DNA from: Flavobacteriaceae bacterium R38
GTDB taxonomy: Bacteria; Bacteroidota; Bacteroidia; Flavobacteriales; Flavobacteriaceae
Assembly: GCA_009901575.1 (NCBI GenBank)
Contig: WXYP01000001.1
Location: 806,001 to 870,000 of the forward strand
DNA length: 64,000 bases
Direction: 5' to 3'
The notes beneath the pieces are model-generated. The model saw only the letters and a program-made list of their open reading frames with translations, did not search any database and was not told the DNA's origin. Positions 1 to 64,000 of the stretch are shown here, in pieces. How positions within the stretch are numbered: position 1 is the stretch's first letter; every line of letters begins with the position of its first letter. The position numbers and the translations under genes were made by a program.

Positions 1-245
1 GCTTTAGATGTTTTTGCAAAAATGACAATACCACTTGTAGGCCTGTCCAGACGATGAGCTACACCGAGATAAACATTTCCAGGTTTATTGTATTTTTCTT
101 TCAGATATTCTTTGACAACTTCACTCAGTGGTTTATCTCCTGTTTTGTCACCTTGTACAATATCTCCAACCCTTTTATTAATAGCAATAATATGATTATC
201 TTCATAAAGTACCTGAAGGTTTTTCTTATGTGAGAGAATTTTCAA
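1..245 (-). CDS. RluA-family pseudouridine synthase (partial, 3' end outside window)
   Basis: The gene runs off the left edge, so only the first ~81 residues are visible. They contain the catalytic signature of RluA-type RNA pseudouridine synthases, HRLDRPTSG, where the Asp attacks the target uridine in rRNA or tRNA. There is no room for an N-terminal S4 domain, so this is a short, S4-less form. I chose the TTG at 243-245 because an in-frame TGA lies 15 bases upstream and there is no ATG between. It starts 27 bases after panB ends on the same strand, so the two are probably co-transcribed. The exact RNA target cannot be told. Confidence 0.85.
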   Translation of the reverse strand, partial: MKILSHKKNLQVLYEDNHIIAINKRVGDIVQGDKTGDKPLSEVVKEYLKEKYNKPGNVYLGVAHRLDRPTSGIVIFAKTSK

Positions 246-271
246 ATTATCGAATTTTCAAATAAACAATA

Positions 272-1090
272 TTAATATTGCTCATTTTCATTAGGAAAAT
301 CTTTTGACTTCACATCATCAACATATTGAGATATTGCATTGGTCATATCGTCATATAAGTTCATATATCTTCTTAAAAATCTTGGATTGAACTCATGTGT
401 AATCCCCAACAGATCATGAATTACCAATACTTGTCCGTCTGCATGCCTTCCGGCACCAATTCCAATAGTAGGAATAGAAACACTCTCAGACACTTCTTTT
501 GTTAAGGTTGCAGGAATTTTTTCGAGAACCATTCCGAAGCATCCTATTTTTTCAAGCATTAAAGCATCCTCTTTGAGACGTTTTGCTTCTTCTTCTTCTT
601 TAGCCCTAACAGTATATGTTCCAAACTTATATATTGATTGCGGAGTCAATCCCAAATGCCCCATAACCGGAATTCCGGCATTTAATATCCGTTTTATAGA
701 TTCTTTTACTTCTTTTCCACCTTCGACCTTAACAGCATGTGCTCCGGATTCTTTCATTATTCTTATGGCAGATCTTAGTGCTTCTTTAGGATCTGACTGA
801 TAGCTTCCAAATGGTAAATCCACAACAATAAGCGCCCGTTTGATAGCACGGACAACAGATGAGGCATGATAAATCATTTGATCAAGAGTAATAGGTAAGG
901 TAGTTTCATGACCCGCCATGACATTGCTGGCAGAATCTCCGACCAGAATAACATCTACTCCGGCACCATCAACAATTTTAGCCATAGAATAATCATAGGC
1001 AGTGAGCATAGAGATTTTCTCTTTGTTTCCTTTCATCTCTACCAATGTATTCGTAGTAACTCTCTTGTACTCTTTTTTTGCTACTGACAT
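272..1090 (-). CDS. panB: 3-methyl-2-oxobutanoate hydroxymethyltransferase (ketopantoate hydroxymethyltransferase)
   Basis: PanB transfers a hydroxymethyl group from methylene-tetrahydrofolate to alpha-ketoisovalerate, the first committed step to pantothenate and coenzyme A in the cytoplasm. The sequence shows the family landmarks: the metal-binding [13 protein letters not shown] stretch, the KVEGG segment and GHLGLTPQS, and a C-terminal TIGIGAG loop. The open frame extends to 1135, but the Met at 1090 ([11 protein letters not shown]) gives 272 residues, the usual length, and removes an unconvincing N-terminal extension. It precedes the RluA-type gene by 27 bases and is divergent from the NTF2-like gene. 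No other pan genes are in the window. Confidence 0.95.
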
Positions 1091-1151
1091 ATTTTTATGA
1101 AAATTTCCTGTAAAAGTACTAAATTGTACTCTCAAATCAATTTTAGAAAAA

Positions 1152-1610
1152 ATGAAATTCTATACTTTTTTATTCATCAGTCTTTTCACATTAACCATGA
1201 ACGCACAATCATCTGCCAAAGATGAAGTAAAAGCTACTATTGAAAAATTTTTTGATGGCTTTCACAAAGGAGATACAACTATTATCAAATCTACATTAGC
1301 TAATCAGGTAGTAGTACAAACAGCTTTTAAAAATGGAGAGGGAAAAGATATCCTGAATAACGGAAGTATGGAGAATTTTTTAAAAGCTATTGCCACTAGG
1401 CCTGAAGACCAAAAATGGGATGAAAGATTACTTTCTTATAGTATCCAGGTAGATGGAAATATGGCTAATGCCTGGACTCCATATGAATTTTGGTTTAATG
1501 GAGAATTCAGACACTGCGGAGTAAACTCGTTCCAGCTTTTTAAAGATAATGGTACCTGGAAAATTATTTACCTGATTGACACCAGGAGAAGAGCAGGTTG
1601 TAAAGACTAA
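1152..1610 (+). CDS. Secreted NTF2-like / lumazine-binding-like protein
   Basis: This 152-residue protein begins with a signal peptide (hydrophobic stretch ending MNAQ). The remainder fits a single NTF2-like cone fold (SnoaL/DUF4440/Lumazine_bd_2 type): an opening helix with the pattern [16 protein letters not shown], central strands, and a final [18 protein letters not shown] strand pair. Such proteins bind small ligands or act as minor enzymes in the periplasm; the ligand cannot be inferred. It is transcribed away from panB, and its stop overlaps the stop of convergent sdaA by four bases. I am confident of the fold class, not of a function. Confidence 0.75.
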
Positions 1611-3037
1611 CAATCGCTGCTATTTACACCAATAGCTAATCCTCCTTTGGAAGTTTCTTTGTATTTAGTATTCATATCCTTTGCTGTTTCCCACATGGTA
1701 TTAATTACCTTGTCTAAAGAGACTCTGGCATTTGAAGGATCACTATCTAGGGCAAGTTCTGCTGCATTTATAGCCTTAATTGCTCCCATAGCATTTCTTT
1801 CTATACATGGTATCTGGACTAAACCACCGATAGGATCGCATGTAAGACCTAAATGGTGTTCCATAGCAATTTCACTTGCCATCAATACTTGCTGAGGACT
1901 TCCACCTAAAAGTTCAGTAAGTGCTCCTGCTGCCATTGCAGAAGAAACTCCTATCTCTGCCTGGCACCCTCCCATAGCTGCCGAAATAGTGGCTCCTTTT
2001 TTAAACAAGCTGCCTATTTCTCCTGCAACCAATAAAAAACGTTTGATATGGTTAAAGTCGGCTTGATGATTATCAATAACCATATAATACATCAATACAG
2101 CTGGAATCACCCCGGCGCTTCCATTGGTAGGTGCTGTAACAACCCTTCCTAAAGAAGCATTGACTTCATTGACACTTAAAGCAAAGCAGCTTACCCATTT
2201 CAAAATTTGTCTAAACTTAACTTCTGTCTTACGGATGGCTATTAACCAACTTTCGGGATCAGTATAAGAAGCTTTAGAAGCTTCCATCAACTTTTTGTGT
2301 GTGTCAAAAGCTCTACGTCTTACGTTTAAGCCTCCGGGTAACGTACCTTCAGTATGACAACCAATATACATACATTCAAGCATAGTATCCCAAACTCTTT
2401 TCAATTCAGAATTGACTTCTTTGGCAGAGCGAATGGATAATTCATTATCCAAAACGACTTCAGAGATCTTCTTTTTCTGAGTTAAACAATATGTAGTTAA
2501 TTCTTCTGCTTTATTGATAGGAAATGGAAAACATTGTTTTAGCTTTAATTTTTCTTCAGAATTAGTTAATTCTTCAACCACAACAAATCCGCCTCCAATC
2601 GAATAATACGTTTGAGTAGTAGTATCTCCATTGCTTAGAGTACCTGTAAATTTCATCCCATTGGCATGAAAAGGAAGGAATTCCCTGTTAAAAACAATAT
2701 GCTGTTTTACATTAAAAGTAATTTTATGATTATTCCCTAATAATATACTGTTTGAAGATTTGACATCGGCTACTATTTTTTCAATAGAATTTACTGCAAT
2801 GTATTCCGGATCTGCACCAGACAGCCCTAATATAACAGCATAATCTGTGGCATGTCCTTTTCCTGTAAGTGATAGTGAACCGTATAAATCAACAGAAACT
2901 TCTGTGATAAGATTAAGTGACTCATTAGTTTTTAATTCGTTGATCCACCTTTCAGCCGCTCTCCACGGACCTAAAGTATGAGAGCTTGAAGGACCAATAC
3001 CAATTTTGAGCATATCAAATACGCTAATACATTCCAT
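1607..3037 (-). CDS. sdaA: L-serine ammonia-lyase (single-chain, iron-sulfur type)
   Basis: This cytoplasmic enzyme deaminates L-serine to pyruvate and ammonia using a [4Fe-4S] cluster. The N-terminal half carries the serine dehydratase beta-domain signature ([20 protein letters not shown]) and the C-terminal half the alpha domain with [18 protein letters not shown] and conserved cysteines ([22 protein letters not shown]) that can serve as cluster ligands. At 476 residues it is the single-chain form typical of Gram-negative bacteria. The ATG start gives the standard N-terminus. It stands alone, divergent from dnaK. Confidence 0.95.
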
Positions 3038-3110
3038 ATAATAAACCAGAATTATTTATGGAGGTAAATTTACATTTTTAAAAGAAAAAATAAATTTTTT
3101 TATTTAGAAA

Positions 3111-3150
3111 CTGTCAACCTGTCAGCAAATATTGCTTGGCATAAAGATTG
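3111..3150 (+). promoter_or_regulatory. Candidate sigma-54 type promoter of dnaK with CTGTCA repeats
   Basis: The 16-mer TGGCATAAAGATTGAA (3137-3152) fits the -24/-12 consensus TGGCAYRNNNNTTGCW at every defined position except the C after TTG. Just upstream, CTGTCA (3111-3116) and CTGTCAG (3119-3125) form a close repeat that could bind a regulator. The start site would be near 3162, about 43 bases before the dnaK ATG. No TAnnTTTG-type element was found here. The assignment is an inference from consensus matching. Confidence 0.45.
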
Positions 3151-3204
3151 AATATCTAAATGGCAAATAATTAGTGAATTTTCAACACAAAATAAAAATA
3201 AACA

Positions 3205-5115
3205 ATGAGTAAAATAATCGGAATAGATTTAGGGACTACAAACTCTTGCGTTTCTGTGATGGAAGGTAATGAGCCTGTAGTAATTCCTAACGCAGAAGGA
3301 AAAAGAACAACACCTTCAGTGATTGCCTTTGTAGAAGGAGGAGAGATCAAAGTAGGTGATCCTGCAAAGAGACAAGCAGTTACTAATCCGACTAAAACAA
3401 TCTCTTCTATAAAAAGATTTATGGGAAATAAATTCTCAGAATCTTCAAAAGAAGCAGAGAGAGCTGCATACAAAGTGGTAAAAGGAGATAATGACACGCC
3501 TAGAGTTGATATCGACGGACGTTTATATACACCTCAGGAATTATCAGCAATGATACTTCAGAAAATGAAAAAAACTGCCGAAGATTACTTAGGTCAGGAC
3601 GTATCTGAAGCTGTAGTTACTGTACCGGCATATTTTAACGATGCGCAACGTCAGGCAACTAAAGAAGCAGGAGAAATTGCAGGGCTTAAAGTTCAGCGTA
3701 TCATTAATGAGCCAACTGCAGCAGCATTAGCTTATGGATTAGATAAAAAAGATAGTGATCAAAAAATAGTAGTATTTGATTTTGGTGGAGGAACACATGA
3801 TGTATCTATACTTGAATTAGGAGATGGTGTTTTTGAGGTATTAGCTACAGACGGTGATACGCACTTAGGAGGAGATGACGTAGATCAAAAAATTATTGAT
3901 TGGTTGGCTGAAGAGTTTAAAGCAGAAGAGAATATGGATTTACGTAATGACCCAATGGCATTACAACGTCTTAAAGAAGCTGCAGAAAAAGCTAAAATAG
4001 AATTATCTTCTTCTCCACAAACAGAAATAAACTTACCTTATGTTACTGCGACTGCCAGCGGACCAAAACACTTGGTAAGAACTTTATCTAAAGCTAAGTT
4101 TGATCAATTAATTGACGATTTAGTAAAAAGAACAATTGAGCCTTGTCGTACAGCACTTAAAAGTGCCGGATTATCAACAGGAGATATCGATGAAATTATT
4201 TTAGTTGGTGGATCTACTCGTATTCCTGTAGTACAGGAAGCCGTAGAGAAGTTCTTTGGTAAGAAACCATCTAAAGGAGTAAACCCAGATGAGGTTGTTG
4301 CTATTGGAGCTGCTATTCAGGGAGGAGTACTTACAGGAGATGTTAAAGATGTATTATTATTAGACGTTACTCCATTGTCTTTAGGTATAGAAACTATGGG
4401 GAATGTAATGACTAAATTAATAGAAGCAAATACAACAATCCCTACTAAAAAATCACAGGTATTTTCAACTGCAGCAGATAATCAGCCTTCAGTAGAGATT
4501 CATGTACTACAGGGAGAACGTGCTATGGCCGGAGATAACAAAACAATAGGACGTTTCCATTTGGATGGAATTCCGCCTGCACAAAGAGGAGTTCCTCAAA
4601 TTGAAGTAACATTTGATATTGATGCCAACGGAATTATTAATGTTTCGGCAAAAGATAAAGGAACAAATAAAGAGCAGAACATCAGAATTGAAGCTTCATC
4701 TGGATTGACAGAAGAAGAAATCCAAAAAATGAAGAGTGAAGCAGAAGCAAATGCAGAAGCTGATAAATTAGCTAAAGAGAAAGCAGATAAGATCAATGAA
4801 GCTGATGGAATGATTTTCCAGACAGAAAAGCAGCTTAAAGAGTTTGGAGATAAATTATCTGATGATAAGAAGAAACCTATTGAAGATGCTTTAGAAGAGT
4901 TGAAGAAAGCTTATGAAACTAAGGAAATTGATACAATTCAACCAGCTTTAGATAAAATTAATGAAGCGTGGAAAGTTGCTTCAGAAGAAATGTATAAAGC
5001 ACAAGCAGAAGCGCAACAAGGAGCAGCAGGTGGTGCAGAAGCTGGGCCAGAAGCTAATGCTTCAGGATCAGACGATGTTCAGGATGTTGATTATGAAGAA
5101 GTGAAAGAAGAATAA
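3205..5115 (+). CDS. dnaK: Molecular chaperone DnaK (Hsp70)
   Basis: DnaK is the ATP-driven cytoplasmic Hsp70 that binds exposed hydrophobic peptides with DnaJ and GrpE as partners. It opens with the hallmark [17 protein letters not shown]; the nucleotide-binding domain (to about residue 380) includes [20 protein letters not shown] and [13 protein letters not shown]; the substrate domain includes [13 protein letters not shown]; an alpha-helical lid and acidic tail ending [14 protein letters not shown] complete its 636 residues. The phosphate loop reads GGGTHDVS, with His where E. coli has Phe. No grpE or dnaJ is adjacent. A strong hairpin terminator follows directly. Confidence 0.98.
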
Positions 5116-5134
5116 ACTCAACGTATTCATAGTA

Positions 5135-5167
5135 TAAAAAACGCAGTCTGAATGACTGCGTTTTTTT
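5135..5167. terminator. Bidirectional intrinsic terminator (dnaK / RiPP-like array)
   Basis: A perfect stem ACGCAGTC/GACTGCGT with loop TGAAT is flanked by an A-run on the left and a T7 run on the right, so it can end dnaK on the plus strand and the small peptide genes coming from the minus strand. Confidence 0.85.
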
Positions 5168-5187
5168 GTTTTAATACACTTATTAAA

Positions 5188-5352
5188 TTAACATTCACAA
5201 CAAGAAGCCTGAGGAAAATATGGACTTGTAACGCATGCTCTGTGATTTGTTGTGTTGTTATTATTTCCACCGGAAATTTTAGTAGCCTGTAAAATACCTA
5301 TAACCGATTTTTTTAAATCTAATTTTTGAATTTTTGAACCTACTTTTTTCAT
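5188..5352 (-). CDS. Short RiPP-like precursor peptide, CCEC C-terminus
   Basis: A 54-residue open frame below usual gene-calling size. It starts MKKVGSKIQKLDLKKS and has Gly-Gly at residues 28-29, exactly as in its three upstream neighbours. The presumed core is 25 residues, rich in Asn and Thr, contains the NHRAC motif shared with the next gene, and ends CCEC, giving four cysteines in all. Bacteroidota class I lanthipeptide and GG-leader natural-product precursors have leaders of this type. No modification or export enzyme is nearby, so the modification, if any, is unknown. It is the last gene of the array, before the shared terminator. Confidence 0.65.
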   Translation of the reverse strand: MKKVGSKIQKLDLKKSVIGILQATKISGGNNNNTTNHRACVTSPYFPQASCCEC

Positions 5353-5382
5353 TTTTTTTAAATTTAAATATTTTATTAACAG

Positions 5383-5553
5383 TTAATTACATCCACAACA
5401 CGTATGTGGGCTAGGAAACGGATATAGAACAGAGTTACATGTTCTGTGGTTTGACATGTCACCATTTCCGCCAGAAACTTTATCGACTTTTAAATTACTC
5501 ACAATCGATTTTTTTAAATCGAACTTTTGAATTTTAGAACTTCTTTTTTTCAT
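5383..5553 (-). CDS. Short RiPP-like precursor peptide, CCGCN C-terminus
   Basis: A 56-residue open frame, closely related to the following gene: MKKRSSKIQKFDLKKS leader, Gly-Gly at 28-29, the motif NHRTC, and a Cys-rich end CCGCN (cysteines at 39, 52, 53 and 55). The leader/core layout suggests a ribosomally made peptide cut after Gly-Gly by a C39-type peptidase transporter. The spacing is 20 bases after the preceding array gene's stop and 30 bases before the next start, so co-transcription is likely. The product and its activity are unknown; the call rests on leader conservation between four neighbours. Confidence 0.65.
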   Translation of the reverse strand: MKKRSSKIQKFDLKKSIVSNLKVDKVSGGNGDMSNHRTCNSVLYPFPSPHTCCGCN

Positions 5554-5573
5554 AATTCATTGATTTACATTAA

Positions 5574-5879
5574 TTAAAAACAAGCTATTCCAGGAGGGCA
5601 TATAGAATGTGAAGGGCAATCCAATGTAGCAGGGATACATCCTGCAGTTCCGCAATTGTTAGTCCCGCAAGCACCTGTTCCACAATCGTTTGTTCCACAA
5701 TTGTTAGTCCCGCAAGCGCCTGTTCCACAAAATTCTGTTTCAAAGCACGGTTCACCAGGAATAGTTTCACAACCATACCAACTGGTTCCGGTACCTCCAT
5801 TAATTTGATTAGCTTTAAACCCAGCTACAGTGGATTTTTTAAATGATAGTTTGCGTAAGTTTAATTGCTTTTTTTTCAT
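5574..5879 (-). CDS. Cys-rich RiPP-like precursor with CGTxx pentapeptide repeats
   Basis: A 101-residue peptide with the leader MKKKQLNLRKLSFKKS, Gly-Gly at residues 28-29 and a 72-residue core with 12 cysteines. Core residues 51-80 are six tandem pentapeptides of the form CGT-x-x (GA, NN, ND, GA, NN, AG), then CIPATLDC and a Cys/Pro-rich end. The leader is nearly identical to that of the upstream 97-residue gene, but the middle of the core has expanded by repeats. The leader resembles Bacteroidota class I lanthipeptide precursors; alternating Thr and Cys would suit thioether formation, but no LanB/LanC-like enzyme is in the window. It may have its own transcript, since a hairpin lies just upstream. 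Confidence 0.7.
   Translation of the reverse strand: MKKKQLNLRKLSFKKSTVAGFKANQINGGTGTSWYGCETIPGEPCFETEFCGTGACGTNNCGTNDCGTGACGTNNCGTAGCIPATLDCPSHSICPPGIACF
5640..5729 (-). repeat. Six tandem 15-bp units encoding CGTxx
   Basis: Six in-frame 15-bp units within the 101-residue precursor. There is also a higher-order 45-bp duplication: the 20-mer CAATTGTTAGTCCCGCAAGC occurs at 5653-5672 and again at 5698-5717. The near-identity at DNA level points to recent expansion by slippage or unequal recombination. Confidence 0.85.
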
Positions 5880-5927
5880 GATTTTATAGTTTTGATGATT
5901 AGATAATTATTAAGGATTAAAAATAGA

Positions 5928-5956
5928 AAAGAGGTAATTGTTATAACTACCTCTTT
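5928..5956 (-). terminator. Intrinsic terminator between the two long precursor genes
   Basis: The 9-bp perfect stem AAAGAGGTA/TACCTCTTT encloses an 11-base loop and, read on the minus strand, is followed by TTTTCTATTTTT. It sits 8 bases beyond the stop of the 97-residue gene, so it would end or attenuate transcription before the remaining three peptide genes. Confidence 0.6.
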
Positions 5957-5963
5957 ATTTATA

Positions 5964-6257
5964 TTATAGACAATACTGACCTGGAGGAGGACATGAATTT
6001 AAGGCTCCATTTGTGGCACAATATACAGTATTTGGGATACAACCGTCTGTTTCCTGTGGGCACCCCGCCGCAGTTGGAGCAGGATCACATCCTATTTGTG
6101 TATTACAAAAATCTGTGAAGCCACAGGGCTCTCCCGGAATAGTTTGACAACCGTTCCAGCTGGTACCTGTCCCTCCGTTAATTTGATTGACTTTGAGCCC
6201 GGCAACAGTTGATTTTTTCAATGATAGTTTACGCAAGTTTAATTGCTTTTTTTTCAT
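5964..6257 (-). CDS. Cys-rich RiPP-like precursor peptide, first of array
   Basis: A 97-residue peptide with leader MKKKQLNLRKLSLKKS, Gly-Gly at residues 28-29 and a core that starts TGTSWNGCQTIPGEPC and holds nine cysteines plus many Pro, Thr and Gly. It shares its first ~45 residues with the downstream 101-residue gene except for a few substitutions, which marks them as recent paralogues. By leader it fits the class I lanthipeptide-like precursors common in Bacteroidota. Each of the two long genes is preceded by a similar stretch just before the ATG (GACTTTATAGTTT or GATTTTATAGTTT on the plus strand). Modification, export and activity are not known. Confidence 0.7.
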   Translation of the reverse strand: MKKKQLNLRKLSLKKSTVAGLKVNQINGGTGTSWNGCQTIPGEPCGFTDFCNTQIGCDPAPTAAGCPQETDGCIPNTVYCATNGALNSCPPPGQYCL

Positions 6258-6556
6258 GACTTTATAGTTTAATGGTTAATGTGCAAGCATAGAAATTTTT
6301 GATGTCGCTTGTCGGGGGGAAATTCTAATTGTAAAAATATTTTTAATTGAAGAAAAACAAGAATTATTCTACAGATTATTTTGTAACCTTATTTTGGTTA
6401 AATCACAGAAATATCAGTATTTACAATAGATCACAGGTAAAATACAAAAGAGATATAACTTATGATATTTATCCCTATTGTATTAAAGCACAGTTTTTTG
6501 AATTCGATTAAGTAGTTAAAGGAGAATTTTCCCGTAAAATATTTTATGTTTTTCCG
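6258..6556. other. Intergenic region upstream of the precursor array
   Basis: About 300 bases between the head of the peptide array and the end of the esterase gene, both on the minus strand. It is very AT-rich apart from a short CTTGTCGGGGGGA patch near 6310-6322. I found no convincing open frame, strong hairpin or TAnnTTTG element; the best -7-like match for the array is the imperfect CAAGCATA at 6287-6294. Confidence 0.5.
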
Positions 6557-7210
6557 TTATTTGGTGTCAGTAATGGTTGAAATGATTTCTTTTTTCACTT
6601 CATGAACCCCATCAAACTTTATAACTTCAATATTATTTTCAAATAATAGTTTTGCTTTTTTTAGTTCTGCTGCGATACGTTTTTCATTAATGTATGGGTC
6701 TTTATCCCCATAAATATACTTAACAAGAGTATTGCAATTTCTAAAGTCATTAAAATCTTCTTTAGTCAATTCATTAGGAATACTTCCTGCATACAAAACC
6801 AGGCAATTGCATTTTATTTTAAAACGGGAAATCCATCGTGTAAGCACAGAAACTCCCTGAGAAAACCCTAGAGCGATAAAATTTACATTGTCCGGAATAT
6901 TTTCTTCATGAAAAACAGTATTCAGATAATTTAATACATTCTCTGTCTCTCGAATGGTGTTTTCTTTTGTCAGCCAGCTGGCACCAACATGTTTAAAATC
7001 GTCTTTCTGATAGTATTTTGAGGGAGCCTGAGGCGCTATGATATAGTTTTCTTCCGGATTTAACTCATTAAAATGACGAATAAAATATTTACTTAAATAA
7101 CCCATTCCGTGGCAAACAAACCAAACATTTTTAGTTTTTCCCGTAAGATTGTTTAGTGTTGAATAGGTATTGGTATGTAAATAACTGACTATCTTTTCTT
7201 CGTTTTGCAT
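6557..7210 (-). CDS. Alpha/beta-hydrolase, phospholipase/carboxylesterase-like
   Basis: A 217-residue cytoplasmic hydrolase of the Abhydrolase_2 (predicted esterase) type. The nucleophile elbow is GFSQG, the acid is likely the second Asp of GDKDPY and the catalytic His lies in DGVHEV, giving a complete Ser-Asp-His triad. WFVCHGMGY supplies the oxyanion-hole region. The substrate is unknown. It is divergent from the menaquinone genes; MenH of the same pathway is also an alpha/beta-hydrolase, but the GFSQG elbow resembles carboxylesterases more than MenH, so I do not name it menH. Confidence 0.8.
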   Translation of the reverse strand: MQNEEKIVSYLHTNTYSTLNNLTGKTKNVWFVCHGMGYLSKYFIRHFNELNPEENYIIAPQAPSKYYQKDDFKHVGASWLTKENTIRETENVLNYLNTVFHEENIPDNVNFIALGFSQGVSVLTRWISRFKIKCNCLVLYAGSIPNELTKEDFNDFRNCNTLVKYIYGDKDPYINEKRIAAELKKAKLLFENNIEVIKFDGVHEVKKEIISTITDTK

Positions 7211-7235
7211 ATATTTTTAATGAGTTTATGTATTG

Positions 7236-7243
7236 CAAATTTA
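7236..7243 (-). promoter_or_regulatory. -7 element of the esterase gene
   Basis: On the minus strand this reads TAAATTTG, an exact match to TAnnTTTG of Bacteroidota promoters, 26 bases before the esterase ATG. No clear -33 TTG was seen. Confidence 0.4.
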
Positions 7244-7319
7244 TAAGCTATTTTAAAAGATTGTATATAGAGTTTGAAAAAAGGAATGATTATTTTTACC
7301 TGCAAGAATAGTAATGGTT

Positions 7320-7736
7320 ATGAATAAAGAAGAAATACTTAAACAATGTAATGCCATATGTAAAAATACGTTGATGGAAACTCTTGATATATCGTATGTA
7401 GATATAGGAGACGATTTTTTGACTGCAAAGATGCCGGTAACTCCCAAAGTACATCAACCCGATGGTGTTTTACACGGGGGAGCTATGGTAGCTCTTGCAG
7501 AAAGTGTCGGGAGTGCTGCATCCTATGTTTTTTTAAATACAGACGATTTTTATATCAGGGGAATAGAAATAGCGGCTAATCATGTAAAAAGTATTAAAGA
7601 AGGAAACGTATTAGCCAAGGCTACTTTTATACATAAAGGAAGAACAACTCAATTGTGGAGCATAAAAATTACAGATGAAAACGATCGTCTAATCTCAATA
7701 GTAAAATTGACAACCATAGCACTGCCTAAAAAGTAA
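7320..7736 (+). CDS. menI: Hotdog-fold thioesterase, probable DHNA-CoA thioesterase
   Basis: A 138-residue PaaI/YbgC-type hotdog enzyme. The motif HQPDGVLHGGAMVALAESVGS is the typical HGG loop and catalytic acid helix of 4HBT/PaaI thioesterases. Because it directly precedes menF (5 bases) and menD, its likely substrate is 1,4-dihydroxy-2-naphthoyl-CoA, hydrolysed before prenylation by MenA. That function is inferred from context. The track start at 7314 (MVM) is possible, but the Met at 7320 gives the more usual N-terminus MNKEEIL. Confidence 0.8.
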   Translation: MNKEEILKQCNAICKNTLMETLDISYVDIGDDFLTAKMPVTPKVHQPDGVLHGGAMVALAESVGSAASYVFLNTDDFYIRGIEIAANHVKSIKEGNVLAKATFIHKGRTTQLWSIKITDENDRLISIVKLTTIALPKK

Positions 7737-7741
7737 AATGT

Positions 7742-8815
7742 ATGTTAAGCTTAGAGGTTTTCTATAAAAATATAGAAGAGCAATTACAAAAAAAATTGCC
7801 TTTTGTTGTGTATAGCAAGCCAAACGAAAATCAGGTGTCTGCTATTCTTCAAAGTAATAATACACTTAACGAAAGTAAAGATTTTAGAGAAACCGGATTT
7901 GTTTTTGCTCCTTTTGATGACGGAGATACTGTTTTGATTCCTAAAGACTCTTTTTTAAAAACTTTGCTAACTTCTGAAACCGAAAGTTTAACCGTAGAAA
8001 CAGATTTTATATCTGATAAAACCGATGAACAACAACATAAAGAACTGATAAAAAAAGGGATCAATTCAATTAAAAAAGAACAATTTGAAAAGGTCGTATT
8101 ATCGAGAGTAGAAAGAATTAAAAATCACGACATAGATGTCATAGAAAAATACCAGGGATTAGTTTCTATTTACCCTTCTGCTTTTTCGTATTTGTGGTAT
8201 CATCCTAAAGTAGGATTATGGTTAGGAGCAACTCCCGAAACTTTGCTGGAAGTAAAAGAAGATGAGTTTTATACTATGGCACTGGCTGGGACAAAATTAT
8301 TTCAAAATGACTCCGAAATTGTATGGGGAGAAAAAGAAATAGCAGAACAACAAATTGTTACCGATACTATAGTCTCATCATTAAATAATATCGAAGAAAT
8401 ACAGAATTTAAATATTTCTTCGAGAAAAACCGTTAAAGCAGGTAGTCTACTTCATCTAAAGACAGACATTAAAGGAAAAATAGGAACTGCTTCAATAAAA
8501 GAAATTGTTAGCGCACTGCATCCAACACCAGCGGTTTGCGGATTCCCCAGGGAAGAAGCCAGGAGTTTTATCCTTGAAAATGAAAACTATAACCGTTCGT
8601 ATTATACAGGTTTTTTAGGGGAATTGAATATGACATCAGAATCAAGTAGTCAAGAGAGATTCTCCAGTTTATATGTAAACTTAAGATGCATGCAAGTAGA
8701 AGAAACTTGCATTTCCATATATACAGGGGGGGGAATTACCTTAGATAGTCATCCGGAAGCCGAATGGCAGGAAGTTCTTAATAAGACGAGAACGATGAAG
8801 AAAGTAATTTTTTAA
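7742..8815 (+). CDS. menF: Isochorismate synthase (menaquinone-type chorismate-binding enzyme)
   Basis: MenF converts chorismate to isochorismate, the entry step of menaquinone synthesis. The 357 residues contain the chorismate-binding fold with FEKVVLSRVERI, LWLGATPETLLEV, the AGTK motif and the signature HPTPAVCGFPREEA, followed by YYTGFLGE and the closing YTGGGIT. It is shorter than E. coli MenF, as usual for Bacteroidota. It lies 5 bases after the thioesterase and 38 bases before menD, so the three probably share a transcript, with an extra promoter in front of menD. Confidence 0.93.
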   Translation: MLSLEVFYKNIEEQLQKKLPFVVYSKPNENQVSAILQSNNTLNESKDFRETGFVFAPFDDGDTVLIPKDSFLKTLLTSETESLTVETDFISDKTDEQQHKELIKKGINSIKKEQFEKVVLSRVERIKNHDIDVIEKYQGLVSIYPSAFSYLWYHPKVGLWLGATPETLLEVKEDEFYTMALAGTKLFQNDSEIVWGEKEIAEQQIVTDTIVSSLNNIEEIQNLNISSRKTVKAGSLLHLKTDIKGKIGTASIKEIVSALHPTPAVCGFPREEARSFILENENYNRSYYTGFLGELNMTSESSSQERFSSLYVNLRCMQVEETCISIYTGGGITLDSHPEAEWQEVLNKTRTMKKVIF

Positions 8816-8837
8816 GTATAAATACCTGTTAAGTTTG

Positions 8838-8845
8838 TATTTTTG
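8838..8845 (+). promoter_or_regulatory. -7 element before menD
   Basis: TATTTTTG, an exact TAnnTTTG match 8 bases before the menD ATG; initiation here would give a very short leader. It may supplement read-through from menF. Confidence 0.35.
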
Positions 8846-8853
8846 AAATAATT

Positions 8854-10536
8854 ATGAAATACCCAAAAATTCAGCTTGCACAGACAATACTCCAGTTATG
8901 TAAATTATACGAGATAGAACATATTGTCATCTCTCCCGGATCCAGAAATGCACCTCTTACCCTGGGGTTTTATGAAGACGATTTTTTTAAATGTTACAGT
9001 GTAGTAGATGAGCGTTGTGCTGCTTTTTTTGCAATGGGTATAGCTCAGCAAACTAATAAAACAGTAGCTATTGTATGTACTTCAGGCTCTGCATTATTAA
9101 ACTATTATCCGGCGATATCTGAAGCTTTTTATAGTGATATTCCTTTAGCGGTTATTTCGGCAGACAGGCCGTCAAATAAAATTGATATTGGAGATGGCCA
9201 AACCATCAGACAAGAAAATATTTTTTCAAATCATATTCTGTATTCTGCACAATTAAATGAGAGAGCAGATGGTTTTAATGAAAATGAAAAGAAGCTCAAC
9301 AAAGCTTTTGATATGGCAATCCGACAAAAAGGACCAGTACATATTAATGCCCCGTTTGAAGAACCGCTTTATGAATTAACCGATGAATTAACCGTTTTTC
9401 CTAAAAAGATAGTTGTTGACCCAGAAATTGAATCGGCAAACGAAAAGTTCTCTCTTTTTGCGAAAGCATGGAATAAAGCAAAAAAGAAAATGGTTATCGT
9501 GGGAGTTAACGACCCGGACACTATTTCTACAGAATTCATAGAATGGTTAGCTGATGATCCGTCTGTTGTTGTTTTTACAGAAACAACGTCCAATTTTCAT
9601 CATGATCGTTTTTTCCCGGGAATAGATAAAATAATAGCCCCTATTGAAAAAAATGATTTAGAAATAGAAAAACTTCAACCTGAATTACTAATCACGTTAG
9701 GAGGAATGATAGTCTCAAAAAAGATCAAAGCTTTTTTAAGAAAATATCAGCCTGTGCATCATTTTCATATAGATGAAAAAAAGGCATATGACACCTTTTT
9801 TTGTTTACAAGATCATTTTAAAATGACTCCTAATACCTTCTATAAAAAAATAGGCAATCTTCTTGAAAACGTTGAAAGCGATTACAGAAGGTATTGGTTA
9901 CAGGCTAAATTATCAAGACAAAAGAGGCACGATATTTATGTTCATAATATTCCATTCTCAGACTTTTTAACATATCACCATATTATAAAATCTATACCGG
10001 AAAATTATCACGTACAACTAAGCAATAGTTCTACAATTCGTTACACACAACTTTTTGATTTAAAACATAGTTTACAGATTTTTTGTAACAGGGGAACCAG
10101 CGGTATAGATGGTAGCACATCTACTGCTATAGGCGCATCAACAATTAATAAAAAACCAACCTTATTAATAACAGGAGATCTCAGTTTCTTCTATGACAGT
10201 AATGCTTTGTGGAATAATTATATTCCTGATACCTTTAAAATAATAGTTATTAATAATCAAGGAGGAGGGATCTTTAGAATATTACCAGGCCCAAAAAACA
10301 CAGACAAGTTTGACACTTTTTTTGAAACTAAGCACAGTTTGAATGCCAGTTCATTATGTGAGATGTACAATATAGATTACTTAAGAGCAGACAATGAAGA
10401 AACATTAAAAGAAGCACTTTCAGAATTCTTTTCTACTACAAAAAAGCCTAAACTTTTAGAGGTTTTTACTCCAAGGACAGATAATGATGAGATTTTAATT
10501 GATTATTTTATGTTCTTGAATGAAAAAGATAAATAG
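8854..10536 (+). CDS. menD: SEPHCHC synthase (2-succinyl-5-enolpyruvyl-6-hydroxy-3-cyclohexene-1-carboxylate synthase)
   Basis: MenD is a thiamine-diphosphate enzyme that adds the succinyl semialdehyde unit from 2-oxoglutarate to isochorismate. The 560 residues follow the family plan: HIVISPGSRNAPLTLG near the N-terminus, the cofactor-activating Glu in VDERCAAFFAMG, VCTSGSALLNYYPAI, a middle domain, and a C-terminal ThDP domain with GTSGIDGSTSTAIGA and the metal-binding GDLSFFYDSNALW. It follows menF and is 122 bases upstream of cvfB. Confidence 0.97.
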   Translation: MKYPKIQLAQTILQLCKLYEIEHIVISPGSRNAPLTLGFYEDDFFKCYSVVDERCAAFFAMGIAQQTNKTVAIVCTSGSALLNYYPAISEAFYSDIPLAVISADRPSNKIDIGDGQTIRQENIFSNHILYSAQLNERADGFNENEKKLNKAFDMAIRQKGPVHINAPFEEPLYELTDELTVFPKKIVVDPEIESANEKFSLFAKAWNKAKKKMVIVGVNDPDTISTEFIEWLADDPSVVVFTETTSNFHHDRFFPGIDKIIAPIEKNDLEIEKLQPELLITLGGMIVSKKIKAFLRKYQPVHHFHIDEKKAYDTFFCLQDHFKMTPNTFYKKIGNLLENVESDYRRYWLQAKLSRQKRHDIYVHNIPFSDFLTYHHIIKSIPENYHVQLSNSSTIRYTQLFDLKHSLQIFCNRGTSGIDGSTSTAIGASTINKKPTLLITGDLSFFYDSNALWNNYIPDTFKIIVINNQGGGIFRILPGPKNTDKFDTFFETKHSLNASSLCEMYNIDYLRADNEETLKEALSEFFSTTKKPKLLEVFTPRTDNDEILIDYFMFLNEKDK

Positions 10537-10633
10537 AGCTTGAGGCTGATAAAGGTACCAGCTAACGAGTATTTTATTTTCACCTTTGATAAAACTTATT
10601 AAGTAATTTTAAGATACTGAGTTTCTATTTAAC

Positions 10634-10641
10634 TAATTTTG
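10634..10641 (+). promoter_or_regulatory. -7 element of cvfB
   Basis: TAATTTTG, an exact TAnnTTTG match 17 bases before the ATG of the CvfB-like gene. A -33 TTG was not evident. Confidence 0.4.
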
Positions 10642-10658
10642 CATTTTGAATATGTTTT

Positions 10659-11489
10659 ATGATACAATTAGGAGAGTTTAATACCCTGGAAATTTTAAGA
10701 GATACCAGTCCGGGATTGTTTTTAGGAGATAAGGACGGTAATGAAATATTATTACCTAATAAATATGTGCCTGAAAATTTTGAAATAGGAGATTTTATTG
10801 AAGTTTTTTGTTATTTAGACCATGAAGAACGACCTGTTGCAACCAATCTTACTCCGCACGTTATACTAAATGACTTTGCACTTCTAAAAGCGGTATCAGT
10901 CACAAGAATAGGTGCATTTATGGATTGGGGATTAGAAAAGCACTTGTTTGTCCCGTTTAAAGAACAGGCTGCTAAAATGGTAGAAGGGAAATGGTATTTA
11001 ATTTACTGTTATCTTGATGAAGAGACTGATAGGTTGGTAGGATCAAGCAAGACCAACAATTTTATAAGTAATGAAGAACTAACAGTAGAAAGACTTCAGG
11101 AAGTAGATTTAATTGTATCAAGGCATACAGAATTAGGAGAAGAAGTGATTATAAATAAGAAGCACAAAGGGCTTATTTACAAAAATGACTTGAATGAGAA
11201 ATTAAGATTAGGAGAACGTTTAAAGGGGTATGTTCAAAAAATACGGGACGACCATAAAATAGATGTAAGCCTTCAACCAATAGGATATAAGAAAATTGAT
11301 CCTTCAGCAAAAGTTATTCTGGATAAACTCAAAGAAAACAATGGATTTTTAGAACTACACGATAAAAGTCAACCGGAAGAAATTAAGTATATTTTACAAA
11401 TGAGTAAAAAAACGTTTAAAAAAGCTATAGGAGCGCTTTACAAAGAAAAAAGTATTCTCATAAAAGAAGATGGAATTTATCTCAATTAG
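10659..11489 (+). CDS. cvfB: S1-like RNA-binding protein, CvfB/YitL family
   Basis: A 276-residue cytoplasmic protein of the CvfB family, built of several S1-type OB folds and a C-terminal winged helix. Visible signs are the LGDKDGNEILLPNKYVP opening, the typical VSVTRIGAFMDWGL and KHLFVPFKEQ strand pair of the second S1 domain, GLIYKNDL, and the helical tail (FLELHDKSQPEEIKYILQMSKKTFKKAI). In Staphylococcus CvfB affects virulence-factor expression; in Bacteroidota the role is unknown. It is often found near men genes, but a direct role in that pathway is not implied. Confidence 0.88.
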   Translation: MIQLGEFNTLEILRDTSPGLFLGDKDGNEILLPNKYVPENFEIGDFIEVFCYLDHEERPVATNLTPHVILNDFALLKAVSVTRIGAFMDWGLEKHLFVPFKEQAAKMVEGKWYLIYCYLDEETDRLVGSSKTNNFISNEELTVERLQEVDLIVSRHTELGEEVIINKKHKGLIYKNDLNEKLRLGERLKGYVQKIRDDHKIDVSLQPIGYKKIDPSAKVILDKLKENNGFLELHDKSQPEEIKYILQMSKKTFKKAIGALYKEKSILIKEDGIYLN

Positions 11490-11523
11490 CAATTAAAACT
11501 TATTACTGAATATTTCCCAAAAC

Positions 11524-11982
11524 TTATTTGGCTTTCATGAGCTTTAGAGGCGATAAATCAATATTGTCTTTACCTTGTTCAATAAGAATATTTGCTGCCC
11601 ATGCTACAGCTTCATCAAGCGAATAAAAATCTGAAATTGGCAGAGGGCAAAAAAGCTTTTCTACATTTAAAAAACGCTTCCCTAATTTATTGTAATGAAC
11701 AATGCCAATAGATTTCAGGTTCTTGTATTTGTTTTTAATTTTAATCCAATCTAAAGGTTTTACAGAATACGAATTAACCCTGTTAGAGAGATATACCAAA
11801 TCAGTATGATCACCATAAAAATCTTCAGCTATATGCAAAAATTCTTGTACGTTTTTATAGCCTATAGTATAGCCTTCAGTATACTCAGATATCAGAATAT
11901 TTGACAAGAAATAAACATTGCCAAAATCAAAAGAATGCCGAACAAAATTATTGTTCGCAAAGCGAGATTGCTCAAATTTCAT
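11524..11982 (-). CDS. Conserved hypothetical protein, STAS/SpoIIAA-like fold possible
   Basis: A 152-residue soluble protein with no signal peptide or membrane segment, oriented against the surrounding men genes. The pattern of alternating strands and helices (VYFLSNILISEYTEGYTIGY, LVYLSNRVNSYSV, SIGIVHYN, a Phe/Leu-rich 'FLNVEKLF' strand, and a closing helix DEAVAWAANIL) resembles small STAS/SEC14-like proteins of Bacteroidota. I cannot name a function. It lies between cvfB and menB and has its own upstream region. Confidence 0.65.
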   Translation of the reverse strand: MKFEQSRFANNNFVRHSFDFGNVYFLSNILISEYTEGYTIGYKNVQEFLHIAEDFYGDHTDLVYLSNRVNSYSVKPLDWIKIKNKYKNLKSIGIVHYNKLGKRFLNVEKLFCPLPISDFYSLDEAVAWAANILIEQGKDNIDLSPLKLMKAK

Positions 11983-12139
11983 AGGGGGAACCTTGAGTTA
12001 TTTATCAAAGATGTATATTTTTATATTTCCCGGAAAATAATTGTATCAATTTTAGATAAAATGCCACTAAATATAGATATAAGATCAAAGAAAAAAATTA
12101 AATAATTATTTTTGATATCATTTAAGAAATCATAAAGCG

Positions 12140-12147
12140 TATTTTTG
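12140..12147 (+). promoter_or_regulatory. -7 element of menB
   Basis: TATTTTTG, an exact TAnnTTTG match, 20 bases before the menB ATG. A TTTG at 12111-12114 lies 25 bases upstream, somewhat farther than the usual 17-23. Confidence 0.4.
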
Positions 12148-12167
12148 TATAAAATTCATAATAAATA

Positions 12168-13010
12168 ATGAGTAAAGCTACCTGGAAAACAGTTAAAGAA
12201 TATCAAGATATAACCTATAAAAAATCTGGCGGAGTTGCCAGAATTGCTTTTAACAGGCCTAATGTCAGAAATGCTTTTAGACCTAAAACGGTAGGAGAAC
12301 TTTTTGAAGCTTTATTAGATGCCAGGGAAGACACCGGAATAGGAGTTGTTTTACTCTCTGCAGAAGGACCTTCAACAAAAGACGGAGTTTATTCTTTTTG
12401 TAGTGGAGGAGATCAAAATGCAAGAGGACATCAGGGATATGTTGATGATGATGGAATGCCCAGGTTGAATATTCTTGAAGTGCAGCGTTTGATTAGATTT
12501 ATGCCTAAAGTTGTGATTGCAGTAGTTCCCGGTTGGGCAGTTGGTGGGGGGCATAGCTTACATACGGTTTGTGATTTGACATTGGCGAGTAAAGAGCATG
12601 CAATTTTTAAACAAACCGATGCAGATGTTACTAGTTTTGATGGAGGATATGGCTCTGCTTATTTAGCGAAAATGGTAGGTCAGAAAAGAGCTCGTGAGAT
12701 TTTCTTTTTAGGAAGAAATTATTCTGCTCAGGATGCTTTTGAGATGGGAATGGTTAATGCGGTGATACCTCATGAAGAACTTGAAGATACAGCTTACCAA
12801 TGGGCGCAAGAAATACTTGAAAAATCCCCAACATCTATTAAAATGCTTAAATTTGCATTTAATGCTACAGATGATGGTATGGTAGGGCAACAAGTCTTTG
12901 CCGGAGAAGCAACCCGATTAGCTTATATGACTGATGAAGCAAAAGAAGGTAGAAATGCATTTTTGGAAAAGAGAAAACCTGATTTTAAAAATATAAAGTG
13001 GATTCCTTAA
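12168..13010 (+). CDS. menB: 1,4-dihydroxy-2-naphthoyl-CoA synthase
   Basis: MenB is a crotonase-fold enzyme that cyclises o-succinylbenzoyl-CoA to DHNA-CoA. The 280 residues show the crotonase hallmarks: FNRPNVRNAFRPKTVGEL, the oxyanion-hole loop FCSGGDQNARG, VVPGWAVGGGHSLHTVCDLT and SFDGGYGSAYLAKMVGQKRA, which carries the active-site Asp/Tyr region typical of MenB. Family length is about 270-285. It is followed after 12 bases by a SPOR-like protein and then menA without a gap, so these three form an operon. Confidence 0.97.
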   Translation: MSKATWKTVKEYQDITYKKSGGVARIAFNRPNVRNAFRPKTVGELFEALLDAREDTGIGVVLLSAEGPSTKDGVYSFCSGGDQNARGHQGYVDDDGMPRLNILEVQRLIRFMPKVVIAVVPGWAVGGGHSLHTVCDLTLASKEHAIFKQTDADVTSFDGGYGSAYLAKMVGQKRAREIFFLGRNYSAQDAFEMGMVNAVIPHEELEDTAYQWAQEILEKSPTSIKMLKFAFNATDDGMVGQQVFAGEATRLAYMTDEAKEGRNAFLEKRKPDFKNIKWIP

Positions 13011-13022
13011 ACAGTTATTCAA

Positions 13023-13631
13023 ATGCCATTTATAGAAGAAGATAATTTACTGGACTTATACAAGAAGATTGATAAATCGGAGGCCAATAATTTAAGGCTT
13101 CAGGATCAAATTTACTTTAAGAATAAAGAGGTTTCCAAAAGTATGAAACAACGTAATATTTTTGGAATTGTTGGAATCATTTGTATAGTTGTCTGTGCAA
13201 TTGTAATATCTTTTTCGTTAGGGGTTAGAAATACCGTTAATAATTTAAAAACGACGAGCGAAGACAAGGTTATAATTCCTATAGATAGTATCGAGTCTCT
13301 AAAAAATAAAGTACGGACACTAGAAGATAAAAATGAAAACCTGAATGCTGTCAGAGAATTTTATCTCGCAAAAAATTTATTAGATAGCAAGAAAGTTTAT
13401 GCTGTACAGATGAGTGCTATAGAAAAAACTCACCTTTCTTTATTGCCATTATCTTTTAGCAATCTGAAATTGATTAAAAATAATGAGTATTTATCGCTTT
13501 CATTAGGAGCATTTGAAACGTTAAAAGAAGCTCAGAATTTTAGGTATGAATTAGTTAAAGCAGGATTCGATGAGATTTTTATAATTTCATATGCAGAAGG
13601 GAAACGAATTCAGATAGAAGAACCTTATTAA
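13023..13631 (+). CDS. Membrane-anchored coiled-coil protein with SPOR-like C-terminal domain
   Basis: A 202-residue protein with a cytoplasmic N-terminus, one membrane helix (residues ~46-66, IFGIVGIICIVVCAIVISFS), a short coiled coil (SIESLKNKVRTLEDKNENL) and a C-terminal segment (VYAVQMSAIEK ... LSLGAFETLKEAQNFRYELVKAGF) that matches the strand-helix plan of SPOR peptidoglycan-binding domains. It lies between menB and menA and its TAA abuts the menA ATG, so it is translationally linked to them, but its role in menaquinone synthesis is doubtful. I would expect it at the cell envelope. Confidence 0.7.
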   Translation: MPFIEEDNLLDLYKKIDKSEANNLRLQDQIYFKNKEVSKSMKQRNIFGIVGIICIVVCAIVISFSLGVRNTVNNLKTTSEDKVIIPIDSIESLKNKVRTLEDKNENLNAVREFYLAKNLLDSKKVYAVQMSAIEKTHLSLLPLSFSNLKLIKNNEYLSLSLGAFETLKEAQNFRYELVKAGFDEIFIISYAEGKRIQIEEPY

Positions 13632-14531
13632 ATGACTAAAACTGGTGCCTGGCTATCTGCCGCTAGATTGCGTACATTACCATTATCTATTTCAGGAATA
13701 ATTGTTGGAGGCGGATTAGCTTCTTCTCAAGGCTATTTTGACCTTATAATTTTTTTACTTTCTCTTTTAACTACTATTGGATTCCAGGTATTATCTAACT
13801 TCTCAAATGATTATGGAGACGGGGTAAAAGGAACAGATAATGACGATAGAATAGGACCAGAACGCGCTATACAAAGCGGAATGATTTCTCCCCGGGAAAT
13901 GAAAAGAGCGATGCTCATAACTACCATCATTACATTGGTGATATCGATTTTCCTTATCTACAGGTCTTTTGGAACAGAGCATTTGATATACTTTTTTATT
14001 TTCTTTTTATTAGGAATAGCCGCTATTGCTGCTGCTATAAAGTATACTGTTGGGAATTCTGCTTATGGATATCAAGGATTGGGCGATGTATTTGTCTTTA
14101 TATTTTTTGGTTTGGTTAGCGTAGTTGGATCATACTTTTTATACACAAAAACATTGGATTTGATTATTTTCCTGCCAGCAATAAGTATAGGCTTATTAAG
14201 TGTTGCTGTTTTGAATCTTAACAATATGAGAGACAGGGAAAGTGATGCAAGAGCAGGTAAAAATACATTGGTAGTTAAAATGGGAGGGAATCTTGCCAGA
14301 AAATACCATTATATTATTGTTATTACTGCGATGATATCTAGTATAATTTATTCTATCTTTACCAAACAACAGATCAAAATTACCAACTTAATGTATATTA
14401 TCGCTTTTATTCCTTTGATTATTCATTTGGTAAAAGTCTATAATACAACAGATATGAAAGAGTTAGATCCGGAATTAAAAAAAGTTGCTTTGTCAACGTT
14501 CTTATTTTCAATTCTATTCGCTCTTAGTTGA
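13632..14531 (+). CDS. menA: 1,4-dihydroxy-2-naphthoate polyprenyltransferase
   Basis: MenA is the membrane prenyltransferase that attaches the polyprenyl chain to 1,4-dihydroxy-2-naphthoate. It has about eight hydrophobic helices and both Asp-rich motifs that bind Mg-diphosphate: NDYGDGVKGTDNDDR in the first half and NNMRDRESDARAGKNT in the second. The N-terminal WLSAARLRTLPLSISG is typical of the UbiA/MenA family. The ATG follows the previous stop with no intervening base. The final methylation by MenG/UbiE is not encoded here. Confidence 0.96.
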   Translation: MTKTGAWLSAARLRTLPLSISGIIVGGGLASSQGYFDLIIFLLSLLTTIGFQVLSNFSNDYGDGVKGTDNDDRIGPERAIQSGMISPREMKRAMLITTIITLVISIFLIYRSFGTEHLIYFFIFFLLGIAAIAAAIKYTVGNSAYGYQGLGDVFVFIFFGLVSVVGSYFLYTKTLDLIIFLPAISIGLLSVAVLNLNNMRDRESDARAGKNTLVVKMGGNLARKYHYIIVITAMISSIIYSIFTKQQIKITNLMYIIAFIPLIIHLVKVYNTTDMKELDPELKKVALSTFLFSILFALS

Positions 14532-14585
14532 TATTTTTTTTGTAGCTTTATTTCTGAGTATTAATGTTAAATAAACTAAACTGAT

Positions 14586-15347
14586 TTGAACGACGCCATC
14601 AAAATACTTATAGTAGAAGATAATGTAATTATTGCAGATGATATGCAGACGATGCTGGAGGATATCGGCTATGAGATAGTAGGTAATGTTATCGATTTTG
14701 AGCAGGCAGAGAAAGTTTTAAGTCAGAATTATGTTGATTTGGTTTTAATAGACATAATACTGGCTTCAGATAAAACAGGAATAGATTTAGGACAGCATAT
14801 AAGAGACAATTACAATCTGCCCTTTATTTTTGTGACTTCAAATTCTGATAAAGCTACAGTAGAGATTGCAAAAAAGGTTAAACCTAATGGATATTTGGTA
14901 AAACCCTTTGAACAGGAAGATTTATTTACCTCCATAGAAATTGCACTCTCCAGCTTTAGTTACGAAGCAGAACAAGCCAAACAGACTAAAAGTGTTGTTA
15001 GCGAGCAAGATAAAACAAATGTGAAAAATGCAGTATTAAAGGATTCTATCTTTGTTAAAAAGAATAATCTATACTACAGAATTCAATTTGATGATATACA
15101 TTTTATTAAAGCAGATAATGTTTATCTGGAAATAAACACTAAAGAAAAGAAGTTCCTGGTTAGATCTGCATTAAAGGATTATCTTGAAAAACTACCTCCT
15201 AACAACTTCTATAGGGCTCATAAATCTTATATTATTAATTTATCTCACATACAGGCTGTAAATAGTAAAGATATTATGATTAAAGATGAATTAATACCTA
15301 TCTCTAAAGATTTCAGGGAATTCATCTTATCCAGCTTAAATTCTTAG
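14586..15347 (+). CDS. LytTR-family response regulator
   Basis: This 253-residue regulator has a receiver domain (residues ~5-125; phospho-acceptor D56 in LVLIDIIL, conserved acidic pair E11-D12, Lys in VKPF) joined by a Gln/Lys-rich linker to a LytTR DNA-binding domain (~150-250: DDIHFIKADNVYLEI ... FYRAHKSYIINLSHIQAV). The start is TTG at 14586 (MNDAIKILIVEDN), as no in-frame ATG suits. LytTR domains bind pairs of ~9-bp sites about 21-22 bp apart. Three such pairs lie in the gap between this gene and the sensor kinase at 16161, its probable partner. See the corresponding regulatory entries. Confidence 0.92.
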   Translation: MNDAIKILIVEDNVIIADDMQTMLEDIGYEIVGNVIDFEQAEKVLSQNYVDLVLIDIILASDKTGIDLGQHIRDNYNLPFIFVTSNSDKATVEIAKKVKPNGYLVKPFEQEDLFTSIEIALSSFSYEAEQAKQTKSVVSEQDKTNVKNAVLKDSIFVKKNNLYYRIQFDDIHFIKADNVYLEINTKEKKFLVRSALKDYLEKLPPNNFYRAHKSYIINLSHIQAVNSKDIMIKDELIPISKDFREFILSSLNS

Positions 15348-15375
15348 AAAAGTTATTAACAACATATTAACAGCT

Positions 15376-15442
15376 TTTCACCACAAGAAAAATCACATTC
15401 ACAACAATCTTTTTATTTTATGTTTTTGGGAATATATATTTA
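15376..15442 (+). promoter_or_regulatory. Promoter 1 of the LytTR locus: paired half-sites plus -7 element
   Basis: Half-sites TTTTCACCACA (ACCACA at 15380-15385) and TTCACAACA (ACAACA at 15401-15406) are 21 bp apart. The -7-like TATATTTA starts at 15435, exactly 34 bp after the second ACAACA. An alternative -7-like TGTATTTG lies at 15446-15453. The geometry matches promoters 2 and 3. Confidence 0.6.
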
Positions 15443-15448
15443 CATTGT

Positions 15449-15550
15449 ATTTGTTGAGAGACAAATCTTTGGAAAAGGTCCCAAATGTTATTATTGATAT
15501 ATAACCAACCAAAAAACGCTTTAAGGAACAAAACTTAAAGCGTTTTTTAT
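15449..15550 (+). ncRNA. Candidate small RNA 1 (~100 nt) of the LytTR locus
   Basis: From the likely start after the -7 element near 15442 to the T-run of a strong hairpin is about 100 nt with no good open frame. A small internal hairpin, TTTGG/CCAAA around 15469-15485, precedes the terminator. Existence is inferred from promoter plus terminator only; the segment could also be a short peptide transcript (a 17-codon frame begins at 15485). Confidence 0.5.
15511..15548 (+). terminator. Strong intrinsic terminator of candidate sRNA 1
   Basis: A perfect 15-bp inverted repeat, AAAAAACGCTTTAAG / CTTAAAGCGTTTTTT, with the 8-base loop GAACAAAA and a T-rich end. The response regulator gene stops 160 bases earlier, so the hairpin fits better as the end of a separate short transcript than as that gene's own terminator, although it may serve both. 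Confidence 0.8.
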
Positions 15551-15630
15551 TATATCCTTTTTTTAACTTGTATCTTCCTCATTATTAGTTGCTAAATGAT
15601 TCATTAAGCTTAAAAAATACAGTTTATCCC

Positions 15631-15698
15631 TTTTCACAACATAAATATGCACTTATACAACAAAAATTTCATTGTAAGCTGTAAATGAGATATGTTTG
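15631..15698 (+). promoter_or_regulatory. Promoter 2 of the LytTR locus: paired half-sites plus -7 element
   Basis: Half-sites TTTTCACAACA (ACAACA at 15636-15641) and TTATACAACA (15657-15662) are 21 bp apart. A perfect -7 element TATGTTTG starts at 15691, 34 bp after the second ACAACA. A TTG at 15672-15674 lies 16 bases before the -7 element. Confidence 0.65.
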
Positions 15699-15704
15699 AA
15701 GTGT

Positions 15705-15805
15705 GAAAATATTTATTTGATAGTGTTATTAATTCCCAGATCTCAATTTTGTTATTTAATGTTTAAAACAAGCCCCGAGTCCCTACTTTTCGGGGCTTGT
15801 TTTTT
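15705..15805 (+). ncRNA. Candidate small RNA 2 (~100 nt) of the LytTR locus
   Basis: The segment from just after TATGTTTG to the T-run of a second GC-rich terminator is again about 100 nt. It shows no sequence similarity to candidate 1 beyond the promoter and the terminator design, and has no convincing coding frame (a 17-codon frame from 15759 merely runs through the terminator). Confidence 0.5.
15765..15803 (+). terminator. Strong intrinsic terminator of candidate sRNA 2
   Basis: A perfect 14-bp inverted repeat, AAAACAAGCCCCGA / TCGGGGCTTGTTTT, with loop GTCCCTACTTT and a T7 tail. It is isolated in an AT-rich gap, more than 400 bases from the nearest upstream stop codon. Confidence 0.85.
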
Positions 15806-15949
15806 TATCTAATAGATTAGTCTCATTAAATTCCCCCTCAACATTATAAAATTATAAGCTAGATAAGCTTAAGAGGTTACACCTAAGTCGTAACTAAATG
15901 TGAATAAAAAAATAGCAGATAATTGTATAGTTAAAGGCAGTTTTAACTT

Positions 15950-16017
15950 TTTACGCAACAAAAAAAACGAGTTACACAACAAAAATTTAACATTAAAATA
16001 TAAATATTATACGTTTA
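15950..16017 (+). promoter_or_regulatory. Promoter 3 of the LytTR locus, reading into the sensor kinase
   Basis: Half-sites TTACGCAACA (GCAACA at 15955-15960) and TTACACAACA (15976-15981) are 21 bp apart and the -7-like TACGTTTA starts at 16010, again 34 bp after the second half-site. No terminator follows, so transcription would enter the kinase gene after a leader of about 137 nt, which contains a small TTCAGA/TCTGAA hairpin at 16122-16138. Confidence 0.6.
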
Positions 16018-16160
16018 CAACCGATTAATAATTAAAATGCAGTAATTCACTTTTTTATAAATGTGTGTTTTTGAATAAAAATGTGAAAACTATTAAAGAT
16101 TTAAAATACATTTTTAATTTTTCAGACGTTATCTGAATACTGCAAAATTTATTTAAGAAT

Positions 16161-18095
16161 ATGTTAGAGAAGCATAAGATATTAAAGCTATTCTTAATTA
16201 ACTTCTTTGTGACAATTAGTTGTTTTCCCCAGACCACTAACGATCCGCTTTCGAAGTTTCAGAAGGCTAACTCTGTGAGTAAACGATTCGAAATTTTCTT
16301 TGAAAATAACGATAAGTACGTTTACAATTCTGCGTATAAATGGCTCGATAAAGTATCGGAGTATTTAAACGTAGCAGAGCAATCAAAAGATTCATCAGAA
16401 ATATTTAAATACAGGACTATGTTAACCAGGGTTTATCTTGACCTTGGTGAATATAAAAAAGGAGCACTTACCGGAGAGAAGCTGTATAAAAGCAATAAAA
16501 AACTAGATCTTCCCGTACGAAAAGAGCTTTTCAAAATTATGGATGAAGCCTATGAAAGATTAGGACTTTTTGAAAAGCAATTGGAAGTACGCACAGAAAT
16601 GAAGAAAAACGGGCAAAGAATACAACTTTATGAAGTTTATTCTAACCTGGGACTTCACAGGCAGGCGATGATGGACTACATAATTGATGTAAAACCAACC
16701 ATCGATGAAAATAATTACCTGGATTATGCCGAATACAATAATAGTTTAGCAACTTTTTTAAGAAAAGATGGTAATTTTTATTCTGCCCGACAAAAAATTG
16801 AAACTGCTCTTAGTTATGTAGACTTATACTTGAAAGACACTAGTGTTGAAAAATCCCCTGAAGAGTTTCGAGATGCAGTATTTCTTCGAGGAACCATTCA
16901 AGGTAATTTAGGTAAATGTCTTATTGCCGTTGGAGAAATAGAAGATGCTATTCCACTGTTAGAAGCTGGAGCATCGTCCAGTAAAGAGCATGACAAAGGT
17001 AAATTTTCGCCCAGGCTAATAGATATGTGGGTAGATTTAGCCGATTCTCATATGCAATTGGGAAAACCCTTTATAGCCAAATCTTATTTAGATAGTATAG
17101 CAAAATCAAATCAATCTATTTACATTACAGAATATAATCGCCTTTTAGCAGACTACTATTTAAATATAGGTGATACAGATTCTGCATCTTATATTTTTAA
17201 AGATTACATTAAAATAAAAGACTCTATTTACGATCATAGTAAAAAGAAAGAATTGTTGGGCTTGTTAGTAAACTTTGATTTGGATAATCAAAAAGACATT
17301 ATTCAGCAACAACGCCTGAATCTGGAGAAAACAAAAGCCGAGATATCTCAGAGAGACAGAAAGATAAATTATGGAATCATAGCCTTAGTATTTACTTTGG
17401 TGAGTTTAGGAGCTGTAGCTTTCGCTTATTTTAAGAGTGTAAAAAATAAACGTTTGATACAAGATCAAAATAAAATAATAGAAACGGCATTAGTTGAAAA
17501 AGATTCGTTATTGAAAGAGATACACCACAGGGTAAAGAATAATTTACAAATGGTATCCAGTCTTCTGAGTATGCAGACAAAAAATACAAAGAGTAAAGAG
17601 GCGATAGAAGCTTTAGAAGAAGGAAAAAGCCGTGTAAAAGCGATGGCATTAATCCATCAGAAATTATATCAGAATGAAGGTTTGGCGGTTATTGAAATGC
17701 AGGCATACGTAGAATCTTTGGTTAATAGTATTCAATCGGTGTACAAAAAAGGAGGTCATGATGTCAATATTAATATTGATGCAGAAGGTACAGAACTTGA
17801 TATAGACAGAGCTATTCCAATGGGATTAATCCTTAACGAATTGGTTTCTAACTCTTTTAAATACGCTTTCCCTAACAAAGAAGGCGGGCAGATTTATATC
17901 AACATCAGAAAAAATGGAGAGCAAGGCTTCTTTGAGTATACAGATAATGGAAAAGGACTTCCGGAAGATATAGAAGAAAGAAGTAACAGCTCAATGGGAG
18001 TAAAATTGATACAACGCTTAGTCAATCAGTTACGTTCTAATCTTAATATTGATAAAGATGCTAAAGGAGCACGGTTCTGGTTTGAATTTAGCTAA
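16161..18095 (+). CDS. TPR-containing sensor histidine kinase, HisKA_2 type
   Basis: The 644-residue protein has a signal/anchor segment (residues ~7-23), a periplasmic TPR-like helical region (to about 390), a short coiled coil, one membrane helix (~405-424), a HisKA_2 phosphotransfer domain with EIHHRVKNNLQMVSSLLSMQ (His 455/456) and a HATPase_c domain (N-box LILNELVSNSFKYA, G-box YTDNGKGLP). There is no receiver domain, so it should pass phosphate to a separate regulator; the LytTR protein encoded 814 bases upstream on the same strand is the natural candidate. The signal sensed is unknown. Its own promoter carries the same paired sites as the two candidate small RNAs, suggesting autoregulation. 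Confidence 0.9.
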   Translation: MLEKHKILKLFLINFFVTISCFPQTTNDPLSKFQKANSVSKRFEIFFENNDKYVYNSAYKWLDKVSEYLNVAEQSKDSSEIFKYRTMLTRVYLDLGEYKKGALTGEKLYKSNKKLDLPVRKELFKIMDEAYERLGLFEKQLEVRTEMKKNGQRIQLYEVYSNLGLHRQAMMDYIIDVKPTIDENNYLDYAEYNNSLATFLRKDGNFYSARQKIETALSYVDLYLKDTSVEKSPEEFRDAVFLRGTIQGNLGKCLIAVGEIEDAIPLLEAGASSSKEHDKGKFSPRLIDMWVDLADSHMQLGKPFIAKSYLDSIAKSNQSIYITEYNRLLADYYLNIGDTDSASYIFKDYIKIKDSIYDHSKKKELLGLLVNFDLDNQKDIIQQQRLNLEKTKAEISQRDRKINYGIIALVFTLVSLGAVAFAYFKSVKNKRLIQDQNKIIETALVEKDSLLKEIHHRVKNNLQMVSSLLSMQTKNTKSKEAIEALEEGKSRVKAMALIHQKLYQNEGLAVIEMQAYVESLVNSIQSVYKKGGHDVNINIDAEGTELDIDRAIPMGLILNELVSNSFKYAFPNKEGGQIYINIRKNGEQGFFEYTDNGKGLPEDIEERSNSSMGVKLIQRLVNQLRSNLNIDKDAKGARFWFEFS

Positions 18096-18096
18096 C

Positions 18097-18891
18097 TCAC
18101 CTGACTTTACTTTTTAGCACCATTCTATGCAGTAGTTTAGGAAAAATACGTTTTACATAAATTCCCATAACTTCTCGTTTTCCAATATATACTTCAAACT
18201 TCCTCTTTTCTATAGCCTGGATCATTTTTCTGGTAAAAGAAGCGATTGTTAAACCATTTTTGGTGGCTTCATCATTAGTGTTTTGGGTATTCCCATTTGC
18301 AGTTAGTGCGTTGATTGCTATTTGAGTTTGAACAAAGCCCGGGCATACCATAGTGACAAAAACTCCATCTTTTTCGTGTTCCATTCTTAAAACATCAAAA
18401 TAACCATGTAAAGCATGCTTAGCTCCACTGTAACCAGACCTGTAAGGAGATCCGAATTTTCCCATTAAACTGGTTACAGTAACAAAATGACCAGCTTGGT
18501 TTTCTATAAAATGAGGTAATAAGGCTTTAGTTAATGCTACTGTACCTAAGTAATTAACTTCGATAAGTTTTTTATCAACTTCAAAATCAGTTTCAATAAT
18601 CAAAGAACGTTGACTAACTCCTCCGTTGTTGATTAAAATATCAATCCCATTAAAAAAATCAATAGCTTGTTGCACTTTGGGTTTCATACTACCATAATCC
18701 GTCAGATCCAGTGGCAGAATATGAATATTTTCTGGCGCATCACAACTATTTTTCACTCTGATTAATTCTTCTTCTCTGCGCGCAGATAAAATAAGCTTAC
18801 ACCCTTTTTTTGATAGCGCATATGCCAAACCTTCTCCGATTCCACTGGAAGCCCCGGTAACCCATATTACCTTGTTAGAAATACTTTTCAA
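18097..18891 (-). CDS. Short-chain dehydrogenase/reductase
   Basis: A 264-residue NAD(P)-dependent oxidoreductase of the classical SDR family. It shows the cofactor motif TGASSGIG, NNGG (for NNAG), the catalytic Ser in VTSLMGKFG and the YSGAKHAL Tyr-Lys pair. A basic, moderately hydrophobic C-terminus (FPKLLHRMVLK) may associate with the membrane, as in DltE/DHRS7-like members. Substrate is unknown. It is convergent with the sensor kinase (one base between the genes) and divergent from menC. Confidence 0.88.
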   Translation of the reverse strand: MKSISNKVIWVTGASSGIGEGLAYALSKKGCKLILSARREEELIRVKNSCDAPENIHILPLDLTDYGSMKPKVQQAIDFFNGIDILINNGGVSQRSLIIETDFEVDKKLIEVNYLGTVALTKALLPHFIENQAGHFVTVTSLMGKFGSPYRSGYSGAKHALHGYFDVLRMEHEKDGVFVTMVCPGFVQTQIAINALTANGNTQNTNDEATKNGLTIASFTRKMIQAIEKRKFEVYIGKREVMGIYVKRIFPKLLHRMVLKSKVR

Positions 18892-18945
18892 TTATTTGAT
18901 GTTTATTAGGAGGTAATTTATGATTAAATTAGCTGCGATCAAAAC

Positions 18946-19983
18946 ATGAAAGCCACTTATAAAAAATACACTCTTAAATTTAAACGTCCTAGTGGGACAT
19001 CTCGCGGAATACTTACTGATAAGGAAACCTGGTTTATACAGATTGAAGATAAAGAGAATAAAGGTATAGGAGAATGCGGAATCTTGAGAGGGTTAAGCGC
19101 AGACGATACTACAGATTATGAATCAAAATTAGCCTGGACCTGTGAAAATATTTCTTTGGGGTTAAATACTCTTTATGAAGAGTTAAGGGCATATCCGAGT
19201 ATTCAGTTTGGTTTAGAACAGGCATTCAGAATGTTGGAAACCAAATCTTCTTTTAAGTTATTTCCATCAGGTTTTACCAGTGAAGAAAAAGCTATAGCCA
19301 TTAATGGACTCGTATGGATGGGAGATGAAGCTTTTATGAAGTCTCAGATTGAAGAAAAAATAAATACCGGATTTACATGTATCAAGCTTAAAATAGGAGC
19401 AATTGATTTTGATACCGAAGTAAAGTTAATTCGTTCTATTCGAAAAGATTTTAATGCACAGGAAATAGAAATACGGGTAGATGCTAATGGAGCATTTAAA
19501 GCAGAAGAAGCTTTAGAAAAACTAAAAACCTTGTCAGAGTTAGAATTACATTCCATAGAACAACCGATTAAGCAGGGGCAAATCGATCAAATGGCAGTTC
19601 TTTGTGAAAACACTCCCCTGGATATTGCCTTAGATGAAGAGTTAATTGGTATTTTTGATGTAACAAACAAGCAAAAAATAGTACAAACAATACAACCTCA
19701 ATATATCATTTTGAAACCAAGTTTAATAGGAGGATATAAAGGATCCCAGGAGTGGATTGATCTTGCAGAAAAGTATGAGATTGGCTGGTGGATAACGAGT
19801 GCTTTAGAAAGTAATGTAGGACTTAATGCTATTGCGCAATGGACATACACTAAAGAGAGTGATATGCCACAAGGATTGGGAACGGGAAGTTTATTTACTA
19901 ATAACTTTGAAAGTCCGTTAGAAGTAGAAAACGGGAAACTTTATTACAGAGAAAATAAAAATTGGAACTTTAATTTAATATAG
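18946..19983 (+). CDS. menC: o-Succinylbenzoate synthase
   Basis: MenC dehydrates SHCHC to o-succinylbenzoate in menaquinone synthesis and belongs to the enolase superfamily. The expected residues are visible: Lys in CIKLKIGAIDFD, metal ligands Asp in RVDANGAF, Glu in SIEQPI and Asp in LDEELIG, and a Lys in ILKPSLIGG. The N-terminal capping domain opens KRPSGTSRGIL. At 345 residues it has the family length. The following CPBP protease begins 5 bases later and menE 11 bases after that, so the three form an operon. Confidence 0.95.
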   Translation: MKATYKKYTLKFKRPSGTSRGILTDKETWFIQIEDKENKGIGECGILRGLSADDTTDYESKLAWTCENISLGLNTLYEELRAYPSIQFGLEQAFRMLETKSSFKLFPSGFTSEEKAIAINGLVWMGDEAFMKSQIEEKINTGFTCIKLKIGAIDFDTEVKLIRSIRKDFNAQEIEIRVDANGAFKAEEALEKLKTLSELELHSIEQPIKQGQIDQMAVLCENTPLDIALDEELIGIFDVTNKQKIVQTIQPQYIILKPSLIGGYKGSQEWIDLAEKYEIGWWITSALESNVGLNAIAQWTYTKESDMPQGLGTGSLFTNNFESPLEVENGKLYYRENKNWNFNLI

Positions 19984-19988
19984 AATAC

Positions 19989-20942
19989 ATGTATATCAGT
20001 CAGGCTTTTAAAATTCAACATGATTTTTGGAGATATGTTGTTGGAACGATGGTAGTGATCGGGGTGAATCTTTTAGGGCAATTCCCTTTTTTAATAGCAA
20101 TTTTATTGAAAGGAGATGATTCTGTTCTGTCCATGGGGAATGATCCTACGGCAGTTTTAAATATACTGGATAAGAATACTACATTATTTTTTATCCTATT
20201 ACCGTTTGCGTTGAGTTTAATTGCACTGTTTTTTATTGTAAAATTTCTTCATAAGCAAAGCATAACTTCTCTTACTACTTCACGAAAGAAGATAGACTGG
20301 AAACGTGTTTTTTTTGCATTCGGATTATGGACGATAATAACAATTATTACTATTGGAGCAGATTATTACTCTTCTCCGGAAAATTACCAGCTTAATTTCA
20401 AACTCGTACCTTTTCTCATCTTAGCATTAATAGCCTTTATTTTTATACCGATGCAAACAAGTGTTGAAGAGTATATATTTAGAGGGTATTTGATGCAGGG
20501 TATTGGGACTTTGACAAAAAATAAATGGCTGCCTTTGGTAATAACATCATTTACCTTTGGAATGTTACATATTGCCAATCCTGAAGTAGATAAATTAGGC
20601 TATATTATTCTCGTATATTATATAGGTACAGGTTTTTTTCTGGGGATTTTAACATTAATGGATGAAGGAATGGAGTTGGCACTTGGATTTCATGCAGCAA
20701 ATAATCTCATCTCTGCACTTTTGGTAACAGCCGATTGGACAGCTTTTCAAACACATTCTGTTTTTAAAGATATTTCAGAACCGACAGCTGGATTTGATGT
20801 TCTTATTCCTATACTTATAGTATATCCTATATTACTTTTCATTTTTGCTAAAAAATATAAATGGTCAGACTGGAAAGAAAAGTTATTCGGAAAAGTTACC
20901 CCACCAACAACTACTGTTATTGAAGAAATAGGAGTTCAATAA
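19989..20942 (+). CDS. CPBP-family intramembrane glutamic endopeptidase
   Basis: A 317-residue polytopic membrane protein of the CPBP (Abi) family. The catalytic motif SVEEYIFRGYL supplies EExxxR, and the conserved His residues follow in FGMLHIAN and GFHAANN, in separate membrane helices, as in Rce1/MroQ-type proteases. About eight hydrophobic segments are present. The substrate is unknown. Its position between menC and menE is probably only operonic, since no step of the pathway needs a protease. Confidence 0.9.
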   Translation: MYISQAFKIQHDFWRYVVGTMVVIGVNLLGQFPFLIAILLKGDDSVLSMGNDPTAVLNILDKNTTLFFILLPFALSLIALFFIVKFLHKQSITSLTTSRKKIDWKRVFFAFGLWTIITIITIGADYYSSPENYQLNFKLVPFLILALIAFIFIPMQTSVEEYIFRGYLMQGIGTLTKNKWLPLVITSFTFGMLHIANPEVDKLGYIILVYYIGTGFFLGILTLMDEGMELALGFHAANNLISALLVTADWTAFQTHSVFKDISEPTAGFDVLIPILIVYPILLFIFAKKYKWSDWKEKLFGKVTPPTTTVIEEIGVQ

Positions 20943-20953
20943 ATTGAATTAGT

Positions 20954-22027
20954 TTGAAACCAGCATTTAAAAATGTTCATTCAAAATTTAAGTTTAATAA
21001 CCTTTCTTTTAACCGGGAAGAATTAAAGGAAGTAGCCTATTGTCTAGTTAAAGAGGGGCTTCCTTTTGAGCAATCGATTGGGGATTTTTTAATCGATTGG
21101 TTAAATGATAAAACACATGTTGAGGTACAAACTTCAGGTACTACAGGAACTCCAAAAACAATTCGCTTAGACAAGCAGCATATGGTTAATTCTGCTATTG
21201 CCACAGGGAATTTCTTCAAAATTAATCCGGGAGATAGCGCGCTTCATTGTTTACCGTCAAAGTTTATAGCAGGTAAAATGATGTTGGTCAGAGCAATGAT
21301 TCTGGGGTTAGAAATAGATGTTGTACCTCCAAGTTCAAATCCGTTAGATAAAATAGACAGCACATATGATTTTTGTGCAATGGTTCCGTTACAAGTTCAA
21401 AATTCAATAACCAGACTACATCACATAAAAAAGCTTATTATAGGCGGAGCAAAAGCCTCTAATGATCTTATCCAAAAGATACAAGGCATTCCTGTAGAAG
21501 CCTATGAAACTTATGGAATGACAGAGACTATAACTCATATAGCAGCTAAAAAACTCAATCATTTTAAAGATCAAAAAGAAAAATTAAATGCAGCTTTTAA
21601 AACGTTACCAGGTGTTTTGATTAAAACAGATGATAGAAATTGTTTGATAATAGATGTTCCTAAAGTTTCTGATAAAAAAATAATTACCAATGATGTGGTT
21701 GAGATTATTTCTGAAAACACATTTCATTGGCTGGGTAGATATGACAATATTATCAATTCAGGAGGAATAAAATTAATTCCGGAACAGATAGAATCAAAAT
21801 TAACAGGAATTATAAAAGGCAGGTTTTTTGTTACTTCGAAAAAAGATAAACAACTTGGAGAAAAATTAGTGTTAGTGGTTGAAGGTGCTAACAATAGTGA
21901 AGAAGAACTCCTTGATAAAATAAAGAAACTAAATACAATTAGTAAATACGAAATACCTAAAGAAATCCTTTTTTCAGACCATCTTAAGACCACTAAAAAT
22001 GGTAAAATCATAAGATCTTTAGAATAG
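20954..22027 (+). CDS. menE: o-Succinylbenzoate-CoA ligase
   Basis: MenE activates o-succinylbenzoate with ATP and CoA. The 357 residues hold the AMP-binding P-loop QTSGTTGTPKTIRLDK, YETYGMTETITHIA, the hinge region WLGRYDNIINSGGIK and a C-terminal lysine in TKNGKIIRSLE. It is shorter than E. coli MenE (about 450 residues), as usual for Bacteroidota. The start is TTG at 20954 (MKPAFKNV); no in-frame ATG occurs at a fitting place. Its product feeds MenB. Confidence 0.93.
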   Translation: MKPAFKNVHSKFKFNNLSFNREELKEVAYCLVKEGLPFEQSIGDFLIDWLNDKTHVEVQTSGTTGTPKTIRLDKQHMVNSAIATGNFFKINPGDSALHCLPSKFIAGKMMLVRAMILGLEIDVVPPSSNPLDKIDSTYDFCAMVPLQVQNSITRLHHIKKLIIGGAKASNDLIQKIQGIPVEAYETYGMTETITHIAAKKLNHFKDQKEKLNAAFKTLPGVLIKTDDRNCLIIDVPKVSDKKIITNDVVEIISENTFHWLGRYDNIINSGGIKLIPEQIESKLTGIIKGRFFVTSKKDKQLGEKLVLVVEGANNSEEELLDKIKKLNTISKYEIPKEILFSDHLKTTKNGKIIRSLE

Positions 22028-22118
22028 AAATCGGTTTGATTTTGATTATAATGATTTAGTGTTATTGAATTTTGAAAATTAATTTGATTACTTTAGAAGA
22101 AAGAACCAATCTATAAAA

Positions 22119-23462
22119 ATGATGAAGAAAATAATATTTTATTTATTGATAACAGCTCCTTTTTTAGGCTTAGGACAAGAAATACTTCAGGAAAAAGATA
22201 GAGCCAGAGTAATTGATGAAATATTAGACGATCGTTTTAATAATTTACTTCCACAACTCATGGATAAGAATGAAATCGATATGTGGATAATTATTTCCAG
22301 GGAATATAATGAAGACCCCGTTCTAAAAACGATGTTACCTGCAACCTGGTTAAATGCAAGACGTAGAACTATTTTAGTTTTTTATAGAGATCTTTCTAAA
22401 AATACTATTGAAAAGTTAGCTATTGCCAGGTATAATGTGGGAAAAAATATTCTTTCTGCATGGGATAAAGAAAAAGAACCCAATCAATGGAAAAGGTTAG
22501 TAGAAATTATAAACAAACGCAATCCGAAAAAAATAGGATTAAATTTTTCTGAGCATTTTAATATTGCAGACGGACTAGTAAAAACAGATTATGAAGAATT
22601 TGTAAAGAACCTCCCCAAAAAATATATCAATAAAATTGTTTCAGCAGAAAAATTGGCTATTGGATGGATTGAAACGAGAACAGAAAGAGAAATGATTATC
22701 TACAACCAATTGGTAGCTATAACACACGATATTATTGCTGAAGCTTTTTCAGAAAAAGTAATTACTCCGGGAATCACAACTACTACAGATATTGAATGGT
22801 GGATGCGTCAGAAAGTAACCGATTTAGGATTAGAAACGTGGTTTCACCCATCTGTCGATATACAAAGAAGTAACGAAGGGTTAGGAAATCATTTGTATTC
22901 TTTTTCTAACAGGCCAGAACAAATGGTGGTGTTACCGGGAGATCTTTTACATTGCGACTTTGGGATCACATACTTGAGATTGAATACAGATTGCCAGGAA
23001 CTGGCTTATGTATTAAGGCCTGAAGAAAAAGAAGCGCCTCAGTTTTTAAAAGATGCGTTAAGAGATGGGAATAAGGTTCAGGATTATTTAACTGATAATT
23101 TTAAAACAGGAAAAACCGGGAATGAAATTCTATTGAAATCGTTAAATGATGCAAAAGAAAACGGATTAAAACCAGCTATTTATACACATCCACTCGGAAG
23201 CTATGGTCACTCTTCTGGACCTACCATAGGAATGTGGGATGCACAGGGAGGGGTACCGCATACAGGAGATTATCCGTTATACCCCAATACTGTTTATGCC
23301 ATAGAATTGAATACAACTGTAACCTTACCCGAATGGAAACGAGATATCAGAATTATGCTTGAGGAAGCAGGGTTTTACGGAGAAAACGGATTTAAATATG
23401 TAAATGGAAGACAGACAGAACTATTGATTATTCCGAGAACATCCAGTCACTTAAAAAAATAA
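22119..23462 (+). CDS. Secreted M24-family metallopeptidase (Xaa-Pro peptidase-like)
   Basis: This 447-residue protein has a signal peptide (cleavage expected near LGLGQ) and a C-terminal pita-bread (creatinase/aminopeptidase P) domain. Probable metal ligands are the Asp of LLHCDFGI, Asp in LNTDCQEL, His in SYGHSSGPTIG, and Glu residues in YAIELNTT and the ARTE-like 'QTELLI' end. The N-terminal domain has the creatinase-N pattern (EIDMWIIISREYNEDPVL). It should act on peptides in the periplasm or outside the cell, with specificity for proline not provable here. Convergent with the carboxylase gene. Confidence 0.88.
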   Translation: MMKKIIFYLLITAPFLGLGQEILQEKDRARVIDEILDDRFNNLLPQLMDKNEIDMWIIISREYNEDPVLKTMLPATWLNARRRTILVFYRDLSKNTIEKLAIARYNVGKNILSAWDKEKEPNQWKRLVEIINKRNPKKIGLNFSEHFNIADGLVKTDYEEFVKNLPKKYINKIVSAEKLAIGWIETRTEREMIIYNQLVAITHDIIAEAFSEKVITPGITTTTDIEWWMRQKVTDLGLETWFHPSVDIQRSNEGLGNHLYSFSNRPEQMVVLPGDLLHCDFGITYLRLNTDCQELAYVLRPEEKEAPQFLKDALRDGNKVQDYLTDNFKTGKTGNEILLKSLNDAKENGLKPAIYTHPLGSYGHSSGPTIGMWDAQGGVPHTGDYPLYPNTVYAIELNTTVTLPEWKRDIRIMLEEAGFYGENGFKYVNGRQTELLIIPRTSSHLKK

Positions 23463-23499
23463 CTATTAAGTCTAAAAATTAAACAAATATATCCCTGAA

Positions 23500-25128
23500 T
23501 TAAACCTGGATAACCCCAAGATTAAAAGGTTTTTCTATAGGTGCATGATCTGCTGCTTCAATCCCCATAGAAATCCACTTTCGAGTATCTAAAGGATCAA
23601 TAATAGCATCAGTCCACAAACGTGCTGCTGCATAGTAAGGAGATATTTGTGCATCATAACGAGACTTAATTTTACCAAAAAGCTCCTGTTCTTTTTCTTT
23701 TGTAATTTCTTCTCCTTTCTTCTTTAAAGAAGCAGTTTCTATCTGGAGCAATACTTTGGCAGCCTGGGCACCTCCCATTACAGCTAATTCTGCACTAGGC
23801 CATGCAGCAATTAATCTGGGGTCATATGCTTTTCCGCACATTGCATAATTACCGGCTCCATAGCTGTTACCCACAACAATTGTAAACTTAGGTACAACAG
23901 AGTTACTAACGGCATTTACCATTTTGGCTCCATCCTTAATTATTCCTCCGTGTTCACTTTTACTACCTACCATAAAACCAGTCACATCTTGTAAAAAGAC
24001 AAGCGGGATTTTTTTCTGATTACAATTGGCAATAAAACGAGTAGCTTTATCCGCAGAATCTGAATAAATAACTCCTCCGAATTGCATTTCTCCCTTTTTA
24101 GTTTTTACAACTTTTCGCTGATTGGCAATAATACCAACTGCCCATCCGTCGATTCTTGCATAACCGGTAATTATAGATTGGCCATAACCTGCTTTGTATT
24201 CTTCAAATTCAGAATCGTCTACCAATCGCTTAATGATCTCCATCATGTCATACTGGTCGGTACGCAATTTGGGTAGTATACCATAAATCTCTTCTTGTTT
24301 CTCTTTTGGCATTTTGGGTGTTACCCTGCTGTAACCAGCTTTTTCGTAATCTCCAATCTTATCAATAATGTTCTTTATAGTATCTAACGCATCTTTATCG
24401 TCTTTAGACTTATAATCGGTAACACCACTTATTTCACAGTGTGTAGTTGCCCCTCCTAAAGTTTCATTATCAATAGTTTCTCCGATAGCTGCTTTTACTA
24501 AATAACTTCCGGCAAGAAAAATACTTCCTGTTTTATCTACAATTAATGCTTCGTCACTCATAATAGGCAAATAAGCACCACCTGCAACACAACTTCCCAT
24601 TACAGCAGCAATTTGAGTAATTCCCATGCTACTCATTTTAGCATTATTTCTGAAAATACGTCCAAAATGCTCTTTATCAGGGAAAATCTCGTCCTGTAAC
24701 GGTAAATATACTCCCGCACTATCTACCAAATAAATAATAGGAAGCCTATTTTCCATAGCTATTTCTTGAGCTCTTAAATTCTTTTTACCGGTTATAGGAA
24801 ACCATGCACCAGCTTTAACAGTAGCATCGTTAGCAACGACCATACATTGTTTTCCTTTGATATAACCAATTTTAATAACAACTCCTCCAGATGGGCATCC
24901 ACCGTGTTCTTCATACATACCTTCACCTGTAAAAGCTCCAATCTCAATACTTTTGGTTTTTGCATCGAATAAATAATCGATTCTTTCCCTGGCTGTCATT
25001 TTCCCTTGAGAATGCAATTTCTCAATCCTTTTCTGTCCGCCCCCAAGTTTAATTTTTGATAATTTTCTTTTAAGGTCAGAAAGAAGTAGTTTATTGTGAT
25101 CTTCGTTTTTATTGAAGTTGATATCCAT
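23500..25128 (-). CDS. Acyl-CoA carboxylase, carboxyltransferase (beta) subunit, methylcrotonyl-CoA type
   Basis: A 542-residue biotin-dependent carboxyltransferase. It carries KMTARERIDYLFD, the first crotonase-like half with GGCPSGGVV and YLPLQDEIFPDKEHFG, and the second half with GNSYGAGNYAMCGKAYDP. The stretch VYLPLQDEIFPD and MGSCVAGGAYLPIMSDE are features of the methylcrotonyl-CoA (leucine degradation) type more than propionyl-CoA carboxylases. No biotin carboxylase alpha subunit or other leucine-degradation gene is adjacent, so the acyl substrate remains an inference. Confidence 0.88.
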   Translation of the reverse strand: MDINFNKNEDHNKLLLSDLKRKLSKIKLGGGQKRIEKLHSQGKMTARERIDYLFDAKTKSIEIGAFTGEGMYEEHGGCPSGGVVIKIGYIKGKQCMVVANDATVKAGAWFPITGKKNLRAQEIAMENRLPIIYLVDSAGVYLPLQDEIFPDKEHFGRIFRNNAKMSSMGITQIAAVMGSCVAGGAYLPIMSDEALIVDKTGSIFLAGSYLVKAAIGETIDNETLGGATTHCEISGVTDYKSKDDKDALDTIKNIIDKIGDYEKAGYSRVTPKMPKEKQEEIYGILPKLRTDQYDMMEIIKRLVDDSEFEEYKAGYGQSIITGYARIDGWAVGIIANQRKVVKTKKGEMQFGGVIYSDSADKATRFIANCNQKKIPLVFLQDVTGFMVGSKSEHGGIIKDGAKMVNAVSNSVVPKFTIVVGNSYGAGNYAMCGKAYDPRLIAAWPSAELAVMGGAQAAKVLLQIETASLKKKGEEITKEKEQELFGKIKSRYDAQISPYYAAARLWTDAIIDPLDTRKWISMGIEAADHAPIEKPFNLGVIQV

Positions 25129-25366
25129 ATTTATAATTTATTTAAAAGCGGTAGAATAGTCGTAGTAATGATTCTACTGCTTACCAAAAGATTGTTTTAT
25201 TTTAATTATATACTGTTTTAAGCATAAGTTTTTTTGGCGGATGCTAAAATACAAAAACGTTATAATTAATATTGCTTAAATATTGGTTAAAAAATCAGAT
25301 ATTTGTTATCCCAAATTAACTATGTAATTTTATAATCTATGATTTTGCTATTTAAAAGCTGCTATA

Positions 25367-25549
25367 ATGGGAATGAATAAAAATACAGTATTAGGATATG
25401 CAACTTTAATTATGATTATTGTTGGCCTTAGTTTGATAGCTTTAGGAGCCTTTAGGTACGATGATGTTGCCGGATATGGTTTCGCTGCTGTAGGGATAGG
25501 CTTTTTTGCAATAGCTTGGGTATTTAATGCATTAAAAGGAAGAGTTTAA
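25367..25549 (+). CDS. CAL67264-family small membrane protein
   Basis: A 60-residue protein with two hydrophobic helices (LGYATLIMIIVGLSLIALGA and YGFAAVGIGFFAIAWVF) separated by the short polar loop FRYDDVAG, the pattern of the CAL67264 family of Flavobacteriia. Function is unknown. It ends 3 bases before ettA and is likely co-transcribed with it. The second Met (MNKNTV, 25373) is an alternative start. Confidence 0.85.
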   Translation: MGMNKNTVLGYATLIMIIVGLSLIALGAFRYDDVAGYGFAAVGIGFFAIAWVFNALKGRV

Positions 25550-25552
25550 AAA

Positions 25553-27247
25553 ATGAGCGACGATAAAAAAGTGATTTTTTCGATGTCCGGGATATCGAAA
25601 ACCTATCAAAGTACAAATAAACAAGTACTAAAAGATATTTACCTTAGTTTTTTCTATGGAGCCAAAATAGGAATATTGGGGCTTAACGGATCCGGGAAAT
25701 CTACACTTCTGAAAATTATTGCCGGAGTAGAGAAAAACTACCAGGGAGATGTTGTGTTTTCACCAGGCTACTCGGTTGGTTATTTAGAACAAGAGCCACA
25801 ATTAGATGAAGATAAAACTGTTATCGAAGTTGTAAAAGAAGGAGTAGCAGAGATTGTCGATGTTTTAGATAAATACAATAAAATCAATGATATGTTTGCG
25901 CTTCCTGAGGTTTATGAAGATGCAGACAAGATGCAAAAATTAATGGACCAGCAAGCTGAGCTTCAGGATAAGATTGATGCTACCAATGCCTGGGAATTAG
26001 ATACAAAACTGGAGATTGCAATGGATGCGCTTAGAACTCCGGAACCGGATACTCCCATAAAAGTTTTATCCGGAGGAGAACGCAGGCGTGTAGCTTTATG
26101 TAGATTATTGTTAAAGCAACCAGATATTTTACTATTAGATGAGCCAACCAACCATTTGGATGCAGAATCAGTCTTATGGTTAGAACAACATTTGCAACAA
26201 TACAGTGGTACGGTCATAGCAGTAACTCACGATAGGTACTTTTTGGATAATGTAGCGGGATGGATATTAGAACTAGACCGGGGAGAAGGAATTCCGTGGA
26301 AAGGAAATTATTCATCGTGGTTGGATCAAAAATCAAAAAGATTAGCGCAAGAAGAGAAACAAGCCAGTAAACGAAGAAAAACGTTGGAACGAGAATTGGA
26401 GTGGGTAAAAATGGCTCCTAAAGGAAGGCAAGCTAAGCAGAAGGCACGTTTGAATAATTATGATAAATTGCTTAACGAAGATCAAAAGCAATTGGATGAA
26501 AAACTTGAAATATACATTCCTAATGGCCCTCGATTGGGAACAAATGTAATTGAAGCAAATGGTGTTTCTAAAGCATTTGGTGATAAACTGTTATACGAAG
26601 ATTTAAATTTTAAACTACCTCAGGCAGGTATAGTAGGGATTATAGGTCCTAATGGAGCAGGTAAGACTACTATTTTTAAAATGATCATGGAACAGGAATC
26701 TCCAGATAAAGGTACTTTTGATGTAGGAGAGACTGTGAAAATAGCTTATGTAGACCAGAGTCATGCTAATATCGATTTAAATAAATCGATCTGGGCAAAT
26801 TTTAGTGATGAGCAGGAATTGATAATGATGGGAGGGAAGCAAGTGAATTCAAGAGCCTATCTAAGCCGATTTAATTTTTCAGGAAGCGAGCAAAATAAAA
26901 AAGTGGCAACACTGTCTGGAGGAGAACGTAATCGATTACACCTGGCAATGACTTTAAAAGAAGAAGGGAATGTATTGTTATTAGATGAACCTACTAATGA
27001 TTTGGATGTAAATACATTAAGAGCTCTGGAAGAAGGCCTGGAGAACTTTGCCGGATGTGCTGTAGTTATTTCTCATGATCGATGGTTTTTAGATCGTATA
27101 TGTACCCATATTTTAGCCTTTGAAGGCGATTCTCAAGTTTATTTCTTTGAAGGAAGTTTTTCAGATTACGAAGAGAATAAACGCAAACGATTAGGTGCAG
27201 ATGTTACTCCTAAAAGAATTAAATACAAAAAGCTAATCCGGGATTAG
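25553..27247 (+). CDS. ettA: Energy-dependent translational throttle protein EttA (ABC-F)
   Basis: EttA is an ABC-F ATPase that binds the ribosomal E site and gates the first elongation steps in response to the ATP/ADP ratio. Two ABC domains are complete: GLNGSGKSTLLK, LSGGERRRVALCRLL, ILLLDEPTNHLD; then GPNGAGKTTIFK, LSGGERNRLHLAMTL, VLLLDEPTNDLD. Between them lie the arm and the P-site tRNA-interaction motif region (EKQASKRRKTLERELEWVKMAPKGRQAKQKA, cited here by its ends at about residues 270-300). No membrane segments. The C-terminal codons form the left arm of the terminator. Confidence 0.96.
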   Translation: MSDDKKVIFSMSGISKTYQSTNKQVLKDIYLSFFYGAKIGILGLNGSGKSTLLKIIAGVEKNYQGDVVFSPGYSVGYLEQEPQLDEDKTVIEVVKEGVAEIVDVLDKYNKINDMFALPEVYEDADKMQKLMDQQAELQDKIDATNAWELDTKLEIAMDALRTPEPDTPIKVLSGGERRRVALCRLLLKQPDILLLDEPTNHLDAESVLWLEQHLQQYSGTVIAVTHDRYFLDNVAGWILELDRGEGIPWKGNYSSWLDQKSKRLAQEEKQASKRRKTLERELEWVKMAPKGRQAKQKARLNNYDKLLNEDQKQLDEKLEIYIPNGPRLGTNVIEANGVSKAFGDKLLYEDLNFKLPQAGIVGIIGPNGAGKTTIFKMIMEQESPDKGTFDVGETVKIAYVDQSHANIDLNKSIWANFSDEQELIMMGGKQVNSRAYLSRFNFSGSEQNKKVATLSGGERNRLHLAMTLKEEGNVLLLDEPTNDLDVNTLRALEEGLENFAGCAVVISHDRWFLDRICTHILAFEGDSQVYFFEGSFSDYEENKRKRLGADVTPKRIKYKKLIRD

Positions 27248-27256
27248 CTTTTTGTA
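27224..27256 (+). terminator. Intrinsic terminator embedded in the end of ettA
   Basis: TACAAAAAGCTAATCC and GGATTAGCTTTTTGTA form a near-perfect 16-bp inverted repeat. The left arm encodes the last residues of EttA (YKKLI) and the stop TAG lies in the right arm, so coding sequence and terminator overlap. Confidence 0.75.
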
Positions 27257-27481
27257 CAATCATACTCAGAATTGAACCCTTAAAATAAGGAGGCGAGGAA
27301 TTTAATTTAAAAATTCCCTATATTAGCAACATAACATACTGTAATAGTGATATGTAAGCTCCAAAATACAATGTTTGCCCCCTTTAATACGTTATGGTGT
27401 ATCCTGTATTATTTATGAACACAAAAGGTGTTTAATTTCTAATATTTAGAAATTACAATGATTTATTAATTGTGGAAAATG

Positions 27482-27489
27482 TAATTTTG
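27482..27489 (+). promoter_or_regulatory. -7 element of the first hybrid kinase
   Basis: TAATTTTG, an exact TAnnTTTG match, 31 bases before the TTG start of the hybrid kinase. The rest of the 270-base gap after ettA shows no open frame; a -33 TTG is not obvious. Confidence 0.4.
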
Positions 27490-27520
27490 ATCTTATAAAT
27501 ATGCAGTAAAATCAAAACGT

Positions 27521-29725
27521 TTGAGAACGAACTATTTTATAAGGGTTATTTTTTTTCTTTTATTTTTTTCCGGAGTAGCACAGGAAAACAATTCTTCTGT
27601 TATTGATAGTATAAAATCCTATTTATACAATGCAAGAAGCAATCAGCATAAATACGATATCAGAAAATCGATTGAATATTGCAATAAAGTAATTGAGTTA
27701 TCTCAAAAGATAAATAATGATGAGTATTTAGTTCGGGCTTACAATATGGTAGGTGCCAGTTATGAGCAAATAGCCGATTTTAAAAACGCCGAAAAGAACT
27801 ATCAAAAAGCACTTTTAAAAACAAAAAATATAGATAATGATACTTTAGTAAGCTGGGTGTATAACAATCTTGGAAATGTATATTCAGATGGCTATAAAGA
27901 AACAGATAGAGGAATATCGTATTACAATAAAGCATTATCTATTCTTAAAAAACTTAATGATACTGTTGAAGTTTTAACCCCTACCATTAATATTGCCTGG
28001 ACATACATAGACGCAGAGAAATTTGATGATGCCTTCCCTTATCTTCAGGAAGCCCGGAATTATTCTAAAAATTATGAAGTTGAAGAAATAGCGGTGAGTT
28101 TGAATTATTTGTTAGGAAGGTATTATGTTCACAAGAAAGAGTTTGATATCGCTTTAGAACATTTCGAAGCTTCCATCCTCAGCGGAGAAAAAAAAGGAAT
28201 GTTTTTGGAATTGTCTGATGTTTACCTGGAGCAATCAAAATTATTTGAGGCTTTAAATGATAATGATAAAGCTTTTATTGCTTTTAAAAAGTATGATGCA
28301 AGTAGAAAAGAAGTATTAGATAAAGAAAAAATAAAACAACTCGAAATTGCTAAAGCTAAATTTGATGTTGACGAATTTGAAAGAGATTTGGGGAAGGCAA
28401 GAAAAGAGAATGCTATCCAAACTTCAAATGCAAGAAAATCAAAAATCATTACTATAATTTCTATTGTAATAGTATTTATACTTATTATCCTTCTCATCGT
28501 TCTTTATAAAAATTACGAGACTAAGAATGAACTTAGTAATATCTTAAAGATCCAAAATGCTAATCTTGAAAAATCTAAAGCAGAAGCAGAAAAACTATCT
28601 CAGCTAAAATCACAATTTATTTCAACAGTGAGTCATGAATTAAGGACGCCATTGTACGGGGTAGTTGGTATTACTTCTCTACTGATGGAAGAGAGCGACT
28701 TGTCAAAAAAAGAGAATCAATATTTAAAATCCTTAAAATTTTCCAGTGATTATCTTCTTAACTTAATTAACGATGTATTGCAATTAAGCAAAATAGATTC
28801 GAATAAATTAAAATTAGAAAAGACAGATTTTAGTGTTCAGGCGTTATTAGATAATGTGATGAGTTCGTTTGAATATTTATTGGATCAAAAAAATAATAAA
28901 CTCAACCTGGAGATTGATAAAGAACTTCCTTGTACATTAAAAGGAGATACAATAAGGCTTCAGCAAATATTAGTAAATCTGGTAGGAAATGCTACAAAAT
29001 TTACTAACGACGGCGAAATATGGTTGAGGTTAAGGCTTTTAAAAATAGCTGATAATATTGCGACTGTTAACTTTGAAATCGAAGATAACGGAATAGGAAT
29101 CCCTAAAGAAAAACAAAAAGAAATTTTTGATAACTTCTTGCAGATTGAAAGAAAGGATGCCGATTTTCAGGGAACCGGATTAGGACTATCTATTGTAAAA
29201 CGATTGGTAACGCTTTTTGGAGGAGAAGTTAATTTAAAGAGTGAACCGGGAATAGGATCTATATTTAGTTTTACGTTAGATCTTCAAATAGGAAAACCCT
29301 TAAGTGAAGATGAGATATGCCAGGAAGTATATGAAAATGTGCATTTAAATAATAAGATTCTTATTGTAGATGATAATAAAATCAACCAGGTAGTAACGCA
29401 AAACATTTTAAAGAAAGAAAAATTTAAAACTGTTGTTGTAGATAATGGGTTATCTGCAGTAGAAAAAATTAAACAAGATCATTTTGATTTGGTATTAATG
29501 GATTTAAATATGCCGGTAATGAATGGGTTTGAAGCCACTCAAAAGATACGGGAATTCAATGAATCTGTACCAATAATAGCTTTAACAGCTGTGGCGATCG
29601 ATGAGATTAAAGATCAGGTTTATAAGGCCGGATTAAATGATATTATCAATAAACCATATGATAATCAGGACTTTTTTCAAATCATTTTACGTAACCTGGC
29701 TAAAAATGAGGTTAGCGAAAGTTAA
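27521..29725 (+). CDS. TPR-containing hybrid sensor histidine kinase/response regulator
   Basis: A 734-residue hybrid kinase: signal peptide (FFSGVAQ), periplasmic TPR region (~30-290), a membrane helix (~307-330), HisKA domain with FISTVSHELRTPLYGVVG (H372), HATPase_c (N-box LVNLVGNATKFT, GTGLGLSIVKRL) and a C-terminal receiver (LIVDDNKINQ; D661 in LVLMDLNMP). It has no DNA-binding output domain, unlike the Bacteroides hybrid two-component regulators, so a phosphotransfer or protein-protein output is expected. Start is TTG at 27521. The downstream gene is a close paralogue. Signal unknown. Confidence 0.92.
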   Translation: MRTNYFIRVIFFLLFFSGVAQENNSSVIDSIKSYLYNARSNQHKYDIRKSIEYCNKVIELSQKINNDEYLVRAYNMVGASYEQIADFKNAEKNYQKALLKTKNIDNDTLVSWVYNNLGNVYSDGYKETDRGISYYNKALSILKKLNDTVEVLTPTINIAWTYIDAEKFDDAFPYLQEARNYSKNYEVEEIAVSLNYLLGRYYVHKKEFDIALEHFEASILSGEKKGMFLELSDVYLEQSKLFEALNDNDKAFIAFKKYDASRKEVLDKEKIKQLEIAKAKFDVDEFERDLGKARKENAIQTSNARKSKIITIISIVIVFILIILLIVLYKNYETKNELSNILKIQNANLEKSKAEAEKLSQLKSQFISTVSHELRTPLYGVVGITSLLMEESDLSKKENQYLKSLKFSSDYLLNLINDVLQLSKIDSNKLKLEKTDFSVQALLDNVMSSFEYLLDQKNNKLNLEIDKELPCTLKGDTIRLQQILVNLVGNATKFTNDGEIWLRLRLLKIADNIATVNFEIEDNGIGIPKEKQKEIFDNFLQIERKDADFQGTGLGLSIVKRLVTLFGGEVNLKSEPGIGSIFSFTLDLQIGKPLSEDEICQEVYENVHLNNKILIVDDNKINQVVTQNILKKEKFKTVVVDNGLSAVEKIKQDHFDLVLMDLNMPVMNGFEATQKIREFNESVPIIALTAVAIDEIKDQVYKAGLNDIINKPYDNQDFFQIILRNLAKNEVSES

Positions 29726-29903
29726 CTTCATATTAAGACTATTTTAGCTTTATTGTCTATTATCATTTTGACAAAAAATAACGATTATCAAAAAAGATTT
29801 TTTACGTTACTTCCAAGAAATTAATCACTTTATCGTCTAATTGCCAAAAAAGTTTTTTGCTTCCATTTAAATCCTTAAAATTGTTTGGTTATTGTGAAAA
29901 AAA

Positions 29904-32174
29904 TTGGAAAGACTTTTAATTTCGATATTTATATTTTTATGCTGTTCCCCTGCAATTAGTCAGGGCGGAAATGCTCGTTTACAGGACAGTATGCGAAATA
30001 CTTTTTTACTGGCGGAGAGTCTTCAGGCCAGGTATAAATTGGTGGAATCTACTGAAAAAGGATTTGAAGTTGTCCGTTTTGCGAAAGCAGCAAGAGACGA
30101 TTATTATCAAAGTATCGCCTATAATCTTATCGGTATAAATTATGAAACCATACTCGATTTTGAAAAAGCAGAAACAAGTTATAAAGAAGCATTAGTATAT
30201 GCTTTAAAACTAAAAAATGACACCCTGATTGGTCGTACCTATAATAATCTTGGTAACATATATTATATGGCGTATGATGATATGGAGAAAAGTAATGAGT
30301 ATTACTTAAAATCTATTACACTTGCCAATCAAAATAATGATGTGACTGAGATTATCACGCCTACTTTGAATCTTGGATGGAATTATCTGGATGTAGAACA
30401 ACCTGATAAAGCCATAAATCATTTAGAGAAAGCAAAAAATTATATCGAACAGATTGAAGAGCTTAATACTAATCTTTATATCCATTATTTATACGGGATA
30501 TATTACACTCAAAGTAAGCAATATGGACAGGCGATGGAAAGTTTTAAAAAGGCAATTCAGATTGGGGAAAAATTTGATAGCTATTTAGAACTTTCAGATG
30601 TGTATTTGGCACAATCTAAGCTATTTTCTATTCTAGGGGAAAAAGTAAATCAGAATGCTTCAATCGAGAAATATTATGAATTTCGTTCCAAGATTTCAGA
30701 TGTAGAAAACCTGAAACAACTGGCAATTGTAGAATCAAAAAATATACATAATAACAATATACCTAAAAGTGATCCTCCTGTATTTAAAGATACAACACCT
30801 TCTGAAACTCCATCAAATGTTATAGAAGAACCACAAGGTTTTTTTAGTAAATATAGCGATTGGCTGATTTATGGATTTATTGCACTGTTTTTTGGTTCTA
30901 TTTTATATGTTATTATTTACAGGAATAATCAATCTAAAAAGAAGTTGACAGAAATGCTCGAAACCCGGAATGAGCATTTAGAAGAAGCTAAAGAAGAAGC
31001 TGAAAAATTATCTCGATTAAAATCACAGTTTATTTCTACAGTTAGTCACGAACTCAGAACACCGTTGTATGGAGTGGTAGGCCTGACTTCATTATTATTA
31101 GACGAGAATACATTATCTAAACAAGAAAATCAATACTTAAAATCACTTAAATTTTCAGGAGATTATCTTTTAAATTTAATTAATGACATTCTAAACTTGA
31201 GTAAAATAGAATCCAATAAGCTCATTTTAGATAAACGTCCGTTTAATATCAGAGACCTTGTTGAAGATGTTATTAATTCATTTAAATTTCAGCTAGACCA
31301 GAAAAATAATAAGATACAGCTTCACATCGATAAAAAGATTCCGCCATTTTTAAAAGGAGATGAAGTTCCATTATCGCAAATACTTATTAATCTTGTTGGG
31401 AATGCGGTAAAGTTCACTTCCTATGGTAACATTTGGATATTTCTTAAACTGGTAAGTATTACTCAGGATACGGTTAACATTAATTTTATTATTAAAGATG
31501 ACGGACCGGGAATTCCAAAAGAGAAGCACGATGAAATTTTTGAGAACTTTTCTCAACTAGACAGAGAGAATGATGAATATATGGGAACCGGATTAGGGTT
31601 ATCCATAGTTAAAAAATTAATCGATTTATTAAATGGAGAGATTAAATTGATTAGTGATGAAGGAGAAGGTGCTACGTTCAACTTTACTTTAAAATTTGAT
31701 GTAGTTAAAGAAAGTAATGCTACCATAGAAAAGAAACGTACAGAAACAGTCAACCTTTCTGAGAATGTTTTTGGTAAAGGATATAGGGTACTAATTGTTG
31801 AAGATAATAAGATCAATCAAATAGTTACTAAAAATATTTTACTGCGAGAAAATTTTGAATGTGAAGTTGTAGATAACGGAATGTCTGCAATAGAATATGT
31901 CAAAAATGGAAACTTCGATTTAGTATTAATGGATCTTAATATGCCATTAATGAATGGAATAGAAGCTTCAGAAAAGATTAGAGAATTTGATGATAACATA
32001 CCAATAGTAGCCTTAACTGCAGTAGAGATAGAAGATGTAAAAAATGATATTGATGAAGCAGGAATAAATGATATTATAAATAAACCTTTTGATAAAAATG
32101 AATTTTATAAGGTTATCATAAGGAATATTAATAATAACCAAAGAAAGGTATTTAATAAAAGTAGCAGCAATTAA
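29904..32174 (+). CDS. TPR-containing hybrid sensor histidine kinase/response regulator (paralogue)
   Basis: A 756-residue protein of the same architecture as its upstream neighbour: signal peptide (IFLCCSPAIS), TPR region, a Pro/Ser-rich linker, membrane helix (IYGFIALFFGSILYVIIY), HisKA with FISTVSHELRTPLYGVVG (H382), HATPase_c and receiver with LVLMDLNMP (D677). The kinase and receiver parts are far more alike than the sensory TPR parts, which suggests duplication followed by divergence in sensing. The start is TTG at 29904: the GTG at 29894 is in another frame and the in-frame upstream TTG is followed at once by a stop. Confidence 0.92.
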   Translation: MERLLISIFIFLCCSPAISQGGNARLQDSMRNTFLLAESLQARYKLVESTEKGFEVVRFAKAARDDYYQSIAYNLIGINYETILDFEKAETSYKEALVYALKLKNDTLIGRTYNNLGNIYYMAYDDMEKSNEYYLKSITLANQNNDVTEIITPTLNLGWNYLDVEQPDKAINHLEKAKNYIEQIEELNTNLYIHYLYGIYYTQSKQYGQAMESFKKAIQIGEKFDSYLELSDVYLAQSKLFSILGEKVNQNASIEKYYEFRSKISDVENLKQLAIVESKNIHNNNIPKSDPPVFKDTTPSETPSNVIEEPQGFFSKYSDWLIYGFIALFFGSILYVIIYRNNQSKKKLTEMLETRNEHLEEAKEEAEKLSRLKSQFISTVSHELRTPLYGVVGLTSLLLDENTLSKQENQYLKSLKFSGDYLLNLINDILNLSKIESNKLILDKRPFNIRDLVEDVINSFKFQLDQKNNKIQLHIDKKIPPFLKGDEVPLSQILINLVGNAVKFTSYGNIWIFLKLVSITQDTVNINFIIKDDGPGIPKEKHDEIFENFSQLDRENDEYMGTGLGLSIVKKLIDLLNGEIKLISDEGEGATFNFTLKFDVVKESNATIEKKRTETVNLSENVFGKGYRVLIVEDNKINQIVTKNILLRENFECEVVDNGMSAIEYVKNGNFDLVLMDLNMPLMNGIEASEKIREFDDNIPIVALTAVEIEDVKNDIDEAGINDIINKPFDKNEFYKVIIRNINNNQRKVFNKSSSN

Positions 32175-33122
32175 TTAAAGCTTCAGTTTCATTTTAATGT
32201 TACTTCTTAGATAAGGAACCTCTTCTTCCTGTTTAATTTCTCTAAATCCGTATTTCTTATAGATGTGAATAGCATTCTCTAATTTAGTATTAGAATAAAG
32301 AAGAAGGTGATCCCATTTTTGTTTTTTAGCAAATTCAATACAAAACTCCATTAATTTTTGCCCGATTTTTCTTCCCTGGAATTCAGGATCAACAGCCATT
32401 TTGCCTAATTCATAACTGGTATCTGATACTTTAATTAGAGAGAAAGTACCAGCAATTTTTTCATCTATTCTTGCAAAGAAAATGAACCCACCTTTATTTA
32501 TAATAGTTTCTTCACATGCATTTAATAATTCACTGTCATGAGGCTCTACAACAAAATATTTTTCTAACCAGGCAATATTCAAATCCTTGAAATCTTTTGC
32601 ATATTTAGACTCAAACGGGATGATTTCTGTTTTTTGAGACATAATTTTTTGGTATTTATTTATGATGCGATCACTAATTTTTTCTTTTTTTAACTGAATT
32701 TCAAAATGCTGTAAATGTACTATCAAGCTTTCTGTTTTTTTATAAGTAAGAGGTTTTACTTCATCTTCAATTACTTTCCATAAAACTTTTAATTCAGGGA
32801 GAATTTTTTTACCATGAGCACTTAAACTTATCAACTTTACACGTCCGTCATGCTTATCATTATTGAAATCAATTAACCCTTTTTTCTTTAATTTTTGCAA
32901 TGCCTGTGTTACTGCTGGTTGTGATACACATAAGGCTTCACATATTTGAGTAGTAGTAGCAACCTTTTTATCAATTAACATTTTGAAAACAGGGAAGAGG
33001 TATGGGTCAAAGTCTATTTTAGCATAATCATATACCAACTGTACCTCTCTCATTAAAATATCACTAAGCCTTGCTAGTCTTGAACCTAGTCCCAGTTCTT
33101 TATATAAATTGAATGCATCCAT
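32175..33122 (-). CDS. MarR-family regulator fused to a GNAT acetyltransferase
   Basis: A 315-residue two-domain protein. Residues ~30-150 form a MarR winged helix (TTQICEALCVSQPAVTQALQKLKKKGLI, DGRVKLISLSAHG wing), and residues ~165-315 a GNAT acetyltransferase with the acetyl-CoA loop EFQGRKIGQKLMEF and a final strand pair (YSNTKLENAIHIYKKYGF). Such bifunctional proteins are common in Bacteroidota and may acetylate a small molecule while regulating transcription; the substrate and targets are unknown. It is convergent with the hybrid kinase, with the stops adjacent. Confidence 0.9.
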   Translation of the reverse strand: MDAFNLYKELGLGSRLARLSDILMREVQLVYDYAKIDFDPYLFPVFKMLIDKKVATTTQICEALCVSQPAVTQALQKLKKKGLIDFNNDKHDGRVKLISLSAHGKKILPELKVLWKVIEDEVKPLTYKKTESLIVHLQHFEIQLKKEKISDRIINKYQKIMSQKTEIIPFESKYAKDFKDLNIAWLEKYFVVEPHDSELLNACEETIINKGGFIFFARIDEKIAGTFSLIKVSDTSYELGKMAVDPEFQGRKIGQKLMEFCIEFAKKQKWDHLLLYSNTKLENAIHIYKKYGFREIKQEEEVPYLRSNIKMKLKL

Positions 33123-33422
33123 ATTAGTGAATATATAAGTGCTTATGTAAATATAAAAATAATTAATTAAATACTGACGATTGTATAAAACGTAAGATAA
33201 AATATAAAGCTAACTTGAGTAAATTTAAGCTATTTAGTTTCGTCTAAAATGTGTTAATTTCTTTGTGAGTATAAGTTATCAAGAGGTGTTATACTAAATC
33301 ATATAAATTGTAATTTTGAAAAAATAAACATAGAATAAATCTAAAAGTTAAACTTAACTCGTATATAAAAAACAAGCGCGAAAAAAATCATTTAAAAAGC
33401 GCAAACATTAAATTGAAACATT
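33123..33422. other. Divergent intergenic region (MarR-GNAT / coiled-coil protein)
   Basis: About 300 AT-rich bases between two divergent genes. The only element seen is a TAATTTTG at 33311-33318. A short imperfect pair, GCGCG at 33376-33380 and GCGC at 33400-33403, lies in the leader of the plus-strand gene. No open frame or strong hairpin was found. Confidence 0.5.
33311..33318 (+). promoter_or_regulatory. -7 element of the coiled-coil membrane protein
   Basis: TAATTTTG, an exact TAnnTTTG match, leaving a leader of about 100 nt before the ATG at 33423. Confidence 0.4.
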
Positions 33423-34310
33423 ATGACTGAATCTAAAAACAACAACGGATTAAAGGTAATAGCAATATTACTTGGAGTGGTTTTAGCTGGTACTTTATTT
33501 TATACTGCAAGCCTTTATAATGATAAAAAAGAGACTACCACTAAATTAACAAACGAGAAAAATTTAGTAGTAGAAGATCTTAATAATCTTAAATCTGATT
33601 ATGACAGAGCTATCGAAGAAAGCGAAACTACCAACCAGGAACTTGTTGAAGCAAGAAACAGAATAGCTCAATATATCGATTCTGTAAAAACTATGAAAGC
33701 TGATATTTCTGCATTGTACAGATATAGAAGACAAGTGAGAACTTTAGAGAAAGAAAGAGAATTTCTTTTAGCTCAAAACGATTCTCTACGTAAGTCTAAT
33801 ACTTTATTGGCTATGGAAAGAGATAGCACATTTGTTGCTTTAGAAAAACAAACAATTTTCTCTGATTCTTTAGTAACTCAGAATACTCAGTTAGCAAAAG
33901 TAGTTGAGATTGGATCAGCTTTAAACTTGGCTAGTTTTACAATAGATGCTGTAAAAGAAAGATCTAGTGGAAAATTAGTTTCAACTACCAGAGCGAGTAG
34001 AGCAGATAAGCTAAAAATTTGTTATACAGTTGCAAGTAACAGTATCGCAACTTCAGGAGACAGACAATTTTATATCCAGGTAACAGATCCTGCTGGAAAT
34101 ATTTTAGGAGAAAACGGTAGTGCTTCAACAGAAGAAGGGGCTAGTGTAACTTACAGTAAGATCTCGAATTTCTTTTATGAAAACAGCATATTAGATGTGT
34201 GTGATTTTGTAAGTAAATCCGGAGACAATTTTGCAAAAGGAAACTATGAGGTGAAAGTATTTGATTCTGGTTTAAGAGAATTAAGTACATCTAAATTTAC
34301 ACTTAGATAG
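33423..34310 (+). CDS. Membrane-anchored coiled-coil protein of unknown function
   Basis: A 295-residue protein: a short cytoplasmic tail, one membrane helix (residues ~9-28, GLKVIAILLGVVLAGTLFYT), a long coiled coil (~38-150) and a C-terminal beta-rich domain (LKICYTVASNSIA ... REFYIQVTD-like strands, ending LSTSKFTLR) exposed to the periplasm. Related Flavobacteriia proteins are often called 'chromosome partitioning protein ParA', which the sequence does not support because there is no Walker ATPase motif. I cannot assign a role. A strong terminator follows. Confidence 0.75.
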   Translation: MTESKNNNGLKVIAILLGVVLAGTLFYTASLYNDKKETTTKLTNEKNLVVEDLNNLKSDYDRAIEESETTNQELVEARNRIAQYIDSVKTMKADISALYRYRRQVRTLEKEREFLLAQNDSLRKSNTLLAMERDSTFVALEKQTIFSDSLVTQNTQLAKVVEIGSALNLASFTIDAVKERSSGKLVSTTRASRADKLKICYTVASNSIATSGDRQFYIQVTDPAGNILGENGSASTEEGASVTYSKISNFFYENSILDVCDFVSKSGDNFAKGNYEVKVFDSGLRELSTSKFTLR

Positions 34311-34336
34311 TAGAATTAATAACACTTTATTAAATT

Positions 34337-34367
34337 AAAAACGCCCTGTTAAACAGGGCGTTTTTTT
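34337..34367. terminator. Bidirectional intrinsic terminator
   Basis: AAAAACGCCCTGTT / AACAGGGCGTTTTT is a perfect 14-bp inverted repeat with T7 on the right and A-run on the left, between the coiled-coil gene and convergent fumC. Confidence 0.85.
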
Positions 34368-34400
34368 GTAATCGATTTATTTGATTATTGATTACTTAAT

Positions 34401-35798
34401 TTATTTTAAAGACCCTACCATATCTTTAGGCTGTACCCAGGCATCGTACTCTTCAGCGGTAACATAACCTAAATTTATAGCTTCTTCTTTTAATGTAGTT
34501 CCGTTTTTGTGAGCTGTATTCGCTATTTCTGCTGCCTTGTAATAACCAATCTTTGTATTTAAAGCAGTAACTAACATTAAAGAATTATTAAGTAACTCTT
34601 CAATGCGAGTATGATTAGGCTCTATTCCTACAGCACAATGATCATTAAAAGAAACACAAGCATCTCCAATCAGTTGTGCAGATTGAAGTAAGTTAGCAGC
34701 CATTACAGGTTTAAAAACATTTAATTCATAATGTCCTTGAGTACCTCCAACGGTAACGGCCACATCGTTTCCTATGACCTGAGCACAAACCATAGTTAAT
34801 GCTTCTGCCTGAGTCGGATTTACTTTCCCTGGCATAATAGAACTACCTGGTTCATTTGCCGGTATAATAATTTCACCAATTCCACTTCTGGGACCAGAAG
34901 CCATTAAGCGAATATCATTAGCTATTTTATTTAAAGAAACAGCCAATTGCTTTAATGCAGCATGAGATTCTACAAGTGCATCATGGGCAGCTAAGGCTTC
35001 GAATTTATTTTCGGCTGTTACAAAAGGAAGTCCTGAAAACTCTGCTATAAATTCTGCAACACGTTTTGCATATCCTTTTGGAGTATTAAGACCAGTACCT
35101 ACTGCAGTACCTCCTAATGCTAATTCAGATAGATGATCTAAAGAATTATTTAATGCTTTTAATCCGTGATCCAATTGAGAAACATATCCCGAAAATTCCT
35201 GCCCCAAAGTTAAAGGAGTAGCATCCATTAAATGGGTTCTACCAATTTTTACAACGTCTTTAAAATCTTCTGATTTTTGATTTAACGTATCTCTAAGCTT
35301 AGTGATTCCGGGGATAGTCACTTCTACAATTTTCTTATAAGCAGCAATATGCATTCCGGTAGGGAATGTATCGTTAGAAGATTGAGATTTGTTCACATCG
35401 TCATTTGGCTGGATTGTTTTTTCGCCTTCCCCTATCACTTTCCCTGCCAACTGGTGAGCTCTGTTAGCAATAACCTCATTAACGTTCATGTTACTTTGTG
35501 TACCCGAACCTGTTTGCCATATCACTAAAGGGAATTCAGTATCGTGTTTCCCTTCAAGTATTTCGTCACAAACCTGTGCTATTAAATCACGTTTTTCAGC
35601 AGATAAAACGCCTGCTTCACAATTGGTATAAGCAGCAGCTTTTTTTAAGTAAGCAAAGCCATAAATAATCTCCAATGGCATTGAAGCCGCAGTTCCTATT
35701 TTAAAATTATTCCGGGAGCGTTCTGTTTGAGCTCCCCATAATTTATCAGCGGGAACTTTTACCTCTCCCATGGTATCTTTTTCTATCCTATATTCCAT
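34401..35798 (-). CDS. fumC: Class II fumarate hydratase
   Basis: FumC hydrates fumarate to malate in the citric-acid cycle without an iron-sulfur cluster. The 465 residues include the superfamily signature [15 protein letters not shown] with the catalytic Ser, [39 protein letters not shown] and [14 protein letters not shown]. The N-terminus [26 protein letters not shown] fixes the start. It is monocistronic, with its own -7 element upstream. Confidence 0.97.
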
Positions 35799-35823
35799 TA
35801 TTTTCGTTGATTTTTTTGCGTTA

Positions 35824-35831
35824 CAAAGTTA
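35824..35831 (-). promoter_or_regulatory. -7 element of fumC
   Basis: On the minus strand TAACTTTG, an exact TAnnTTTG match 26 bases before the fumC ATG. Confidence 0.4.
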
Positions 35832-36051
35832 CTATTTTGTCGTTGATTTACTTCCGGGTTTACTTTTTTTTTGAAGAAAGAAAATGAAGCTCTCTGAAAA
35901 GAAAAGAATAAATACTTAAAAACCTGTAATTAACTTATGAAGCGAACATGTTAAAAGTTTTGTCATAGAGAGAGAGATGATTAATAGCGAATAACATGTG
36001 ATCTTTAAAAAAAAATAAACTATAAACACATGAAATATTAATTTAATAGGG

Positions 36052-36059
36052 TATCTTTG
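36052..36059 (+). promoter_or_regulatory. -7 element of the 57-aa membrane protein gene
   Basis: TATCTTTG, an exact TAnnTTTG match 28 bases before the ATG at 36088. This supports expression of the small gene. Confidence 0.45.
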
Positions 36060-36087
36060 AACTCGAATTCGAAAATTTCAGATAATC

Positions 36088-36261
36088 ATGTTTGATTTTG
36101 ATCAATATTTAGGCTTTATCGCATTTTTAACTATCCTTACTATAGGATTTTGGTTAATGATCTTTTTGTTGACTTTCATTGTTCCTTATTGGGTAGGAGG
36201 TTCCTTGATGGAATTCCTGAAAGAGAGAAGAGAAGCTAAAAAAGCTAAATTAGAAGAATAA
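36088..36261 (+). CDS. Small membrane protein, 57 residues
   Basis: An open frame of 57 residues, too short for most gene calls. It reads MFDFDQYLGFIAFLTILTIG and continues with one long hydrophobic stretch (about residues 9-37), then a charged tail rich in Lys, Arg and Glu (MEFLKERREAKKAKLEE). It is flanked by a perfect TAnnTTTG element and, directly after its stop, by an intrinsic terminator, so it forms a complete mini-operon. Function is unknown; a bitopic inner-membrane protein with cytoplasmic C-terminus is the simplest reading. Confidence 0.75.
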   Translation: MFDFDQYLGFIAFLTILTIGFWLMIFLLTFIVPYWVGGSLMEFLKERREAKKAKLEE

Positions 36262-36290
36262 AAAAAGAAGCCAATCGGCTTCTTTTTTTA
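36261..36290. terminator. Bidirectional intrinsic terminator
   Basis: AAAAAAGAAGCC / GGCTTCTTTTTT with loop AATC, directly after the small membrane protein and before the end of the convergent outer-membrane receptor gene. Confidence 0.8.
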
Positions 36291-36315
36291 TATCCTTATC
36301 GAAGGTTAGATCAAC

Positions 36316-38799
36316 CTATCCTTGGAATTCATCATCTCCATTATCAAAATTCTGCTGATTTCTATTTCTTCTTTGCGCATCTCTTTTACTTTGATTAAAC
36401 CTGTAAGTAAAATTTAAACGAGCTGTCGTTCTTCTAAACTGAAATTCACTGTCAATAAAATTGAAATCGGTTAACGTTTCACTTCGTCTTCTGGAAGAGT
36501 TAAACACATCGCTAATATTTAGAGATAAAGTACCTTTATCTTTTAAAATATCTTTACTGAATGCTAAATTTAAAGAGAAGATACCTTCAGTTCTTGTTTG
36601 TGCATTTTCATTAGGCCCTCTGTAAAAAAGACGAGATTGCCAATCTATTTTAGCAGGTAATTTAACTGTCGAATTTATCCTGGCAAACCAACTCACATTG
36701 GTGTTGTCGAAATTTTGAAAAAATTCGTCCCCGTCATCATTTACAAAAGTAAAGTCTCCATCGGTTTCAGAATAGAAGATATTAATATTTCCGTTTAATC
36801 TCCACCATTTATATGGGTTATAAGATAGTGTAGTAGTTATTCCGTAACGATCATTAGTAGATAAGTTGGTAGGAAACCTGATATTGATTAAATCTCCGTT
36901 ATCTGTTCTTTGATCCGGATCTGTAAATGTAATAAACTGGAAGACATCTGTAGATCTTTGGTAAAATGCAGAAGCATTGAGTGTGAATTTTTTCCAACGC
37001 TTTAGAAAACCAAAATCAAATGCATTGGTAAATGCAGGCTGGATATTTGGATTTCCCTGGAATAAATTAGATTCGCTACTTCTGGAAGGAAACGGATTTA
37101 TAAAACGTGATCTCGGTCTTCTGATCCTTCTGTTAAATCCTAATGTGATGCTTGATGTTTGTGAGAATTCGTACCCTAGATTAATTGTAGGGAAAAGACT
37201 GGTATAATCCTGGTTTGAAACTTCATTAGTAGTAACCTGGTTAACAGTTACGTTTGTTATCTCTGTTCTCAAACCTAATAAAAAGGAGAATTTTTTTATT
37301 TTTCCACCATATTGAGAATAAAAAGCATTGACATCTTCTTCATAAATTAATCGGTTAGAAAGATTGGTATCTCTATCTAAAACCCCTGTATTAATATTTA
37401 AAGTATCAACGCTAAAATCGGTGTCTAATTCTCTGAAATTCCCTCTGTATCCTGCTTCAAATTGAGCATTTTTACCAATTGGCAAAACATAATCAGCTTG
37501 AGCCAATACTCTTTTTTGATCTTCTAAGGTTCTTACATTTTCTAATTCATCTGGTGTATCTGCAATGAATTCTTCTTCTGTAATTAGTGAAAACTCATCT
37601 TCTTCACTATCTTCATATTGAAAATCGGCTGTCAGCCTGTGCCCATCTTTTTTAAAATTCTGAGTGTAATTAAGAGAATATTGAAAAGTTTCATCATCTT
37701 CTTCAGAATTGTCTATTCTGATACTTCGGCTGATTAGGTTTCTGTCCGGATCAAATCGTACTGTATTATTATCTGTATCTGAAGAATTATCGCTGTTTCT
37801 GTATAAAAACGAACCGGTAAGCGTAGCTTTATCTGATAAAAAATATTCAATACCGGTATTGATGTTATAACCATTCCTGACCCTATCGAAATCCCTGTCT
37901 TCTTCAACGAAACGGTTATTGCTGAAAAAGTTTTCTGAGTTATTTTCTGCATCTCCGGGGATATCCCTGTAATTATAAGCAGACGTATTAAATATATTAA
38001 AGTTTTTTGTTCTGTAATTTAGATTTAAGGAAAGTCCGTGATTTCCAGGGATTCCTGTATTTGCAGAAACAGATCCGTTAAGGCCTTCTCCTTTTCCTCT
38101 TTTTAAGATGATGTTTAGGATCCCTGCTGTACCTTCTGCGTCATAACGTGCAGAGGGAGAAGTAATAACCTCTACTTTTTCAATAGCATCTGCAGGCAAT
38201 TGTCTAAGTGCGTCTGTAGAGCTCAAACCAACTAAGCCTGAAGGTTTACCATTGATTAAGATTCTGACATTATCGTTTCCTCTCAATGAAATATTACCTT
38301 CAACATCAACAGAAACAGACGGAACATTATCCAAAACATCACTTACAGAACCTCCTTTTACAGTAAGATCTTTTCCAACATTGTATATTTTTTTATCCAA
38401 TCGTATTTCAACCTGTGCACGCTCGGCTACAACCTCTACACCTTCCAAAACAGCGACATCCATTTGTAATGAATATACCCCTAAATTAGAACTACTGGTT
38501 AAATTCTGATTTTTTATTTCAAGAGTTTTAAAAGTTAGGTATTCTACCTTAATATTATAATTCCCTGGAAAAATATCAACTTCAAAGTTTCCTTTTTCAT
38601 CTGTAATAGTCCCTGTTAAAATATTAGCCCGCCTGGTGTGTTGTAAGCTAACCGTTGCATATTCTAAAGGCTGATTAGTCTCTTTATCAATTACTTTTCC
38701 GCTAACCTTAATTTTAGAAATTTGGGGCCGTTGCGCAAAAATAACTTCTGATTTTAATAAAAATACAAACGCCAAAGCGATCAGTATGGTTTTCTTCAT
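36316..38799 (-). CDS. TonB-dependent receptor-like outer-membrane beta-barrel protein
   Basis: An 827-residue outer-membrane protein: signal peptide (LLKSEVIFAQ), an N-terminal carboxypeptidase-regulatory-like beta-sandwich (VSGKVIDKETNQPLEYATVSL, typical of Bacteroidota receptors), a plug domain (ADAIEKVEVITSPSARYDAEG, GTAGILNIILKRG) and a long C-terminal barrel. It belongs to the 'outer membrane beta-barrel family' group in which no TonB box and no SusD partner are evident. The ligand is unknown; isolated genes of this kind may take up peptides, metals or siderophores. It is monocistronic. Confidence 0.88.
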   Translation of the reverse strand: MKKTILIALAFVFLLKSEVIFAQRPQISKIKVSGKVIDKETNQPLEYATVSLQHTRRANILTGTITDEKGNFEVDIFPGNYNIKVEYLTFKTLEIKNQNLTSSSNLGVYSLQMDVAVLEGVEVVAERAQVEIRLDKKIYNVGKDLTVKGGSVSDVLDNVPSVSVDVEGNISLRGNDNVRILINGKPSGLVGLSSTDALRQLPADAIEKVEVITSPSARYDAEGTAGILNIILKRGKGEGLNGSVSANTGIPGNHGLSLNLNYRTKNFNIFNTSAYNYRDIPGDAENNSENFFSNNRFVEEDRDFDRVRNGYNINTGIEYFLSDKATLTGSFLYRNSDNSSDTDNNTVRFDPDRNLISRSIRIDNSEEDDETFQYSLNYTQNFKKDGHRLTADFQYEDSEEDEFSLITEEEFIADTPDELENVRTLEDQKRVLAQADYVLPIGKNAQFEAGYRGNFRELDTDFSVDTLNINTGVLDRDTNLSNRLIYEEDVNAFYSQYGGKIKKFSFLLGLRTEITNVTVNQVTTNEVSNQDYTSLFPTINLGYEFSQTSSITLGFNRRIRRPRSRFINPFPSRSSESNLFQGNPNIQPAFTNAFDFGFLKRWKKFTLNASAFYQRSTDVFQFITFTDPDQRTDNGDLINIRFPTNLSTNDRYGITTTLSYNPYKWWRLNGNINIFYSETDGDFTFVNDDGDEFFQNFDNTNVSWFARINSTVKLPAKIDWQSRLFYRGPNENAQTRTEGIFSLNLAFSKDILKDKGTLSLNISDVFNSSRRRSETLTDFNFIDSEFQFRRTTARLNFTYRFNQSKRDAQRRNRNQQNFDNGDDEFQG

Positions 38800-38901
38800 T
38801 GTAGTTTAGTTAATTGTTACTTCTTATTTAGAGTTAGAATTCTAAATAGGATCGCTAAAGTAAGAGAAGGTTTAACGGGGTTTGGTTAAATGTTTGTTAA
38901 A

Positions 38902-38930
38902 TAAAAAAGCCGCAATTAATTGCGGCTTTA
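38902..38930 (-). terminator. Intrinsic terminator after arsC-like gene
   Basis: AAAGCCGCAATT / AATTGCGGCTTT is a perfect palindrome of 24 bases followed on the minus strand by a T-run; it separates the ArsC-like gene from the outer-membrane receptor gene on the same strand. Confidence 0.8.
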
Positions 38931-38936
38931 GTAGTT

Positions 38937-39278
38937 TTATAAAATAGTAGTTATCGTTTGTGGAGGCCTTCCGATGATGGCTTTATTTCCGTTAATTACA
39001 ATGGGCCTTTCTATAAGTTTAGGGTGCTGAATCATGATAGAAATGAGCTGTTCATCATTTAACGTTTTTCCTTTGAACTGTTCTTTCCAGATGACTTCAT
39101 TTTTTCTGATTAGTTGCTCAGGCTTGATCGCTAAAAAACTGATAACTTCTCTTAACTCTGCTTCAGAAGGAGTAGCCTCTAAATATTTAACAATTTCAAA
39201 CTCTTTTCCAGAATTTTGTAGAATTTCCAATCCCTCTCTGGATTTACTACATCTCGGATTGTGATATATCTTGATCAT
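38937..39278 (-). CDS. arsC: ArsC-family reductase (arsenate reductase, glutaredoxin type)
   Basis: A 113-residue thioredoxin-fold protein of the ArsC/Spx family with the active-site Cys in HNPRCSKSREGL and the arginine-bearing ERPIVINGNKAIIGRP motif. This matches glutaredoxin-dependent arsenate reductase, which turns arsenate to arsenite in the cytoplasm. No arsB, arsR or acr3 gene is nearby; it sits 52 bases after prfB, so it looks like a housekeeping member and its real substrate could differ (YffB-like). It has its own terminator. Confidence 0.85.
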   Translation of the reverse strand: MIKIYHNPRCSKSREGLEILQNSGKEFEIVKYLEATPSEAELREVISFLAIKPEQLIRKNEVIWKEQFKGKTLNDEQLISIMIQHPKLIERPIVINGNKAIIGRPPQTITTIL

Positions 39279-39330
39279 TTGGATTTATATGACTATATTA
39301 TTTATTTCTGTTTTTTTAATTAAGAATACT

Positions 39331-40429
39331 TTATTCTTCAACTTTCTGTCCCATCATCATTAGAAAAGCTTTTAGGAATTCATCTATCCCACCATTCATT
39401 ACAGCTTCTACATTACCTGTTTCGTAACTTGTTCTGACATCTTTTACTAATTTATAAGGATGCATTACGTAATTGCGTATTTGTGAACCCCATTCGATTT
39501 TCATTTTAGAAGATTCAATTTCATCCCTGGCAGCTTGCTGTTTTCTAAGTTCAATTTCATACAATTGAGATTTCAGCATTTGCATAGCTTTTTCTCTGTT
39601 TTCGAGCTGAGAACGGGTTTCAGAATTATGGATAACAATTCCGGAAGGATGGTGAGTAAGGATAGCTTTTGTTTCTACCTTATTTACATTTTGCCCACCG
39701 GCACCGCTGGATCGTGCAAAATCCCATGAAATATCTGCAGGGTTAATATCAATTTCTATACTGTCATCTGCAAGTGGATATACATAAACCGAAGCAAAAG
39801 AAGTATGCCTTTTAGCATTACTGTCAAAAGGAGAGATACGTACTAATCGATGTACTCCATTTTCTCCTTTTAAATAACCAAAAGCGTATTCCCCATCAAT
39901 TTCTAAAGTGACTGTTTTGATCCCTGCAACATCACCTTCCTGGAAATTGAGTTCTTTAATTTTATAACCATTTTTTTCGCTCCACATCATGTACATACGC
40001 ATCAACATGGAAGCCCAATCACAACTTTCTGTACCACCTGCACCAGCAGTTATTTGTAACACAGCACTCATGCGGTCGCCTTCTTCAGAAAGCATATTCC
40101 TGAATTCTATATTTTCCAGGTGATCTGTAGCTTTTTTAAAATGATCTTCAACTTCTTCTAAGGTAGTTTCTCCTTCTTTATAAAACTCAAATAAGATTTC
40201 GAGATCCCCGATAAGACTTTTAGCGAGTTCATAATCTTCGACCCACTTTTTCTTACTTCTTAAAGATTGCATGAATACTTCTGCCTCTCTGGGCTTATTC
40301 CAGAAATCCGGAGCAAAAGTCTTTTCTTCGTCGTTAGTAATTTCTATAAGTTTAGCATCAATGTCAAAGATACCTCCTTAACGCACCAAGGCGTTCTAAA
40401 AGATCTTTTATCTGATCTGTAGTAACCAT
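39331..40429 (-). CDS. prfB: Peptide chain release factor 2, expressed by programmed +1 frameshift
   Basis: RF2 ends translation at UGA and UAA codons. The coding sequence is split: 21 codons from ATG (40427-40429) run to the leucine codon CTT at 40369-40367, followed by an in-frame TGA (40366-40364). Skipping one base gives GAC and opens the long frame from 40365 to 39331. The slippage site CTTTGAC is preceded by the Shine-Dalgarno-like AGGAGG (40378-40373), as in E. coli prfB. The joined product is 365 residues with SPF (ISPFDSNAKR) and GGQ (SSGAGGQNVNK). Calling only the 313-residue open frame would lose the N-terminus. Confidence 0.95.
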
Positions 40430-40447
40430 AAATTTTTCAATTTTGAA

Positions 40448-40481
40448 CAAAAATACTATTTACCTGAGGGTGAAGAAACAA
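40448..40481 (-). promoter_or_regulatory. Promoter of prfB (-33 TTG and -7 TATTTTTG)
   Basis: On the minus strand, TTG (40479-40481) and TATTTTTG (40448-40455) are separated by 23 bases, within the range of Bacteroidota promoters, and the -7 element ends 19 bases before the ATG. Confidence 0.55.
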
Positions 40482-40679
40482 TTTTATATAAATTTATACC
40501 CTTATCAGCTAAATATTTTCAAATGAAACAAACGTTAATAGATTTTGAACTTTTTTTCACAAAAAAGAAGATTCAAAGTTATTAATAAGAGAAGATGATG
40601 ATTGTTTCAAGTAATTGTCAAAATTCTCACCTTTTTAATTGACGTATTTAGATTATAAATTAAAAATAGCTAAACGCAT

Positions 40680-43088
40680 ATGAAAAAAGTAGTACTTCTA
40701 ATTTCAATCTTATCTAGTTTTATTATTCATGCTCAGTTCCTTGAAAAAAAGGAGGGTTTGAAAAAATATGAAGGTTTTTTTGACTTTCACTATGATCAAA
40801 AAGAAGATAAAATATATCTTGAAGTTTCAGACCTGGAAAAAGAGTTTTTATATGTTTATTCTCTTAGTAGTGGTGTTGGAAGTAATGATATAGGCTTGGA
40901 CAGAGGACAATTGGGAAATGAACAAGTTGTAAAATTTCAAAGAGCAGGGGATAAATTATTATTGGTTCAGCCTAATCTTGATTACAGGGCAATTACTAAT
41001 AATGAATTAGAAAGAAAATCTGTAGAACAAGCATTTGCTAAGTCGGTATTATTCGGATTTAAAATTGAAGAAGAAAAAGACGGAACTTTTATCATTGATA
41101 TTACTTCTTTTTTAATGCAGGATGTACATGGTGTAAAAAGACGTCTTTCCGGTTTAAATCAAGGAAACTATAATGTAGACCTTTCAAAAAGTGCACTGGC
41201 TTTAGAACGCACCAAAGCTTTTCCTAAAAATGTTGAATTTGAAGCATTGCTTACCTTTAAAGGTGAAGCGAGAGGCGGAGAAATACGATCTGTAACTCCT
41301 AACCCCGGATTGGTATCGGTAATAGAACATCATTCATTTATTGAGCTACCTGATAATAATTATAAAAAACGTGTATTTGATCCTAGAAGCGGAGCCATTT
41401 CTATTTCATATTTTGATTATGCAACCCCTGTATTTGAACCTATTCAGAAAAGATATATTACACGTCACAGGCTTGAAAAGAAAAATCCCGGAGCTGCTGT
41501 GAGCGAAGCAAAAGAGCCCATCATTTATTATTTGGATAATGGTACGCCAGAGCCTATTCGTTCTGCACTTCTTGAAGGCGGAAAATGGTGGAATCAGGCG
41601 TTTGAAGCCATAGGTTATAAAGACGCATTTCAGGTGAAAATATTACCAGATGATGCAGACCCATTAGATGTTAGATACAATGTTATTCAGTGGGTACATC
41701 GCTCTACAAGAGGGTGGAGCTACGGGGGTAGTGTTATTGATCCCAGAACAGGAGAAATTTTAAAAGGACATGTAAGTCTGGGAAGTCTTAGAATCCGTCA
41801 GGATTTTCTAATTGCTCAGGCATTGATGAATAAACCCTTTGCAGAGCGTGATGATAACTATCAGCCAATGTTGGATTTGGCATTAGCAAGAATTCGTCAG
41901 TTATCCGCCCATGAAATAGGTCATACTATTGGTTTTGCTCATAATTTTGCTGCAAGTATAAGTGACAGAGCTTCTGTAATGGATTATCCGCATCCAAGAT
42001 TCAGCATAAAAAATGGTAATATAGATTTTAGCGATGCTTATGATACTAAGATAGGTGCATGGGATAAAGTAACAGTGGCATATTCATATTCTGAATTTCC
42101 TGAAGGAACTAACGAAAGAGAAGCACTTAATAACATTTTAAGTGATGCTCAAAAAAGAGGATTGCGATTTATCTCAGATAGTGATGCCAGGCCGCAAGGG
42201 GGAGCTCATGCTTATGCTCATTTATGGGATGTTGGTGAAGCAGCAGAAAGCGGATTGGAGCATACATTAAATATTAGAGAAATAGCGATTAAAAATTTCT
42301 CAAAAGATAACATTAGAAGCAATGAACCTTATTCTGTTTTAGAAGATGTTTTTGTTCCGCTATACTTCTTTCATCGTTATCAAACCGAAGCAGCGACTAA
42401 AGTTATTGGAGGTTTAGACTATAATTATGCCATAAAAGGAGACGGGCAGTTAATAAGTAAAGTAGTAGATGAAAAAATACAGAAAAAGACTTTAAAAGAG
42501 ATCCTAAAAACTTTAGATGCAGATGTCCTTGCAATCCCGGAAGATAAATTAGCATTGTTTCCTCCGAGAGCTATGGGGTATGGAAGAACCAGGGAATCTT
42601 TTAGAGGAAGGACAGGAGTTGCTTTTGATCCGTTAAGTGCTGCAGCAACAGCCAGTGAAATGACTCTAGGTTTGTTATTAAACCCACAAAGAGCACAACG
42701 CCTGGTTCAACAAAAGGCATTTGATAAAAAACAACTAGGGCTTAGTGATATGATTAATGAGTTGATAGATAAAACGATAAAAGCCAAGATAGAAAAAGGA
42801 TACAAAGGAGAAATTCAAAAAACAGTAAATTATAACGTATTGAAATATTTAATGAATTTATCTGCAAGAGATACCAATGCTACCCAAGTTAGATCTATTG
42901 TAAATTTTGAATTAATGCGTTTGAATACATGGCTTAAAGGAAAGCCAATAGATCCGGCTGCCATATTAATGAGCAAAAATATAGATGGGTTTTTAGGAAA
43001 TCCAAGCGGATTTAAAACAATTCCTTCTCCAAAAATCCCTGATGGTTCTCCAATTGGATCTGATGTGTGTAATTACGGAGAGTTTTAA
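40680..43088 (+). CDS. Secreted zinc-dependent metalloprotease (DUF5117/DUF4953 type)
   Basis: An 802-residue exported protein with a signal peptide (SFIIHAQ) and a metzincin-like zinc site, HEIGHTIGFAHNF, in which three histidines (HExxHxxGxxH) bind zinc and Glu is catalytic; a Met-turn candidate follows in SVMDYPHPRF. The N-terminal half corresponds to the DUF5117-like region (YVYSLSSGVGSNDIGLDRGQ). Large members of this family are common in Bacteroidota and Chloroflexi; substrates are not known. It is 44 bases upstream of the aldolase gene, perhaps co-transcribed. Confidence 0.87.
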   Translation: MKKVVLLISILSSFIIHAQFLEKKEGLKKYEGFFDFHYDQKEDKIYLEVSDLEKEFLYVYSLSSGVGSNDIGLDRGQLGNEQVVKFQRAGDKLLLVQPNLDYRAITNNELERKSVEQAFAKSVLFGFKIEEEKDGTFIIDITSFLMQDVHGVKRRLSGLNQGNYNVDLSKSALALERTKAFPKNVEFEALLTFKGEARGGEIRSVTPNPGLVSVIEHHSFIELPDNNYKKRVFDPRSGAISISYFDYATPVFEPIQKRYITRHRLEKKNPGAAVSEAKEPIIYYLDNGTPEPIRSALLEGGKWWNQAFEAIGYKDAFQVKILPDDADPLDVRYNVIQWVHRSTRGWSYGGSVIDPRTGEILKGHVSLGSLRIRQDFLIAQALMNKPFAERDDNYQPMLDLALARIRQLSAHEIGHTIGFAHNFAASISDRASVMDYPHPRFSIKNGNIDFSDAYDTKIGAWDKVTVAYSYSEFPEGTNEREALNNILSDAQKRGLRFISDSDARPQGGAHAYAHLWDVGEAAESGLEHTLNIREIAIKNFSKDNIRSNEPYSVLEDVFVPLYFFHRYQTEAATKVIGGLDYNYAIKGDGQLISKVVDEKIQKKTLKEILKTLDADVLAIPEDKLALFPPRAMGYGRTRESFRGRTGVAFDPLSAAATASEMTLGLLLNPQRAQRLVQQKAFDKKQLGLSDMINELIDKTIKAKIEKGYKGEIQKTVNYNVLKYLMNLSARDTNATQVRSIVNFELMRLNTWLKGKPIDPAAILMSKNIDGFLGNPSGFKTIPSPKIPDGSPIGSDVCNYGEF

Positions 43089-43132
43089 GAGGTAATACTA
43101 ATTAATTTGATATTTTAAGCGATAAAAAACAG

Positions 43133-44170
43133 ATGAAAATAAATCTAATAAGTGATACTACTACTCGTCCTACCCAGGGGATGCTAGATGCTATGATGAG
43201 CGCAAAAGTAGGAGACGATGTATTTAAAGAAGATGAAACAATTAACCTTTTAGAAGCTAAGATTGCCAATATGTTCAATAAGGAAGCAGCATTGTTTTTT
43301 CCTAGCGGGACTATGGCCAATCAAACAGCAATTAAAATACACACTCAGCCGGGAGATCAGCTTATCTGCGATAAATATGCTCATGTATATAATTATGAAG
43401 GGGGAGGAGTGAGTTTTAACAGTAATGCTTCTTGTAAACTGGTTGATGGAAATAGAGGAATGATGACAGCAGAACAGGTGAGAGCTGCTATAAATCCGCC
43501 AGATTTTTACCACAGTCCGCTTACATCTTTAGTTTGTATTGAAAATACAACGAATAAAGGTGGGGGAGCATGTTGGGATTTTAAGGAAATTGAAAAGATT
43601 AGAAAGGTTTGTGATGAGCATCACCTTAAGTATCATCTTGATGGTGCACGCTTATGGAATGCTTTGGTAGAAAAAGGCGAGACCACTCAACAATACGGAA
43701 ACATCTTTGATACAATCTCTGTTTGTTTATCTAAAGGAATGGGATGCCCTATTGGATCTGTACTGGTAGGAAGTAAAGAAGATATGGACAAAGCATTGCG
43801 TATTAGAAAAATATTAGGTGGAGGAATGCGACAGGTAGGATATCTGGGGGCTGCTGCTCTTTATGCTCTAGAACATCATTTTGAGCGTTTACAAGAAGAT
43901 CATGACAGAGCAAAAGAAATTGGTAATACCCTTAAAACATTGCCTTTTATTAAAAGCGTAGAACCTATAGAAACCAATATTGTTATTTTTAATCTGGCTG
44001 ATGATGTGGATGAACAAGCATTTTTAGCAACATTAAAAGAAAACGATATTTATATTATAGGAATGGGGCAGGGGAAACTGCGTATGGTGACTCATTTAGA
44101 TTATACCAGTGAAATGCACGATCAGTTATTAACTATATTGAATGGCTTAACAATAAAAAAGCACTCTTAA
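43133..44170 (+). CDS. ltaE: Low-specificity L-threonine aldolase
   Basis: A 345-residue PLP enzyme of fold type I that splits L-threonine or L-allo-threonine to glycine and acetaldehyde. It shows NLISDTTTRPTQGML near the start, the FFPSGTMANQTAI phosphate-binding segment, HLDGARLWNA with the cofactor Asp and SVCLSKGMGCPIGSVLVG with the Schiff-base Lys. The family and length fit well. The last codons overlap a terminator hairpin. Confidence 0.92.
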   Translation: MKINLISDTTTRPTQGMLDAMMSAKVGDDVFKEDETINLLEAKIANMFNKEAALFFPSGTMANQTAIKIHTQPGDQLICDKYAHVYNYEGGGVSFNSNASCKLVDGNRGMMTAEQVRAAINPPDFYHSPLTSLVCIENTTNKGGGACWDFKEIEKIRKVCDEHHLKYHLDGARLWNALVEKGETTQQYGNIFDTISVCLSKGMGCPIGSVLVGSKEDMDKALRIRKILGGGMRQVGYLGAAALYALEHHFERLQEDHDRAKEIGNTLKTLPFIKSVEPIETNIVIFNLADDVDEQAFLATLKENDIYIIGMGQGKLRMVTHLDYTSEMHDQLLTILNGLTIKKHS

Positions 44171-44185
44171 AAAGAGTGCTTTTTT
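44155..44185. terminator. Intrinsic terminator overlapping the end of the aldolase gene
   Basis: AAAAAAGCACTCTT / AAGAGTGCTTTTTT is a perfect 14-bp inverted repeat; the left arm encodes KKHS and the stop falls in the loop. It can also stop transcription of the convergent DUF1508 gene. Confidence 0.82.
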
Positions 44186-44214
44186 ATTTACTGATTTTTT
44201 GTTCTCGTTCTGTT

Positions 44215-44538
44215 TTAAGCATCTTTTACTTCCGCATCCGGAGCATTTGTTTTAACAGATTCAATTCCGTTTTCCATCCCAGCTTCTGAAGCATACATTT
44301 GACTGCTTCCTATGATTTGCCCATTTCCTGCTTTAATGTTGAAGTGAAACTTCCCGTTTTTAGCAGTCTTACGTTCAAATTTACTATCGTCACCGCAATT
44401 CTTTTTTACAGAGTCTATACCATTTTTAGCTCCGCTTATATCTGCATAACCTTGACTTGATAATATGATTTGTCCGTTTTTAGCCTTTAGATTAAAATAA
44501 AATTTCTGATTGTTTTCACTCTGAAATAATTCAAACAT
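44215..44538 (-). CDS. YegP-family protein (tandem DUF1508 domains)
   Basis: A 107-residue protein made of two copies of the ~50-residue DUF1508 module: KFYFNLKAKNGQIILSSQGY...GIDSVKKN and KFHFNIKAGNGQIIGSSQMY...GIESVKTN. The module is a small beta-beta-alpha unit found singly or in tandem in bacteria; function is unknown. It lies 60 bases downstream of the YbaB gene on the same strand. Confidence 0.9.
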   Translation of the reverse strand: MFELFQSENNQKFYFNLKAKNGQIILSSQGYADISGAKNGIDSVKKNCGDDSKFERKTAKNGKFHFNIKAGNGQIIGSSQMYASEAGMENGIESVKTNAPDAEVKDA

Positions 44539-44598
44539 AATTTATGTGTTTTAGTTGTAATTTTATAAAAATAGAAAATAATGTTTAAAAATTCTAAC

Positions 44599-44922
44599 CT
44601 ATTTAAATAAATCCATTCCAGGAATATTTGGCATGCCTTCTTTAGCAACAGCGCCTAATTCTGCTTCTTGTATTTTAGATGCTTTTTCTATAGCTTTATT
44701 TAGAGTGATTACCAAAAAATCTTCAAGCTGTTCTTTGTCTTCCAATAAGGCATCATCAATCTCAATAGCTTTTAATTCTCTATTGGCAGTGATGGTCACT
44801 TTTAAACTATTGTCAGTTGATTTTTCATCAATTAAAACGGTATTTAATCTTTTTTTAGTTTCTTCAACTTTGGCTTGGGTTTCTTTTAGTTTACCCATCA
44901 TTCCCATTAAATCTCCAAACAT
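44599..44922 (-). CDS. YbaB/EbfC family nucleoid-associated protein
   Basis: A 107-residue protein of the EbfC family, dimeric DNA-binding proteins that coat the nucleoid. Typical features are the [19 protein letters not shown] helix, a central strand with [16 protein letters not shown], and a helix with [25 protein letters not shown]. In many genomes it lies beside dnaX and recR, which are not present here. A good promoter is seen just upstream. Confidence 0.92.
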
Positions 44923-44948
44923 TTTTTATGTATTTTAAATTAGTACTG

Positions 44949-44981
44949 CAAAATTATCAAATCGATTTAAATCTGATACAA
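44949..44981 (-). promoter_or_regulatory. Promoter of ybaB (-33 TTTTG and -7 TAATTTTG)
   Basis: On the minus strand TTG (44979-44981) and TAATTTTG (44949-44956) are separated by 22 bases and the -7 element ends 26 bases before the ATG. Confidence 0.6.
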
Positions 44982-45035
44982 AAGAAAGAATAATAATTAT
45001 TCTTTTTATTGTAGAAGTATCTAGTCTTTAAGTTT

Positions 45036-45043
45036 TATTTTTG
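45036..45043 (+). promoter_or_regulatory. -7 element of the prolyl oligopeptidase gene
   Basis: TATTTTTG, an exact TAnnTTTG match. It overlaps the first possible TTG start (45041), so transcription would begin after that codon; this argues for the start at 45071. Confidence 0.5.
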
Positions 45044-45070
45044 TCATCTTTATCAGATAAAAAATTCAGT

Positions 45071-47131
45071 TTGAAAAATAATATAGAAGTACCTAAGGCT
45101 AAGAAAATTTCAAAATTACTCGAAAAACATGGAGACGTAAGAAATGATGATTATTTCTGGATGAACCAACGTGATACTCCTGAAGTTTTGGCATATTTAG
45201 AAAGCGAGAATGCATATAATGATGAAATGACTGCTCATACTAAAAAGTTTCAAGCAGATTTATTTGAAGAAATGAAGGGGAGGATTAAAGAAGATGATAA
45301 ATCTGTACCCTACAAACTAAATGGATATTGGTACATTACGCGTTATGAAACAGGAAAAGATTATCCTGTATATACTAGGAAAAAAGAATCTTTAGATGCA
45401 CCGGAAGAAGTAATATTCGATTGCAATGAAATGGCAAAAGGGCATACTTATTTTGATTTGAAAGGGATAAGCATCAGTCCGAATAATAAATATGCTGCTT
45501 TTGGAACCGATACGGTGAGTAGAAGAATATATACTATCCAGGTAAAAAACCTTGAAACCGGAGAAGTATATCCTTTAAAAATAGAAAATACTACAGGAGG
45601 GTGTACCTGGGCTAATGATAATAAAACCCTTTTCTATTCCAGGAAAGATGAACAAACCTTACGTCCTGATAAGATTTACAGGCATGTTTTTGGAACAGAT
45701 ACTTCAAAAGACGAATTAGTGTTTCATGAGGAAGATGAAACTTTTTATGCATTTGTTTACAAAACAAAATCAAAGCAACATATTGTTATTGGTTCTACAA
45801 GTACTTTAACTTCAGAGTTTCGCACTTTAGATGCTAATCAGCCTTTAAACGACTTTAAAATATTTCAACCTCGTGTCAGAGGACTTGAATATAGTATTTC
45901 TCATTACAATGGGCGTTTTTATATCCTGACCAATGCCGATGGAGCTACGAATTTTAAATTGATGTCAACACCAGAAACCAATACCGAAAAAGAACATTGG
46001 GAGGAAGTGATTGCACACCGAGATGAGGTTTTGATAGAAGATATTGATGTTTTCAAAGATTTTTTGGTAGTAAGTGAACGAGATAACGGACTCAATAAAA
46101 TAAGAATTAAACGATGGGATGGATCGGCAGATTATTACCTGCCTTTTGATAATGAGACGTATACAGCATACACAGGAAATAATCCAGATTTTAATACCAA
46201 TACGCTGCGTTACGGTTATAACTCTCTAACAACACCTGCTTCTGTTATAGATTTTGATATGGTGACTAAAGCGAAAGATATCAAGAAAGAGCAGGAAGTA
46301 CTTGGCGGGAAATTTGATAAGAATAATTACGAATCAAAACGAGTATGGGCTACAGCAGATGACGGAACTAAAATACCTATTTCTTTGGTTTATAAAAAAG
46401 GAATTGAGCGAGGCGGGACTCATCCGGTTTTACAATACGCTTATGGCTCGTATGGGTCTACCATTGACCCTTATTTTTCTTCAATAAGACTAAGTTTATT
46501 AGACAGAGGATTTATTTATGCTATTGCACATATAAGAGGAGGAGAGTATTTAGGAAGACCATGGTATGAAAACGGAAAACTACTTACTAAAAAAAATACA
46601 TTTACTGATTTTATAGATTGCTCGAAATTTTTAATTGAAGAAAATTATACTTCGGCATCACATTTGTATGCAATGGGTGGATCTGCCGGTGGTTTATTGA
46701 TGGGAGCAGTAGTTAATATGGCACCAGAATTATATAACGGAGTTATAGCCACAGTTCCTTTTGTTGATGTAGTTACAACTATGCTGGACGATTCGATACC
46801 ATTGACAGCCGGAGAATATGATGAATGGGGGAATCCGAATGAAAAAGAATATTATGACTATATGAAATCATATTCCCCTTATGATAATGTGAGTAAACAA
46901 GATTACCCGAATATGCTGGTTACCACAGGTTACCATGATTCACAAGTACAATATTGGGAACCTGCTAAATGGGTAGCAAAGCTGAGAGCATTTAAAACAG
47001 ATAATAATATATTACTCTTCCATACCAATATGGATGCAGGTCATGGAGGTGCATCAGGCAGATTTGAAGCATTAAAAGAAGTAGCAGAAGAATATGCATT
47101 CTTATTAGATTTAGAAAAGATTAATGCTTAA
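45071..47131 (+). CDS. Prolyl oligopeptidase family serine peptidase (S9A, oligopeptidase B-like)
   Basis: A cytoplasmic S9A peptidase of 686 residues from the TTG at 45071 (MKNNIEVPKAKK); the longer frame from 45041 is unlikely because a promoter element overlaps it. The N-terminal beta-propeller (about 60-390) is followed by an alpha/beta-hydrolase domain with RGGEYLGRPWYENGK, the nucleophile in GGSAGGLLMG, a later Asp (TTGYHDSQV) and the His of DAGHGGASGR. The RGG and DSQV features resemble oligopeptidase B (PtrB), which cuts after basic residues in short peptides. Confidence 0.9.
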   Translation: MKNNIEVPKAKKISKLLEKHGDVRNDDYFWMNQRDTPEVLAYLESENAYNDEMTAHTKKFQADLFEEMKGRIKEDDKSVPYKLNGYWYITRYETGKDYPVYTRKKESLDAPEEVIFDCNEMAKGHTYFDLKGISISPNNKYAAFGTDTVSRRIYTIQVKNLETGEVYPLKIENTTGGCTWANDNKTLFYSRKDEQTLRPDKIYRHVFGTDTSKDELVFHEEDETFYAFVYKTKSKQHIVIGSTSTLTSEFRTLDANQPLNDFKIFQPRVRGLEYSISHYNGRFYILTNADGATNFKLMSTPETNTEKEHWEEVIAHRDEVLIEDIDVFKDFLVVSERDNGLNKIRIKRWDGSADYYLPFDNETYTAYTGNNPDFNTNTLRYGYNSLTTPASVIDFDMVTKAKDIKKEQEVLGGKFDKNNYESKRVWATADDGTKIPISLVYKKGIERGGTHPVLQYAYGSYGSTIDPYFSSIRLSLLDRGFIYAIAHIRGGEYLGRPWYENGKLLTKKNTFTDFIDCSKFLIEENYTSASHLYAMGGSAGGLLMGAVVNMAPELYNGVIATVPFVDVVTTMLDDSIPLTAGEYDEWGNPNEKEYYDYMKSYSPYDNVSKQDYPNMLVTTGYHDSQVQYWEPAKWVAKLRAFKTDNNILLFHTNMDAGHGGASGRFEALKEVAEEYAFLLDLEKINA

Positions 47132-47144
47132 TCAAAAAAATAAT

Positions 47145-47152
47145 TAAATTTG
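47145..47152 (+). promoter_or_regulatory. -7 element of the CBS-like gene (capA candidate)
   Basis: TAAATTTG, an exact TAnnTTTG match 53 bases before the ATG at 47206; it lies just after the stop of the peptidase gene, indicating a separate transcript. Confidence 0.4.
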
Positions 47153-47205
47153 TACCGTTTTAAACAAACAGCCAATTAATAAAACCTATCGCTTAAGCAA
47201 CTGAT

Positions 47206-48246
47206 ATGGAACAAAAAATAAAAGCTTATAATAATGTTCTTGAACTTATAGGCAACACCCCGCTTATTAAATTGAATACTATAACCAAAGATTTAGAAGG
47301 GGAATTTTATGCTAAAGTAGAAGCTTTCAATCCTGGTCATTCGACTAAAGACAGGATAGCTTTGCATATTTTAGAAGAAGCCGAAAAACAAGGTATTTTA
47401 AAACCAGGAGATACTATTATAGAAACAACCTCGGGGAATACCGGATTTAGTATAGCTATGGTGAGTATCATTAAAGGATATGAATGTATTCTTGCAGTAA
47501 GCTCAAAATCTTCTAAAGATAAAATAGATATGCTTCGTTCTATGGGAGCTAAGGTGTATGTATGCCCTGCACACGTGAGTGCAGATGACCCAAGATCGTA
47601 CTACCAGGTAGCAAAGAGGATGCATGAAGAAATTAAAGGATCTGTTTATATCAATCAATATTTTAACGATTTAAATATAGATGCACACTACAATACAACT
47701 GGACCGGAAATTTGGGATCAGACCAATGGAAGAATAACTCACTTGGTAGCTTGTAGTGGAACAGGAGGAACGATTTCCGGAACAGCAAAATTTCTGAAAG
47801 AGAAAAATCCGGATATAAAAATATTAGGAGTAGATGCTTTTGGATCTGTATTAAAGAAATATCATGAAACCAGGGAGTTTGATGAAAAAGAAATTTTTCC
47901 ATACCGAATTGAAGGATTAGGAAAAAATTTGATTCCTTCTGTAACCGATTTTGAAATTATAGATCGTTTTACGAAAGTAACTGATGAGGAAAGTGCGCAT
48001 ACCGCAAGGGAAATTTCTAAAAAAGAAGGACTTTTTGTAGGATATACCAGTGGAGCAGCGTTACAGGCAGTAAAACAGTTAGCAAAAGAGGGAACTTTTG
48101 ATAAAGATAGTATTGTTGTAGTGATTTTTCCGGATCACGGATCACGATATATGAGTAAAATTTACTGTGATCAATGGATGAATTCTCAGGGTTTTTATGA
48201 TGATATGAATAATGAAGAAGTACAAAAAATAGAATTCGTAGGATAA
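47206..48246 (+). CDS. capA: CBS/cysteine synthase-family PLP enzyme, probable cysteate synthase of capnine synthesis
   Basis: A 346-residue fold-type II PLP enzyme with the Schiff-base Lys K48 in NPGHSTKDR, the TTSGNTGFS substrate loop and the phosphate loop [11 protein letters not shown]. By sequence alone it would be called cystathionine beta-synthase or cysteine synthase. The next two genes encode an SDR and an AONS-family acyltransferase, the combination known for capnine synthesis, where CapA (described as close to cystathionine beta-synthase) makes cysteate from O-phosphoserine and sulfite. I therefore infer CapA; a plain cystathionine beta-synthase remains possible. It lacks regulatory CBS domains. 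Confidence 0.65.
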
Positions 48247-48267
48247 TCAAATGAAAAATAAAAATAA

Positions 48268-48297
48268 AGAAAGGGAAAGTTAAGCTTTCCTTTTTTT
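48268..48297 (+). terminator. Intrinsic terminator after the capA candidate
   Basis: GGGAAAG / CTTTCCT stem with loop TTAAG followed by T7. It means capA can be transcribed separately from the following SDR. Confidence 0.7.
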
Positions 48298-48441
48298 ATG
48301 ATTATAGCTAAGGTATCTTTAATTTAGCATTTAGAAAATGAAGAAGAGGTACTAATTTTAAACTAATGAAAAGTTAATTAACCATAATTACAAAATACAA
48401 TTTATATTTTGCGGTTATGTAGTAATATCAAAAGATAATAA

Positions 48442-49287
48442 ATGAATACTATTCTTATTACAGGAGTGTCTTCGGGGATCGGCAGTACAGCTGCCGGAAG
48501 ATTTTTGAAAGAAGGGTATAAGGTTTTTGGAAGTGTTCGTAAAATTGAAGATGCACAAAAATTAGTTGACGAATTTGGAGATCTTTTTATACCCCTGGTG
48601 TTCGATGTAACAGATGAGAAAGCTATTCATGAAGCAACAAAAGTTGTTGAAAGTCATTTGGAGGAAGAAGAAGGATTAAATTGTTTGATTAATAATGCAG
48701 GAATGTCTGTTAATGGCCCGATGGCTTATGTTTCTATAGATGAACTTAAAAAACAATTTGATGTCAATGTATATGGTATTGTAAGGGTAACACAAGCCTT
48801 TTTACCTTTATTAGGATTTAATAATTCAAGAAAAAAAGGAAAAATTATTAATATTGGTTCCGCAGCAGGTAAAGTTACAAGGCCATTTATGGCTCCATAT
48901 GCAGCATCAAAACATGCGATTGAAGCAATTTCAGATGGATTTAGAAGAGAGTTAATGCAATTTGGTATAGATGTAATTGTATTGGAACCCGGACCCATAA
49001 AATCTGAAATATGGAAAAAAGCAAAGCAAGCGGATAACAAATACGAGGATACGCCATACAAAATATATTATTCTAAATTGGATAAGGCAATAGACGGAAT
49101 GGAAAAAGTAGCCATCCCGACAGAAAAATTGGCTGACCTCTTGTTTAAAATTGTTAATCGTAAAAAAAATAAGGCTAGATACCTTATAGCTCCCAAAAAG
49201 TGGTTATTTTGGCTCGCAATTCATGTAATTCCTGACAGGTACATGGATGGAATGTTTTTAAAACAGACAAAGAAACTCTTAGATTAA
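48442..49287 (+). CDS. Short-chain dehydrogenase/reductase, candidate dehydrocapnine reductase
   Basis: A 281-residue SDR with TGVSSGIGS, NNAGMSVNG, the catalytic Ser in INIGSAAGK and YAASKHAIEAI. A basic and hydrophobic C-terminal part (KKWLFWLAIHVIPDRYM) may contact the membrane, as expected for a lipid-intermediate enzyme. In sphingolipid and capnine synthesis the 3-keto product of the acyltransferase is reduced by an SDR; position between the capA- and capB-like genes makes this the natural candidate (CapC role). The assignment is contextual. Confidence 0.8.
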   Translation: MNTILITGVSSGIGSTAAGRFLKEGYKVFGSVRKIEDAQKLVDEFGDLFIPLVFDVTDEKAIHEATKVVESHLEEEEGLNCLINNAGMSVNGPMAYVSIDELKKQFDVNVYGIVRVTQAFLPLLGFNNSRKKGKIINIGSAAGKVTRPFMAPYAASKHAIEAISDGFRRELMQFGIDVIVLEPGPIKSEIWKKAKQADNKYEDTPYKIYYSKLDKAIDGMEKVAIPTEKLADLLFKIVNRKKNKARYLIAPKKWLFWLAIHVIPDRYMDGMFLKQTKKLLD

Positions 49288-49351
49288 ATTATAAAATAAA
49301 TATGCTGCATAATATTCAAAGTAATAATTATGAAAGCAAAGTAAAAATAAT

Positions 49352-49359
49352 TAATTTTG
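49352..49359 (+). promoter_or_regulatory. -7 element of the capB candidate
   Basis: TAATTTTG, an exact TAnnTTTG match, 49 bases before the ATG at 49409. Confidence 0.4.
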
Positions 49360-49408
49360 CCTCTTGGGAAAAATTAACATTTTTTTAATAAATACTGAAT
49401 AGACCTAA

Positions 49409-50668
49409 ATGAAAGATTTATTTGATCGGATTATTGAAAATAAAGGACCACTAGGAAAGTGGGCATCACAAGCAGAAGGATATTTTGTATTTCCTAAACT
49501 CGAAGGTCCTATTTCTAATAGAATGACGTTTAATGGGAAAGAAGTGATTACATGGAGTATAAATGATTATCTAGGTTTGGCGAATCACCCTGAAGTGATG
49601 AAGGTTGATGCTGAGGTAGCTGCAGAACATGGATGTGCTTATCCTATGGGAGCTAGAATGATGAGTGGACATACCGATTTTCACGAACAATTGCAAGATG
49701 AGTTAGCTGAGTTTGTCAATAAGGAAGCTGCTTATCTTTTAAACTTTGGTTATCAGGGCATCATGTCTGCTATAGACGCATTGGTGACAAAAGATGATAT
49801 TATCGTTTACGATGTAGATTCTCATGCTTGTATTATTGATGGGGTTAGGTTGCACATGGGGAAACGTTTTACGTTCAAGCACAACGATATTGAGAGTTTA
49901 GAAAAAAACCTTGAGCGTGCTACTAAAATGGCAGAACAAACCGGAGGTGGTATTCTTGTGATTTCTGAAGGTGTATTTGGTATGAGAGGAGAACAAGGAA
50001 AACTTAAAGAAATTGTAGCACTTAAAGAAAAATACAATTTCCGTTTAATGGTAGATGATGCTCACGGATTTGGTACTTTAGGTAAAACAGGTGCCGGAGC
50101 AGGGGAAGAACAAGGTATTCAGGAAGATATTGATGTTTATTTTGCAACCTTTGCTAAATCTATGGCAAGTATTGGAGCTTTCCTGGCAGGAGATAAAGAA
50201 GTAATCGGTTATTTGAAATATAACTTACGTTCTCAAATGTTTGCGAAATCGCTTCCTATGGTATTTGTAAAGGGAGCTTTGAAACGTCTGGAAATGTTAA
50301 GAACTATGCCAGAACTTAAAAATAAGTTATGGGAAAATGTAAACGCACTTCAAAACGGATTAAAAGACAGAGGTTTTGATATCGGAACAACATCCAGTTG
50401 TGTAACTCCTGTATATCTAAATGGTAGTATTCCTGAAGCCATGGCATTGGTAAAAGATTTACGTGAAAATCACGGAATATTCTGTTCTATCGTAGTATAT
50501 CCGGTAATTCCGAAAGGACTTATCTTATTGAGAATGATTCCAACAGCGACACATACTATGGATGATATCAATAAGACATTAGATGCTTTTTCTGATATAA
50601 GAACTCGTTTAGAAAACGGAACATATAAGAGATTATCTGCTGCTGTAGCTGCAGCGATGGGAGAATAA
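49409..50668 (+). CDS. capB: AONS-family PLP acyltransferase, probable cysteate-C-fatty acyltransferase
   Basis: A 419-residue alpha-oxoamine synthase with GARMMSGHTDFHEQLQDEL, cofactor His in DSHACIIDG, DDAHGFGTLG and the PLP lysine K250 in FATFAKSMASIG. Homologues include 2-amino-3-ketobutyrate CoA ligase, serine palmitoyltransferase and the cysteate-fatty acyltransferase of Flavobacterium and Capnocytophaga, which makes dehydrocapnine, the sulfonolipid precursor needed for gliding. The CBS-like gene upstream, absent from sphingolipid loci, favours the capnine enzyme. No threonine dehydrogenase is adjacent, arguing against Kbl. Serine palmitoyltransferase is the main alternative. Confidence 0.7.
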   Translation: MKDLFDRIIENKGPLGKWASQAEGYFVFPKLEGPISNRMTFNGKEVITWSINDYLGLANHPEVMKVDAEVAAEHGCAYPMGARMMSGHTDFHEQLQDELAEFVNKEAAYLLNFGYQGIMSAIDALVTKDDIIVYDVDSHACIIDGVRLHMGKRFTFKHNDIESLEKNLERATKMAEQTGGGILVISEGVFGMRGEQGKLKEIVALKEKYNFRLMVDDAHGFGTLGKTGAGAGEEQGIQEDIDVYFATFAKSMASIGAFLAGDKEVIGYLKYNLRSQMFAKSLPMVFVKGALKRLEMLRTMPELKNKLWENVNALQNGLKDRGFDIGTTSSCVTPVYLNGSIPEAMALVKDLRENHGIFCSIVVYPVIPKGLILLRMIPTATHTMDDINKTLDAFSDIRTRLENGTYKRLSAAVAAAMGE

Positions 50669-50691
50669 TAGATCTCTTTAAGTAATAAAAC

Positions 50692-50721
50692 CTAAGCCTT
50701 GACTTTTGTTGAGGCTTTTTT
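50692..50721 (+). terminator. Intrinsic terminator after the capB candidate
   Basis: AAGCCT / AGGCTT stem with a 12-base loop and a T6 run. Confidence 0.6.
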
Positions 50722-50833
50722 ATTTGGTATTTTTTAGAATCGTATTGATTTAAAATAAAAGATAAGTCGTGCAAAAAGAAAAAAGGTGAATTTCAGATAA
50801 AAAACTAATATTCATAAAAGAATTTAATTTTTT

Positions 50834-50868
50834 TCTAAAGTCTAAAGTCTAAAGTCTAAAGTCTAAAG
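50834..50868. repeat. Five tandem copies of the heptamer TCTAAAG
   Basis: TCTAAAG occurs five times without interruption, the last unit overlapping the stop codon of the convergent GNAT-like gene. It could vary in length by slippage; copy changes would not alter that protein unless they moved the stop. Confidence 0.9.
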
Positions 50869-51987
50869 CCCTATACTTTTTCGGTATGTTCTTCTTCTCT
50901 TATGTAACTTATGGTCGTAACTATTCCATAATCTCTGTATAGCTGTATTTTCTTCTAACTCAGGATTTGTTTCAACCTGTGTGATCCCATTCCTGTTAAA
51001 GGTTTTGAGCATTTCATAAAAAATAATAGCTGTCACACCTTTGTTTTGATATGCAGCATCTATTCCGATTAAATAAAAAGATGCGGTATCATTATTTTTT
51101 CTGGCCCTTAGGATATGTAAAAATCCAAAAGGGAAAAGTTTTCCGTTAACCTTTTGAAGGGCTTTGGAAAATGAAGGCATTGTAATGGCAAAAGCAATTA
51201 GTTTTCCGTTTCCATCGGCGATACAATTGATAAATTCAGGATGAACATATCTCAAATACTTCTTCTTATAATTATCGATTTGATATTGCTGGATAGGCAC
51301 ATAAGTCTGCAAAGAACTATAGGTGTCATTCAGTAGACCAAACATTTCATCTACATAAGGTAAAATTTCTTTAGAAGACTTGAATTTAATGAGTTTTAAG
51401 TCATAACGTTCTGAGATGATTTTTGAAAACTTTGCTACTTTTTCCGGAGGTTTCGGGGCGATATTTATTTTAAATTCTACCCATTCTGCAGCTTTTTCGT
51501 ACCCTAATTGTTCAAAATGATCTTTGTAATACGGATAATTATACCAGGTGATCATGGTATTGACTTCTTCAAATCCTTCTATCAGCATACCGGCTTTATC
51601 CAGATTAGAAAATCCAACGGGACCTTCTATCGATTTTAACTGGTGGGCTTTTCCAATTTCTGATACCTTACTTAACAATGCCTTAGTTACCTCAATATCA
51701 TCTATAACATCGAACCATCCGAAACGGATTTTCTTTTTCATTTGTTCATTAACCTCAATCCAGTTTATAATGGCAGCTATCCTACCTACAATCTTATTAT
51801 CCTTATAAGCCAGGAAAAAACGGGCCTGAGCATTTTTAAAAACCGGATTTTTATCTTTATCCATGGCCTCCAGTTCTTCGTTAATAATCGGAGGAGCCCA
51901 ATATTTGGAATCTTTATATAATTGGAAAGGGAATTTTACAAATTTTTTAAAATCGCTTTTATTCAGTACTTCATTTACAATTATCAT
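50863..51987 (-). CDS. GNAT-fold acyltransferase-like protein
   Basis: A 374-residue protein with two acetyltransferase-like halves: the N-terminal part contains FFLAYKDNKIVGRIAAIIN, and the C-terminal part has SFYLIGIDAAYQNKGVTAIIFYEMLKTF, the acetyl-CoA-binding region, and a closing ETNPELEENTAIQRLWNSY. There is no signal peptide. It is convergent with the capB candidate. Double-GNAT proteins of this kind are common in Bacteroidota and lack a firm function; N-acylation of capnine is a possible role, based only on position and fold. Confidence 0.78.
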   Translation of the reverse strand: MIIVNEVLNKSDFKKFVKFPFQLYKDSKYWAPPIINEELEAMDKDKNPVFKNAQARFFLAYKDNKIVGRIAAIINWIEVNEQMKKKIRFGWFDVIDDIEVTKALLSKVSEIGKAHQLKSIEGPVGFSNLDKAGMLIEGFEEVNTMITWYNYPYYKDHFEQLGYEKAAEWVEFKINIAPKPPEKVAKFSKIISERYDLKLIKFKSSKEILPYVDEMFGLLNDTYSSLQTYVPIQQYQIDNYKKKYLRYVHPEFINCIADGNGKLIAFAITMPSFSKALQKVNGKLFPFGFLHILRARKNNDTASFYLIGIDAAYQNKGVTAIIFYEMLKTFNRNGITQVETNPELEENTAIQRLWNSYDHKLHKRRRTYRKSIGL

Positions 51988-52012
51988 ATAACAAATTAGT
52001 TATGACTTATTA

Positions 52013-53011
52013 TCATCTATATTTTACCGGATTATTTTCTTTTCCTTTATTTTTTCTTTTCTCTTTCTTCTTTTTATACTTTTTCCGGGGTTTTTTGATA
52101 GTCTTTTCTACTTCAATGAGTTCATCTTTGTGAAAATCAAGACGATAAGAAACTCCTATGGTTCCAAAAAGTCGGGTAGGGGTATTTTTAAAATTTGCTC
52201 CTACAGATGCATCTACCTGAAAATTTTTATTAATCAACCTGGCAGCTCCACCTCTTAAGGAGATATCTGAAAATGCATCACTATCTATTCCCTGATTTTC
52301 TAAAAATACAGACCATTTTGGATTTTTTAAATTGTGGGTAACACTAAAGACATAACTCAAAACCGGATCGTCTGTGGTAAATTGATCGTAAAAAATATTT
52401 CCTATAACTACCCATCTTCCCGAAATATGGCTTTGAGCAGCTATACCAATACGCGGACTAATAGTTTCATTATCTGGTATAAAAAAATCTTCAGATAAGA
52501 GAGGATTGTCTGGGAAAATAATGTTTGCTCCGGCATATATTGATATGGCAGGAATTAAATCTTTCCACTGAAACTTATTATTGGCATTCCAGCTATATAA
52601 GTTTGGCTCTCTGCTTTCTTCATTTTTATAAGGATCAAAAATTAAGTATTTAGCTCCTATTGTGTGTCTTAAAAAATCTGATGCACTAAAAGTAAATGGT
52701 GAAAGACCACTATCGTCAGTAATATCCCTGTTTACAAAAGTTCCTTCCCAGATCACTTCTAACTCTTCGACCAATAGACCATACCTTATCGCAAATTCGC
52801 CACCAAAATCTGTACTTTCCAGGCGTAAATCTTTATGATCTCTTCGTTCAAAAACGAATCCGAATTCTCCTTGCAATACATTTTTACCTACAGCATAAGC
52901 ACTAACAGAAACTCCTGGCCTGTTAGAATTAATAACATCAGTATATTGTGCCTGAGCTAAAAAACTTAAAGCAAAACAGATGGGAAGTATTAAATATCTT
53001 GGGTGTTTCAT
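52013..53011 (-). CDS. Outer-membrane transporter-like protein (PF13557-type barrel)
   Basis: A 332-residue protein with a signal peptide (FALSFLAQAQ) and alternating amphipathic strands consistent with a small outer-membrane beta-barrel; DVINSNRPGVSVSAYAVGKN at the start is typical of the 'MetA pathway of phenol degradation' transporter family. The last ~25 residues are extremely basic (KKPRKKYKKKKEKRKNKG), an unusual tail for a barrel protein. It is 25 bases upstream of the GNAT-like gene on the same strand. Substrate is unknown. Confidence 0.75.
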   Translation of the reverse strand: MKHPRYLILPICFALSFLAQAQYTDVINSNRPGVSVSAYAVGKNVLQGEFGFVFERRDHKDLRLESTDFGGEFAIRYGLLVEELEVIWEGTFVNRDITDDSGLSPFTFSASDFLRHTIGAKYLIFDPYKNEESREPNLYSWNANNKFQWKDLIPAISIYAGANIIFPDNPLLSEDFFIPDNETISPRIGIAAQSHISGRWVVIGNIFYDQFTTDDPVLSYVFSVTHNLKNPKWSVFLENQGIDSDAFSDISLRGGAARLINKNFQVDASVGANFKNTPTRLFGTIGVSYRLDFHKDELIEVEKTIKKPRKKYKKKKEKRKNKGKENNPVKYR

Positions 53012-53089
53012 GATCTAGGTTTAGGTCAAATATATGAGATTTTATTATTTTTTTAAGACAACTGGCTATTTTTTCAGATATTAGAGTCG

Positions 53090-53097
53090 TATTTTTG
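53090..53097 (+). promoter_or_regulatory. -7 element upstream of the DUF4834 gene
   Basis: TATTTTTG, an exact TAnnTTTG match 26 bases before the ATG at 53124; likely promoter of the four-gene envelope operon to 58602. Confidence 0.45.
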
Positions 53098-53123
53098 AAA
53101 AACGTTAGTTTATAGTTAATGTA

Positions 53124-53390
53124 ATGGGGTTATTAAGAACATTATTTTTTATAGTTTTAGTATATTATTTGTTTAAAATTCTCGGAAGAATTTTTGGGCC
53201 AATGCTATTTGGATACGCAACAAGAAAGGCCGGAGAACGTTTTAATGAGAAATTTGGACAAAATCAGCAACAGTATGCGAGAAAGAAAACATTTAGAGAA
53301 GGAGAGACTGTTATTGATAAACAACCTGAAAACCAATCAAAATCAAATAATAACGTCGGAGAATATATTGATTTTGAGGAAATTGACTAA
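53124..53390 (+). CDS. DUF4834 family small membrane protein
   Basis: An 88-residue protein with an N-terminal membrane helix (LLRTLFFIVLVYYLFKILGR), a conserved PMLFGYATRKAGERFNEKFG segment and a polar tail ending VGEYIDFEEID, as in DUF4834 of Bacteroidota. Function is unknown. It precedes the YfhO gene by 15 bases and is probably the first gene of the operon DUF4834-YfhO-glycosyltransferase-flippase. Confidence 0.88.
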   Translation: MGLLRTLFFIVLVYYLFKILGRIFGPMLFGYATRKAGERFNEKFGQNQQQYARKKTFREGETVIDKQPENQSKSNNNVGEYIDFEEID

Positions 53391-53405
53391 CCTAATATTT
53401 CTTCA

Positions 53406-55865
53406 ATGCCTATAAACTTTAAAAAGCTACTTCCACATTTAGCTGTTGTCATTATATTTATAATTGCTTCTTTAACTTATTTTAGTCCGGTTCTGCAAGG
53501 AAAAAAGATTTTCCAAAGTGATATAGTACAGTACACAGGGATGGCCAAAGAGCAAAATGATCATAGAAAGGCAAAAAAAGAAGAGCCTTACTGGACTAAT
53601 AGTGCTTTTGGAGGAATGCCAACATATCAATTAGGCGCAAATTATCCTCATAATTATGTGAAGAAAGTAGATCGGCTTATTCGATTTTTACCCAGACCGG
53701 CAGATTATCTTTTCTTGTATTTTATAAGTTTTTATATACTTCTTTTAGTATTAAAAACCGATTATAAATATGCCTTTTTAGGAGCATTGGCATTTGGGTT
53801 TTCTACCTATCTAGTAATTATTTTAGGAGTTGGGCATAATGCCAAAGCACATGCAATAGGTTATTTCCCATTGGTTTTGGCAGGTATCTTGCTTACTTTT
53901 CAGCGTAAATACCTATACGGATTCCTGTTAACAGCGTTTGCAATGGCATTGGAAATTGGAGCTAATCATTTTCAAATGACTTATTATTTAATGCTTCTGG
54001 TACTGGTTTTTGGTGCGGTGTATTTGATAGATGCGTTTAAAAAGAAAGAATTACCCCATTTTTTTAAATCGGTTATCATTTTAATAGGAGCAGTGATATT
54101 ATCTATAGCTGCAAATGCAACCAACATTATGGCTACCCAGGAATATGTAAAATGGAGTATCCGGGGAGCCAGCGAACTCACTTTTAATGAAGACGGATCT
54201 CCAAAAGAGAAGAGTAGCGGGCTCTCAAAAGAATATATTACCGAGTTTAGTTATGGGATAGGGGAATCCATTAACTTATTTGCTCCTCGTTTATATGGAG
54301 GAGGAAGTGGAGATGGTCTGACCGAAGAATCTGCTACATTTGATTACCTGGCAAAACAGGGAGTTCCGAGAGCACAGGCAAAAGAAATTGTTTCAGGTTT
54401 ACCTACCTATTGGGGAGATCAGATTATTGTAGAAGCACCCGCTTATGTAGGAACAGTAATTATCTTCTTGTTTATCCTGGCATTGTTTGTCGTTAAAGGA
54501 AAAACCAAATGGTGGTTACTAGGAGGAGTTATCATGTCGTTATTATTATCATGGGGCCGAAATTTTAGTACACTTACTAATTTTATGATCGATTACTTCC
54601 CGATGTATAATAAATTCAGAGCGGTTTCTTCTATCCAGGTTATTCTTGAATTCTGTATTCCGATTTTAGCAATTTATGGGTTGTTTAAACTATTTCAATT
54701 AAAAAACAAGGAAGAGCAGATAAAGTCATTAAAATTTGCTTCGGCTACCGCTTTAGGAGTTGTAATTCTGTTATTTTTAATTAAAGGAAGTTTTAGTTTT
54801 GTAGGTATTAGAGATGGAGCATTACGGCAACAATTTAGTCAGTTTGGATTAGGACAAATAGTAGATTTTATCATAATAGACAGAAAATCAATGTATACTG
54901 AAGATTTGATAAGATCTTTAATATTGATATTATTATCTTCTGGTGTTGTATGGCTGACTTTAAAAGAAAAAATCAAAGAAACTTATATGATTGTTGCATT
55001 TTCATGCTTAGTTATTTTTGATTTGGGAAGTGTTGACAAGCGTTATGTAAATAAAGATGATTTTGTACAGGCAAGAATTATGGAAAAACCTTTTTCTCCT
55101 AATCCTGCGGACACAGAAATTTTAAAAGACAAAGGACATTACAGGGTTTTTGATCAAACTCAAGGCTATAATACAGGAAGAGCATCTTATTTTCATCAGT
55201 CTATTGGAGGATATAATGCGGCAAGGCCTCGTCGTTTTGAAGAGTTATTTTATTATCAGATAGCAAAAAATAACGTATCTGCTTTGAACATGCTTAATGT
55301 AAAATACCTGATACAACAAGATGAAGAAGGGAAAATCTATCCGGCTCAAAACCCTTTTGTGACTGGAAATGCATGGTTTGTTGATGTTCTTGATGTAGTT
55401 GATTCTGCTGATGAAGAAATGAAAGCACTAGACGATTTTGATGAAGAAAATGAAGTGATTTTAAATAAGAATGATGTGCCTCAAGAAATTCTTTCAAAAA
55501 CATTTGTAAAAGATTCTACGGCTACGATTGATCTTATTTCTTACCAGCCTAATGCCCTAAAATATAAATCTAATGCAGTAACAGATCAATTAGCTGTATT
55601 CTCTGAGATGTATTATCCTCATGGCTGGAATGTATATGTTGATGGGGAAAAAGCTTCTCATTTTAGAGCGAATTACGTGCTCAGAGCCATGGAGGTTCCA
55701 AAAGGTAATCATACCATAGAGTTTAAATTTGAACCGGCAGTAGTTAAGAGAGGGAGTATGATTGCATTGGGAAGTACAATTCTCTTTGGTTTAATGTTTA
55801 TAGGTGGGTTGTACCTGGAGTGGAAGAAAAAACAGGGAAACAGTTCTCAAGAAAAGGAAGCATAA
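53406..55865 (+). CDS. YfhO-family membrane protein
   Basis: An 819-residue polytopic membrane protein with about a dozen hydrophobic helices and large periplasmic segments near PYWTNSAFGGMPTYQLGA and in the last 250 residues (SIGGYNAARPRRFEELFYYQI, YPHGWNVYVDGE). This is the YfhO pattern, a GT-C-like family; in Firmicutes YfhO helps glycosylate lipoteichoic acid, and in Bacteroidota a role in cell-surface glycan synthesis is assumed. It is followed after 3 bases by a glycosyltransferase gene. Confidence 0.88.
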   Translation: MPINFKKLLPHLAVVIIFIIASLTYFSPVLQGKKIFQSDIVQYTGMAKEQNDHRKAKKEEPYWTNSAFGGMPTYQLGANYPHNYVKKVDRLIRFLPRPADYLFLYFISFYILLLVLKTDYKYAFLGALAFGFSTYLVIILGVGHNAKAHAIGYFPLVLAGILLTFQRKYLYGFLLTAFAMALEIGANHFQMTYYLMLLVLVFGAVYLIDAFKKKELPHFFKSVIILIGAVILSIAANATNIMATQEYVKWSIRGASELTFNEDGSPKEKSSGLSKEYITEFSYGIGESINLFAPRLYGGGSGDGLTEESATFDYLAKQGVPRAQAKEIVSGLPTYWGDQIIVEAPAYVGTVIIFLFILALFVVKGKTKWWLLGGVIMSLLLSWGRNFSTLTNFMIDYFPMYNKFRAVSSIQVILEFCIPILAIYGLFKLFQLKNKEEQIKSLKFASATALGVVILLFLIKGSFSFVGIRDGALRQQFSQFGLGQIVDFIIIDRKSMYTEDLIRSLILILLSSGVVWLTLKEKIKETYMIVAFSCLVIFDLGSVDKRYVNKDDFVQARIMEKPFSPNPADTEILKDKGHYRVFDQTQGYNTGRASYFHQSIGGYNAARPRRFEELFYYQIAKNNVSALNMLNVKYLIQQDEEGKIYPAQNPFVTGNAWFVDVLDVVDSADEEMKALDDFDEENEVILNKNDVPQEILSKTFVKDSTATIDLISYQPNALKYKSNAVTDQLAVFSEMYYPHGWNVYVDGEKASHFRANYVLRAMEVPKGNHTIEFKFEPAVVKRGSMIALGSTILFGLMFIGGLYLEWKKKQGNSSQEKEA

Positions 55866-55868
55866 TAA

Positions 55869-57149
55869 TTGAAAAAAGTACTAATCATAACGTACTATTG
55901 GCCACCCGCCGGAGGCCCCGGTGTACAACGATGGTTGAAATTTGTTAAGTATTTAAAAGATTTTAAGGTCGATCCTGTTGTTTATATTCCGGAATCTCCT
56001 GATTACCCTCTTATTGACGAGAGTTTTTTAAAAGAGATTCCTGGTGATATTACCATCTTAAAAAAATCTTTTTTTGAGCCGTATAAAATAGCTTCGGTGT
56101 TTTCTAAGAAACAATCAAAACGGCTGAGTTCTGGTATTATTTACGAAAAAAAACAGTCGTTTACAGAAAAAGTATTATTATGGATACGAGGAAATCTTTT
56201 TATTCCTGATGCAAGGAAGTATTGGGTAAAACCATCAGTGAAATACCTGTCAGCTTACCTCGAAAAAGAAAATATAGATACTGTTATTACTACCGGACCT
56301 CCTCATAGTGTTCATCTTATCGGAATGAAATTAAAAGAAAGAACAGGAGTAAGGTGGATTAGTGATTTTAGAGACCCCTGGACAACAATTGGATATCATA
56401 AAAAATTAAAACTCAATACATCTTCTAAAAAGAAGCATCAGAATTTAGAAAAGAAGGTTTTAAATACTTCAGATTTAATTATAGTAACGAGTAAAACAAC
56501 TAAAAGTGAATTTGAAGCTAAAACGCCACAACCAATTCATGTCATTACAAATGGTTTCGATGTAGTAAAAACGATAGAAGTACCCTTGGACGAAAAGTTT
56601 ACTATTTCTCACATAGGTTCTTTACTCTCCGGGAGAAATCCAAAGATTTTATGGGAGAGTTTATCAGAATTAATCACAGAGCATAAAGATTTTTCCAAAG
56701 ATTTTCAATTGCAACTGGCGGGAACTGTGAGTAAGGATGTTTTAGATGATGTTTATGCTTATAATCTTAAAGACCATACCCGGTTATTAGGGTACCTATC
56801 TCATCATAAAGCACTTGAATTACAAAGATCATCTCAATTGTTATCTTTGATAGAGATTGATAGTGAAGATACAAAGTGTATCATTCCGGGAAAGTTATTC
56901 GAATATTTAGTAGCTAAACGCCCTATTCTTGCTATAGGACCCGAAAACTGGGATGTGTTTGATGTTTTGAGAGCGACCAACGGCGGAACGGGATTTTCTT
57001 ATTCGGAAAAAAATGCTTTAAAAGAAAAACTAATATCTTTCTACAATCAATATAAAAGCAAAAAGCTAACATCTGAAGCAGTTAATTTAGAAAAGTATAG
57101 TAGAAAATCTTTAACAGGAGAATTAGCAAGTTTAATTCATAAAGAATGA
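55869..57149 (+). CDS. Family 4-type glycosyltransferase
   Basis: A 426-residue GT-B fold glycosyltransferase. It opens KVLIITYYWPPAGGPGVQRW, a donor/acceptor loop typical of Bacteroidota GT4 members, and has TTGPPHSVHLIG and WISDFRDPW in the N-domain and IPGKLFEYLVAKRPILAIGP (Glu-containing donor-binding motif) in the C-domain. The start is TTG at 55869, four bases after the YfhO stop. It should act in the cytoplasm on a lipid-linked or surface glycan precursor; the sugar is unknown. Confidence 0.9.
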   Translation: MKKVLIITYYWPPAGGPGVQRWLKFVKYLKDFKVDPVVYIPESPDYPLIDESFLKEIPGDITILKKSFFEPYKIASVFSKKQSKRLSSGIIYEKKQSFTEKVLLWIRGNLFIPDARKYWVKPSVKYLSAYLEKENIDTVITTGPPHSVHLIGMKLKERTGVRWISDFRDPWTTIGYHKKLKLNTSSKKKHQNLEKKVLNTSDLIIVTSKTTKSEFEAKTPQPIHVITNGFDVVKTIEVPLDEKFTISHIGSLLSGRNPKILWESLSELITEHKDFSKDFQLQLAGTVSKDVLDDVYAYNLKDHTRLLGYLSHHKALELQRSSQLLSLIEIDSEDTKCIIPGKLFEYLVAKRPILAIGPENWDVFDVLRATNGGTGFSYSEKNALKEKLISFYNQYKSKKLTSEAVNLEKYSRKSLTGELASLIHKE

Positions 57150-57150
57150 T

Positions 57151-58602
57151 ATGGGAATAATCATTAACCAATCATTTAAAAATACGATCACTACATACCT
57201 GGGTTTTGCCTTTGGAGCAGTGAATACCATTTTCCTGTATTCTTATTTTTTAGCAGAAGATTATTATGGCCTGGTCATATTCATATTATCTGCTGCAAAT
57301 GTTATAATGCCCCTGCTTACATTTGGAGTACACAATACAATGGTCAAGTTCTTTTCTTCCTATACAGATAAAAAAGAACAGGCTAAGTTTACTACCCTAA
57401 TGTTTTTTCTACCAATATTTATTATTATTCCAGTTGGAATAATAGGGGTATTGGTTTATGAAAATGTTGTTTTGTTTCTGACTCAAAAAAACGCGCTTGT
57501 TGAAAATTATGTTTGGATGATTTATGCTGTTGCTATTGCGATGGCATATTTCGAGGTGTTTTTTTCATGGGCAAAAGTACATCTAAAAACAGTTTTTGGT
57601 AATTTTTTAAAAGAAGTATTTCACCGGGTAGTTGTTATGATACTTTTGTTTGCATTATATCTTGATTTCTTAGATGTTGAAACTTTTATCATAGCATTAG
57701 TGATCATGTATATTTTGCGAATGATGCTTATGATGGCAAGTTGTTTAATCATTAAAAAGCCTCAACTTAAATTTTCACTTCCTTTCAATACGATTACAGT
57801 ATTAAAATATTCATCCTTAATCATTTTAGCAGGATCTGTTGCCAATGTATTATTGGAAATTGACAAAGTAATGCTGAATCAATATTTGACAATAGAGAAT
57901 ATTGCTTTTTATAGTGTAGCAGTATTTATAGCGATGGTGATTGTAGTTCCGGCACGGGCAATGCACCAGATAATATACCCCATTACTGCAGATTTAATGA
58001 ATAAGAAAGATCATATAGCGTTGGGGGATTTGTACAAAAGAAGCTCTTCGGCACTTTTTGTGATTGGTGGAGGGATTTTCTTGTTGATTGTCCTAAATAT
58101 AAATGAACTCTATAAAATGCTTCCGGAAGGATATAGCTCTGCGGTAGTAGTAGTGTATTTAATTGCTGCAGCAAAGTTATCCGATACACTATTAGGAAAT
58201 AACAATTCTATTATTTTCAATTCTGAATATTACAGGATGATTTTGCTTTTTGGAGTATTGTTAACCGTTCTGACTATTGTTTTGAATTTACTTTTGATTC
58301 CCGTATGGGGACTCAACGGAGCAGCCATAGCAAGTTTAACTTCCTTTCTTATTTATAATTCACTTAAAATCTGGTTTGTATATTATAAATTTAAAATACA
58401 TCCATTTAATGGAGATACTATAAAAGTAGGTGGGGTGTTGATTGTTTTTTTAGGAGTTTTTTGTTTTTGGAACTTTTCTTTTCACCCGATTCTTAATATA
58501 GGGTTGAAATCGGTTTTAATAGGAATTGGATATTTATTTGTGATTCATAAGTTTTCTTTATCAAAAGATGTTTCAGGATTGATAATGCGTTTTCTTAAAT
58601 AG
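57151..58602 (+). CDS. Polysaccharide flippase (MATE/MVF superfamily, Wzx-like)
   Basis: A 483-residue membrane protein with about 12-14 hydrophobic helices and the repeated hydrophobic pattern of polysaccharide exporters (SFKNTITTYLGFAFGAVNTIF near the N-terminus; LLIPVWGLNGAAIASLTSFLIYN near the C-terminus). It would flip lipid-linked oligosaccharides across the inner membrane. It begins one base after the glycosyltransferase stop, completing an envelope-glycan operon. Confidence 0.88.
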   Translation: MGIIINQSFKNTITTYLGFAFGAVNTIFLYSYFLAEDYYGLVIFILSAANVIMPLLTFGVHNTMVKFFSSYTDKKEQAKFTTLMFFLPIFIIIPVGIIGVLVYENVVLFLTQKNALVENYVWMIYAVAIAMAYFEVFFSWAKVHLKTVFGNFLKEVFHRVVVMILLFALYLDFLDVETFIIALVIMYILRMMLMMASCLIIKKPQLKFSLPFNTITVLKYSSLIILAGSVANVLLEIDKVMLNQYLTIENIAFYSVAVFIAMVIVVPARAMHQIIYPITADLMNKKDHIALGDLYKRSSSALFVIGGGIFLLIVLNINELYKMLPEGYSSAVVVVYLIAAAKLSDTLLGNNNSIIFNSEYYRMILLFGVLLTVLTIVLNLLLIPVWGLNGAAIASLTSFLIYNSLKIWFVYYKFKIHPFNGDTIKVGGVLIVFLGVFCFWNFSFHPILNIGLKSVLIGIGYLFVIHKFSLSKDVSGLIMRFLK

Positions 58603-58606
58603 AAGA

Positions 58607-58642
58607 AACCCGCAAACAATAAGTATCTGTCTACGGGTTTTC
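58607..58642. terminator. Possible weak terminator between convergent genes
   Basis: AAACCCG / CGGGTTT stem with a long loop and short T-run, lying between the flippase gene and the convergent Arg-rich protein gene. Confidence 0.45.
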
Positions 58643-58662
58643 TAAACTAACCAACCAAAATC

Positions 58663-59892
58663 TTAATTCCTACCTCTGCTACTTCTTCCTCTTGAGTTAC
58701 TATTACTACCTCTCGTATTGTTTCTGGAAGAACTACTTCTTGAGGCTACTTGTCTTCTTTGAGAAGAAGATCTGTTTACTTGCGATCTGCTTCTGTTTGT
58801 ACTTCTGTTATTTCTTCTTACCTGTGTAGAACGTTGTGCTGTTCTTGTACCTGTATTATTATTTCTACGAACCGTTGTCGATCTACGTTGTACATTACCA
58901 TTGTTAGTATTTCTCCTGGTAGTAGTACTTCTTCTGGTTACAGTACCTGTATTATTATTTCTCCGAACTGTAGTAGATCTTCTTTGTACATTTCCATTAT
59001 TAGGGTTTCTCCTGGTAGTTGTTCGTCTCTGAACGCTATTGTTATTTCCCCTCCTGGAATTATTTCTTTGTACTACACCATTATCACTTCTTCTATTTTG
59101 ATTTCTTATAACATTATTATTTCTTCCTCTACTATTGTTATTTCTGGTGAAATCCCTGTTGCTAGCCCCTCTTCTGGAATTCGCATATGCATAATCTCTT
59201 CTGCTTACACGATTATCATTTCTATAAATAGATCTTCTTCTATTGTTGGCATTGTATCTGTATTCTCTACCTACACGTGCATATCTTCTTCTGTTATTGT
59301 ATTTATAAGGTCTGTAATAGCTATATCTGTAAGGTCTGTAATACCTTCTGTACGGACGATAATCAATAAGACAATATTCTCTGTAAGGCCTTCTGAAATA
59401 TCTGTGATATGGACTATAGGTATAATATCTGTTATAAACATTTATAAATCCTGTATAGTGACTATAAGCTCCGTAGTTGTTATAATGCACATATAAACCA
59501 CCCAAACGAACCAATCTTCCGTTGTTATAATAGATGTTGATATCACCTATTCTTGAGACTCTACCGTAATAATCGTAGAATACAGGAGTGTTTTCAATTT
59601 GTATTACAGCACCGTAATCATCGTACTGCACATAAGCATCATAATTATAACCTGAGTTAAATCCGATATTGACATTACCAATATTCACATGAGCTCCGAA
59701 AGAAGGAGCATCTGCGTAAAAATCGAATTGCCCGTCCGGATATACAGAAAAAGTAATTCCGTTTTCTACAAAAATAAATGAGTTTCCATACCCTTGCTGT
59801 ACATAACTTTTATCAAATGATGCTTTGTTGGAAGCGCTTAAAGTATACGTACTTAAGAATACCGCTGTAAATAAAAGTATCAATTTTTTCAT
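58663..59892 (-). CDS. Secreted Arg/Asn/Ser-rich low-complexity protein
   Basis: A 409-residue protein with a signal peptide (FLSTYTLSASNK). Residues ~30-140 are Tyr/Gly/Asn-rich strands (GQFDFYADAPSFG, GDINIYYNNGRLVRLGG). Residues ~145-205 are full of Tyr-Arg pairs (RPYRRYYRPYRYSYYRPY). The C-terminal 200 residues are nearly only Arg, Asn, Ser, Thr and Gln, with a 32-residue repeat made of four octets such as RRNNNTGT and VQRRSTTV. The net charge is very high and positive. I know no function; binding to nucleic acid, LPS or polyanionic surface material is conceivable. An antisense open frame is only a shadow. Confidence 0.75.
   Translation of the reverse strand: MKKLILLFTAVFLSTYTLSASNKASFDKSYVQQGYGNSFIFVENGITFSVYPDGQFDFYADAPSFGAHVNIGNVNIGFNSGYNYDAYVQYDDYGAVIQIENTPVFYDYYGRVSRIGDINIYYNNGRLVRLGGLYVHYNNYGAYSHYTGFINVYNRYYTYSPYHRYFRRPYREYCLIDYRPYRRYYRPYRYSYYRPYKYNNRRRYARVGREYRYNANNRRRSIYRNDNRVSRRDYAYANSRRGASNRDFTRNNNSRGRNNNVIRNQNRRSDNGVVQRNNSRRGNNNSVQRRTTTRRNPNNGNVQRRSTTVRRNNNTGTVTRRSTTTRRNTNNGNVQRRSTTVRRNNNTGTRTAQRSTQVRRNNRSTNRSRSQVNRSSSQRRQVASRSSSSRNNTRGSNSNSRGRSSRGRN
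58849..59031 (-). repeat. 96-bp tandem repeat inside the Arg-rich gene
   Basis: Two in-frame copies of a 96-bp unit (starting at 58849 and 58945) encode the 32-residue RRNNNTGT-type repeat; the second copy is incomplete and diverged at its far end. Confidence 0.7.
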
Positions 59893-60114
59893 AACTCTGT
59901 GGTTTTAATGTTAAACAACTTTATTGGTTGATACTCGATATGAATCAAACAGCGTGCCAAAAAACAAAAAATGAAATTATAATAGTAGTATTTCTAACTA
60001 ATATTATCTATGGATATCTAATTAAATTGTTTGCCAATTAATTGATTATAAATTTAATATGTTATTTTTTTGATGAATGTGTTTTACGCTATGTAAGCTT
60101 CTTGATAGGAAGAA

Positions 60115-60148
60115 AAAAAGTCGCAACTTTTTAGATTGCGACTTTTAT
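60115..60148 (-). terminator. Intrinsic terminator after the OmpA-like gene
   Basis: AAAAGTCGCAA / TTGCGACTTTT stem with a 9-base loop, 22 bases after the stop of the OmpA-like gene on the minus strand. The rest of the 59893-60168 gap has no visible gene. Confidence 0.8.
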
Positions 60149-60168
60149 TTTTTATTGGAATAAATAAT

Positions 60169-60990
60169 TTAGTTTTTCATATGTTCCCTGATCAAGGCAT
60201 AAAAAGCGTCAAATTCAGGGTTGATGATAATTCTTGTGGAAGTTTCAATTGAAAAATCATCGGTGCCACCATACTGACTTTTCCCTAGTGCGTCCATACG
60301 TTTAGGATCAACCATATAGTCATTTTGGAATGCCCGTACTATAGAAGCTGCCTGCCTGGCACTTAAATCCCAATTGTCTAATAATTTTTCGTCTTTAAAT
60401 TCAAGGGCATTACTATTTCCTTCAACCGTGATTTTTATACCAGGATTTTCATTTAAAGTAGTTGCTATTTTCTCTAATAATCCCTTAGCTTTTTCATCAA
60501 CAGTATAATTCTTATCGTTATCTCCAAAGAGAAGTGTATTGGGGATAGCAATCGATATTACGCCATTGGTAATAGTTATTTTAGCGGCATCTCCAATAGC
60601 ATTTTTAAACGTGCTAAACACGGCTAGTTTGGTAGAATCTCCGGCTGTTAAGGCATCATTAATTACTTTTAATTGATTTTCTTTCTCTCTTAGACTTTCT
60701 AAAGTTTTTCCAATATTATCAGATTTCTTTTTAGAAGCCTCTGTAAAACTGCTCAAACTGCTTAAAAGAGAAGCGTTGGTAGTTTTAAGATCATTTAATT
60801 GTTCTTGAATTGCTACTACCTTTGAAGCACTTATCTTTTCATTTCTTTGAGAAGTAGCCAGATTTGTTTTAGTAGTATCCAGTTCAATTTTTAATTGTCT
60901 GATTTCAAATAGTAAGTCCTTTTTTTTCTGAGCATTCATAAAAGAACAACTGAATACTAAAATAAAGGTCAATAGTGTAATTTTTCTCAT
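60169..60990 (-). CDS. OmpA-family protein with N-terminal coiled coil
   Basis: A 273-residue exported protein: signal peptide (FSCSFMNAQ; the Cys could be a lipidation site, but the AQ cleavage fits better), a long coiled coil (~25-120) and a C-terminal OmpA/MotB peptidoglycan-binding domain (~150-265; VDEKAKGLLEKIATTLNENPG, WDLSARQAASIVRAF, RMDALGKSQYG). It should tether the outer membrane or a periplasmic structure to peptidoglycan. The typical VEGHTD motif reads VEGNSN here. Divergent from the M15 peptidase gene. Confidence 0.88.
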   Translation of the reverse strand: MRKITLLTFILVFSCSFMNAQKKKDLLFEIRQLKIELDTTKTNLATSQRNEKISASKVVAIQEQLNDLKTTNASLLSSLSSFTEASKKKSDNIGKTLESLREKENQLKVINDALTAGDSTKLAVFSTFKNAIGDAAKITITNGVISIAIPNTLLFGDNDKNYTVDEKAKGLLEKIATTLNENPGIKITVEGNSNALEFKDEKLLDNWDLSARQAASIVRAFQNDYMVDPKRMDALGKSQYGGTDDFSIETSTRIIINPEFDAFYALIREHMKN

Positions 60991-61109
60991 AGAATTAAAG
61001 ATTTATTGCAGGTGCTAAAGTAAAACTTTTTATGAAAATAGCACATAAGCATACGTTAAAGCACGAATGGATAATTGTTAAAAGCGCATATATTTTTTAC
61101 CTTAGAAGA

Positions 61110-61850
61110 ATGAAAACAAGCTTAATCACCTTATTCTTTTTATTGTTTTTATTTACAGCTTGTAAGCATTGTAAAGATCTTGATGCGTTTGGAAATGCTG
61201 CTGTAGAAAAGCCTGATGAAGTTGTAAAAGATACTATTCGAGAAGCAATACCTGATACAATACCTGAAGTAGAAGAAAACAAGGTATTTATAGAAGATTT
61301 AGCCGATACTACTTTTATACGATTAAAGGATTTTAATACAGATTTTGTTTACGACTTAAAGTATGCAACAGTCGATAATTTTTTAAAAAAAGTTATTTAC
61401 GATTGTGCAGAATGTTACACAAGAGTAAAAACTGCTAAGGCATTGATAAAGGCTAATACAGAATTAATAAGCAAAGGATACCATATTAAATTCTTTGATT
61501 GTTACCGCCCGTTAGATGCTCAGAAAAAATTATGGGAGATTTTACCAAATCCGCAATACGTTGCTAATCCTAAAAAAGGATCTATTCATAATAGGGGAGG
61601 GGCAGTAGATATTACTCTGGTAGATCAGGAAGGTAACGAATTGGACATGGGAACACCTTTTGATTTCTTTGGAAGAAAAGCATACCATGATTATTTTGAA
61701 CACTCAGATACTGTTTTGGCAAATAGAAAACTTCTTAAAGAAACCATGGAGAAATATGGGTTTAGATCGGTGCGGTCAGAATGGTGGCATTACAATTTCT
61801 CCGGAGCTTCAAAAGATCGAGTAGCAAATTTTAAGTGGAAATGTGAGTAA
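61110..61850 (+). CDS. M15-family D-alanyl-D-alanine dipeptidase lipoprotein (VanX/DdpX-like)
   Basis: A 246-residue lipoprotein beginning MKTSLITLFFLLFLFTACKH, where TAC is the lipobox. The catalytic domain matches zinc D,D-dipeptidases: FFDCYRPLDAQKKLWE, the zinc ligands in SIHNRGGAVDITLVD and the final EWWHYNFSG with catalytic Glu and His ligand. In resistance operons VanX destroys D-Ala-D-Ala; here, without vanHA, recycling or remodelling of cell-wall peptides is more likely. The longer frame from 61032 would hide the lipoprotein signal, so I use the Met at 61110. Confidence 0.9.
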   Translation: MKTSLITLFFLLFLFTACKHCKDLDAFGNAAVEKPDEVVKDTIREAIPDTIPEVEENKVFIEDLADTTFIRLKDFNTDFVYDLKYATVDNFLKKVIYDCAECYTRVKTAKALIKANTELISKGYHIKFFDCYRPLDAQKKLWEILPNPQYVANPKKGSIHNRGGAVDITLVDQEGNELDMGTPFDFFGRKAYHDYFEHSDTVLANRKLLKETMEKYGFRSVRSEWWHYNFSGASKDRVANFKWKCE

Positions 61851-62672
61851 TTAGAAATCCACGATCATAATTTCTACCCGCCTGTTGTTTTTTTCATCTT
61901 CTATGGTAGTTTCAGGAAAGGCTTTAGGTTGCCCAAAACCGAAACCTTTATGCGATAAGCGATCGGGATCTATGCCTGCTTCTTTAATTAAATATTCATA
62001 GATAGATCTTGCTCTGTCTACAGATAATGTTTTTGTTTTAGTGTCAATATTTACAACATCTCCCGGATCGTCTCCTCCACAACAAACATGTCCTTGGATT
62101 TGTATATTGTAATTTGTATTTCTTTTTAAAAAGGCACCAAGGCTATCTAATACATTAGTAGAATAATCATACATCTTGGTTCTGCCTCTAAAAAAATATA
62201 AATTCTTAAGCTCGATTTTTGTACCTATTCTGATTTCTTTTACAGGAAATTCTAAAAGTAAACTGTCTTTGGGTATTTTGAACGGACTCTTAAACATGAT
62301 GGATAAATCAACCCGCCTGTCTTTTGCTCGCCCTGTTATATCTTCTCTTTGCTCACTAAATTGTTCTCCATATGCTCCTTTTCGTATTTCTATAGCATTG
62401 GTGTCTATAATCATACTGAGATATTTATAAACGATTTCAGCCCTGTTATACGATAAATCTTCATTGTAATCGTTAGTGTCTACATAATCTGCATACCCTT
62501 TAATTTCAATGGCAGTTACATCATTTTTTTGAAGGGAAAGAAATTTGTTTTTGATAATGCTTTTTTGCTCTTCATTCAATTCATAAACATCAGTATCATA
62601 ATAGACAGAAAAATGAATGGCTTGTTGGCTAAAACCTTGAAAGCACAGTAAAAGCAATAAAAATTTCTTCAT
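61851..62672 (-). CDS. OmpA-family protein with two OmpA-like domains
   Basis: A 273-residue exported protein (signal peptide LLCFQGFSQQ). Two OmpA-like modules are visible: the first around residues 20-115 (IEIKGYADYVDTNDYNEDLS, YNRAEIVYKYL) and the second around 150-273 (IQIQGHVCCGGDDPGDVVNI, SVDRARSIYEYLI, GFGFGQPKAFPETTIEDEKN, NRRVEIMI). The second has the intact NRRVEI signature and an unusual CCGG insert beside the ligand loop. It ends one base from the stop of the convergent M15 gene. Peptidoglycan binding is the expected role. Confidence 0.85.
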   Translation of the reverse strand: MKKFLLLLLCFQGFSQQAIHFSVYYDTDVYELNEEQKSIIKNKFLSLQKNDVTAIEIKGYADYVDTNDYNEDLSYNRAEIVYKYLSMIIDTNAIEIRKGAYGEQFSEQREDITGRAKDRRVDLSIMFKSPFKIPKDSLLLEFPVKEIRIGTKIELKNLYFFRGRTKMYDYSTNVLDSLGAFLKRNTNYNIQIQGHVCCGGDDPGDVVNIDTKTKTLSVDRARSIYEYLIKEAGIDPDRLSHKGFGFGQPKAFPETTIEDEKNNRRVEIMIVDF

Positions 62673-62762
62673 AAAAGCAATATAAAAAAGTTTTCCAGAC
62701 TGACAATTTTTACTCCTTTAAACGAAAAAATACATCGTAGAATTGCATTTATTAACAATAAT

Positions 62763-63944
62763 TTAGGGCTTTAAGCAGGAAACAACTATTCGATCTCCAT
62801 TATTATCTGTAGTGAAAAAATAATAGTTGTTTCCTCCGTCTTTGATTTTTAAACTTTTTCTTAATTGATCAACCGATTCAGGAAAGTTTCGGGTTGTTAT
62901 ATTGCCATTAGTGTTTCCTATATTCTTTTTGACAGTTTTTTTATGATATTTGAAGGTATCGGTGATTTTAAAACATCTCCCCGGAAAATCAATGAGTTCT
63001 GTACTGGTATATAGATGTGAATGCTGATGTAGTTTCTTTAGGTTTAATTTATCAGAAAGCAGATTAAAAGCTCCTGATTTTAAGATAGCAGCATTAGGTT
63101 CATATAAATACAGAAGAGGAGAAGAGTATGTTGCAATTGCATCAGACTCATCAGAATAATTAAAATCAAATGTTTCTTTGTCCTCCTTTTTAATGTTAAT
63201 TGTTTTTATGGAAATTGAATTTGTATCATTCTTTTTAAGAATCCATAAAAGTTCTTTTACTTCATTTTTGATGGCAACAATATGAATTTCTTTTACAAAA
63301 GTGAGTTCTTTTATTCCGATAGAAAGATCTAAAATCGGAGATGTTTTAATCATTATGTTGTTGCTATATCTGAATAAATCCGATAAGTTTTCAGGAATAT
63401 TTGGCAAGCAATCATTCAACATAAATACCTTTCCTTTTATGTCGTTCCTTCTGGACGGATCTACATAAATCCAATCGTAATCAGAATCGGATTTTTTTAA
63501 AAAATCGACCCCGTTTTCAGGAACGAAGTCTATATTCTGAACATCAAAAACCTGAGAATTATAAGCTGCAATTTCTGATAGGTTTTTGTTTATTTCACAA
63601 TGAGTAACCCGGTTGAATTTTTTTGAAAAATAATAACAATCTACACCCAGGCCTCCGGTAAGATCTATAAGTGATTTTCCGTTGATTATAGAAGCTTTAT
63701 ATTGCGCACTGATCTCAGATGAAGTTTGTTCAACTGATAACTTATTAGGGTAATATACCCGGGAGGTATTGTACCAATTAGGGAGCTTGTTTTTGCACTT
63801 TTTTCTGGCTTCAATCTGTTCAACGATCTCTTTGGTTGATACGCCTTCAAAATTAGTGCCTTTTAGTAGGACTGACGCAATGTCAGTATCTATTTTTTTA
63901 TCAATAAAATTCTGTACACCAGTATTTAATATGTTTTTATTCAA
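62763..63944 (-). CDS. Class I SAM-dependent methyltransferase-like protein with THUMP-like C-terminal domain
   Basis: A 393-residue protein with an N-terminal helical part, a Rossmann methyltransferase core (SAM motif I SLIDLTGGLGVDCYYF, acidic strand THCEINKNL, motif IV YVDPSRRND) and a C-terminal THUMP-like domain (RCFKITDTFKYHKKTVKK, ITTRNFPESVDQLRKSL). The DPSRR motif is characteristic of this Bacteroidota family and differs from the NPPY of N6-adenine methyltransferases. An RNA substrate is plausible. It is the last gene before the right edge. Confidence 0.82.
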   Translation of the reverse strand: MNKNILNTGVQNFIDKKIDTDIASVLLKGTNFEGVSTKEIVEQIEARKKCKNKLPNWYNTSRVYYPNKLSVEQTSSEISAQYKASIINGKSLIDLTGGLGVDCYYFSKKFNRVTHCEINKNLSEIAAYNSQVFDVQNIDFVPENGVDFLKKSDSDYDWIYVDPSRRNDIKGKVFMLNDCLPNIPENLSDLFRYSNNIMIKTSPILDLSIGIKELTFVKEIHIVAIKNEVKELLWILKKNDTNSISIKTINIKKEDKETFDFNYSDESDAIATYSSPLLYLYEPNAAILKSGAFNLLSDKLNLKKLHQHSHLYTSTELIDFPGRCFKITDTFKYHKKTVKKNIGNTNGNITTRNFPESVDQLRKSLKIKDGGNNYYFFTTDNNGDRIVVSCLKP

Positions 63945-64000
63945 AGTATTACTATAAATCTTTAGTTAACGATTTAACTAATTTATTTTCAGATAAAAAC

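Follow-up and report, generated by a model that had tools for sequence, protein, structure and literature searches.

The window, a 64,000-nt stretch of the Flavobacteriaceae bacterium R38 genome, contains an 813-bp gap (15348-16160) between a LytTR response regulator and a sensor kinase. No protein gene was found in this gap. Pfam matches for the regulator were Response_reg (6.5e-20) and LytTR (1.7e-18). The three promoter-like copies in the gap are designated P1 to P3, and the core sRNA named below is encoded elsewhere in the genome. Features are as follows, in window coordinates:

14586..15347, + strand: LytTR response regulator, 253 aa, receiver plus LytTR DNA-binding domain; start codon uncertain (TTG)
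15359..15364, + strand: additional half-site ACAACA, 21 bp ahead of the first P1 half-site
15380..15406, + strand: P1 paired sites ACCACA-N15-ACAACA, half-sites at 15380 and 15401
15435..15442, + strand: P1 -7 element TATATTTA
15447..15550, + strand: candidate sRNA 1, putatively driven by P1; divergent member with a single pairing module
15478..15486, + strand: GTCCCAAAT in sRNA 1, complementary to AUUUGGGGC of the core sRNA
15511-15548: candidate sRNA 1 terminator, inverted repeat of 15 bp, 100% complementary, then a T-run
15636..15662, + strand: P2 paired sites ACAACA-N15-ACAACA, half-sites at 15636 and 15657
15691..15698, + strand: P2 -7 element TATGTTTG
15703..15807, + strand: candidate sRNA 2, member of a multicopy sRNA family (covariance model R1, E=4e-7 in the whole genome)
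15734..15743, + strand: UCCCAGAUCU in sRNA 2, complementary to AGAUUUGGGG of the core sRNA with two G-U pairs
15765..15803, + strand: sRNA 2 terminator hairpin, inverted repeat of 14 bp, 100% complementary, then a T-run
15782..15788, + strand: CCUACUU, in the loop of the sRNA 2 terminator; complements the AAGUAGG hairpin loop of the core sRNA
15955..15981, + strand: P3 paired sites GCAACA-N15-ACAACA, half-sites at 15955 and 15976
16010..16017, + strand: P3 -7 element TACGTTTA
16161..18095, + strand: TPR-HisKA_2-HATPase sensor kinase, 644 aa (Pfam HisKA_2, 4.1e-27)

The initial annotation had described three promoter-like copies, two strong terminators and a gap free of protein genes. Every half-site and -7 box was recovered at its position, the 21-bp half-site and 34-bp box spacings hold for all three promoters, the terminators proved to be perfect inverted repeats of 15 and 14 bp, each with a T-run, and the lack of a protein gene was confirmed. 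Counting the extra ACAACA at 15359, three half-sites stand in a row at P1, and no half-site spacing other than 21 bp occurs in the gap. Not one of 2000 shuffles of the gap contained even a single 21-bp half-site pair, compared with three in the real sequence. The -7 box has been placed at -12 to -5 relative to the start (PMC9723704). The start of sRNA 1 is an estimate (box +12), and its end was set at the terminator.

In order to determine how far the architecture extends, the genome was scanned with the pattern RCAACA-N15-ACAACA-N28-TAnnTTT, a slightly wider form of the one proposed in the initial annotation. Seven exact matches (0.005 expected from base composition) and four one-mismatch matches (0.23 expected) were obtained, giving 11 sites at zero to one mismatch where approximately 0.24 would be expected. 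Within the 64-kb window, relaxing the pattern to three or fewer mismatches gave 8 matches (0.86 expected). The 21-bp half-site spacing is present in 11/11 sites, and direct repeats about 21 bp apart just upstream of a promoter are the arrangement of LytTR promoters. The eight sites beyond the gap (C3:24777, C5:115783, C5:122095, C5:161473, C5:161748, C5:186736, C5:508273, and C6:33847) are each followed by about 100 nt that contain no protein gene and finish in an intrinsic terminator. Ten sites in total thus precede terminator-ended intergenic RNA genes of about 100 nt and one precedes the kinase, which rules out a regulon limited to the gap. The previously suggested output, the kinase and two gap RNAs, is supported for all three members and is incomplete. 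One imperfect site (2 mismatches, L018, C4:698692 of the R38 genome) also stands immediately before a secreted-protein gene similar to the collagen-like targets seen in relatives (below).

The ten RNA genes are stand-alone and share one regulator box. The common layout of the eight beyond the gap is a 5′ block (GAAGTGTCAAAATGGTAATAG in most) followed by a hairpin with a CCCAAA loop or close variant, and the terminator loop carries TCCTACTT or a close variant. Covariance model R1 was trained on four R38 sRNAs and one from a sister species, with sRNA 2 excluded. Searching the genome with R1 recovered nine loci at E<1e-5, all at paired sites (next match E=0.11), so that 9 of the 10 genes were recognized. 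These included sRNA 2 (15691-15807, E=4e-7), whose UCCCAGAUCU segment is kept in the sister species. The P1 sRNA has diverged too far for R1 and retains GTCCCAAAT. In a fitted 13-member alignment, which leans towards the model, two-sided changes with pairing kept were found in 13/17 pairs, 93% of cells were paired, and 0/500 shuffles reached this level of covariation. A peptide (MVIVL) encoded by the 5′ module ATGGTAATAGTATTA was considered and rejected, since it is not conserved in C3:24832 or C6:33902.

To place these elements in the family, 299 Flavobacteriaceae genomes were surveyed with the site pattern at one mismatch and the box TAnnTTTG. The pattern matched 354 times, versus 29 for a reversed-pattern control. 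A kinase orthologue was present in 55/299 genomes, and two or more sites were found in 54/55 kinase-positive versus 2/244 kinase-negative genomes (Fisher p=7e-56, kinship ignored), with means of 5.9 and 0.11 sites per genome, respectively (about 6 per kinase-positive genome). The sole kinase-positive exception (G246) has paired sites with a box of the TATATTAG type. The kinase-negative genome G300 carries four site-driven sRNA-like units, arranged in tandem and unlike the others in sequence (L362, G300:C81:18500-25500), each ended by a terminator with CCCCAA in its loop. Comparison of the gap, another check suggested earlier, showed the 21/34 spacing to be conserved: the order regulator-site-terminator-site-terminator-site-kinase recurs, whole or partial, in many genera, and the gap of Allomuricauda/Muricauda and Eudoraea records also holds sites. 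The sites co-occur with the regulator-kinase locus, and the LytTR domain is predicted to bind the paired ACAACA sites. The initial proposals of paired LytTR-type sites, of a two-component system activating its own kinase, and of two small RNAs within the gap all gain support from this comparative genomics, as predictions from sequence.

The sRNA sequence itself is not family-wide, as R1 matches were confined to the genus plus two weak ones, and other genera have different RNA sequences at equivalent sites. Site targets outside R38 were read from seven other genomes. Family A RNAs have TTTTCATTTTCATATAGTGTTCTC as an invariant core, and their terminator covaries (10/14 pairs, equaled by 0/500 shuffles). 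This core is 24 nt long and was seen at L141, L151, L156, L164 and the gap loci L032-L035 (alignment A5). Family B RNAs, unrelated in sequence to the R38 family, carry repeated CCCCAAATC, TGAACTTAACC and CCTACTT. Sites in relatives also precede collagen-like and DUF11 surface proteins and a conserved 33-aa reading frame. The latter (MEAQMNQTREDIQVYKYEFLSGIVLLTKKLFML) lies directly 3′ of a LytTR-type site and is followed by a GNAT-like gene (L154, L162, L170, and L174). In several relatives a LytTR-type site sits directly at the promoter of the first gene in a locus of three, with lengths of about 700, about 700 and over 3,800 codons. This locus was identified as the sprC-sprD-sprB gliding-adhesin operon from size, gene order and weak Ig-like matches, with no match to a named family behind the identification; the operon has been described (PMC9723704 and references there).

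A search for CCCAAA...CTACTTATG across the family gave matches in most genomes. The idea that CCCAAATC...CTACTTATG is a ubiquitous mRNA leader motif was rejected, since most of these matches proved to be genes for a second RNA, the core sRNA, read on the other strand. This 71-nt RNA is encoded between purF and sodA (both identified by eye from protein sequences). Its gene has a sigmaA-type box (TAtATTTG), followed by a ACCAUAACAUAAGUAGGUUAAGUUCAUGGU hairpin with an AAGUAGG loop, an unpaired AGAUUUGGGGCAAA segment, and a terminator, which covaries (two-sided changes in 6 pairs). Copies are usually in tandem, roughly 200-300 bp apart, adjoining sodA and purF (example locus L274, 1470-1945). Model R2 found the core sRNA in 251/299 genomes (E down to 3e-21), including 55/55 kinase-positive ones. 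R38 has three matches, two of which were located (C5:261238-261309 and C5:261510-261581). In some copies TTTAACTAAAATATTTT is conserved ahead of the -7 box, where it might serve as a site for a regulator of this RNA.

Two segments of the core sRNA are exposed, and the loop motifs CCCAAA and CCUACUU of the LytTR-driven RNAs are complementary to them. A helix with seven or more Watson-Crick pairs to this RNA was found for 10/10 R38 sRNAs versus 18% of dinucleotide shuffles. Nucleotides in such helices numbered 157 in R38 (16.5 ± 10.6 in shuffles) and 70 in the sister species (13.1 ± 9.9), although the R38 tests are not independent because the sRNAs are paralogues. This complementarity to a base-pairing sRNA exceeds chance, as would be anticipated for sponges. 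Whole-molecule duplex energies were significant only for some R38 sRNAs (z-scores of -1.7 for the P2 RNA and about -1 for C5_161b and C5_115); it is the short modules that carry the support for pairing. In other genera, family B RNAs and leaders contain 2-6 core-sRNA helices each, in a set chosen partly by motif. None of the family A RNAs (0/8), which in relatives are just as LytTR-driven and strongly conserved, pairs with the core sRNA, and sponging it therefore cannot be the role of all regulon RNAs.

The same motifs occur in mRNA leaders. CCCAAA and CCUACUU sit ahead of the sprC start codon in R38 and in relatives, with a giant adhesin ORF downstream of sprC. The R38 sprC-type leader (C6:15133-15174, CCCAAAGCTTT...TTAACCTACTTTAATATATG) gave -28.0 kcal/mol with the core sRNA (z=-3.6), and no LytTR site was found at this leader. 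Both motifs also lie ahead of the start codon of other secreted-protein genes; a lipoprotein-like gene of G207 is one such case, as is its G250 homologue. The kinase leader at P3 was rejected as a core sRNA target, its pairing being not above shuffles.

Taking these observations together, we consider it probable that the LytTR system switches on, besides its own kinase, a set of sponge RNAs, and that these titrate a conserved sRNA which represses surface-adhesin mRNAs. The regulator would bind paired ACAACA half-sites 21 bp apart and, once bound, would activate sigmaA promoters (TAnnTTTG box 34 bp downstream) of the kinase and about ten sRNA genes. The single-stranded CCCAAA segment of the sponges would pair with AGAUUUGGGG of the core sRNA, and their CCUACUU terminator loop with the AAGUAGG hairpin loop. 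Free core sRNA is predicted to pair with CCCAAA...CCUACUU just ahead of the sprC start codon and so block translation, and it may block further surface-protein mRNAs likewise. A stimulus to the kinase would then lead to sponge build-up, titration of the core sRNA and synthesis of surface adhesins. Because the induced RNAs resemble the mRNA leader and complement the core sRNA, sponges freeing sprC-like mRNAs are the simplest reading. Relatives with a site at the sprC promoter would have the regulator both transcribing the adhesin operon and removing its translational repressor, a coherent feed-forward loop. With confidence only somewhat better than even, we regard the main output as the roughly ten sponge genes, titrating the core sRNA and switching translation of gliding adhesins and surface proteins, supplemented in relatives by direct activation of the operon.

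The LytTR-driven RNAs may instead be ordinary trans-acting sRNAs on many mRNAs, in the manner of csRNAs or LhrC, with the complementarity to the core sRNA a side effect; the core sRNA might even silence them. Other conserved modules do exist (the 5′ GAAGTGTCAAAATGGTAATAG in the genus and TTTTCATTTTCATATAGTGTTCTC in family A, the complement of which resembles a start-codon region), pairing with the core sRNA is absent from family A, and direct action on mRNAs is predicted or known for multicopy sRNAs under two-component systems (PMC3091779). Against this, the two most conserved loops of the R38 RNAs and the unrelated family B match the same core sRNA segments, and these segments also match the sprC leader, i.e., mRNA target mimicry, which leaves direct action on mRNAs an unlikely account, though one of some weight. 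A literal Gac/Rsm logic, in which the RNAs are decoys for a protein recognizing CCCAAA/CCUACUU leaders and the complementary sRNA acts independently on the same leaders, would accommodate the short motifs repeated in family B (2-6 pairing modules each) and the equal motifs just ahead of start codons in target mRNAs. Every kinase-positive genome nevertheless encodes an RNA complementary to both motifs and to the stretch between them (TGAACTTAACC, family B), and a protein would not need a complementary spacer; we judge such a decoy quite improbable. A reading in which the sites belong to some mobile or low-complexity repeat and no RNA is transcribed might be entertained given the AT-rich intergenic DNA, but the 354 versus 29 matches in 299 genomes, the hairpin covariation, and the near-perfect co-occurrence of sites with the kinase make a chance origin extremely improbable.

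The sponge reading has partial counterparts among known systems. In Gac/Rsm, a two-component system induces leader-mimicking RNAs that sequester a translational regulator. The likeness to Gac/Rsm suggested in the initial annotation holds in its logic, because the induced RNAs resemble decoys, and fails as membership: GacA is a LuxR-type HTH regulator, whereas Pfam gives Response_reg plus LytTR here, and the DNA box differs too. The conserved loops seen in the R38 RNAs are CCCAAA and CCUACUU, not GGA repeats. The sequestered partner is predicted to be an RNA, most likely another sRNA rather than a CsrA-type protein. SroC, ChbBC and 3′ETSleuZ are RNAs that titrate a base-pairing sRNA and derive from pieces of mRNA or tRNA precursors, whereas each R38 candidate has a dedicated gene of its own, and a single two-component system would control about ten of them per genome. 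LhrC acts on mRNA, and CiaR is not a LytTR regulator. The R38 system accordingly lies outside CiaRH-csRNA, with ACAACA-N15-ACAACA and a LytTR regulator in place of TTTAAG-N5-TTTAAG and CiaR. Like it, CiaRH of Streptococcus combines a two-component system, several similar sRNAs with exposed conserved segments, and a direct repeat at a fixed distance from the promoter box (PMC3091779). The csRNAs complement mRNA initiation regions, whereas the R38 RNAs resemble an mRNA leader and are predicted to pair with another sRNA. LisRK-LhrC of Listeria likewise has a multicopy sRNA family dependent on a two-component system (PMC4132741). It differs in phylum and regulator family, and is not known to involve sponging of a conserved core sRNA. 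The LytTR systems HdrRM and BrsRM have 9-bp repeats with a 12-bp spacer just upstream of promoters, in agreement with the 21 bp seen here, and show positive autoregulation, but have a membrane inhibitor in place of the histidine kinase and protein-coding targets, with no sRNAs described there (PMC6193735). Among Flavobacteriaceae, Rfp18 of F. psychrophilum is needed for protease expression and pairs via its third stem-loop; no LytTR regulator or sponge is described for the Rfp sRNAs (PMC9723704).

The open-access literature searched yielded neither a LytTR-sRNA regulon nor a sponge regulon for this phylum. Two undescribed RNA classes are put forward, the core sRNA in about 84% and the candidate sponge regulon in about 18% of the sampled family genomes. 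To our knowledge, post-transcriptional control in Flavobacteriaceae is almost uncharted. What the analysis provides is a defined site in the DNA, a candidate pair of regulator and kinase, and a predicted physiological output in the SprB-type gliding-adhesin operon, so that experiments can directly address how gliding and surface adhesion are controlled. If the sponge reading is correct, this would be a signaling pathway that acts mainly by making sRNA sponges.

Comparison to Rfam gave no family match above the gathering score for the LytTR-driven sRNAs or for the core sRNA. Low-scoring matches to Yfr10, SpF11 and FtrB were rejected as below curated cut-offs. Flavo-1 (RF01705) was likewise rejected, its matches being a separate element located elsewhere in the genome. 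One Flavo-1 RNA (53 bits, C5:114866-114938 of R38) lies approximately 700 bp from the sRNA gene at C5:115675-115789, which is among those assigned to LytTR-type sites. Finally, a second core-like element, CCCAAATTTGATCGATC-hairpin-AACCTACTTATG, was observed in six genomes (G063, G101, G124, G228, G179, and G013); its opposite strand is possibly another sRNA with equal exposed motifs.
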